Source of the DNA: Candidatus Gastranaerophilales bacterium
GTDB lineage: Bacteria; Cyanobacteriota; Vampirovibrionia; Gastranaerophilales; Gastranaerophilaceae
DNA length: 35,474 nucleotides
Direction: 5' to 3'
Assembly: GCA_944325635.1 (NCBI GenBank)
Contig: CALVBD010000011.1
Location: 1-35,474 of the forward strand
Shown here: piece by piece, positions 1-35,474 of the stretch
Layout of the letters: the number at the start of each line of letters is the position of its first letter
How positions within the stretch are numbered: the stretch's first letter is position 1
Made by a program: the position numbers and the translations under genes
The notes under the pieces: model-generated
Told to the model about the DNA's origin: nothing
Seen by the model: the letters and a program-made list of their open reading frames with translations, nothing else
The model's database searches: none

Positions 1-1418
1 TCTTTTAAGTCTGGGTTTGTTTTTTTCAAATCTTCTATACGCGCTTCCATCTGGCGTTTTGACGGGTTCTCTATCCCCTCCCGGCGGAACAAAGCACCCG
101 CCAGTTCCTCGTATGTCGTGTAGTCCTTGTTTGTGAAAGTGATTGGTTTTCTTGCAGCAGCTTCATTTTTTACGGCTTCAATTTCTGCTGCAACTTTTTT
201 ATATCCTTCTATTGCTTCTTCTTTAGTTTGTCTGCCCTGCAGTCTTTTGTCATCTGCCTCAAGTTCTCCGGGCACAACAACATCATCGCCTGCCCAGCCG
301 CGGATTTTGCCACCATTGGCTTCAAGAAGTTCCTCTTTTGTACAGCCGAATTTTTGAGCAAGTGCTTCTATACTTTCACCGTTCTGGAGAACAACTTTTG
401 TATTGCCTTTACCATCGTATTCTACATTATATTCCTGTCCGTCAACTACTTTTGTCTGGGATAATTTTTTATTTTCGTTATTAAATGTTGTTGTTGATGT
501 AGTTTTACCATCATTAACAGTTTCTGTATGACCGTTTTCGTCATATGCTTTTTCTGTTGTTTTGCCCTGTTCTTTTATTGTTTCAGAAACAACTTTGCCG
601 TCTTTTACAGTTCTTGTTGTTTCTTTGCTATATTCAGTAATATTTTCGGTCACAGTACCGTCTTCATTATAGGTATATTCTGTTCGTTTTTCTTTTGCCG
701 GAATGCCTTCATTTTCGAGTTTTGACATTAAAACAGGATTGCCGTTTTCATCATAAAGATAAGATTCTGTAGTTGCGCCGTTTTTAATCGTTGCAGAAGC
801 CGGCTTGCCGTTTTCCATTTGTATTGTCTGAACAGGGAAACCGCCTTCTCCGGTCAGTTCTATCTGCTTTAATTCGCCGTTTGCATCGTAGTTTGTAACT
901 TCTTTTTGCCCGTTTTGATATACTGTCTGCTTGCTTTTCAGTTTCTTATCTTTGTCATAGTATGACGTAATTGTTTCACCGTTTTCACCCTGAATGGCAA
1001 CTTCTGACGATCTATCCGGATGAATTGTTTCGGTTGAACCGTCTTTATACTTGATTAATACTGTCTTTTGACCGTTATTATCTATAACTTTTGAGTCTGC
1101 AATATTTTCGCTTGACTGGGATAGCTCGTTGATAAAGTTCAACAAATCTTTTTTATCAACATCTTTAATATTATTCTTTTTAAGGAATTTTTTTGCTTCT
1201 CTGGCGGAAAGAGTGTCATTACCTGCGGCATCAAGTATTTTTTCCTGAAACTGTTTTACTTCATCTGCGTCAAGAACTCCGTCTTTGTTGACATCAACGG
1301 AGTCAAAAATATTCTGCATACTTTTATCTTTGATATTTTCCTTTTTAATACCGCCTTTTAACTGCTCGGTATTCACACTACCCATTTTGCCGCCGCGGTC
1401 AAGCTTTAGTTCACTCAT
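1..1418 (-). CDS. EF-hand / YD-like repeat / LysM protein (C-terminus outside window)
   Basis: The gene starts at an ATG at 1418 and is still open at base 1, so at least 472 residues are present and the C-terminus is missing. Near residues 40-55 a loop reading DVNKDGVLDADE fits the EF-hand consensus (D-x-N-x-D-G-x-x-D-x-x-E). A second, weaker helix-loop (NDTLSAREAKKF) follows. The middle is built of degenerate units of the type YDxxGxxxxxxxxNG, such as NYDANGEL, YLYDENGNPV and AYDENGHTE, resembling bacterial YD/Rhs-like beta repeats. Around residues 340-385 lies a LysM-like module (ESIEALAQKFGCTKEELLEAN, then VVVPGEL), which would bind peptidoglycan. No signal peptide is visible. A weak AAAGGA lies about 13 bases before the start. 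The protein at 6840-7754 shares the EF-hand plus YD-like plan. A calcium-responsive, wall-associated role is inference; the domain calls are fairly secure. Confidence 0.75.
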   Translation of the reverse strand, partial: MSELKLDRGGKMGSVNTEQLKGGIKKENIKDKSMQNIFDSVDVNKDGVLDADEVKQFQEKILDAAGNDTLSAREAKKFLKKNNIKDVDKKDLLNFINELSQSSENIADSKVIDNNGQKTVLIKYKDGSTETIHPDRSSEVAIQGENGETITSYYDKDKKLKSKQTVYQNGQKEVTNYDANGELKQIELTGEGGFPVQTIQMENGKPASATIKNGATTESYLYDENGNPVLMSKLENEGIPAKEKRTEYTYNEDGTVTENITEYSKETTRTVKDGKVVSETIKEQGKTTEKAYDENGHTETVNDGKTTSTTTFNNENKKLSQTKVVDGQEYNVEYDGKGNTKVVLQNGESIEALAQKFGCTKEELLEANGGKIRGWAGDDVVVPGELEADDKRLQGRQTKEEAIEGYKKVAAEIEAVKNEAAARKPITFTNKDYTTYEELAGALFRREGIENPSKRQMEARIEDLKKTNPDLK

Positions 1419-1717
1419 TTAGTAAACAGTCCTTTCAATTAATTTTCCACCTAAAAAAGCTATCGACTGTTTTTGCGGATTTCTTTAATATTTTTTACGC
1501 TCTTTTTTACATTTTTTTACAATTCTTCATTCCGGACACGTGGAAAAATTGATTGAAGCAAAGTATGAACTTTCGTTTTTCAAGCTATGCGGAATCGCAT
1601 TCCCATCGGATGCAACGACTTTGCGATCCCGGGTCGGAACACGGGATGACATAAAATATTAAATTACCATACGACTTTACGACTATGCGATTATGGGTAG
1701 CAGCTCACAATACGAAT
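1419..1717. repeat. gene-free gap with short inverted and direct repeats
   Basis: No convincing gene lies here. An AT-rich stretch (1440-1530) follows the start of the left gene. Then come a small inverted repeat, GGAAT-CGC-ATTCC at 1591-1603, and a second one with arms ATCCCG (1626-1631) and CGGGAT (1642-1647). ACGACTTTGCGAT near 1615 recurs in expanded form near 1673. The higher-GC, palindromic block differs from the flanking sequence and looks like a dispersed intergenic repeat. A genome-wide search would show whether it recurs. Confidence 0.45.
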
Positions 1718-2641
1718 TTATTTTATCGTTTTGCCAAGTTTTGCAATGGTCTCAATATCTTCGTGCGGCTCTTTGCCAAGAGTTGTCAGGTAATTTCCGA
1801 TTAAAATGCCCTCAACACAAGTTTTTAAAGCTTTTTCCTGATTTTCTTCCGACAAACGCATTCTCCCGCCGCAAAAACGCAAAATCGAATTCGGGTTTGC
1901 TATTTTAAATACTGCAAGGGTTCTTAGGATATTTTCTTCGTCTATTTTATCGTAATAATTCTCAAACGGAGTTTCAGGTATCGGCATAAGAATATTTATC
2001 GGAATGCTGTCGGGTTCAATTTCCGCAAGCTCAATTGCCATTTCAACCCGCTGTTCAACGCTTTCTCCCATCCCGAGAATTACACCGCAGCAAAGTTCCA
2101 TTCCGTATTTTTTGACCAATTTACAGGTATTAAGTCTATCCTGCCATGTGTGGGTTGTGCAAACCGACGGATAGTAAGATTCCGCGGTATTTATGTTATG
2201 GTGAAACCTTTTAAGTCCAGCATCAGCTAACGCTTTTGCCTGCTCTTCGTTTAAAATCCCGATGGAGGCACAGCTTTTTATTCCTTCGACTTTATTCAGG
2301 GCTTTTATCATCTCAAGAATTTTGTCAAAATCTTCCTCATCCGGAGTTTTACCTGATGTAACAATGGCAAATCTGTCCGCCTTGTTTTCTCTGGATTCTT
2401 CCGCAGCTTTTATGACATCCTCAACAGATATAAGCGGATATGATTCGATATCCGTTCTGTAGTATGAACTCTGCGCACAGTATTTGCAATTCTGAGAACA
2501 TTTGCCGTTTCTGGCGTTCACTATGGAACAAAATTCCACTGTGTCTTTCACATACTTTGATGAAAGCTCCAAAAGCTCTTCCAAATCCATATTATATAAT
2601 TTCAGTAATTCTTCTTTTGATAATTTTATTCCGGCTGCCAT
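1718..2641 (-). CDS. bioB: biotin synthase BioB
   Basis: This radical SAM enzyme inserts sulfur into dethiobiotin, the last step of biotin synthesis. The CxxxCxxC cluster motif is CSQNCKYCAQ (Cys48, Cys52, Cys55) and would hold the 4Fe-4S/SAM site. Family cysteines expected for the 2Fe-2S cluster appear in KSCASIG and ELCCGVILGMGES, and the conserved arginine in LRFCGGRMR. The length of 307 residues is normal. The start is ATG at 2641, 56 bases after the end of the small membrane-protein gene read in the same direction, so the two may be co-transcribed. No other classical biotin gene is adjacent, but a BioD-like gene lies about 13 kb away at 15554. Confidence 0.96.
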   Translation of the reverse strand: MAAGIKLSKEELLKLYNMDLEELLELSSKYVKDTVEFCSIVNARNGKCSQNCKYCAQSSYYRTDIESYPLISVEDVIKAAEESRENKADRFAIVTSGKTPDEEDFDKILEMIKALNKVEGIKSCASIGILNEEQAKALADAGLKRFHHNINTAESYYPSVCTTHTWQDRLNTCKLVKKYGMELCCGVILGMGESVEQRVEMAIELAEIEPDSIPINILMPIPETPFENYYDKIDEENILRTLAVFKIANPNSILRFCGGRMRLSEENQEKALKTCVEGILIGNYLTTLGKEPHEDIETIAKLGKTIK

Positions 2642-2697
2642 AAAAATTCTCCCCGTTCGGGAAAAATCTTACGCCAAAATCGCTATCAAGTCAAATC

Positions 2698-3123
2698 TTA
2701 CGGGGTTGGCGGCTTTTTCTTAAAAATCTTATTAAACCCTTTTTTGAAAAAATCGCAAACTTTTGTCCAGCCGTCTTTGAGTGTTGTAGTATTTATATTT
2801 TTTAATTTATTCGGCAAATTTGTAAACGTATTTTTCAAAGAAGGGAGAAGTTTTAATTTTTTCAGCCCGAAAATTCCGACCCCTACCATCAATGCTCCGA
2901 AAAGAAGTTTTTTCCAGAAAGGATTTTTTGACTGTTTTTGCTGCGGGTTTGTGTAAACCATCTGGTCTGTCATCGGTTGATTAAGATTTGCTCCTGAGAC
3001 AGGAAACTGAGGACTGCCCATATATCGGGGAGTTGTTCCGGTTATAAATGCTGCGCCGTCGTAATCCAAAATTCCGTTTGCCGCTGCCATATCTAATGCA
3101 TTTACAAGATTCGGTGATAACAT
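2698..3123 (-). CDS. small single-pass membrane protein, unknown function
   Basis: This 141-residue protein is of unknown function. The N-terminal 60 residues are polar, with Gly, Pro and Asn (NLVNALDMAAANGILDYDG). One hydrophobic segment, FGALMVGVGIFGLKKL at about residues 75-90, follows. The C-terminal half is strongly basic and ends KKKPPTP, so it probably faces the cytoplasm. It lies 56 bases upstream of bioB on the same strand and may share its transcript, although nothing in the protein suggests a biotin role. The 112-base gap to the divergent gene at 3236 should hold both promoters. Confidence 0.6.
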   Translation of the reverse strand: MLSPNLVNALDMAAANGILDYDGAAFITGTTPRYMGSPQFPVSGANLNQPMTDQMVYTNPQQKQSKNPFWKKLLFGALMVGVGIFGLKKLKLLPSLKNTFTNLPNKLKNINTTTLKDGWTKVCDFFKKGFNKIFKKKPPTP

Positions 3124-3235
3124 ATTTTCTCCAACCGTTAAAAGCGCACACGCCTTTTATTACTACACATTTATATAAAGTTTCATTTTTGTTATAAATT
3201 GCTTTTTCGCTTTGTATTTGTTACATTTTATTAAT

Positions 3236-4909
3236 ATGAGAGAATATTTTGATTTTAAAGGGATTTGGCACAAAATTTTTAATTGGTGCAGTGAAAATAA
3301 ATTTTTAGTTATTTTATGGATTTTATGTTTGATTGCACTTGTAATTTTCACGGGGCATTATTCAAACATTCTGCTGGACGTCGGGCGTGAGGTATATTAT
3401 CCCGAGAGAATTCTTGAAGGAAAAGTTTTATATAAAGAACTTTTCAATATATACGGGCCTTTCTCTTATCAGTGGAATGCGTTACTGCTCGCAATTTTCG
3501 GTAAAAAACTTTCAACATTTTATTTGTCAGGGGGGATTTGCTCTATCGCCATTGTGAGTGCAATTTTTCTCATTGCTAAAAAATTCTTTACTCAAAGCCT
3601 TAGTTTTGCCTTCGGGTGTCTTACTATAGCAACGGGAATTTGTGCTCCGCACTTATTTAACTTTACATTTCCATACTCTCAGGCAATGCTTTTCGGTACT
3701 GTCGGATTTTTGTATTCTCTTTTGTTCCTTCTAAAATTCAACGAAACAAAAGAGTCAAAGTTTTTGTACATTTCAGCCCTTCTTGCAGGATTTGCTGCGG
3801 CTAACAAGTATGATTTTTTACTCTACGGTGTATTTCTTTTCGGTGTTGCATGCTTTACAAAAAATATCAAATATATTCTGAATTCTATCACCTGCTTCAT
3901 GTTAGTTCCGTTGATATCTTTCGGGATTTTATTTTTGCAGGGGCTGACCTTTGTTCATCTCCTTGAAACATCTCAAATTTTGTCCGCTATGGCAAAATCA
4001 AACACACTCAAATATTTCTACTCAATTCAGGGAATATTTTTTAATAAACAAATGCTTACATTATATCCGATTGCTGCAGCAAAAACTTTACTCCTTGCAG
4101 GCGGAACTTTTCTTGGGATAAAATTATTTGATAAAAATAAAATCGCAGGCTGGGTCGTAACCTCGCTATTTGCAATACTTACAGTTATATTTACAACGCC
4201 GGCAAACTTTGTATTTGTCCTTCCCGCACTTTTAATCGCAAGTTTATTCAGTATTAAAAAATTCAAGGAAAACTCTTCGCTGTTAATTCTTATTCTTGCA
4301 GTTCTTTCTGTTAGCGTAAAATCTTTCCTAAGCTTAACACCAATGAATTACGGCAACTACTGTTTTGCAGTCTCGCTGATTGGGGCATTCGCGCTTTTGC
4401 TTTCGTATTTTGATAAAAAATATCAAAAAGCCGCGCTGATTTTTATATCAGCAACGGCTATATGTTTCTTTGGAATGTTTTCTTATAGCAGAATTTTCCA
4501 GAATAATACTAAAATATCTGTTCCGCGCGGAACAATTTATACAAACCCGCAGGACGGAAATGCAGCGCTTGAACTCCTCGGATATTTCAAATATAAAAAG
4601 ATTAAAAATGTTGTCATCTATCCTGAAGGCTTGCTTTTAAATTTTCTGTCCGAAACTAAATCCGACGACTGGTACAATTCAATGATTCCGTTATACGAAG
4701 AAGTTTTCGGGGATGAAAGATATATTGATTATTTCGCACAAAAAAGACCTGAAAACTTTGTCCTGAGCAACCTTAATACAAAAGATTACTACTATGAACT
4801 CATCTGCGTAAATTATGCAATACCTTTCTGCAAATTCCTTGTAACAGGCTACAATCCTGTAGAAGGAATAGATTACGGCAGAAGATTTCTGATTTACGAA
4901 AGAGAATAA
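3236..4909 (+). CDS. polytopic membrane protein, GT39/PMT-like glycosyltransferase
   Basis: This protein of about 557 residues has roughly ten to twelve hydrophobic segments and a soluble C-terminal domain from about residue 440. After the first membrane helix comes a loop with an acidic and aromatic motif (LLDVGREVYYPERIL, then ELFNIYGPF). Its position and style match the first periplasmic loop of dolichyl- or undecaprenyl-phosphate-sugar transferases, where an Asp is catalytic. A role in transferring lipid-linked sugars to the cell surface is inferred. The start chosen is ATG at 3236; an in-frame TTG at 3212 would add eight residues, but neither has a clear ribosome binding site. It lies 50 bases upstream of metG on the same strand. 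The ArnT-like protein at 33564 has a similar topology but a different loop sequence. Confidence 0.6.
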   Translation: MREYFDFKGIWHKIFNWCSENKFLVILWILCLIALVIFTGHYSNILLDVGREVYYPERILEGKVLYKELFNIYGPFSYQWNALLLAIFGKKLSTFYLSGGICSIAIVSAIFLIAKKFFTQSLSFAFGCLTIATGICAPHLFNFTFPYSQAMLFGTVGFLYSLLFLLKFNETKESKFLYISALLAGFAAANKYDFLLYGVFLFGVACFTKNIKYILNSITCFMLVPLISFGILFLQGLTFVHLLETSQILSAMAKSNTLKYFYSIQGIFFNKQMLTLYPIAAAKTLLLAGGTFLGIKLFDKNKIAGWVVTSLFAILTVIFTTPANFVFVLPALLIASLFSIKKFKENSSLLILILAVLSVSVKSFLSLTPMNYGNYCFAVSLIGAFALLLSYFDKKYQKAALIFISATAICFFGMFSYSRIFQNNTKISVPRGTIYTNPQDGNAALELLGYFKYKKIKNVVIYPEGLLLNFLSETKSDDWYNSMIPLYEEVFGDERYIDYFAQKRPENFVLSNLNTKDYYYELICVNYAIPFCKFLVTGYNPVEGIDYGRRFLIYERE

Positions 4910-4959
4910 TTTTTTATGATAAAATTCAATTATACAAATAGGAATAAGAGGAAATAAGA

Positions 4960-6531
4960 ATGGATAAATTTTATATTACTACCGCAATAGATTACGTAAA
5001 CGGCGCCCCGCACATAGGCCACGCTTATGAAAAAATTCTGACAGACATCATCGCAAGGCACTTTTCTCAAAGAACCGATGATATGTTCTTTTTAACAGGT
5101 ACTGACGAACACGGGATTAAAATCCAAAAAACCGCTGCCTCAAAAGGTATTACCCCTAAAGAACTCTGCGATGAAAATGCCCAAAAATTTAAAGACGCCT
5201 GGAAAGCGCTCGATATTAATTACAACAAATTCATAAGAACAACCGACGATTATCACGAAAAAGCCGTTCAAAAAATCTTTAAAAAATTAGTGGACAAAGG
5301 TGATATTTATAAACATTCTTACGAAGGGCTTTACTGCACCGGCTGTGAATGCTTCCTCAACCCGAAAGATTTAACTGAAGATGGTCTTTGCCCAGACCAT
5401 TTAAAAAAACCGGAAGTAGTTAAAGAAGAAAATTACTTCTTTAAATTAACTAACTATAAAGACGCAATAATTAAACACATTAAAGAACATCCTGATTTTA
5501 TAGTTCCAGCGTTCCGAGCAAATGAAGTTTTAAATCAATTAGAAGATATTCAAGACATCTCTGTATCCCGCGCAAAATCAAATGTTCAATGGGGAATTGA
5601 TGTTCTCGGCGACGACGAACAATCCATTTACGTATGGATTGACGCGCTTTCTAACTACATTACGGCGCTCGGTTATGACACGGAAGCTGACGCTCCTGAT
5701 TTCAAAAAATACTGGCCTGCTGATGTTCAGGTTATCGGAAAAGATATCCTGAAATTCCACAGCATCTATTGGCCGGCATTTTTGATGGCGCTGGATTTAC
5801 CGCTTCCGAAACATATCCTTGCGCACGGCTGGATTACGATTGATGAAACAAAAATGTCTAAATCCCTCGGCAACGTAATTTCACCGACTTCCGTTATTGA
5901 AAATTACGAACTCAAAGAGCCTGACGCGTTCAGATACTATATGGCAACCTCCGCCCCTTGCGGACGCGACGGAAATTATTCCGACGAAGATTTTAAAGAA
6001 AAAGTTAACGCTCACCTTGCAAACAGTATGGGCAATCTTCTCAACAGAACCCTTTCAATGCTTGTGAAATACTTTGACGGTGTCGTTCAGCCGAAAAACT
6101 TATCACTTGTTGACGGCGCAAATGAACTTTTGAAAAAAGCACTCGGAACAGTGAAAATTGTAGAAAACCACTTCAACCACTTTGAAGTGGCAGAAGCCGC
6201 GCAGGAAATCACAGGGCTTGTCGACATTGCAAACAAATTCGTCACAGATAACGCTCCGTGGACTTTAGCAAAAGAAGGAAAAATGGATGAATGCGCTCAA
6301 GTTCTCACAACCGTTCTGGAAGTTATGTGCATTGTGTCAGCACTGATTTATCCATACTGCCCGAACATTGCTAAAAACATGGCAAGACAATTATCGTTTA
6401 ATCTGAGCGTAAAATTAGACGATTTAACAACCGATAACATAAAAGAGGGTAAACTTATATCAAAAGAAGATATAACCCCAGTATTCCTCCGTGTAGACTC
6501 TGAACTGGCAGATAAATCGGCTAAGAAATAA
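4960..6531 (+). CDS. metG: methionyl-tRNA synthetase
   Basis: This class I enzyme charges tRNA-Met. The HIGH motif is HIGH at residues 18-21 and the KMSKS motif is at 298-302 (ETKMSKSLGN). The zinc knuckle is the single-zinc type, CTGCE at about 126-130 and CPDH at 144-147, as in the Thermus-type MetRS, rather than the two-knuckle E. coli form. The protein is 523 residues and stops after the anticodon-binding helical domain. The C-terminal EMAP/Trbp111 tRNA-binding extension of longer family members is absent, so this is a short monomer-type enzyme. A purine-rich AAGAGGAAATAAGA precedes the ATG and supplies the ribosome binding site. Confidence 0.97.
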   Translation: MDKFYITTAIDYVNGAPHIGHAYEKILTDIIARHFSQRTDDMFFLTGTDEHGIKIQKTAASKGITPKELCDENAQKFKDAWKALDINYNKFIRTTDDYHEKAVQKIFKKLVDKGDIYKHSYEGLYCTGCECFLNPKDLTEDGLCPDHLKKPEVVKEENYFFKLTNYKDAIIKHIKEHPDFIVPAFRANEVLNQLEDIQDISVSRAKSNVQWGIDVLGDDEQSIYVWIDALSNYITALGYDTEADAPDFKKYWPADVQVIGKDILKFHSIYWPAFLMALDLPLPKHILAHGWITIDETKMSKSLGNVISPTSVIENYELKEPDAFRYYMATSAPCGRDGNYSDEDFKEKVNAHLANSMGNLLNRTLSMLVKYFDGVVQPKNLSLVDGANELLKKALGTVKIVENHFNHFEVAEAAQEITGLVDIANKFVTDNAPWTLAKEGKMDECAQVLTTVLEVMCIVSALIYPYCPNIAKNMARQLSFNLSVKLDDLTTDNIKEGKLISKEDITPVFLRVDSELADKSAKK

Positions 6532-6839
6532 CTCAAGAGAAAAACTTTAGATATTTTACAATTTCCGGTGAGGGGTAAATATGTGTGGAAATTGAAGAGT
6601 AAGTGGCGAGTAGTTCGATAAAATAAGCATTCGCTTCACTCCTCACTACTTTCCACCCTCTCCTGTCCTTCGGACACCCTCTCCCAGCAGGAGAGGCAAC
6701 TAAAAACTACTTTATATATTGAACCCTTCACTCCTCATTCTTCACCATTCTCTTATTCAAAGGTTCGGTTGGGCATACCTGCCCAACAATAACCGGCACA
6801 ACTATCTCTGTAAGATGCTGGTCAGATACGAAATGACAT
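6532..6839. repeat. repeat-rich intergenic gap between metG and an EF-hand gene
   Basis: No gene is supported. The stretch holds pyrimidine-rich blocks with mirrored purine blocks (CCCTCTCC near 6657, then GGAGAGG near 6690) and a perfect inverted repeat, GTTGGGCA-TACC-TGCCCAAC, at 6768-6787. The same blocks occur in the repeat nest at 26191-26976, where the 20-base palindrome appears in the opposite orientation. This suggests a family of REP-like elements scattered through the genome. Confidence 0.65.
6768..6787. repeat. perfect 8-bp inverted repeat, loop TACC
   Basis: The arms GTTGGGCA and TGCCCAAC flank the loop TACC. The copy at 26901-26922 has the same arms with the loop GGTA, the reverse complement, so the two are copies of one element inserted in opposite orientations 20 kb apart. 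Confidence 0.8.
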
Positions 6840-7754
6840 CTACTCAACTCTTTCGCCGTCACGGGAATATTTCTCAACTGTGCCGTCCGGCTTTGTTATA
6901 GAAACACTGCCGTCACCGGTCATAAACGCCTTATCCTGATATATAACAGTCCCGTCCTGCAGTGTTACCTCAAAAGATCCGCCATCACGCAGTAAATTAA
7001 CATCAACAACATTTACTCCGTAAGAATGTCCAAAAAATTCATTGACAGATGCTTCATTAAAGCCTTCTGAATTAAACATTTTTGCTAAATCAGCACCGGT
7101 ATATATATTACCGCCATTCTCGTCATAGGTGGTAAACATAAAATCATCTGTTTCTATAAATTCGCCGTTTTCGTCTTTTTTATAATTTTGTGCTACAGGA
7201 ACTCCGGCTTCATCATATTTTACAACCTGCTTTACGCCGCTTTCTTCATTCGTAACAACAGCAGATTCAAATTTTACATTTTCTCCGGAATAGTTATATG
7301 TTTCCTCTATATTATTTCCGTTCAGGCCTGTTAGTTCTATCAATTCGGTATCACCGCTATAAGAATACTTTTCTTTTGTTCCCTCATATTCTGCTTCTAT
7401 TGAACCATCAGGATTCTCTTTGTATGATATATTGTTCTGTTTAAAATATTCTATGTTTGAATTTTTTGCTTTTTGAGCTTCCTCACTTATTGGTTTTGTC
7501 TGGTTTTTATTAAGAATAGACTCTATAGACCCTTTCAAACTGTCCCAGGATTTACCGATAAGCCCCTTCTCTTCTGCAAGCGCTGCCATACTGACATCAG
7601 AAAAATCACTCTTATCAATGATTCCATTATTGTTTTTGTCTCCAAATATAGAACCTTTAGTAGTTTCTTTATCAGAATTTTTTACTATTTTCGTACTATT
7701 GCTTGCTTTATTTATTGAACTGACACCGTCAATTCCGCCCATAAGACCTCTCAT
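6840..7754 (-). CDS. EF-hand / YD-like repeat protein
   Basis: This 304-residue protein has an EF-hand-like loop (DKNNNGIIDKSD) at about residues 39-50. The rest is polar and rich in short beta-type units with YDExG and NG turns (KYDEAGVPV, TYDENGGNIYTG, ITKPDGTVEKY). The plan matches the first part of the protein at 1-1418, but there is no LysM module. No signal peptide or membrane segment is seen. The ATG at 7754 is used here. An internal ATG at 7742 is preceded by GAGAGGT at good spacing and may be the true start. The gene follows the dnaN terminator, so it is probably transcribed separately. Function is unknown; calcium binding is inferred from the loop alone. Confidence 0.7.
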   Translation of the reverse strand: MRGLMGGIDGVSSINKASNSTKIVKNSDKETTKGSIFGDKNNNGIIDKSDFSDVSMAALAEEKGLIGKSWDSLKGSIESILNKNQTKPISEEAQKAKNSNIEYFKQNNISYKENPDGSIEAEYEGTKEKYSYSGDTELIELTGLNGNNIEETYNYSGENVKFESAVVTNEESGVKQVVKYDEAGVPVAQNYKKDENGEFIETDDFMFTTYDENGGNIYTGADLAKMFNSEGFNEASVNEFFGHSYGVNVVDVNLLRDGGSFEVTLQDGTVIYQDKAFMTGDGSVSITKPDGTVEKYSRDGERVE

Positions 7755-7773
7755 TCTTATTTATTTTGCACAT

Positions 7774-7807
7774 GAAAAAACTTCACGTATATACATGAAG
7801 TTTTTTC
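7774..7807 (-). terminator. dnaN terminator
   Basis: Perfect 12-bp arms GAAAAAACTTCA (7774-7785) and TGAAGTTTTTTC (7796-7807) enclose a ten-base loop. Because the arms carry A and T runs, it would work in both directions. On the minus strand it closes dnaN and separates it from the EF-hand gene. Confidence 0.85.
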
Positions 7808-7852
7808 TCAAAAATAATATTCAGGTTTTATAAATTTATTTACATTACTTAA

Positions 7853-8974
7853 TTATCTAATCTGAACCGGCATTATCAAGCAGACAAAGTCTTCTTCGCA
7901 GTTCGGTCTTAAGACTGTCGCTGACAATGGTGTGTTTAAACCGATATTAACTTCTTCGCAGTCAATATTTTTCAAAGCTTCCAGTACAAATTTATAATTA
8001 AATGCTATCTGCAATTCTTCACCGTCATAATTTATTGTTAATTCTTCTTCCGACTTACCTGAATCAGGAGTGTCACCGGTTAATTTAAGGCAATTTTGAG
8101 AGAAATCAAATTTTACAATACTTGTTTTCTCGTTAACCATAATAGCAACACGTTCAAGTGCAGAAATTAACTGTGCTACGTTCACAGTTGCTGTTTTCGG
8201 GCTTTCTGACGGAATTAACTGATTGTATTTAGGGAATTGACCTTCCAGAAGTCTGGATATCGTAATAGTTTTTTCTGATTTGATAATAATTTTTGATTTT
8301 TCGGTATAGATTTTAACAGACTCATCTTCAATCAGAGAACTCATCTTAATAAATTCATTCAGGGTTTTTGAAGGAATTATAAGCTGCTGGGATTTATTTT
8401 CAGGGTTTTTAATATTTTCTCTGACTCTTGCAAGTCTGTTACCGTCGGTTGAGGCAATTTCCAGAACCTGCCCCTGGATATCACATACAATACCTGATAA
8501 AAGGTTGCTTGCCTCATAGCTTGCAGCAGCAAACCCTGCCTGTCTTACAGCTTTTGTCAAAGGTTTTACTTCTATTTCAAAAGCGTCCTCTTCATTTGCT
8601 GTAAAATTAGAAACTTCCGGTGGGAATTCGTTTGCGGAAATACCGATTATGTCAAATTTTGAATTTTGGCATGTGATATTAACGGTTGTTGAACCTTCTG
8701 CCATTTCAAAAGTAATAAGTTTATCTCCAAGCTTGGAAACTATCTCGTTGAGCGTTTTTGAAGGAAGAGTTATTTTTCCTTCTTCTTCAACCTGCGCGCT
8801 GACCTCTGCAATTACTGTCAAATCAAGATCTGTTGCAACAAGCTTGATTGTACTGTTATCAATAGTTTCAATTAATATATTCAGCAAAACCGGCTGCAAA
8901 GCTCTAACGCTTGTAGCACGTTCTACTATTTTAATACCGTTATACAAATCCTCTTTCTTAATTACAAATTTCAT
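7853..8974 (-). CDS. dnaN: DNA polymerase III beta sliding clamp
   Basis: The beta clamp encircles DNA as a dimer and tethers polymerase III. The 373-residue length and the three-domain pattern fit the family. Recognisable parts are the N-terminal MKFVIKKEDLYNGIKIVERA, the domain 1 segment GKITLPSKTLNEIVSKL, the domain 2 FAASYEASNLLSGIVCD and the C-terminal VCLIMPVQIR, which ends in the usual M-P-[VM]-[RQ] clamp tail. The start is ATG at 8974, preceded by AAAGGAG at good spacing. It is transcribed away from the candidate origin at 9060-9315, as dnaN is in Synechococcus. Confidence 0.97.
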   Translation of the reverse strand: MKFVIKKEDLYNGIKIVERATSVRALQPVLLNILIETIDNSTIKLVATDLDLTVIAEVSAQVEEEGKITLPSKTLNEIVSKLGDKLITFEMAEGSTTVNITCQNSKFDIIGISANEFPPEVSNFTANEEDAFEIEVKPLTKAVRQAGFAAASYEASNLLSGIVCDIQGQVLEIASTDGNRLARVRENIKNPENKSQQLIIPSKTLNEFIKMSSLIEDESVKIYTEKSKIIIKSEKTITISRLLEGQFPKYNQLIPSESPKTATVNVAQLISALERVAIMVNEKTSIVKFDFSQNCLKLTGDTPDSGKSEEELTINYDGEELQIAFNYKFVLEALKNIDCEEVNIGLNTPLSATVLRPNCEEDFVCLIMPVQIR

Positions 8975-9059
8975 CCCATACTCCTTTGTTTTTATGAATA
9001 AATGATATAATAAATAAAGTCGTAACTGAACAATATATAAACAAAATGTAACTTTAGAC

Positions 9060-9315
9060 TCTTTTGAGTTTTGAACAACGAATTCTATATTAATTATTAT
9101 ATTAATAAATATATATATAAATATAATAGTAATAATAAGGACTAATTATTTGTAGAAAACTAACTGTAAATATTGTTATTATTGGTTTTTAGATGTTTAT
9201 AATTTTGTAGAAAAGTATTGAGAGTTTTCTACAGAAAATAAATAAAAATAAAAAATCCTCCAAACGGTGTAGAAAACTAAAACTTTTTCTACAATATTCT
9301 ACAAAGTTTTCTACA
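9060..9315. other. oriC: candidate chromosome replication origin (oriC) with variant DnaA boxes
   Basis: Six exact copies of the 9-mer TTTTCTACA, in both orientations, lie within 165 bases: 9151-9159 (minus), 9206-9214 (minus), 9225-9233 (plus), 9268-9276 (minus), 9285-9293 (plus) and 9307-9315 (plus). A seventh, TATTCTACA, is at 9295-9303. Several extend to AGTTTTCTACA. The 9-mer differs from the E. coli box TTATCCACA at two positions and from the cyanobacterial TTTTCCACA at one. A nearly pure AT stretch (about 9080-9140) beside the boxes would serve as the unwinding element. The cluster lies just upstream of dnaN, as in cyanobacteria. The calling rests on box density and context; a regulatory cluster for dnaN alone is the main alternative. 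Confidence 0.8.
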
Positions 9316-9351
9316 AAAGGCTTGTCAAATTTTTTACATTATAAATAAGGG

Positions 9352-9380
9352 TTGACAAAAATATATTTGTATGATATAAA
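9352..9380 (+). promoter_or_regulatory. sigma70-type promoter without a following gene
   Basis: The -35 is a perfect TTGACA at 9352-9357. A 17-base spacer leads to TATAAA at 9375-9380, with TG at the extended -10 position. Transcription would start near 9387 on the plus strand. The next plus-strand gene is about 400 bases away and a terminator comes first. Confidence 0.7.
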
Positions 9381-9386
9381 GTAGGT

Positions 9387-9435
9387 GGGGTAAATGTATA
9401 TTTATAAGTCTTGTCATACGACGAGACTTTCTTTT
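9387..9435 (+). ncRNA. candidate short RNA beside oriC
   Basis: The stretch lies between the promoter at 9352-9380 and a terminator hairpin whose T tract ends at 9436, giving an RNA of about 50 bases. It has no start codon with a plausible reading frame. About half of it is the terminator stem. It could be a small regulatory RNA, a primer or origin transcript, or simply a transcriptional insulator next to the origin. Confidence 0.4.
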
Positions 9436-9436
9436 T
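9406..9436 (+). terminator. intrinsic terminator of the orphan transcript
   Basis: Arms AAGTCTTGTC (9406-9415) and GACGAGACTT (9420-9429) pair over ten positions with one G-U, around the loop ATAC. TCTTTTT follows. The T tract is on the plus strand only, so it terminates plus-strand transcription. Confidence 0.8.
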
Positions 9437-9501
9437 CGGGAGAGGGGTAAGATAATTTAAGTTAAGGCGTGTTGCGGGAGCATGGTTTGTGCTGTGTGCG
9501 A

Positions 9502-9714
9502 TTATTTATAAATCTCGAGATAAATTTTGTCGGAGACTTGTTGGAGATTTTTAAATTTTTCCTGAATAATCTCTGCGAGGTAATAGAGGTTGCTGGAAGT
9601 TTTTCCGGTTGATAGGTGGTAAGAAATGCAATCCATCATTACTCTGTGTAAGTTATGGATAATTTCTACTTCGTCGAGGAACTTGCTGATGCGCGAGTTA
9701 AAATCTGTATCCAT
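9502..9714 (-). CDS. small helical protein divergent from an HTH regulator
   Basis: This 70-residue protein (MDTDFNSRISKFLDEVEIIH at the start) is predicted all-helical, with no membrane segment. It is unrecognised. AAAAGGAG lies five bases before the ATG at 9714. The gene is divergent from the HTH gene at 9800, and the gap between them holds operator-like repeats. A small protein of similar size at 16870 is likewise divergent from an HTH gene, so the pair may be a regulated module, for example a regulator with a partner or a toxin-antitoxin-like unit. That role is inference. Confidence 0.65.
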   Translation of the reverse strand: MDTDFNSRISKFLDEVEIIHNLHRVMMDCISYHLSTGKTSSNLYYLAEIIQEKFKNLQQVSDKIYLEIYK

Positions 9715-9726
9715 TTTTACTCCTTT

Positions 9727-9756
9727 TGGATATTTTAATATCTATATTGGATATTA
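9727..9756. promoter_or_regulatory. operator-like repeats between divergent genes
   Basis: TTGGATATT occurs at 9727-9735 and again at 9748-9756, 21 bases apart (two helical turns). The first copy overlaps a perfect inverted repeat, GATATT-TT-AATATC, at 9729-9742. These lie between the small-protein start and the HTH promoter, where an XRE-family regulator would normally bind. Confidence 0.5.
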
Positions 9757-9775
9757 TTATTCATAGATGAGTTTT

Positions 9776-9794
9776 TGTCAAGATTGTATAATAA
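9776..9794 (+). promoter_or_regulatory. HTH gene promoter, probably leaderless
   Basis: TATAAT at 9787-9792 lies seven bases before the ATG at 9800. The 19-base block TGTCAAGATTGTATAATAA matches the block before the second HTH gene (16774-16792, minus) at 17 of 19 positions. No good -35 is visible at 17 bases, so the conserved TGTCAAGA may be a regulatory element. Confidence 0.55.
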
Positions 9795-9799
9795 ATATT

Positions 9800-10024
9800 A
9801 TGCGAGATAAAGATATTATAAAAAAGATTGGTAATAATTTGAGAGCAGAGCGGAATCGGTTGGGCTTGTCTCAAGATGAACTTGCTGAAAAAACCGGCTT
9901 ACAAAGAGAGCATATCAGTAAAATTGAACGCGGTATTATTGATATGAGGGTTTCTGCGACTCTCGTACCTATCCTGAAAGCCTTAAATCTAAAGTTTGAA
10001 AAACTATACGAATTTGATGAATAA
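9800..10024 (+). CDS. XRE-family HTH transcriptional regulator
   Basis: This 74-residue protein is almost wholly one Cro/C1-type helix-turn-helix domain. The turn reads LSQDELAEKTGLQREHISKIERG, with the usual Q-x-x-L-A and the I-x-x-I-E-R-G end of the recognition helix. The ATG at 9800 is preferred over the upstream ATG at 9767 because a TATAAT box lies between them, seven bases before 9800, and because the start M-R-D-K-D suits the family. It probably binds the repeats at 9727-9756 and controls itself and the divergent small gene. It is closed by a terminator shared with rpoD. Confidence 0.85.
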   Translation: MRDKDIIKKIGNNLRAERNRLGLSQDELAEKTGLQREHISKIERGIIDMRVSATLVPILKALNLKFEKLYEFDE

Positions 10025-10054
10025 AAAAAGCCCCCAATCGGGAGCTTTTTTATT
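10024..10054. terminator. bidirectional terminator between HTH gene and rpoD
   Basis: Arms AAAAAAGCCCCC (10024-10035) and GGGAGCTTTTTT (10040-10051) pair over 12 positions with one mismatch, around AATC. The A and T runs allow termination in both directions, for the HTH gene on the plus strand and for dnaG-rpoD on the minus strand. Confidence 0.85.
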
Positions 10055-10104
10055 TTTAATTATTTTTACCTGTATTTATTATCAGGGTAATGTGCCTCAG
10101 GCAC

Positions 10105-11205
10105 TTATGATTCTACGTATTCTCTTAAGCGTTTGCTTCTGTTCGGGTGGCGAAGTTTTCTCAGAGCTTTTGCTTCGATTTGTCTGATACGTTCACGAGT
10201 TACACCGAACAACTGGCCTACTTCTTCTAAAGTTCTCTGACGTCCGTCGTCCATTCCGAAACGTAATCTCAATACGTCGCGTTCTCTCGGAGAAAGTGTG
10301 CAGAGTACTTCTGCAAGGTCTTCTCTCAAAAGTTCTGAAGCAACTGTTTTGATAGGAGCATCAGCTTCTTTATCTTCAATAAAATCGCCTAAACGTGAAT
10401 CTTCTTCTTTACCTATCGGTGTTTCCAATGATAACGGTTCCTGTGCGATTTTAATGATTTCGCGGAGTTTCGGGATAGAAACATTCATCTCTATTGCAAG
10501 TTCGTCCTCGGTAGGTTTTCTTGAAAGTTCCTGTGCAAGACGTCTTGTAACTTTTTTCAACTTATTAATTGTTTCTACCATGTGGACAGGTATACGAATT
10601 GTACGAGCCTGATCCGCAATAGCTCTTGTTATTGCCTGTCTTATCCACCATGTTGCATAAGTGGAGAATTTGAAGCCTCTTTCGTGGTCAAACTTTTCCG
10701 CTGCACGGATAAGACCGAGATTGCCTTCCTGAATTAAGTCTAAAAACAGCATTCCGCGTCCTACGTATTTTTTAGCAATACTTACTACTAAACGCAGGTT
10801 TGCCTGAACTAACTTCCTTTTTGCAATTGCGCCCGGAGTTCCGCCTTCAAGAATTTTTCTTGCAAGTTCGATTTCTTCGTTTGCGGAGAGAAGTTTAATT
10901 CTTCCGATTTCGCGTAAATACAATCTGACAGGGTCATCAACAGCTATTCCTTTAGGGAGTTCCATATCGTTTGAAGAATCTTCTTCTGTTGAATTCATCA
11001 TATAGATGTCATCAAGATTTATTTTTCCGCCCATTTTTTCGGTAACAATATCTTCGATATTGTCGGTGCTGATGTCCATATTCATGTAATTTACACTGTC
11101 AGCATCGCCGTCTAATGAGCCATCCTCGTCTATATCTTGTAAATCCAAATTCTCTTCATCGAGAACACTTATAACTGAGGAGCCTGGTTGTCTTTTTTTA
11201 GTCAT
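10105..11205 (-). CDS. rpoD: primary RNA polymerase sigma factor (sigma70/RpoD)
   Basis: This is the housekeeping sigma factor, at 366 residues. Region 1.2 starts at [14 protein letters not shown]. Region 2 is complete, including [30 protein letters not shown] and the -10-reading [17 protein letters not shown]. Region 3 has [14 protein letters not shown]. Region 4.2 has [20 protein letters not shown], which reads the -35. The N-terminal 90 residues are strongly acidic and low in complexity, a shortened stand-in for region 1.1. The start overlaps the end of dnaG by eight bases, so translation is probably coupled. The dnaG-rpoD order is the classical macromolecular-synthesis arrangement, without rpsU here. 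Confidence 0.96.
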
Positions 11206-13093
11206 TCATTTTCTCCAATTTAAGTTTATTATTTATCTTATCTCTAAGCTGCATTTGAAGTTTTAGGGCTTCTGTATCGTCTTCATCTGCATTTTTATAT
11301 AATTTTCGCATTTTTTCTTTTTCGTCTTCCCACTGACAACGTTTTATTCTTGCAATATTTTCTTCTATCACACATTTAAAGTCATCGGGTTTCAGATTTG
11401 TAAATGTTTCGGAAATACTTATTAAGTCTGTCAAAACATTCTGTATTTCAGGCTTTTCAACGTATTCCGTATACAATTGCTCAATTAATTCCTTTACATT
11501 ATTTACGGTACAAATTAATTTGTCAATTGTAGATTTTACATTTATTAATGTTTCATCTGTAATGTACGAATTGTCAATCATTTCATTGATTTGGGCAAAT
11601 GTTAAGTGATTGTCGGGTACAAAAAAAACACTCAATAAATTTTTTTGCGCTTTTTGAGAAATTGTTAACGTTTTCGTAACAATTTTTTTTATTTCGCGGT
11701 CTTCATTCTGTGAGAAAACCTGACTATTTTGTATCTTTCGAATTTCAGCAGCGAGTGCATTTTCATCTATTCCTACGGCATCTGCCACCATTTTGGTGTA
11801 TTCTGCACGAATAATTGCGTTATTTATTTCCATTAATACAGGAAGCACAAGTTTTATAAACTTTGTTTTTTCCTGTGGTGTTTTGTAGTTGTGGCGTTCT
11901 TTCAGGAGGTTATTTATCTGAAAATCAATTAAAAGCGGAGCTTTTTTGACAAAATCCTTGTAACTTTCTGCGCCGACTGTTCTGATAAATTCATCAGGGT
12001 CTTTGCCTTCCGGAGGAGCAATTACGCGGATTTCGCAGGAGTACTTGTCGTCTGCGGCAGAGATGTAGCTTTCGTCAAACTGTTTTATGTTTCCAAGTCC
12101 TTCGAAGGCTTCTTTAATTATAGTGGCGCCTCTTTCTGTGGCTTTTTGACCTGCTGAGTCAGTATCAAAGGAAAGATATATTCTTCTTGATTTTGTGTAG
12201 CGCGATAAAAGTTTGACGTGGTCTGATGTTAAAGCTGTTCCGCAGGAGGCCACTGCATTTCCTATTCCGTGTGCCTGTGCGGAAATTACATCAAAATATC
12301 CTTCCATCAAGATTACGCCGTCCTCTTCTTTTATTGCGTCTTTTGCTGTATAAAGTCCGTAGAGAAGCTTACTTTTATTATATATTATTGAATCAGAAGA
12401 GTTCAGATATTTAGGGCTTTGTTCTTTTTCCAGTGCACGCGCACCGAATGCAACGTAATCTCCGATTTCGTTTTGAATAGGGATAATCACACGGTTTCTG
12501 AAACGGTCGATGTAGCCTTCACGTCCCATTATAACGAGTCCTGCTTTTTCGAGAACTTCATCTGAAAAGTCTTTTTTTAATACATCATATAATGTAGTGT
12601 ATGCTTTCGGTGCAATACCGAGTGTAAATTTTTTCATTATTTCCTGAGAAATGCTTCTTGATTTCAAATATTCAAGAGCAGCATCAGCTTCGCGGGATGT
12701 TTTATTGACCAGAAGATCATGATAGAATTCGGCAGCTTTTTGACATGCCGTCATCATCTGATCCTTCAAGTCTTTTGAACCGTTGTTTCGTTGAAAACTT
12801 TCTGGCATTTCAAGGTTGAATCTTTTTGCGAGATCTTTAATAAGATCCACAAATTCAATGCCTTTGGTCTGCATAATAAATCTCAAAGCATCTCCGCCGG
12901 CACCGCAGCCGAAGCATTTGTAAATTCCAAGCTGAGGGTTCACTGAAAACGACGGAGTTTTTTCTTTATGAAAAGGGCATAAACCCCAGTAATGCGTTCC
13001 GTTTTTCTTCAGTATAACCTGCTCGGATACAACTTCTACAATATCAAGTCTGTTTTTTATTTCAGCTACTAATTCTTCTAATGTTTTAGCCAT
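11198..13093 (-). CDS. dnaG: DNA primase
   Basis: DnaG makes RNA primers at the replication fork. The N-terminal zinc domain has [11 protein letters not shown] (Cys39, His42) and KCFGCGAGG (Cys60, Cys63). The RNA polymerase core includes [22 protein letters not shown]. The TOPRIM part has [14 protein letters not shown] and the metal-binding [13 protein letters not shown]. The C-terminal helical region (about residues 440-631) is less conserved and would bind the helicase. At 631 residues it is of normal length. The start is ATG at 13093 with GGTGG upstream. It precedes and overlaps rpoD. Confidence 0.97.
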
Positions 13094-13233
13094 AGTTCCA
13101 CCGATAATTATATATTATCATCAATAAATTTATAATCAAAATGCATATCCGAAAAATATACCCGATAGGGCAATTGTATATCGAAAATTATTGAATATGA
13201 TTATTTTATTGTGCTAACCAATGGGAAAAGTAT

Positions 13234-14616
13234 ATGTATAAAAATGTTTTGTTTTTGGATAGGGTTGAGGATTTTGAGAAACAAAAAGATATTACATCAA
13301 AAGAGTTATGTATTATAAAAACAGATTTTAAAAACCTTTCTCCGCTTAAAAAGATTACAGCAACATATCCTGATATGGAAATCTGGCTGACAGGCGAAAA
13401 TATTACGAGGGAAAAAGTTATTCTTGCAAATAAATACGAAATAAAAAATGTTCTGCCTTATCCTTTTGATAATAAACCCATAGACGACTTTTTTAAACGA
13501 AAATATAAAAATTCTGCCATTGCTGTTACTGAAGAAATTCCTTCGTGGATAAAGGGAATGAAGGTTATGGTTGTTGATGACAATAAAATGAACGTGGAGC
13601 TTCTTGAAGAAACTCTTTCCGGTACAGGACTTGATATTACTTCTTTTACAAACCCGTTTGATGCTGAGCATGCCGTTATGAGAGAAAAATTCGATTTGTT
13701 TCTGCTTGATGTTATGATGCCCGATATGTCAGGATTTGAACTTGGTGAAATTATTAAAAATTCTACACTTAATTCTAAATCTCTGATGATGTTTATATCT
13801 GCGCTTTCTGATTCGGAGAATAAAATTACCGGATACAATCTTGGTTCTGTTGCATATATTGAAAAACCGTTTGATGTGGATGTTGTTCGTTCGCAAATAA
13901 TAAATGCTCTGAAAACTAAACAGCTAAATGATGCTATGAATGATACAAAAGAATCTTTTCTCACTATGGTTGCGCATGATTTGAAGTCTCCCGTGAATTC
14001 CGAAATTATGGCGCTTGAACTTTTGTTGAAGAATTTTAATCTTGCAAAAGATGAATATAAAGAAAGTATTATAACCGATATCCTCGGTGCCACAAAGTAT
14101 ATGAAAAATTTGCTGGAGAATATTCTTAATAAATATAAGTATGATAACAACAAGTATTTTTTATCAAAAGAATTAGCCTCTATAAAGTCGCTCATCGAGG
14201 AGAGTATTGAAGAAACAAAATACATTATGATGATGAAAAACCAGAGAATACATCTTACAAACAGACTAAAGACAAAAAAGATAGCGGTTGATTTTCTTGA
14301 AATAAAACGTGTTGTGCATAATCTTTTGACAAATGCTATGGAATATGCACCGAAAAATTCCCTCATAGAAATCGACTTGTCGGAGAATAAGAACTACATT
14401 GTTTTTTCAATAAAAAATGAAAACAGAGGAATTCTTATCAAAAATCCTGACGAATTGTTTGACAAATTTATCTCACGGGCAAAAGAAAATAAGAAAATCA
14501 GTTCAGGACTCGGACTTTATATTGCCAAAAGGATTATCCTGTCTCACAACGGCACGATTAAAGTTGATGTAAAAGATCCTAAATATGTACGTTTTATATT
14601 TACATTACCAAAGTAA
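13234..14616 (+). CDS. receiver-histidine kinase with an extra N-terminal pseudo-receiver
   Basis: This 460-residue protein has no membrane segment. Residues 1-95 fold like a receiver, but the phospho-acceptor Asp is missing (WLTGE) and the usual K-P-F is YPF, so it is a pseudo-receiver. Residues 108-228 form a full receiver: acidic pair VDD at 115-116, phospho-Asp159 in LLDVMMPD, and Lys211 in EKPF. A kinase module follows: H-box TMVAHDLKSPVN (His248), N-box HNLLTNAMEYAP (residues 362-373) and G2 box SSGLGLYIAK (424-432). The G1 box reads NENRGI instead of D-x-G-x-G, so ATP binding may be altered. It is cytoplasmic, and the order receiver-then-kinase suggests it relays a signal from another kinase. 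No cognate regulator is adjacent. Confidence 0.85.
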   Translation: MYKNVLFLDRVEDFEKQKDITSKELCIIKTDFKNLSPLKKITATYPDMEIWLTGENITREKVILANKYEIKNVLPYPFDNKPIDDFFKRKYKNSAIAVTEEIPSWIKGMKVMVVDDNKMNVELLEETLSGTGLDITSFTNPFDAEHAVMREKFDLFLLDVMMPDMSGFELGEIIKNSTLNSKSLMMFISALSDSENKITGYNLGSVAYIEKPFDVDVVRSQIINALKTKQLNDAMNDTKESFLTMVAHDLKSPVNSEIMALELLLKNFNLAKDEYKESIITDILGATKYMKNLLENILNKYKYDNNKYFLSKELASIKSLIEESIEETKYIMMMKNQRIHLTNRLKTKKIAVDFLEIKRVVHNLLTNAMEYAPKNSLIEIDLSENKNYIVFSIKNENRGILIKNPDELFDKFISRAKENKKISSGLGLYIAKRIILSHNGTIKVDVKDPKYVRFIFTLPK

Positions 14617-14659
14617 TAAAATAATTCAAATAATGCATTAAAAATATTAAAAATCATTA

Positions 14660-14671
14660 TATAATCGCACT
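14660..14671 (+). promoter_or_regulatory. -10 box of the XerD-like gene, six bases from the ATG
   Basis: TATAAT at 14660-14665 is followed by six bases and then the ATG at 14672. Transcription would begin at or next to the start codon, giving a leaderless mRNA. The -35 is weak, and no ribosome binding site is visible. Confidence 0.5.
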
Positions 14672-15553
14672 ATGGACGTACAGAATCTATCTGAATACTT
14701 AGAGTTTTTGGAAATTGAAAAAGGACTCTCCAAAAACACAATAGAGGCTTACCGCCGTGATTTGGGCGGGTTTCTGGCTTTTTGTGAATACCGCGGAATT
14801 GAAGATGTAAACTCCGTTAAAAGAACAGATATTAATACATACGTCCTTAAGCTTCATGATGAAAAACTTACTCCGACAACAGTTGTGAGAAAAATAGCAT
14901 CGCTTCGCGGATATTTTAAATGGCTATGCGCAAACGAATACTGTAAGTCCGATCCCACTCTTACTCTTGAACAGCCTAAACTTCCGAAAAGACTTCCGAA
15001 AGTTATGACAATTAAAGAAATTGAAGAAATTCTTGCTCAAAATCTTGATGAACTTCATACGGTTGTTCTGGAACTCCTCTACGGCTGCGGTTTAAGGGTC
15101 TCAGAATTATCGAATATAGAAATTAATGATATCGATATTAAGTCAAAATATCTTCAATGTATGGGCAAAGGGTCAAAGGAAAGAATTGTACCCATAGGGA
15201 AAAAAGCCGTTGCGGCATTGAAAAAATACATTCCTGTCAGGGATTACAATTTGAAAAAAAATAATATAGTAACCAAAAAACTTCTTGTAAACGAACACGG
15301 CAGGATTTTAACACGACAGGATATATATACATTCATACATGCTCAGGGAGATAAAATTCACAAGCACATTTCCCCGCATACTTTAAGACACAGTTTTGCA
15401 ACGCATCTTCTTGAAAACGGTGCAGATTTGAGGGTTGTACAAGAACTTCTCGGTCACAGCGATGTTTCGACAACCCAGTTATATACACATGTAAGTAAAA
15501 AACGCCTGAAAGAGGTTTACTTTGCCATAAATGGAAGCGGAGGCGCCGCATAA
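14672..15553 (+). CDS. tyrosine recombinase, XerD-like
   Basis: This 293-residue Xer recombinase has the SAM-like N-terminal DNA-binding domain (residues 1-85, EKGLSKNTIEAYRRDL) and a complete catalytic domain. The catalytic residues are Arg142 (GLRVSEL), Lys168/Lys166 region (GKGSKER), His236 and Arg239 (HTLRH), His262 (LGHSD) and the nucleophile Tyr271 (TQLYTHV). The GHSDVSTTQ segment is nearer to XerD than XerC. It would work with the XerC-like protein at 17067 to resolve chromosome dimers at dif. Its stop codon is immediately followed by the start of the BioD-like gene, so the two are co-transcribed. Confidence 0.88.
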   Translation: MDVQNLSEYLEFLEIEKGLSKNTIEAYRRDLGGFLAFCEYRGIEDVNSVKRTDINTYVLKLHDEKLTPTTVVRKIASLRGYFKWLCANEYCKSDPTLTLEQPKLPKRLPKVMTIKEIEEILAQNLDELHTVVLELLYGCGLRVSELSNIEINDIDIKSKYLQCMGKGSKERIVPIGKKAVAALKKYIPVRDYNLKKNNIVTKKLLVNEHGRILTRQDIYTFIHAQGDKIHKHISPHTLRHSFATHLLENGADLRVVQELLGHSDVSTTQLYTHVSKKRLKEVYFAINGSGGAA

Positions 15554-16273
15554 ATGCTTCAACTGTTTGTCACAGGCGTAAAACCAAATTCGGGAAAAAC
15601 TTTTGTAACAGCCGGGCTTGCTGCGACAATGCAAAGTCTCGGTTATACCTCGGCCGTCTATCTTCCCGTTCAAACAGGTGCTGTCGAGCGAAACGGATAT
15701 ATTCAGGCTCCTGATCTGGTTTATATTAAAAATACTGATGAAAATATCAAAACATATTGCAGTTATCTTTTGAAAAGTACGGATTTACCTCTGTTTGCAG
15801 CAGCTGCCGAGGAAGTTTTGATTGAAAAAGACATAATTTTCGAGGATTATTTGAGCATATCCGAAAGATACGAATGCTTTATCGTAAACGGTGTGAGCGG
15901 ACTTTCAACGCCTCTAGGCAAAAATTTTTTAGAAGAGGATTTGATAAAAATTCTTGATATCCCGCTTTTGATTGTTGCTTCCCCGCTGGAGTCCTCTTTT
16001 AACGAGATTTTATTAACCATTAATAATGCTCTTTCAAAAAATATAAATCTGCGCGGAGTTATATTAAACGACTGTCCTTTTAAAACAGGCGATATAAATA
16101 TAAAGAACCTGCCGAGGATGATAGAAGAATATTCAAACACGCGCGTACTCGGGATTATCCCTCATATTCACGATATGAGGAAATTTAAGCCCGAGGATTT
16201 GATTACGGCAATTCTGACAGGCGTAGATATAGAAAGCGTTTTTGATGTAAAAATAGCTAAACTTAGAATGTAA
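15554..16273 (+). CDS. dethiobiotin synthetase-like ATPase (BioD family, altered active site)
   Basis: The fold and length (239 residues) match BioD, which closes the ureido ring of dethiobiotin using ATP. The P-loop is GVKPNSGKT (residues 8-16). PVQTG (38-42), an Asp in APDLV, TPLG and LND are at BioD positions. Two important residues differ. Leu37 stands where E. coli BioD has Lys37 in YKPV, and Asn112 in VNGVSG stands where the family has the Mg-binding Glu of VEGAGG. Either this is a divergent working BioD or a relative with another substrate, such as the BioD-like domain attached to some phosphotransacetylases. It starts directly after the XerD-like stop. The distant bioB (1718) makes a biotin role reasonable but unproven. 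Confidence 0.65.
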   Translation: MLQLFVTGVKPNSGKTFVTAGLAATMQSLGYTSAVYLPVQTGAVERNGYIQAPDLVYIKNTDENIKTYCSYLLKSTDLPLFAAAAEEVLIEKDIIFEDYLSISERYECFIVNGVSGLSTPLGKNFLEEDLIKILDIPLLIVASPLESSFNEILLTINNALSKNINLRGVILNDCPFKTGDINIKNLPRMIEEYSNTRVLGIIPHIHDMRKFKPEDLITAILTGVDIESVFDVKIAKLRM

Positions 16274-16358
16274 ACGAATGTAAAAGTATATAAAAGTTAT
16301 ATATATAAAAAGTCAATTTTTACGAGGAAAAGTTTTTTATAAAAATAGAGGTATTTTT

Positions 16359-16532
16359 ATGGACGATAAAAAAGAGAGAAAGTTAACAGTAATAGAGCAG
16401 ACAGAAGAAGCTGTACAGCAGTCCGATAAAATTGTTAAATCTCATCATACAAATCCTATAATGAAAAAACTTGCGGCGTTTCATTTGGAAAAGGCGTCTA
16501 AATTTACCGTAAAAGACCTTTTTAAAAAATAG
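16359..16532 (+). CDS. 57-residue basic protein, unknown
   Basis: This short gene begins with an ATG at 16359, with GAGG eight bases upstream, and ends at TAG (16530-16532). It encodes MDDKKERKLTVIEQTEEA and continues to a C-terminus rich in Lys and hydrophobic residues (EKASKFTVKDLFKK). It is charged, has no membrane segment, and is not recognised. The gap of 85 bases after the BioD-like gene and the ribosome binding site support it as a real small gene. It converges with the HTH gene at 16548, leaving only 15 bases between stops. Confidence 0.55.
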   Translation: MDDKKERKLTVIEQTEEAVQQSDKIVKSHHTNPIMKKLAAFHLEKASKFTVKDLFKK

Positions 16533-16547
16533 ATTGCAGAAATTTTA

Positions 16548-16769
16548 TTAATCAAAATTTAATAAATCACAAAGCTTAACACCAAGACCATCAGCTATTT
16601 TTGCAAGAGTTTCAAGAGAAGGAGAGTTTGATTCTCTTTCGATGGTTCCAACTGTTAATAAGCTTACGTCAGATAAAGCTGCGAGTTTTTCTTGTGAAAT
16701 ATTTCTCTTCGCCCGCTCTGTTCTTAGTTTAGCTGCCAGTTTGCTTCGTAAGTTATTCTGATTGTCCAT
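16548..16769 (-). CDS. XRE-family HTH transcriptional regulator (second copy of the module)
   Basis: This 73-residue protein is a single Cro/C1-type helix-turn-helix domain: ISQEKLAALSDVSLLTVGTI is the HTH, followed by ERESNSPSLETLAKIADGL, the standard tail of the family. The ATG at 16769 is chosen because a TATAAT box lies six bases upstream of it, in the same 19-base promoter context as the HTH gene at 9800. A longer reading back to 16850 is open but would begin inside the promoter. It is divergent from the small gene at 16870, with a strong inverted repeat between them. Confidence 0.85.
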   Translation of the reverse strand: MDNQNNLRSKLAAKLRTERAKRNISQEKLAALSDVSLLTVGTIERESNSPSLETLAKIADGLGVKLCDLLNFD

Positions 16770-16773
16770 TTTT

Positions 16774-16792
16774 TTATTATATAGTCTTGACA
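16774..16792 (-). promoter_or_regulatory. HTH gene promoter, probably leaderless
   Basis: On the minus strand the block reads TGTCAAGACTATATAATAA, 17 of 19 identical to the block at 9776-9794. The -10 TATAAT (16781-16776) ends six bases before the ATG at 16769. The -35 is weak. Confidence 0.55.
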
Positions 16793-16812
16793 GAAAATTT
16801 ACTATATTATAT

Positions 16813-16829
16813 CTTATATAATATATAAG
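16813..16829. promoter_or_regulatory. 17-bp inverted repeat, probable operator
   Basis: Arms CTTATATA (16813-16820) and TATATAAG (16822-16829) are perfect around a central A. The site lies between the divergent HTH gene and the small gene at 16870, in the place expected for the HTH protein's operator. It also contains -10-like sequences. Confidence 0.5.
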
Positions 16830-16869
16830 AAATATTATACATTTTATCAATTAAAGGAGATAATTATGA

Positions 16870-17070
16870 GTGTCAGACTTCAAAAAAATAGAAGATGAAT
16901 TCTTTAAAACAAAGGATTTAATCAGGGTATTGTGTGATACGGTTCAGGTATGTATGGAAGAACAAAGGCCAATGCATCATATCGCAACTCTTTGTCCTGT
17001 TATTTTTGAACAATTACGCAGAACAGAAAGCCTGTTTGACGAGTATATTCAACAAGACACGCAAAATTAG
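16870..17070 (+). CDS. small helical protein divergent from an HTH regulator
   Basis: This 66-residue protein starts with GTG at 16870 (MSDFKKIEDEFFKTKDLI) and is predicted all-helical. It is unrecognised. AAAGGAG lies ten bases before the GTG. An ATG at 16866 is better spaced from the same site but runs in another frame and stops after ten codons, overlapping the gene. Either GTG is the true start, or the short frame acts as a translational leader. Its position relative to the HTH gene mirrors the pair at 9502/9800. The stop overlaps the 3' end of the convergent XerC-like gene by four bases. Confidence 0.6.
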   Translation: MSDFKKIEDEFFKTKDLIRVLCDTVQVCMEEQRPMHHIATLCPVIFEQLRRTESLFDEYIQQDTQN

Positions 17071-17981
17071 GCCCGGGGGTGTGTTTCGTTGTAGACTTCT
17101 TTTAAATGTTTGCCAGATACATGGGTGTAAATCTGCGTGTTAGAGATGCTGGCATGACCCAGAAGTTCCTGTACAACTCTCAAATCCGCTCCGTTTTCTA
17201 TTAAGTGGGTTGCAAAACTGTGGCGGAAAACGTGCGGGGTTACATGTTTCGGAAGCTGGATTTTTTCAACCACATCGTTAATAACATTGCTTATTGTGCG
17301 GGTTTGGAGGCGGAAACCGGTATTATTGATAAAAACAGGGGAATCTTCGTCCGTATCGACCCTGTAACCTTTTGCCACAAGAGGGCGTGCTGTCTCTATA
17401 TACCTTTGGAGATAGGTTTTTGCACGATCCGTTACGAGAATAATTCGCTCCTTTGAACCTTTTCCAAAAACCCTAATTTCGTTATTATCAAGGTTTAAAT
17501 CCTCAAAATTCAACCCGCTGAGTTCGGATACACGCATTCCGGTTGCCCAGAGCAGCTCAAGTATTGCTTTATTTCTGTATCCTGCTGGTGTATCAATTTT
17601 TATGTTGTTTAAAATTTGTTCAACCTCATATGGTGTCAGAAATTTTGGGAGCTGTTTCGGGCGTTTTGGCGGGTTCAAATTCATTGCAGGATTTGCATCG
17701 ACCTTTTTTTCACGGTAAAGATATTTATAAAAAGTTCTGAGAGAAGCAATTTTTCTTGCGACGGTGTTTTTTTTATAATTGAATTTTTGTATAAAATGCA
17801 GGTATTCACGAACTTTAGAGAAGTTTACATTCTCCAAAGGAGTATCGCCAAGCCAGAGCAAAAAGTCTAAAATGTCGGAATAGTAAGCTTTTGCAGTGTG
17901 TTTGGAGAAGTTTTTTTCAACTAAAATGTAACTTCTGAAATCCTCCAAATCATGTTTTGAACTTGCATTTAAACCCATCAT
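17067..17981 (-). CDS. tyrosine recombinase, XerC-like
   Basis: This 304-residue Xer recombinase has the N-terminal SAM-like domain (FRSYILVEKNFSKHTAKAYY) and an intact active site: Arg150 (GMRVSEL), Lys in GKGSKER, His250 and Arg253 (HVFRH), His276 (LGHAS) and Tyr285 (TQIYTHV). The GHASISNTQIYTHV segment and the ending ETHPRA are nearer to XerC than to XerD. It is a separate gene from the XerD-like recombinase 1.5 kb away, on the opposite strand. Having both partners this close is unusual, as xerC and xerD are normally far apart. The start is ATG at 17981 (Met-Met), and the second Met is possible. Confidence 0.88.
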   Translation of the reverse strand: MMGLNASSKHDLEDFRSYILVEKNFSKHTAKAYYSDILDFLLWLGDTPLENVNFSKVREYLHFIQKFNYKKNTVARKIASLRTFYKYLYREKKVDANPAMNLNPPKRPKQLPKFLTPYEVEQILNNIKIDTPAGYRNKAILELLWATGMRVSELSGLNFEDLNLDNNEIRVFGKGSKERIILVTDRAKTYLQRYIETARPLVAKGYRVDTDEDSPVFINNTGFRLQTRTISNVINDVVEKIQLPKHVTPHVFRHSFATHLIENGADLRVVQELLGHASISNTQIYTHVSGKHLKEVYNETHPRA

Positions 17982-18076
17982 TTACCTTATTGATTTTTTA
18001 CAAAAATTATTATACAATATTTTTGGTAGATTTAAAATAGTAAGTTTTAAAAAATAATAGCAAATCTGGAGAAAAC

Positions 18077-19891
18077 ATGAATTATAAAAAATTGTTAACA
18101 GCATCATTGATTTTTGCAAATATCCTATGTGTTTCTGACGTTTTTGCGCAAGAACTTCAGGCAAAAGTTGCTATAGGCTCAAATATCAGCAAAAAACATG
18201 CCGAAATAGATAAAATGATTGAATACAACAAATACGGAGAAGCTGACGCAGCTTTGAGAGACGTATTGAATAATGCTCCGAATGATGTAGATGCAAAGAT
18301 TTTGAGAATTATATGGATGGCTAAACAGCAAAAACTTGCACCTGCACAGACAGAACTTGATAAAATGCTGAAAGAATACCCTAACAATGCAGCTTTGCAT
18401 TACGCACAAGGGCTTGTGTATATGAAACGCAGAACATCTTCTGATGTTACATATATCAGAGATTCAAAAAACTTACTTGATGAAGCTATTAAAGAATTTG
18501 TAAAAGCTGTTAATCTGGACAGCAATTATTATCAAGCATATAATGCCATGGGTGTCGCAACCCTGCAGCTTGGCAACAATTCTGATGCAAAAGAATTGTT
18601 TGAAACCGCATTAAAGATTAATCCTCAGTTTGCAACAGCATACGATAACCTTGGAAATATAGCACTCATTAACGGTGATCTTGCAGCAGCTGAAGAAAAC
18701 TTTATGAAGTCTTTAAAATATAATACCCACAACCCGACTACGATGTATCACCTCGGTCAGGTTGCAGTTAGACAAAAAGATTATAATAAAGCGCTTACAT
18801 GGCTGAACCACTCTTTGCATATTAACCCGAACTCAGCTCCTGCTTTGACATTGCAGGGTGAATGTTATCTTGTGCAGGGAAACCAGGCTGCGGCTATAAA
18901 TTCATTCAAAAAAGCAATTACCGCAAAACCTGAAAACTCCCGCGCTTATATTAACCTTGCCAATATCTACCAGAAACGTTCTGATGCTGAATTTGCAATG
19001 GAACAGTTGAAAACCGTTCTTGCCATCAATCCTAAATATAAAGATGCAATAATGAGAGTTGCCGATTTGTCTTTAGAGACAAGAAAGTATTATCAAGCGC
19101 TCGATTACTACTCAAAACTTGTAGACGATGAGCAATACGGCAATGATGCTATCATCGGTTTAGCAAATACATATTATGAAATGTCAAAAGACCGCGGAGA
19201 TAGCGGTGATATGACAACAAATAAAGAATTATATCTTGCTTATGACTACATAAACGAAGCTATTGAAAGAGTTCCTGACAGACTGGATCTTCATCTTGCA
19301 AAAATTAAACTTGCGAGACTTACTCACCAGCTTCCTTTATCAAAAGACAGTTTGAATTATATAGTTCAGGCAGCTTCCAACAACCTTATGGATAACGTAA
19401 TCAAAGGTGAAGCTTATCTTGCGCTCGGCAGAGAAAAAGATGCTGTCTATACGTTTGAAAACGCAATTAACTTTGCAAATAATGTTGATGATGAACTGTA
19501 TCTTGCGGAAATTCTTGTTCATAATAAACAGTTCAGAACAGCTAAAGTTGCCCTGAAAAAAGTTCTTATGCAGGAACCTGATAATATAATCGCTAAAAAC
19601 GGTCTTGCTTATATTGAACTTTGTGAAACAAAATCAAACGAGTTCTTTGATGTTGCTCAAAGACAATTTAAAGAAGAAAATTACGCCTCTGCAATTGAAT
19701 ACTGTAACCGCGCAATTGACTTCTATCACAACAGCCCTGCTATTGCAAAACTGAAAGCTCAATCTTATGAAGAAGAAAAGAACTATCAGGGAGCAATAAA
19801 ATACTATAATCAATACCTGTCACTTAACCCTAGCGCTCCTGACAGAGAAACAGTATTGAAGAAAATCCAAAAATTCCAGAATAAAATATAA
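18077..19891 (+). CDS. secreted or periplasmic tetratricopeptide-repeat protein
   Basis: This 604-residue protein starts with a Sec signal peptide: KK near the N-terminus, a hydrophobic core (LLTASLIFANILCV) and an Ala-rich cleavage site ending VFAQ at about residue 25. The rest is built of about a dozen TPR units of the A-x-x-x-Y/F-x-x-A-L-x-x-x-P type, for example AYNAMGVATLQLGNNSDAKE, AYDNLGNIALINGDLAAAEE and AYINLANIYQKRSDAEFA. TPRs form a superhelix for protein-protein binding, so it is likely a scaffold in the envelope. The ATG at 18077 follows a GGAG-type site (CTGGAGAAAAC). Partner and pathway are unknown. Confidence 0.88.
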   Translation: MNYKKLLTASLIFANILCVSDVFAQELQAKVAIGSNISKKHAEIDKMIEYNKYGEADAALRDVLNNAPNDVDAKILRIIWMAKQQKLAPAQTELDKMLKEYPNNAALHYAQGLVYMKRRTSSDVTYIRDSKNLLDEAIKEFVKAVNLDSNYYQAYNAMGVATLQLGNNSDAKELFETALKINPQFATAYDNLGNIALINGDLAAAEENFMKSLKYNTHNPTTMYHLGQVAVRQKDYNKALTWLNHSLHINPNSAPALTLQGECYLVQGNQAAAINSFKKAITAKPENSRAYINLANIYQKRSDAEFAMEQLKTVLAINPKYKDAIMRVADLSLETRKYYQALDYYSKLVDDEQYGNDAIIGLANTYYEMSKDRGDSGDMTTNKELYLAYDYINEAIERVPDRLDLHLAKIKLARLTHQLPLSKDSLNYIVQAASNNLMDNVIKGEAYLALGREKDAVYTFENAINFANNVDDELYLAEILVHNKQFRTAKVALKKVLMQEPDNIIAKNGLAYIELCETKSNEFFDVAQRQFKEENYASAIEYCNRAIDFYHNSPAIAKLKAQSYEEEKNYQGAIKYYNQYLSLNPSAPDRETVLKKIQKFQNKI

Positions 19892-19940
19892 TATTTATTT
19901 TAGCCGGAATTAACTATATAAATAACCAGATAAAAAGACA

Positions 19941-20198
19941 ATGAAAAAATTTGATATACGTAAAACGTTTGAAATATTTTGGAAAGAGCCCTTAAGTATT
20001 TTAACGGAAGGGCTTTTCCAGATTGTAAATATTCAATCGAACATTTTTAGCCAGAAACCTGCCGTAAATGTGGACTTTTTGAAAGATAAAACTCAGATTA
20101 CGGTTGTTGACAGCGACAAGATGTATAATTTATTTCAGACTGTTTTGTTTAAACAACGTTTGAAAGAACAGCAAAAGAAAGCATTATCTTCAAAATGA
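19941..20198 (+). CDS. 85-residue protein upstream of engB, unknown
   Basis: The protein has a basic start (MKKFDIRKTFEIFWK), a central beta-like stretch (KTQITVVDSDKMYNLF) and a basic C-terminus (RLKEQQKKALSSK). It has no clear membrane segment or known motif. It ends with a four-base ATGA overlap into engB, so the two are co-transcribed and translationally coupled. A weak purine-rich stretch precedes the ATG. The coupling to a ribosome-assembly GTPase gene is the only clue to its role. Confidence 0.65.
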   Translation: MKKFDIRKTFEIFWKEPLSILTEGLFQIVNIQSNIFSQKPAVNVDFLKDKTQITVVDSDKMYNLFQTVLFKQRLKEQQKKALSSK

Positions 20199-20779
20199 AA
20201 TCAAATGCCAAAATTATGAACGGAACATTTATAATCAGTGCGGAGAAGCTTTCGCAATGTCCGGATACAGATTTGCCGGAATTTCCGCTTCTCGGGCGGT
20301 CTAATGTCGGAAAATCATCCTTTATAAACGGTCTGGCAAATAATAAAAAACTTGCAAAAACTTCAAACACTCCCGGTAAAACAAGACTGATAAATTTTTT
20401 CAATTTTTCGGATAAATTTATGTTGGCGGATTTGCCCGGGTACGGTTATGCGAAAGTTTCAAAAGAAGCACAGAACAAATGGCAGAAGTATCTGGAAGAA
20501 TATCTTCTCAAACGCGAACAAATAAAATCTTTAATACAATTAATAGACGGCCGCCATGATATTCAGAAAAACGATTATCAAATGCGGGAATGGGTTATGG
20601 CGTATGACTTACCTATCTTTACGATTGTGACAAAAATGGACTATGTTCCGCGCGGCAAGCAATTGAATGTTATAAAAAAGGTTGAAAAAGAATTCGGCGG
20701 GGTTGTGTTGCCTTTCAGTGCCATAGATAACCGTTATAACAGTGCAGTTTTTGAAAAAATACTTCAAACAGAGGATTAA
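20195..20779 (+). CDS. engB: ribosome-biogenesis GTPase EngB (YsxC)
   Basis: This small GTPase acts in assembly of the large ribosomal subunit. The G1 motif is GRSNVGKSSF (residues 34-43), and the effector segment is NTPGKTRLINFF (58-69). G3 is DLPGYGYAKV (79-88), G4 is TKMD and the G5-like SAI follows near residue 178. The 194-residue length is normal. The start overlaps the end of the preceding small gene by four bases. Confidence 0.95.
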   Translation: MKSNAKIMNGTFIISAEKLSQCPDTDLPEFPLLGRSNVGKSSFINGLANNKKLAKTSNTPGKTRLINFFNFSDKFMLADLPGYGYAKVSKEAQNKWQKYLEEYLLKREQIKSLIQLIDGRHDIQKNDYQMREWVMAYDLPIFTIVTKMDYVPRGKQLNVIKKVEKEFGGVVLPFSAIDNRYNSAVFEKILQTED

Positions 20780-20843
20780 ACCGATCCTTTTCCGCGGTAA
20801 AATAAAAATGGGTGTGGAACAAACTTAAACGGGAGTAGTTAGT

Positions 20844-21098
20844 ATGGAAAGGGTTTCTTTAAATACAGACTTTTACCCGGAAACTAACGGGGAGATTTCA
20901 AACTCTATTACAAAAAGCTGGACGGAGCAGGCTCTGGAATGCTATGCAATCGGCTGTGACTGTAAGAAGTGTTCGCTTAAAAACGGAAATTATTCATTTG
21001 TCTGTCAGATGCCGAAGGTTATTGACATTTTGATTAATGCAGTGGGAAGGCCTTCTGTTGAGCTTCGTCAGTATAATTCACTTCGTCCGGCAAATTAA
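20844..21098 (+). CDS. small cysteine-rich protein, unknown
   Basis: The 84-residue protein has five cysteines in the middle, at 33, 38, 40, 43 and 54 (CYAIGCDCKKCSL, then FVCQMP). This fits a zinc or iron-sulfur site. The C-terminal part (VIDILINAVGRPSVE) is helical and resembles other small CxxC proteins of gut bacteria that end C-x-M/L-x-x-V-x-x-L-I-x-x-x-G-x-P. There is no membrane segment. GGGAG lies nine bases before the ATG. It is followed by a strong terminator, so it is probably a single-gene transcript after engB. Function is not known. Confidence 0.7.
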   Translation: MERVSLNTDFYPETNGEISNSITKSWTEQALECYAIGCDCKKCSLKNGNYSFVCQMPKVIDILINAVGRPSVELRQYNSLRPAN

Positions 21099-21158
21099 CA
21101 AAAATTCAGACCTGATTATACGAATTTGTTTACCAAACATAGAACTCCTTTTTTTTCG

Positions 21159-21189
21159 AAAGCAGACAGAGAAAGTCTGCTTTTTATTT
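21159..21189 (+). terminator. terminator of the cysteine-rich gene
   Basis: Arms AAAGCAGAC (21159-21167) and GTCTGCTTT (21175-21183) pair perfectly over nine bases and are followed by TTATTTT on the plus strand. Confidence 0.85.
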
Positions 21190-21212
21190 TGCTGCATGTA
21201 ATTAAACACCAC

Positions 21213-21307
21213 AAACCGCCCTCAAAAAATTGAGAGCGGTTTTCCAACTATCCAGAATCCCGGCTTGTGTTTGCCGCAAGTTTTTGGGGGGAAATTTGCG
21301 GCTTTTA
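21213..21307. other. two further hairpins in tandem after the terminator
   Basis: The first hairpin has 13-base arms (21213-21225 and 21230-21242) with one mismatch around AAAA. The second has arms GCCGCAA (21273-21279) and TTGCGGC (21296-21302), with TTTTATAT following on the plus strand. Both lie in the gap before the convergent small genes. They may be extra terminators or the body of a small structured RNA. Confidence 0.55.
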
Positions 21308-21323
21308 TATGTTCAGAAAATTT

Positions 21324-21536
21324 TTAATCTGCGGCTAAACCGCCTCTATGGAACATTGCAAGCTTTTCCAGATGCCATTGCTTTGCTTTAATATTTTCAA
21401 TGTGGTTTTTGATTTCTTCAAGTTCAGCAAGTAGTACCGATAATTCTTTTCGTTGCGGGACATAGACTTCTGGTGCTTTTTCGTCGGACCAGCCCATAGG
21501 AAAACAATTATTCTCGAATAATTCTTTCATATCCAT
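21324..21536 (-). CDS. 70-residue acidic helical protein, unknown
   Basis: The ATG at 21536 is preceded by GGAGG at nine bases. The protein starts MDMKELFENNCFPMGWSDEK and continues with a long charged helix (LSVLLAELEEIKNHIENIKA), a likely short coiled coil, ending HRGGLAAD. An in-frame extension to 21710 exists but lacks a ribosome binding site and overlaps the next gene. It lies 28 bases downstream of the gene at 21565 on the same strand, and the two form a small operon. It is not recognised. Confidence 0.65.
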   Translation of the reverse strand: MDMKELFENNCFPMGWSDEKAPEVYVPQRKELSVLLAELEEIKNHIENIKAKQWHLEKLAMFHRGGLAAD

Positions 21537-21564
21537 AACACATATCCTCCATTTTGTGAGGTTT

Positions 21565-21774
21565 TTAGTCTTTTTGTGAAATAAATGAATGGAACAGATC
21601 AATGAGATCGAATTTTCCGTATTTTGCAGGCATTGGTATATTATCATATTCACTGCCTGTAATTTTTTGCAAATCCTGAATTTGTCTGTAATCGAGCGAA
21701 TTGAAGTCAAAGCTTGTCATTTCGGCATAATCTACCATTAATTCATCCATATCCAAAACTTTTTTGTTTTTCAT
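21565..21774 (-). CDS. 69-residue protein, first gene of a small operon, unknown
   Basis: AAGGAG lies seven bases before the ATG at 21774. The protein (MKNKKVLDMDELMVDYAEM at the start) is rich in Asp and aromatic residues, with no membrane segment and no known motif (FDFNSLDYRQIQDLQKITG in the middle). It is co-directional with the small gene at 21324. Their good ribosome binding sites and close spacing support both as real genes. Confidence 0.65.
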   Translation of the reverse strand: MKNKKVLDMDELMVDYAEMTSFDFNSLDYRQIQDLQKITGSEYDNIPMPAKYGKFDLIDLFHSFISQKD

Positions 21775-21928
21775 TACACACTCCTTATTGTGACTGATAA
21801 CAAAATTTTTATCGGATTGGCATGGTAAAAACTTTAGAAAAATGAGCGGAGTTGTTACATAATTTTACATAGCTGTGCCTGCAGGCGGTTTTTTGCGTGG
21901 TAAAATGAAGAAGTGAGGGAAATTTAGA

Positions 21929-22333
21929 ATGAAAGAAAAAGCAGTAGAATATTATATAAATCACGGATATTCTTGTTCGGAAAGTGTTGTAAGAGCTGCA
22001 ATTGACGAAGGTTTGTGTGATGAATCGGTTCTTGCATGCGCGACTTCTTTTTCTGGCGGAATGTCGTCGGGATGTCTGTGCGGTGCTGTTGCCGGAGCAC
22101 AGCTTGTAATAGGATATAATTACGGACGCGGGAATGCTAAGGGAAATCCTGTTGAGGCAAGATTAAAGGCGAAGGCTTTTGTTGACGAATTCAAGTCCCG
22201 TAACAAGGTAACCTGTTGTAAAGCTTTAAGTGCAGGGCTTGAGGGCATGGATAGGAAACTGCATTGTTCAAAACTTGTAGCTGATGCCTCGGAAATTTTG
22301 GAACAGCTTGTAAAGGTTACAACTAATGTTTAA
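21929..22333 (+). CDS. C-GCAxxG-C-C family protein
   Basis: The 134-residue protein matches the C-GCAxxG-C-C family of probable redox or metal-binding proteins: a first Cys in YSCSESV, the family signature as GCLCGAVAGA, a Cys pair in VTCCKALSAG and a final Cys in KLHCSKL. The molecular activity of the family is not established. The family's usual glycine-rich SFSGGM precedes the signature. The gene starts at 21929, with GAGGGA upstream, and overlaps crcB by eight bases, so the two are co-transcribed. Confidence 0.85.
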   Translation: MKEKAVEYYINHGYSCSESVVRAAIDEGLCDESVLACATSFSGGMSSGCLCGAVAGAQLVIGYNYGRGNAKGNPVEARLKAKAFVDEFKSRNKVTCCKALSAGLEGMDRKLHCSKLVADASEILEQLVKVTTNV

Positions 22334-22703
22334 CACAATTGCGGTATTTGCAGGCGGCGGGTTGGGTGCTGTAATAAGATATTTAATAGGAGTATGGTTT
22401 TTAAAATACCTGCATGTTAATCTGCCTTTAGCTACATTTACTGTCAATATAACAGGTTGTTTTATTATCGGGTTTTTGTACATTTTATTTATAAATAAAA
22501 CTGATTGGAATTCGGCTGTAAAACTTGCATTAACTGCGGGTTTTTGCGGCGGATTGACTACATTCAGTACTTTTTCGGTGGAATTATTTGAAATGGTCAG
22601 AACCGCACAATATATTCAGGCTGTTTTATATACAGCGTTGAGTGTAATTGCAGGTCTGATCGCAGTAATGATAGGAGCATATTTTGCAAAACTATGTATT
22701 TGA
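22326..22703 (+). CDS. crcB: fluoride ion exporter CrcB/Fluc
   Basis: This 125-residue membrane protein has four hydrophobic segments and the Fluc signatures: GGGLGAVIRYL (residues 10-20), the TFTVNITGCFIIGF pore helix with the conserved Asn, and GFCGGLTTFSTFS with the family's TTFSTF sodium/phenylalanine motif. It would form a dual-topology dimer that exports fluoride from the cytoplasm. It overlaps the C-GCAxxG-C-C gene by eight bases and the next gene by about 20. No fluoride riboswitch is visible upstream of the operon. Confidence 0.93.
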   Translation: MFNTIAVFAGGGLGAVIRYLIGVWFLKYLHVNLPLATFTVNITGCFIIGFLYILFINKTDWNSAVKLALTAGFCGGLTTFSTFSVELFEMVRTAQYIQAVLYTALSVIAGLIAVMIGAYFAKLCI

Positions 22704-23529
22704 TAAATTGAATTTTTTGACAGCCGGCATGCCGTTGAGTACGGGAAAGGCGAGTTACGGGCGGGCATTTGAGATTTTGAGCGAATTGGGGCTTGACGGA
22801 ATGGAGCTTGAATTTGTGCATGGTGTCAGAATGTCTGATGAGACACGTGAACTTGTACAAAAAGAACGCGAAAGCCGCAGCCTTGTTTTAACCGCGCATG
22901 CGCCGTTTTATGTAAATCTTAATTCAAAAGAAGAAGAAAAGGCAGAAGCAAGTGTTCAGAGGATTATTGAAACAGGTCTTGCTGCACAGGCAACCGGTGC
23001 GTTTAGTATAACGTTTCACGCTGCGTATTATATGCAGCAGGATAAGGAATTTGTTTATCAGGTTGTTAAAAAGCGTGTTGGTGAGATTTCCGATGTTTTT
23101 AAAAAAGAAAAGATAAATGTATGGATTCGTCCGGAAACAACGGGAAAAGGCACACAGTGGGGTGATTTGGAAGAAATTATTCGACTGTCAAAAGAATTTG
23201 ATAACGTATTGCCTTGTATAGATTTTTCGCACCTGCATGCAAGAAGCGTAGGAAAGTACAATACCTATGATGAGTTTTCAAAAATTCTTGAAACTGTTGG
23301 AAAAGAACTTGGGCAAAGAGCGCTCGATAATTTTCACGCGCACCTTGCAGGGATAGATTACGGAGCAAAAGGCGAGAAAAAGCACCTTATTCTTGAAGAA
23401 TCCGATATGAATTATAAAGACCTTCTTAAAGCATTTAAGGAATTCAATATAAAAGGTGCGCTTGTCTGTGAAAGCCCGAATATCGAAGAAGATGCACTAC
23501 TTTTGAGAGATTATTACAATTCACTTTAG
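22684..23529 (+). CDS. endonuclease IV-like TIM-barrel protein
   Basis: This 281-residue protein is of the AP-endonuclease family 2 / Nfo type. Endonuclease IV cleaves abasic sites with three metal ions. Metal-ligand candidates are in place: TAHAPFY (His), TFHAAYY (His), RPETTGKG (Glu), CIDFSHLHA (Asp, His), HAHLAGI (His), GEKKHLIL (His) and VCESP (Glu). The Asp of E. coli's D-x-H ligand pair is replaced by Lys in EKKH, as in the archaeal-type branch. The start is TTG at 22684, chosen because AGGAG lies six bases upstream. A TTG at 22708 is an alternative. The gene overlaps the end of crcB and ends the operon. Confidence 0.78.
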   Translation: MQNYVFDKLNFLTAGMPLSTGKASYGRAFEILSELGLDGMELEFVHGVRMSDETRELVQKERESRSLVLTAHAPFYVNLNSKEEEKAEASVQRIIETGLAAQATGAFSITFHAAYYMQQDKEFVYQVVKKRVGEISDVFKKEKINVWIRPETTGKGTQWGDLEEIIRLSKEFDNVLPCIDFSHLHARSVGKYNTYDEFSKILETVGKELGQRALDNFHAHLAGIDYGAKGEKKHLILEESDMNYKDLLKAFKEFNIKGALVCESPNIEEDALLLRDYYNSL

Positions 23530-23622
23530 AAGATTATTTAATGTGGCGTTATAAATTTAAACCGGAAGATTAAAGAAAATTAGAAAAATGCCGTCAATAT
23601 AAGAAATGGTTACTTTTTAAAA

Positions 23623-23669
23623 GGTGCACAGAGTTTAGCCTGCATTAGCATGGGGAAATCTGTGCAACC
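23623..23669 (+). other. two-level hairpin in the leader of the tandem small genes
   Basis: An outer stem pairs TGCACAGA (23625-23632) with TCTGTGCA (23659-23666), extended by GG/CC across a bulged A. Inside, a smaller stem pairs C-C-T-G-C (23639-23643) with G-C-A-T-G-G (23648-23653) around ATTA. Purine-rich and pyrimidine-rich internal loops separate the two stems. It lies about 22 bases before the next gene and is not followed by a T tract, so it looks like a leader RNA rather than a terminator. It matches no riboswitch class that I recognise. Confidence 0.45.
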
Positions 23670-23691
23670 GGATTAGTAAAAGGCGGTTTAT

Positions 23692-24057
23692 ATGTTTAAT
23701 TCTGTCAACAACCCTTTTAACAGGGCAATAGAATCTTCTACATCTTCAGACAGCGGTAAAAAACAAAAAGAACAACAGCAAGAGAAAAAAGAAAAGAAAT
23801 TTCTTGATCAGGAAGAACCTGATGAAGTAAAAATTGGCGGTCGTCCTATTTTAACTGAGGATGACGTTCGGTATATGGTGAACGATTATATTCAAAAGAT
23901 TAAACAGGAACACGAAGGCGAGCCTAAAGTAATCGAAAAAGCCGATAAATTTCTTTCTAAATTTGATATAAAAAAATTCATGAAGCGTAACCCAAACCTT
24001 ACTGCGCCTGATTTTTATATGGTAATGTATTCTGAAACCGAACACATTACCCGATAA
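23692..24057 (+). CDS. charged helical protein, first of two tandem paralogs
   Basis: The 121-residue protein has a low-complexity, Lys/Glu-rich N-terminal third (residues 20-45). A structured C-terminal part of about 75 residues follows, ILTEDDVRYMVNDYIQKIK then KFLSKFDIKKFMKRNP and FYMVMYSETEH. The same order, VxxxVNxYIQxxL, FDxxxFxK, xMY, recurs in the next gene at 24152, so the two are paralogs. No membrane segment or signal peptide is present. The hairpin at 23623-23669 lies in its leader. Function is unknown. Confidence 0.7.
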   Translation: MFNSVNNPFNRAIESSTSSDSGKKQKEQQQEKKEKKFLDQEEPDEVKIGGRPILTEDDVRYMVNDYIQKIKQEHEGEPKVIEKADKFLSKFDIKKFMKRNPNLTAPDFYMVMYSETEHITR

Positions 24058-24151
24058 TATTTCTTAATAAAATCTAAAGTTTTGCAAAAAAATTTCCGTA
24101 GCATGTAACGGAATAAGATGTTACACAATTTGTTTTAGAAAGGACAGCTTT

Positions 24152-24535
24152 ATGGAGATTACAAGCGCAACAACAGCAGGCAAGGCAAATTATGTAAAAG
24201 GCCTTGACGAAGAAGAAACAGAAGAGCAAAAAACAAAGGAAACGGCAGAAGAAGAAAATGCCGTTCAAGAAACAGAGCCTGACAGAGTAACACTGACTCA
24301 GGACAATACTTATGACGAAGCAACCGTCGAAGAAAAAGTAAACAACTATATTCAAAACTTCCTTGCAAATCCGCGTCTTACTGAAGAAGCAAGAGCAGCA
24401 TTGCAGACATATCTGAACGATTTTGATGCGGCAACATTTATTAAATCATACGGACCGTTTGAATCAACAAGAGATATTTCTGCTGCAATGTATGCAGTTA
24501 CTGCGGGGCTGGCAAAATATCAAGAAGAAGAGTAA
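24152..24535 (+). CDS. acidic helical protein, second of two tandem paralogs
   Basis: The 127-residue protein has a strongly acidic N-terminal half (residues 20-45, Glu-rich) and a C-terminal domain related to the gene at 23692: EATVEEKVNNYIQNFL, then LNDFDAATFIKSYG and AAMYAVTAGLAKY. AAAGGA precedes the ATG at about ten bases. The 94-base gap to the first paralog has no terminator, so they may be co-transcribed. A perfect hairpin terminator follows. The role is unknown; the basic-to-acidic change of the N-terminal halves between paralogs is notable. Confidence 0.7.
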   Translation: MEITSATTAGKANYVKGLDEEETEEQKTKETAEEENAVQETEPDRVTLTQDNTYDEATVEEKVNNYIQNFLANPRLTEEARAALQTYLNDFDAATFIKSYGPFESTRDISAAMYAVTAGLAKYQEEE

Positions 24536-24578
24536 GATCCGTGCTGTAATAAATAGTATGGAGTATAAATTATTCACA

Positions 24579-24607
24579 AAAAGAGGGTTTTTTTAAAACC
24601 CTCTTTT
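24579..24607. terminator. bidirectional terminator
   Basis: Perfect 13-bp arms AAAAGAGGGTTTT (24579-24591) and AAAACCCTCTTTT (24595-24607) flank TTT. It closes the plus-strand paralog pair and the minus-strand pilin-like gene, whose TAA (24606-24608) falls inside the stem. Confidence 0.9.
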
Positions 24608-25392
24608 ATTTACATTTGGTTTTACCGTTCCAGCTTAAGTCATTGCAGTGAAGGTAATCCATATTTTCGTTATAAATTACCCAGGCTGTACAGCCTCTCC
24701 CCTCGTGGTTTTTTGAATCCCTGCAGCTTGTATTGAAATTACCTTCCTGTTCTGTGCCTGCCGGTATCAGACGTGTTTTTGTTATATGAAATGTAAAAAC
24801 ATCACGGCCCATGGCATTTGGAGGTTTCGTTCCATTGACATCAATTCTGTAAAAACCGCATACATCTTTTATTTTACCTCTACTTTCCGAGCAGTCCGTA
24901 CTTTCGACAAAAGTTAAAATATTTGCACCATCTGCAAGAATAGCTTTTGAATAACGTCTCTGGTCTTCGTGCTTATTGAAGCCTGAGCCGTTCAGTGCAT
25001 TGCTATTAGTCCAGCAGCCTTCAGCTTCCCCTCCACAGTATTTTGTTATTTTCAGGTATTCTCTCATATGATAGAGAAAATTGTTTGTGTCACTAACTTT
25101 ACTATTTTCGGTATTAAGATTATCGACAAGCCCCCATAAATCAGGCGTGCCTTTGTCTTTTACCGCCATTAAATATGCCTGCTGCATAACAGAATAATTT
25201 TTCTTTAATTTTGTTACAATGACTTTTTCCTGTTGTCGTTGTATAAGAGTCGGGAGGGTCATCGCCGCCACAACCCCGATAATTCCCAGTGTAATCAACA
25301 CTTCAGCGAGTGTGAAGCCTGAAAATCGTTTGCTATAGCGGGTTAAGCCCCCCCCCCCCAGAATGTTTTAAAGCTATTTCAATCTTTTGCAT
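24606..25392 (-). CDS. type IV pilin-like / pseudopilin, out of frame here at a poly-G tract
   Basis: The prepilin signature GFTLAEVLITLGIIGVVAA is exact: a Gly before the cleavage site, Phe at +1, Glu at +5 and a hydrophobic helix. The mature part has several Cys and a globular C-terminus of about 200 residues. The only start with a ribosome binding site (GGAGG just before the ATG at 25392) leads into the leader MQKIEIALKHSGG, then a run of 12 G. With 12 G the frame shifts and stops at TAG a few codons later. With 11 G (or 14) the leader joins the signature in frame, giving 261 residues with a 25-residue basic leader. As written the gene is off. Either the tract varies between cells, or it is a sequencing error. 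It would be secreted and cleaved by the prepilin peptidase. Confidence 0.85.
25348..25359 (-). repeat. 12-base poly-G tract in the pilin leader
   Basis: Twelve consecutive C on the plus strand (G on the coding strand) lie 33 bases after the pilin ATG. In so AT-rich a genome a run this long is most unlikely by chance. Slippage by one base would switch the gene's frame. Confidence 0.85.
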
Positions 25393-25410
25393 AGTTCCTC
25401 CTTTTTTCTA

Positions 25411-25419
25411 ATTATAACA
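25411..25419 (-). promoter_or_regulatory. extended -10 promoter of the pilin-like gene
   Basis: On the minus strand TGTTATAAT (TG, one base, TATAAT) lies about 20 bases before the pilin ATG, with a GGAGG site between. The -35 at 17 bases is poor, so it is an extended -10 type. Confidence 0.55.
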
Positions 25420-25444
25420 TATTTTTAGAAAAAGTACCCTATAT

Positions 25445-26080
25445 CTATGTCGTTAAATCAATAAAATGTTCCTTTTCGCCGACAGTTGTGAGTTTTAGTT
25501 TGTTTAGATTTTTTGTGTCAAACTGGTATATATTGGCGGATGAAAAGAACGGCGGACGATTTTTGCCTTGATAGTGTATAATGTATTCATCATAGTTTTT
25601 ATTAAAAAATTTTTCCATTACGGGGCGGATTTTTTCGAAAATATTATTCACGCAAGGTTTAAGTTTGCCTTCGTCCATATAGCCCGGCACATTGAAGAAA
25701 AGCTTCGGTCTTTGAGTTTTGTCTATAAAGTAATCATAAGTTTGCAGTTGTTTTTCAAGAGAGGACGCCTGCAAATCTTTTGAGACGGGAAGCGGTGTGT
25801 AGTGCGAAAGCACTGCAATCGGACAGCCGTCTTTACCTTTCATAACAACTCCGACAGCATTACAGCTTGCAAGTCCGTCCGTGTAAATGGTATTTATCTT
25901 ATCAGGCAAAATTCTTACGGCCTTGCACTCATTCATTCCGACCTGAACAATATTCTTGTCACCTTCGCGTATCTTTTTTGCCAGAACCATTTCCGGCATG
26001 TTATTGACCGAGTTTTTGTTTTCGGCTGAAAGCTTTGACAGCTTCGGCAGAACTTTTCTTGTTAAATTTGTTATAGACAC
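25445..26080 (-). CDS. CheD-like protein, possible glutamine deamidase
   Basis: The 211-residue protein has the CheD pattern in its first half: VQVGMNECKAV, then TDGLASCNAVGVV, then VLSHYTPLP. In CheD, the catalytic triad is Thr, Cys and His in T-x-G-L-G-S-C and A-H-x-M-L-P. The equivalents here are Thr67, Cys73 and His93. CheD deamidates glutamines in chemoreceptors. The C-terminal 110 residues (for example PKLFFNVPGYMDEGKLK and FNKNYDEYIIHYQGK) do not match CheD, so the substrate may differ. No chemotaxis gene is nearby. Its ATG is at 26080. The pilin-like gene lies next to it on the same strand. The assignment rests on motif reading and is moderate. Confidence 0.55.
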   Translation of the reverse strand: MSITNLTRKVLPKLSKLSAENKNSVNNMPEMVLAKKIREGDKNIVQVGMNECKAVRILPDKINTIYTDGLASCNAVGVVMKGKDGCPIAVLSHYTPLPVSKDLQASSLEKQLQTYDYFIDKTQRPKLFFNVPGYMDEGKLKPCVNNIFEKIRPVMEKFFNKNYDEYIIHYQGKNRPPFFSSANIYQFDTKNLNKLKLTTVGEKEHFIDLTT

Positions 26081-26190
26081 AAATAACCTTCCTTTTTCCC
26101 GGAATACACACAGAACGATGGGGCATTTATATTTTTATTAAAACACAAGGCTATAAAAAATTGCCTGCATTGAAATTAATTAAATAAAAA

Positions 26191-26976
26191 CCCTCACCCG
26201 CCTTGTGGGCACCATCTCCCAAAGGGAGAGGGGATGAGTGTTACCCCCTTTATAAAGGGCGGGGGATAAATGGGGGATTGTTTGTCTCCCTTCGTAAGGG
26301 AGGTGGCACGTAAGTGCCGGATGGTTTTATCTTTTACCCCTCACCGCCCTTTGGGCACCATCTCCTGTCTTGGATTTACTCCACGCTCACGGAGTATCGC
26401 CTACGAGCTACGCTCTGCCGGCTTCATCCGTTCGCTATCCGGACTCACTTCGTTCCGTCCCCTCTCACAAAACAATTCACCGGATTGTTTTGTTCGGCAG
26501 AGTGTAAATCCGCCTCAAGAGGCGAGGGGACTTGTGTTTACCCCCCTTGCAAAGGGGGGCAGGGGGGATTGTAGATTTATTATTCTTCTGTTGTCGTGCC
26601 CTCACCCTAGCCCTCTCAAGGGAAGATGGACTCTATTGCACGTAATCTTTTATCATACTATCTGCCTTAACATCTTTTCAAGTATAGTTTGATTTGTTTC
26701 GAAACCATAGCGGGAGCAGAGCGGGAGCGTGTTGAGAAAATAAATTCAACTGTACTGAATTTATTATTAGTCTTATTCTCTGCAGCCCCCTCACCCTAAC
26801 CCTCTCCCTACGGGAGAGGGGAGAAAAAATAACCCTCAGCACAAGGCATACAGAGTCAACTCGATACCTCGTCTGCCCCCTTTGTATTCCGTAGTATTTT
26901 GGTTGGGCAGGTATGCCCAACCTACTTTTTCACCACTCACCCGTCCTTCAGACCCCTCTCCAATAGGGAGAGGAGA
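26191..26976. repeat. nest of REP-like palindromic repeats in a 0.9-kb gene-free gap
   Basis: The gap 26081-27037 holds no convincing gene. At least seven GC-rich palindromic blocks stand in it. CTCCC-AAA-GGGAG is near 26216-26228. CCCTTTATAAAGGG is at 26246-26259. CTCCCTT-CGT-AAGGGAG near 26286 is followed by GGCAC-GTAA-GTGCC. CCCCCCTTGCAAAGGGGGG is near 26541. CCCTCACCCTA(A/G)CCCTCTC occurs near 26600 and 26792, with CTCCCTACGGGAG after the second. The GTTGGGCA palindrome is at 26901-26922. They differ in composition from the genes around them and look like nested insertions of several repeat families. Confidence 0.75.
26901..26922. repeat. perfect 9-bp inverted repeat, loop GGTA
   Basis: Arms GGTTGGGCA and TGCCCAACC flank GGTA. 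It is the inverted-orientation copy of the element at 6768-6787. Confidence 0.8.
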
Positions 26977-27037
26977 TAAAGAGTACCCAACCCCTTATTT
27001 AATTTTACTTAATGCCCTAAAGCTTCTCCACTTAGCA

Positions 27038-28840
27038 CTATTCTTCGTCAAGGCTCAACACAGCCATGAAAGCTTCCTGCGGAACTTCTACACGACCGAC
27101 GGATTTCATACGTTTTTTACCTTTTTTCTGTTTTTCGAGAAGTTTGCGTTTACGGCTGATGTCTCCGCCGTAACATTTATCAAGAACGTTTTTGCGCATT
27201 GCTTTTATGTTTGTTCTGGCAATTACTCTGCCGCCGATTGCCGCCTGTATCGGAACTTCAAATAACTGGCGCGGGATAATGTCTTTTAATTTAGTCGTTA
27301 ATTTTTGCCCGATATAAAATGCGCTGTCCTCATGACAGATGACTGAAAGCGCGTCTACTATTTCACCTGCAAGCATAATATCCAGCTTGACAAGTTTGGA
27401 ACGCTTATAGTCACAGAATTCGTAATCCATACTTGCATAACCCTTTGAACGGGATTTCAACTGGTCGTAAAAATCAGTGATGACTTCACTCAACGGAATT
27501 TCGTATTCAAGGCTTGCACGGATTTTATCAAGGTAGGTCATGTTTTTGAAGATACCGCGTTTTGTTTGCGCCAAGTCCATCAATGTTCCGACATATTCGT
27601 TCGGAGTGATAATCTGGACTTTTACATACGGTTCTTCTATATAATCCCTGTACTGTGCAGGCGGAAGATTTGCTGGGTTGTCGATTTCCACCATTTCGCC
27701 GTTTGTTTTGTAAACCTTATATACAACGGATGGAGCGGTTGTTACTAAATCAAGATTATATTCGCGCTCCAGACGTTCCTGCGCAATTTCCATGTGAAGC
27801 ATTCCCAAAAAACCGCAGCGGAAACCAAAGCCGAGTGCACTCGATGTTTCCGGTTCAAACGTAATACTGCTGTCGTTGAGTTTCAATTTTTCGAGCGCTT
27901 CTTTTAAATCGTGGTAATCATCGTTATCAACAGGGTACATACCCGAAAATACCATAGGCAAAGCTTCCTTATATCCCGGAAGCGGTTCTTTGGCGGGATT
28001 TTCAACTGTTGTAATCGTATCGCCCACAAAGCGTGTTAATTCTTTTATTGAACCTGCGAAATATCCGACGTCCCCGCATACAAGTTCCTCCACAGGGACG
28101 CGCATAGGTGTCTGATAACCTAATTCGACAACTTCATACTCCTTGCCCGAAGCCATAAATTTAACTTTATCGCCGAGTTTCATTTTCCCGTCAACAATTC
28201 TGAAAAAACAGAGAGTGCCGAGATACTGGTCGTAAGCGCTATCAAAAACAAGTGCACGGAGAGGTTTTTCTGTCGTATCTTCAGGCGGCGGAATTAAATC
28301 AACAACAGCTTCTAAAACTTCTTCAATTCCTATTCCCGCCTTAGCGCTTACAGGAATTGCAAGAGATGCATCAATTCCTAAAACTTCTTCAATTTCAGCC
28401 CGTACTCTTTCAACATCGGCTGACGGAAGGTCAATTTTATTAATAACAGGAATGATTTCAAGGTTCTGTTCTGCCGCAAGATAGACATTCGCAAGTGTCT
28501 GCGCCTCAACCCCTTGAGTTGCATCCACTATCAAAAGCGCACCCTCGCACGCAGCAAGAGAGCGCGAAACCTCATAAGAAAAATCCACATGTCCCGGGGT
28601 ATCAATAAGGTTAAGTACATAATCCTTGCCGTTTTTTGATTTGTAATTCATTCTTGCGGCGTTAAGCTTAATCGTAATTCCGCGCTCGCGCTCAATATCC
28701 ATTGAGTCCATTATCTGGTTCTGCATATCACGCTGTGCAACAGTTCCTGTGAACTCCAGCAATCTGTCGGCAAGTGTTGATTTTCCATGATCAATGTGTG
28801 CAATTATACAAAAATTTCTCACATTTTCTTTATATTTCAT
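27038..28840 (-). CDS. lepA: elongation factor 4 (LepA)
   Basis: LepA is a translational GTPase that acts on stalled or stressed ribosomes. G1 is AHIDHGKST, and [12 protein letters not shown] is the switch I region. G3 is [13 protein letters not shown]4 is NKIDLP and G5 is SAKAG. The LepA-specific C-terminal domain is present, ending [19 protein letters not shown]. With the ATG at 28840 the length is 600 residues, normal for the family. The ATG at 28840 is preferred over a TTG at 28858 because TATAAT lies between them, seven bases before the ATG. No ribosome binding site is visible, consistent with a leaderless start. Confidence 0.96.
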
Positions 28841-28847
28841 AACTTTT

Positions 28848-28875
28848 ATTATACCCAAACATCCTATAACATCAA
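28848..28875 (-). promoter_or_regulatory. lepA promoter, leaderless
   Basis: On the minus strand, TTGATG (28875-28870), a 16-base spacer and TATAAT (28853-28848) form a good promoter. The -10 ends seven bases before the lepA ATG, so transcription should start at the start codon. Confidence 0.7.
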
Positions 28876-28973
28876 GTGTTATCTCAAAAGAAGGTAACGT
28901 TTTTGAGTAATATTTATTAATAATACTTCCGTTTTTTAAATTTTGTTATATAATATTTATGTTGGATTGAAGC

Positions 28974-29201
28974 ATGGTAAAAGAAATGGATAATAACAAA
29001 CATATTTTTTTAGAAAAGTTTTTTGTAATTCAGAATATTTATTTTGAAGAACAAAATTATATTGAGATTTTGAAAGGCTATTGCGAAAATAAATTGGAAG
29101 TGTCTGAAGATTTGAGTATAATTTATCCTGTTCTGACAAATATCTACGAACTACACATAAAAGCGGCAAAAGAATCAGAGCATCTTGTTTTAGGAATTTA
29201 G
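28974..29201 (+). CDS. 75-residue helical protein, unknown
   Basis: The protein (MVKEMDNNKHIFLEKFFVIQ at the start) is predicted helical, with a region reading YPVLTNIYELHIKAAKESEHL near the end. A start at Met5 is also possible. No known motif or membrane segment is seen. TATAAT lies about 20 bases upstream. It is divergent from lepA and convergent with prmC, and a palindrome (AATTTAGCT / AGCTAAATT, 29195-29225) spans its stop. Its size and helical look are like the small proteins at 9502 and 16870, but no HTH gene is adjacent. Confidence 0.55.
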   Translation: MVKEMDNNKHIFLEKFFVIQNIYFEEQNYIEILKGYCENKLEVSEDLSIIYPVLTNIYELHIKAAKESEHLVLGI

Positions 29202-29243
29202 CTTACTGCGTACAACAGCTAAATTTACTTACGGAGAAGAATA

Positions 29244-30080
29244 TCAGATTAATTTTCCTGAGATTACCCTCTCTATTCCTGCAAGATCTTTGATAATTTC
29301 GATTTGTGTAAAGTTTTTACTCATAAAGGTTTTAACAGCTTCCGCCTGTCCTGCACCGAGTTCAAAAAGCAAGAAACCGTTCTGGTTGAGAATTTTTGGG
29401 GCTTCCGCAGTTATTTTTTCGTAGAGTTCCAGACCTTCTGAATCTTTTGTAAACAATGCAATTTCAGGGTCAAAGGTTACTTCTTTTTGAATATTTTCTT
29501 TTTCCTGCGAAGGGATATAAGGCGGATTTGAGATAATTATGTCAAAGCTTTCTCCGGGTTTGACGTTTGAGAAAACATCTGATTTTCTGAAAATCGCTTT
29601 ATTGAAAAGATTTAAGCGTGATGCGTTATCAAGTGCCGTATTCAGTGCGTCTTTAGAAATATCAAGCCCTATTATCTGACAATCAGTGTGTTTTGCAATC
29701 ATACAGGCAATACAGCCGCTTCCCGTTCCGACATCAAGCGCTGTTTTAAAGTTATTGGCATTAATAATTTCAACAGCTTTCCTCACCAGAAGTTCCGTTT
29801 CATCGCGCGGGATTAAAACTGACGGGTTTACTATAAATTTTTCTCCCATAAAATCCGCATAACCTATAATATGCTGTATTGGCTGATGGGTTCTTGCGCG
29901 GAGTTCGGCTTTTTCTTTTACGATGGCAAGTTTTTTCTCATCAAGTTTTTTACCCATTATAATATCTTTCACTCCGTAATCCGCAAAGTGTTCTATAAGC
30001 ATTTTTACTTCAATATTTGCTTCGTTCGGTTCTATGCCGCTGGTGGTGAGAATTTTTACTATATCCTGAATTGTTGTCAT
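29244..30080 (-). CDS. prmC: peptide chain release factor methyltransferase PrmC
   Basis: PrmC methylates the glutamine of the GGQ motif in release factors. The SAM-binding motif I is DVGTGSGCIACMIA, motif II ends GLDISKDAL, and the catalytic NPPYIP is present in DIIISNPPYIPS. The N-terminal helical domain (VKMLIEHFADYG) has the PrmC look. The length of 278 residues is normal. No prfA is adjacent. The gene follows the DUF3137-type gene at one base distance, so it is the last gene of a three-gene operon. Confidence 0.94.
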   Translation of the reverse strand: MTTIQDIVKILTTSGIEPNEANIEVKMLIEHFADYGVKDIIMGKKLDEKKLAIVKEKAELRARTHQPIQHIIGYADFMGEKFIVNPSVLIPRDETELLVRKAVEIINANNFKTALDVGTGSGCIACMIAKHTDCQIIGLDISKDALNTALDNASRLNLFNKAIFRKSDVFSNVKPGESFDIIISNPPYIPSQEKENIQKEVTFDPEIALFTKDSEGLELYEKITAEAPKILNQNGFLLFELGAGQAEAVKTFMSKNFTQIEIIKDLAGIERVISGKLI

Positions 30081-30081
30081 T

Positions 30082-31011
30082 TTATAACCCGATTTTCTGT
30101 GTAACTTTCAAGTGATCAATCATCTCTAAAATTGAGAGGATTTCGTTCAAAAAGACTTCGTAAGGCTTTGTGTCTGTTAGAGGAGTGTTGAGGCTTCCAA
30201 GTTTAAAGAGGTCTTTCATTGTTGCAAGCGCAATCATAACTTTGCCGTCTTTGAATGAGCATTCGGCATGTTTTGCCCCGAATGCGTTGGAAATCCGCTT
30301 AAATCTTTCCATAAAAGCAGGTGTAATAAGAAATCTAGCTTCTACCTGATCATTTGAATCAACAAAAAACTTTTTATCAAATTCCGGATCCTCAAGTTTT
30401 ACTTCTTCATAGGTTCTTCTTGCACCAAATAAACCTTTTACCCTTATTATTGTATGCCCCGTAAAGTTTTTGCCGACGCCGATTGTGATTATTACGCCTT
30501 TGAATGTTGTATGTTTCTGACGATTGCCTCTGGAGCCGGATGTGTAGTAATACAATTCAGTTTCAGAAATTGCAATAGGCATGTTGTTATAAGTCCCGAT
30601 AAAGTTGTCGTCAGAATCTCTATGTGCAAAACTTGAAAATAAGCGTGATGTTACAATTTCAGAAGTATCAATAGTATCCATGGTTGACCACTGAAAGTTT
30701 CCGAACGCTTTCATTAAAACAGGCAAAATCCGTTCTTTTAATTTATGCTCAAATCCTTTTTGCATCAACGGGTATACAATCAATCCAAAAAACATTAAAA
30801 CACCACCGGCAAACATAAAAATATCATTCGGAGTATTGTTAAAGAAAAGGAATATAGCAGCACCGGCAAGCAAGCCAATTGCTGCAAATGTTACGGCTTT
30901 TTTTCTGGTTGATTGCCTTTCTTTATCAAAAAGTTCAAGCTGCGGTACAACTTCACTATGATATATCTTTGAAAAATTTGATTTGAAATCTTTGATATTG
31001 TTGAATTCCAT
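30082..31011 (-). CDS. DUF3137-type membrane protein
   Basis: The 309-residue protein has an N-terminal cytoplasmic segment (residues 1-35), two membrane segments (AVTFAAIGLLAGAAIFLFF and FMFAGGVLMFFGLIVYP), and a soluble C-terminal domain. The last has the DUF3137 features: FIGTYNNMPIAISETEL, TTFKGVIITI, VKLEDPEFDKKFFV, DQVEARFLITPAFMERF. The function of the family is not known. It lies between the gene at 31011 and prmC, overlapping the former by one base (TAATG). The pattern predicts a regulatory or envelope-related role, not tied to release-factor methylation. Confidence 0.8.
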   Translation of the reverse strand: MEFNNIKDFKSNFSKIYHSEVVPQLELFDKERQSTRKKAVTFAAIGLLAGAAIFLFFNNTPNDIFMFAGGVLMFFGLIVYPLMQKGFEHKLKERILPVLMKAFGNFQWSTMDTIDTSEIVTSRLFSSFAHRDSDDNFIGTYNNMPIAISETELYYYTSGSRGNRQKHTTFKGVIITIGVGKNFTGHTIIRVKGLFGARRTYEEVKLEDPEFDKKFFVDSNDQVEARFLITPAFMERFKRISNAFGAKHAECSFKDGKVMIALATMKDLFKLGSLNTPLTDTKPYEVFLNEILSILEMIDHLKVTQKIGL

Positions 31012-31520
31012 TATTCCTCCTCATAAGTTACGACAGAAGGATTGGAGTATTCTGTCAGAATTTTGTCAATTTCATCGCGTGCTTCAAGTTTTGATGATAA
31101 TTCTTTTTTCTCTAAATTGTATCTTTTGCATAATTTTTCGTAGTAATAAAGCTGTTTTTTTGTCGGGGGTTCTTTTCCCATTTTTACTTCCTGCAAAAAT
31201 TTCCGCTTCTTTTTTTCGAACTCTCTATTTGCCTGAATTATCGGTTCCTGCTTTTTTTTGTAATCATAATATTTACGGCATTCAGTTAAATAAAGCCTAG
31301 TGTCTTTCAGAAAATTTTCATCATCAAGATAATCTTTCAAAAATTCAAACCGTGATGCATTTATTTCAAGATAATATCTCTCATCCTCAATGAAATTTTC
31401 TAATATTTCATCAACAGACTTATCAGGCGTCTTTTTGACAAGAGCACGTAAAAAACTCAATAACGCAGCCTTCTGGTTCTTTGTAAAATCAAGATAAACC
31501 TGTTTTTTAATCTCATACAT
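31011..31520 (-). CDS. charged helical protein, first gene of the prmC operon
   Basis: The 169-residue protein is mostly charged and helical, with a probable coiled coil around residues 85-120 (ANREFEKKKRKFLQEVKMG) and no membrane segment. It is not recognised. A TACAAT -10 (minus strand, 31534-31529) ends eight bases before the ATG at 31520, so the mRNA would be nearly leaderless. The stop overlaps the next start as TAATG, showing tight coupling with the DUF3137-type gene and prmC. Confidence 0.65.
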   Translation of the reverse strand: MYEIKKQVYLDFTKNQKAALLSFLRALVKKTPDKSVDEILENFIEDERYYLEINASRFEFLKDYLDDENFLKDTRLYLTECRKYYDYKKKQEPIIQANREFEKKKRKFLQEVKMGKEPPTKKQLYYYEKLCKRYNLEKKELSSKLEARDEIDKILTEYSNPSVVTYEEE

Positions 31521-31615
31521 AATGCGTTATTGTAGCATATTCTATAACAACAGTAAATCATTCATTTTTATGGTACGATTGATGTCAGCGTGAAACTCTT
31601 AGGTTAGGAGAGATT

Positions 31616-32944
31616 ATGGAAACTTTTGTATCAACTCATGGAATGTTAATTTCGGGTGCAATTCTTCTTATTGCATATATTTTTATTGCAACCGAAAAAA
31701 TTCAAAAGTCGGTTGTGGCACTGGTCGGTGCTTCATTGACTTTGCTTCTCGGGCTTTTACCGTTTAAGGGATATTATGATGTTCAGGCCGGAAGTTATGT
31801 GAGGTCTGTTTTTGAATATATCTCATTTGATGTAATTTTTCTTCTTGTCGGGATGATGATTCTCGTTGAAATCGCAAGTAAGAGCGGAGTATTTAAGTGG
31901 ATGGCAATTCAACTTTTAAAGCTTACAAAAGGGCATCCGAAACTTGTGTTATTCACTCTCGCTGCCTTTACTGCTGTTGCATCAGCCTTTTTGGATAATG
32001 TTACAACTGTTGTTCTTATGATGCCTGTGACTTTTGTTATCGCAAAAGAATTCGACACAGATCCTGTACCATTTCTGATTACTGAAGTTCTTGCCTCGAA
32101 TATAGGCGGAACGGCAACACTTATCGGAGACCCTCCTAACATTATTATTGGCGCTAAGGCCGGATTGAGCTTTATGGATTTTGTAAATGAATTAACCGGG
32201 ATTGTATTTCTTATATTTCTGGCTGTTGTTGGTGTACTTATTTTGTTGTTTCGAAAAGGACTCAGGGCAACTCCTGAGAAAATGGCGCATGTTGCAAACC
32301 TTGATAATTCTAAAACAATTACTGATAAAGGCTTGATGATTCGTTCGCTAATTACACTGTTTCTTGTAATTTTAGGTTTTGTGACACATGATAAAACGCA
32401 CATAGATGCTTATGTATTTGCTGTTGCAGGTGCAAGTTTTCTTCTATTATTTGAAAAGCCAAAAGAAATTTATAAAGATGTTGAATGGCTTACGATATTT
32501 TTCTTTATCGGTTTATTTATAATCATCGGGGGCTTTGAGGCAAACGGAGGAATTGCATTTTTGGCAGACGGTTTAATAAAACTCACTCACGGGAGCCTTG
32601 ATGCTGCAACAATGTTAATCCTTTGGGGTTCAGGTTTGTTGTCCGGTGTAATTGATAATATTCCGTACACGGCAACAATGGCACCATTAATTGCTCAGGT
32701 TCAGCATACAATTCCTTATACAGGAGAAGGACATAATCCTCTATGGTGGGCGCTTTCCCTTGGAGCATGCCTTGGCGGAAACCTTACTATTATCGGGGCT
32801 GCTGCAAACGTTCTTGTATCGGAAACAGCCGCAACAAAAGGTTTTCCGATTACATTTATGCGGTTTTTAAAATACGGGGCACTAACCACGTTTATTTCAC
32901 TGACGTTAAGTTCTTTATATCTTTATGTAAGATATTTACATTAA
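31616..32944 (+). CDS. ArsB/NhaD-type ion transporter
   Basis: This 442-residue membrane protein has about eleven to thirteen hydrophobic segments and the family's two re-entrant hairpin motifs: AFLDNVTTVVLMMP and SNIGGTATLIGDPPNI in the N-terminal half, and the related SGVIDNIPYTATMAP and GGNLTIIGAAANVL in the C-terminal half. This internal duplication is typical of the ArsB/NhaD group, which moves anions (arsenite, citrate-like) or exchanges sodium for protons. The substrate cannot be decided from the sequence. GGAGAG lies seven bases before the ATG. A terminator shared with the convergent gene follows. Confidence 0.85.
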   Translation: METFVSTHGMLISGAILLIAYIFIATEKIQKSVVALVGASLTLLLGLLPFKGYYDVQAGSYVRSVFEYISFDVIFLLVGMMILVEIASKSGVFKWMAIQLLKLTKGHPKLVLFTLAAFTAVASAFLDNVTTVVLMMPVTFVIAKEFDTDPVPFLITEVLASNIGGTATLIGDPPNIIIGAKAGLSFMDFVNELTGIVFLIFLAVVGVLILLFRKGLRATPEKMAHVANLDNSKTITDKGLMIRSLITLFLVILGFVTHDKTHIDAYVFAVAGASFLLLFEKPKEIYKDVEWLTIFFFIGLFIIIGGFEANGGIAFLADGLIKLTHGSLDAATMLILWGSGLLSGVIDNIPYTATMAPLIAQVQHTIPYTGEGHNPLWWALSLGACLGGNLTIIGAAANVLVSETAATKGFPITFMRFLKYGALTTFISLTLSSLYLYVRYLH

Positions 32945-32950
32945 TAAAGA

Positions 32951-32984
32951 AAAAACTGGATTTATTAAAATCCCGTTTTTTTTG
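32951..32984. terminator. bidirectional terminator
   Basis: Arms AAAAACTGGATTT (32951-32963) and AAATCCCGTTTTT (32968-32980) pair with one mismatch around ATTA, with TTT following. It serves the transporter gene and the convergent minus-strand operon. Confidence 0.8.
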
Positions 32985-33012
32985 TTATATGAAAATTTTG
33001 ACGTACAAAGGC

Positions 33013-33564
33013 TTAAAACCAATCAATAAGCGGTCTTATTTCTCCGCATTCAAGTTCATATTTTTCGGCAGTTTTGCTGCGCAGAATAACGTCTGTTCTA
33101 AGATCCTTTTTTATAGGATTCTTGAGTAAAATTACCCCTTTTGCAGCATCGTAAACTTCGGAGTAATTTAAACCTAAATTAGCGCAATTAGGTAGTTTTA
33201 CCGTATTATCTTCCATTAAATACGCAAGCCCGAATGTTCTGCATACAATTCCGCGGCGATCGTACAGTGCGCATTCTTTGTCAATTAAAAACGGGCATTT
33301 GTATAAAAATCTTTCGCCTGTGAAGCGGTTTTTTTGTTCTTTTAAATCCGCTATATTTTTTCTTATTCTTTCTTTAACATCGTGCGGAAGTTTTACAAAG
33401 CCGTACATCAAATATTCCGCTTCAAGCCGTGAAAACGGATATTCTCCACTGTCACAACAGTCAGTACATCCCTTTTTACATTTTATAAATTCGTTTTGTT
33501 CTAAAAAATATCCCCGAAGTTCCCTGTCGAGTTCTTCGAGGAATTTTTTATACCTTTTGAGCAT
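33013..33564 (-). CDS. YkgJ-type cysteine cluster protein
   Basis: The 183-residue protein has the zinc/iron-chelating cysteine pattern of the YkgJ family: KCKKGCTDCCDSGEYPFSR near residue 30, CPFLIDKECALYDRR with RGIVCRTFG in the middle, and LPNCANL near residue 145. The Cys-rich motif C-x(4-5)-C-x2-CC plus C-x-F/Y followed by C-R-x-F fits the family, which binds metal but has no known reaction. It overlaps the start of the ArnT-like gene by one base (TAATG), so the two are translationally coupled. Confidence 0.85.
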   Translation of the reverse strand: MLKRYKKFLEELDRELRGYFLEQNEFIKCKKGCTDCCDSGEYPFSRLEAEYLMYGFVKLPHDVKERIRKNIADLKEQKNRFTGERFLYKCPFLIDKECALYDRRGIVCRTFGLAYLMEDNTVKLPNCANLGLNYSEVYDAAKGVILLKNPIKKDLRTDVILRSKTAEKYELECGEIRPLIDWF

Positions 33565-35243
33565 TATTTTCCTCTTATAAGTACATATTTGCGTCCTTCA
33601 AGAACCGTTTTGTATTTTAAACCTTCTGCATATTTTGCAAGGTTTTTCTTCTTTATAGATATTAAAGCATCATTTTGTTCAAGTTCTTCTTCAAGATTGT
33701 CGCGTGTCATTTCATCATCTTCGACGTATTTTATATGTGCTCCGTAGTAGTACAAAAGCGAATAACGTCTGTTATCACCAAATGATATCAGTTGATCTTT
33801 TATATCATGAGCATATTTTGCAAATTCCATTAAATCGTTCTGTCCAAACTTGTAGTCAATCAGAAAGAACTGTTTTGTACAAAAGGCAGATACCAGAAGC
33901 GTAAAGATTACATAGGTAAAAAATACGCCCCAAGGTTTATTTTTGACTGCACAAATAATACTTGAAATTCCGCAAAAAGCTACAAACCCTATACACATCC
34001 ATTTTGCAGGGTAAATATCCTGATAAAGCCACTGCGGGAGGAATAATGGTGTAAATAGTGCAATAAAGGCTAAGATTAAACAAAATCCGCCCCATATATA
34101 TACGGAAAGATTAATCGGTTTTTTGTATCTAGCTTCCTCTATATATCCGAGCCACGCAAAGCCGAGAATACATGCAAGATGAACATATATTGGAAGAATA
34201 TAGGTAATAAGTTTTGTGCTGGAAGCTGAGAAGAATAATATTGTGAATATCGCAGCAATCCAGTTAAGAACTAAATATTTCTCTCTGTCGCTCAGTTCAT
34301 TAAAATTAAACTTAAAGCCTTTTAATAATTGAGTACGGAAGTTTTTTACCTTAACAATAATGAGCGCGATTGCCGAGAAAATCCATGGTACCATCCCCCA
34401 TATAAGGTTGACAAAATAGAACCAGAAAGGCTCCGAACGGTCGATATCGTTTGAGGTTAAAAACCTTGCCAGATGGTGTTTTATAATATATTCTTCATAA
34501 AATTCGGGGTTATGAATTTTCAGCATTAACAAATGCCACGGGAGCACAATTAATAGAAAGAAACAAAGCCCAGCAATAAGATACTTGGGTTTAGCCGCAC
34601 TTTTTAGTTTGTCTGCGACTAACAGTGCAAAGAACATTATGCCAAAAGGCAGTACAAATCCCGGGATACCCTTTGCCATAACAGCAAGCCCCGAAAAGAT
34701 ATAGAATAACCATACAAAAAATTTTTTATTTTCTTCCTTACAAAAGAAGGTCAGAAATCCAAACATAACAGAAAATGCAACACAGGTAGAAACAACAATA
34801 TCAAGAATTGCAAATTTTGCAAGGATTACGAATTCAAAACAAGTTGCAAGTATCAGTGAAGAGACCACGCCATAACTTCTTGAGACAACTTTTCTTCCGA
34901 TAAAATATGTCAAAAAGCAGGTTAAAGTTCCGTAGAGTGCCACGGGAAATCTTGCCGTAAATTCGTTAATTTTTCCAAAGATAGCAAACGAAAGGCATTC
35001 ACCCCAGAAAAACAGGGGCGGTTTTTCAAAGAAATAATTATCATCCAAAATGAGTGTCATAAAATCTTTGGTATGGAACATATCTCTTGCCATGGAGACA
35101 TATCTGGTTTCATCCACATCCATAAGCGGATAATTTCCTATGTTATGAAAAAATATAAAATAAAACAGTATACATAACCCGAGAACGGTAAACCATTCGG
35201 GGTGTTTTTTTACGAAATCCAACGTGCGTGTAATCGCATTCAT
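33564..35243 (-). CDS. ArnT/PMT-like glycosyltransferase (GT39 family)
   Basis: This 559-residue membrane protein has the ArnT/PMT signature in its first periplasmic loop: YPLMDVDETRYVSMARDM, with the catalytic Asp-Glu of the family, and then FEKPPLFFWGE. There are about twelve membrane segments and a soluble C-terminal domain of about 100 residues. Such enzymes move a sugar from an undecaprenyl-phosphate carrier to lipid A, protein or glycan at the outer face of the inner membrane. The acceptor is not identifiable. GGGAGAG lies seven bases before the ATG at 35243. It is followed by the YkgJ-type gene with a one-base overlap. Confidence 0.88.
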   Translation of the reverse strand: MNAITRTLDFVKKHPEWFTVLGLCILFYFIFFHNIGNYPLMDVDETRYVSMARDMFHTKDFMTLILDDNYFFEKPPLFFWGECLSFAIFGKINEFTARFPVALYGTLTCFLTYFIGRKVVSRSYGVVSSLILATCFEFVILAKFAILDIVVSTCVAFSVMFGFLTFFCKEENKKFFVWLFYIFSGLAVMAKGIPGFVLPFGIMFFALLVADKLKSAAKPKYLIAGLCFFLLIVLPWHLLMLKIHNPEFYEEYIIKHHLARFLTSNDIDRSEPFWFYFVNLIWGMVPWIFSAIALIIVKVKNFRTQLLKGFKFNFNELSDREKYLVLNWIAAIFTILFFSASSTKLITYILPIYVHLACILGFAWLGYIEEARYKKPINLSVYIWGGFCLILAFIALFTPLFLPQWLYQDIYPAKWMCIGFVAFCGISSIICAVKNKPWGVFFTYVIFTLLVSAFCTKQFFLIDYKFGQNDLMEFAKYAHDIKDQLISFGDNRRYSLLYYYGAHIKYVEDDEMTRDNLEEELEQNDALISIKKKNLAKYAEGLKYKTVLEGRKYVLIRGK

Positions 35244-35317
35244 TTTTACTCTCCCTAATCATACTTCGTGGTAAATAATATCATAAAAAAATATAAATTA
35301 AAACTATGGTGCTGTAT

Positions 35318-35474
35318 GAATACCGAGCAAAGGGGTACAACGGCAATCGTTCCAGTATGTTGTCGTGCCTCAGGCGCTTATGAAGCCGAGCAGAGTCACA
35401 GTTACGTTCCAAAGCAATTTCCGTGCTAAACGCTTCAACAAATGTCGTGGCGTTTTAAGAATATCGAGCAAAGT
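35318..35474. repeat. degenerate direct repeats in the right-edge gap
   Basis: The motif GAATACCGAGCAAAG (35318-35332) recurs as GAAGCCGAGCAGAG (35382-35395) and GAATATCGAGCAAAG (35459-35473), spaced 64 and 77 bases. The intervening pieces also align loosely (CGTTCCA, then CGTGC, then CGCTT). No gene is visible. The repeat may continue beyond the window. Confidence 0.45.

Follow-up and report, generated by a model that had tools for sequence, protein, structure and literature searches.

Slippage at short repeats is a known mechanism, and surface genes switched by repeat number are classical. In Neisseria, pilC, the gene of a type IV pilus tip adhesin, carries a poly-G tract close to its start, and variation of pilE comes from gene conversion with silent copies as donors. 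The poly-G sets of Campylobacter and Helicobacter consist mostly of glycan and surface-modification genes. These contingency loci form genome-wide sets with tracts inside the genes (PMC8355987, PMC2823697). The opa genes of Neisseria are a scattered multigene family of surface proteins; each of the about 11 genes has CTCTT repeats in its leader-coding part (PMC3745409), where the repeat restores or disrupts the frame. In Streptococcus gallolyticus, the sortase pili pil1 and pil3 are controlled by GCAGA repeats in a leader peptide, and the leader in turn controls a transcription terminator (PMC3894217).

The locus we investigated is a type IV pilin gene with a poly-G tract in its leader, one of many such genes in the same genome. 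In logic, the opa family is its nearest relative, as in both a repeat in the leader of each copy of a scattered surface-protein family would restore or disrupt the frame. However, the repeat here is a mononucleotide G tract, the copies number about 40 or more and encode type IV pilins in place of an outer-membrane protein, and by default the tracts are in the off register, with a bias to one side. The outer-membrane barrel and the pentanucleotide repeat that define Opa are absent from our genes, and what is shared is the leader repeat in a scattered family. The Campylobacter and Helicobacter loci are similar in having intragenic poly-G tracts of comparable length in a genome-wide set, and the tract-bearing sugar-modifying genes in our genome (RgpF, Stealth) resemble those phasomes; in contrast, the members here are nearly all prepilins that share a single conserved layout, and the genome has MutS1. 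As for pil1 and pil3 of S. gallolyticus, pilus expression would be set by the repeat number within a translated leader, but here the leader is the N-terminus of the prepilin itself and the pilins are type IV. The resemblance to pilC and pilE lies in the variation of type IV pili, with the difference that tract length would here switch whole pilin genes. What appears to be new is not the mechanism but its scale, its lineage and its default-off register: type IV pilins, dozens per genome, family-wide and usually off. We found no report of phase variation or of pilin repertoires in Gastranaerophilales in the open-access literature that we searched.

Gastranaerophilales are common gut relatives of Cyanobacteria, and to our knowledge almost none of them have been cultured. 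The window, that is the whole stretch of DNA analysed, comprises 35,474 nt and is one whole contig (C11) of a nearly complete genome of 2.0 Mb in 13 contigs; the homologous pilins come from Candidatus Gastranaerophilales MAGs. The pilin gene lies on the minus strand. A TATAAT sequence (25411..25416), its probable -10 promoter element, precedes an AAGGAGG ribosome-binding site (25397..25403), whose position is common to nearly all tract pilins. The start codon (ATG, 25392-25390) opens an 11-codon leader of 33 nt (MQKIEIALKHS, 25360..25392), which runs into a 12-G tract (25348..25359), the proposed slippage switch. The pilin reading frame 3' of the tract extends for 246 aa to its stop (24606..25346). 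With 12 G the two frames are not joined, and the ATG frame continues as CTT AAC CCG CTA and is closed by a TAG (25333..25335); 11 or 14 G are in frame, and with 11 G the ATG frame enters the pilin frame to give 33 + 11 + 739 nt, or 261 codons. The original prediction had placed an ATG with a ribosome-binding site at 25392, a 12-G run in the leader codons and a prepilin signature beyond it, with a TAG breaking the frame at 12 G and an open frame of 261 codons at 11 G, and the sequence agrees in each of these respects. It had also held that such a run is unlikely by chance. The tract is indeed the only G-run of at least 9 in the window, and dinucleotide shuffles of the window yield 0.03 nine-G matches on average and never four. 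In the pilin frame of this gene, no ATG, GTG or TTG occurs from the last upstream stop to the prepilin motif, so the prepilin signal can be reached only by translation through the tract. A GTG at 25301 sits within the motif, and a start there would drop the cleavage site.

After the tract come the remainder of the prepilin leader (LTRYSKRFS), the motif GFTLAEVLITLGIIG (25319-25275), the mature pilin and the stop. The product has the prepilin cleavage/methylation motif [GA]FTLxE and the hydrophobic stretch of a type IV pilin, and matches PF07963 (26.2 bits against a cut-off of 21.2) and TIGR02532 (20.8 against 16.3). Its AlphaFold2 model (pLDDT 89) also has the expected shape, with a long N-terminal helix (residues 13-65, 53 residues) followed by strands that form a C-terminal globular beta head. 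The best fold match in the PDB, Neisseria pilin 1ay2, is weak (probability 0.35), so that the head is not a known one, and profile matches to PDB entries are confined to pilin N-termini. Adjoining the pilin gene upstream is a 211-aa ORF (25445-26080, minus strand) whose similarity to XopAK, a family of secreted effectors, is weak (NF041406, E 1.8e-7, 30.8 bits against a cut-off of 150); this ORF matches no Pfam family above cut-off. No RNA family or riboswitch was found in the window.

The genome contains 56 G-runs of at least 8, and about 40 of them are found at the same place in scattered pilin genes. The common layout consists of TATAAT, AAGGAGG, ATG, a leader of ~27-34 nt, a pure G run, 6-50 codons, and then [GA]FTLAEVLITLGIIG. 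Of 35 tract pilins, 31 have a perfect TATAAT some 19-55 nt from the ATG, as against 16% of shuffled upstream regions. The tract carriers represent about 40 of the about 55 pilin genes found in the genome, a count that is a lower bound because only retrieved pieces of the genome were read. The others, at least 15, are tract-free and have ordinary in-frame starts, mostly 3-12 residues ahead of the motif. The genome also encodes type IV pilus motor ATPases (four T2SSE matches above cut-off, the best with 423 bits). The tract pilins share several sequence properties with repeat-mediated phase-variable genes: a long pure repeat, far above chance, lies near the 5' end of the ORF, a change in repeat number breaks or restores the frame, and both states occur among the copies. 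The closest paralogue of the window gene in the same genome (L002, L068; G000:C3:41308) is about 51-54% identical; in this gene a long insert that resembles translated intergenic repeat separates the tract from the motif.

The distribution of the tracts extends beyond this genome. Most members of the same family have roughly 10-120 G-runs of at least 9 per genome, whereas members of the other families of the order have 0-6. Among the relatives sampled (congeners and three other genera, each genome being a single assembly and most or all of them MAGs), the tract-pilin architecture is found throughout the genus and in other genera of the family, in well over 100 genes. The genome and viral contigs searched include other species only, and no second genome of the same species was found among them. 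The closest orthologue of the window gene, in G007, has a 74% identical protein and a 12-G tract that is likewise out of frame, whereas the next orthologue, in G009 (about 70%), has a plain in-frame ATG and no tract. A given pilin can thus acquire or lose its tract. As a separate observation, several loci in G021 (L287, L298, L300, L278 and L299) have repeat-like translated sequence between the tract and the motif that is common to several genes (e.g., SKLSRATSITPRATIELRSYARVERAT and RSRNKFGMT); the tract modules thus seem to have been joined to pilins via repeated intergenic DNA.

For each tract gene we computed the tract length, modulo 3, that joins the ATG to the pilin frame. Among 160 pilin tracts, only 15 are joined; 102 exceed the joining length by one G, and the remaining 43 are either one G short of it or two G over it. 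When lengths are shuffled among loci within genomes, 32.5 joined tracts (sd 3.7) are expected, and none of 20,000 shuffles gave a number as low as that observed. The paralogues are not independent, and the P values therefore overstate the case; with one gene counted per genome, length and frame requirement, 9 of 49 are on (P 0.016). Being out of frame is the rule in every well-sampled lineage. The side on which a tract departs from the in-frame length depends on its length: of the tracts with at least 11 G, 94 are one above the in-frame length and 9 one below, whereas of those with at most 10 G, 34 are one below and 8 one above (Fisher P 2e-17 over the 160 tract pilins, with paralogues not independent). 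The typical states, 11 G in this genus and in G015, 13 G in G021 and 10 G in G018, are each one slip away from being in frame. Furthermore, loci that would be in frame at the commonest length of their genome mostly avoid that length. Their tracts have 10, 12 and 12 G in this genome and 9, 9, 9, 11, 12, 12 and 12 G in G010, whereas 26 of the 32 other loci in this genome and 14 of 17 in G010 have the common length of 11. Paralogues with identical 48-nt downstream flanks differ by a single G and in state: in G010, L225 is off with 11 G and L242 on with 10 G, and in G021, L287 and L298 are off with 13 G and L300 is on with 12 G.

In 93 of 100 off pilins examined, the pilin frame contains no other start codon with a ribosome-binding site. 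Upstream of the tract, 71 of the 100 have no start in the pilin frame at all, and none of the 100 has one there with a ribosome-binding site; we therefore reject an alternative start codon as the true start, at least as a general rule. About 27 of the 160 tract pilins have an internal Met near the motif, and these may not be silent when off. Codon-position bias is absent from the leader (entropy 0.82, 0.96, 0.82), so codon periodicity fails as proof of its translation, which is indicated only by the ATG and the ribosome-binding site.

From these sequence patterns, we consider it probable that the window gene belongs to a large repertoire of type IV pilins subject to translational phase variation by DNA slippage. 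Each gene in the repertoire would be a scattered unit with its own promoter, ribosome-binding site, ATG, short leader and poly-G tract before the prepilin motif, and slippage of DNA polymerase would change the number of G by one and thereby join or break the frame. The usual state would be off, with long tracts (at least 11) one G above and short tracts (at most 10) one G below the in-frame length, so that one slip turns the gene on. This explanation covers the pure mononucleotide run, its position in the leader, the fact that most copies have no other usable start, the occurrence of both states, and the one-G differences between paralogues with the same flanks, and the sequence pattern for random single-gene switching is strong. 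We infer frequent slippage in living cells, a lack of product in off cells, and an effect of the switch on surface properties, be it adhesion or escape from phage or host. In a population, the majority of these pilins would be off in most cells, and at any one time a different pilin would be made by a few cells, one or few each, while the machinery and the tract-free pilins would always be present. The original prediction of a pilin switched by a poly-G tract stands as the best-supported reading, as about 40 genes share the design, but its suggestion that a pilus is turned on and off does not hold: given at least 15 tract-free in-frame pilins and the motor ATPases, the switch would change which pilin is made, not whether there is a pilus.

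MutS1 is present in nearly all sampled genomes, including this one. Loss of mismatch repair thus does not account for unstable tracts and was rejected as the origin of their length; with MutS1 intact, slippage rates may be modest. Mutation appears to push the tracts toward the in-frame length, and selection would hold them off. In Campylobacter jejuni, an insertion bias at G8-G9 reportedly turns into a deletion bias at G10-G11 (cited in PMC4085013), and the link that we find between tract length and side fits this change. A toy population model in which the on state has a constant cost leads to short tracts and does not hold them at 11-13 G, and we rejected it on this ground. Selection must therefore fluctuate, with the on state sometimes favoured, for tracts to persist, in agreement with published work that likewise calls for fluctuating selection (PMC4085013). 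If these pilins, dozens in number, do switch, few families of a single protein type under repeat control would be larger, and each population would be a mosaic of pilus types. A default-off register that is one slip from on, along the mutational tendency of the tracts, would bear on how selection tunes contingency loci. The proposed repertoire also makes a clear prediction for existing metagenomic reads.

The alternative that fares best, though we regard it as unlikely, is that the slippage is programmed: RNA polymerase or the ribosome would slip on the G run, the out-of-frame DNA would be the normal state, and every cell would make some of the pilin with its DNA unchanged. The out-of-frame register might then, with the same low probability, itself be functional, giving every cell a low-level mixture of dozens of pilins whose output is tuned by the stop and the run length. 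This would agree with the persistence of one G too many within the genus while lengths vary (10, 11, 12, 13), which suggests that the register and not the length is conserved there, and with the position of the stop, which lies a median of 2 codons past the tract in the one-too-many register and 7 in the other off register (P 5e-6). In 18 of 20 main-class loci this early stop is preserved through different stop codons and amino acids. However, in G021 the early stop is no tighter in either register, and no single direction of shift would serve all genomes (+1 in most of the genus, G015 and G021; -1 in G018 and most named loci). About 4-7 bases suffice for a ribosomal slippery site, whereas these runs consist of 9-17 uninterrupted G; slippage by RNA polymerase is known chiefly from A/T runs, and most well-sampled genomes contain in-frame copies.

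A sequencing or assembly error, with true tracts one G different and the genes being in-frame constitutive pilins with glycine-rich leaders, is less probable still. Long G runs are hard to sequence, many contigs in G010, G015 and G021 start inside or next to a tract, on the same (minus) strand, and the G010 contig ends bear long artefact-like G/C stretches. Nevertheless, with one and the same in-frame length, some genomes would need an error of +1 and others an error of -1, across SPAdes, MEGAHIT and IDBA assemblies (the assemblers being judged from record names), and it would not be explained why about 40 genes have unbroken G runs at a common position if these runs had no function. For the window gene, the possibility that its 12 G are a misread 11 is not an obvious one, as the orthologue in G007 has the same length and is out of frame. 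At contig starts that fall at tracts (e.g., G010:C1:20 and C6:8; G021:C15:3 and C23:11), the assembly ends just after the G run has been read through.

We give little credence to leader-peptide attenuation similar to that of S. gallolyticus pil1, in which tract length would determine where the leader stops and thereby the transcription of the pilin, with no fusion of the two. In the common state the leader ORF does stop just past the tract, and in G018 and some named loci the pilins keep a promoter-like TATAAT, a ribosome-binding site and an ATG behind it. In most genes, however, no stop interrupts the pilin frame as far back as the tract and it contains no other start; tract and motif are often no more than about 9 codons apart, so that a terminator would not fit between them. 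The window gene, unlike the S. gallolyticus type, has no separate pilin start behind a terminator. Where the pilin has its own start behind the tract, as in G018 and some named loci, attenuation may apply, though not in the window gene. The idea that the out-of-frame genes are decayed copies, pseudogenes whose frames broke at a mutation-prone run, is hardly credible, for although the in-frame state is rare (15/160), the downstream frames are intact in nearly all genes and commonly encode 200-300 aa, the region from tract to motif, which lacks a separate start, has remained open, and promoter and ribosome-binding site are kept.

In several G018 loci (L393, L398, L403, L417 and others) and in L307 and L329, pilins behind tract leaders apparently retain start signals of their own, consisting of TATAAT, a ribosome-binding site and an ATG (..CYNGN..NGEFMKKHF/GFTLAEV); this ATG is in frame with the region behind the tract, and either product could be made. 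Tracts are also found in a few non-pilin surface genes of the genome under study. A leader with an 11-G tract precedes an RgpF-like rhamnan synthesis gene (L057, G000:C1:691937), which is off, and a leader with a 12-G tract precedes a Stealth-type sugar phosphotransferase gene (L074, G000:C5:55723), which is on. A 17-G run (L014 / L041, G000:C1:99926) is located ahead of a long exported-looking protein with Chlamydia PMP repeats.
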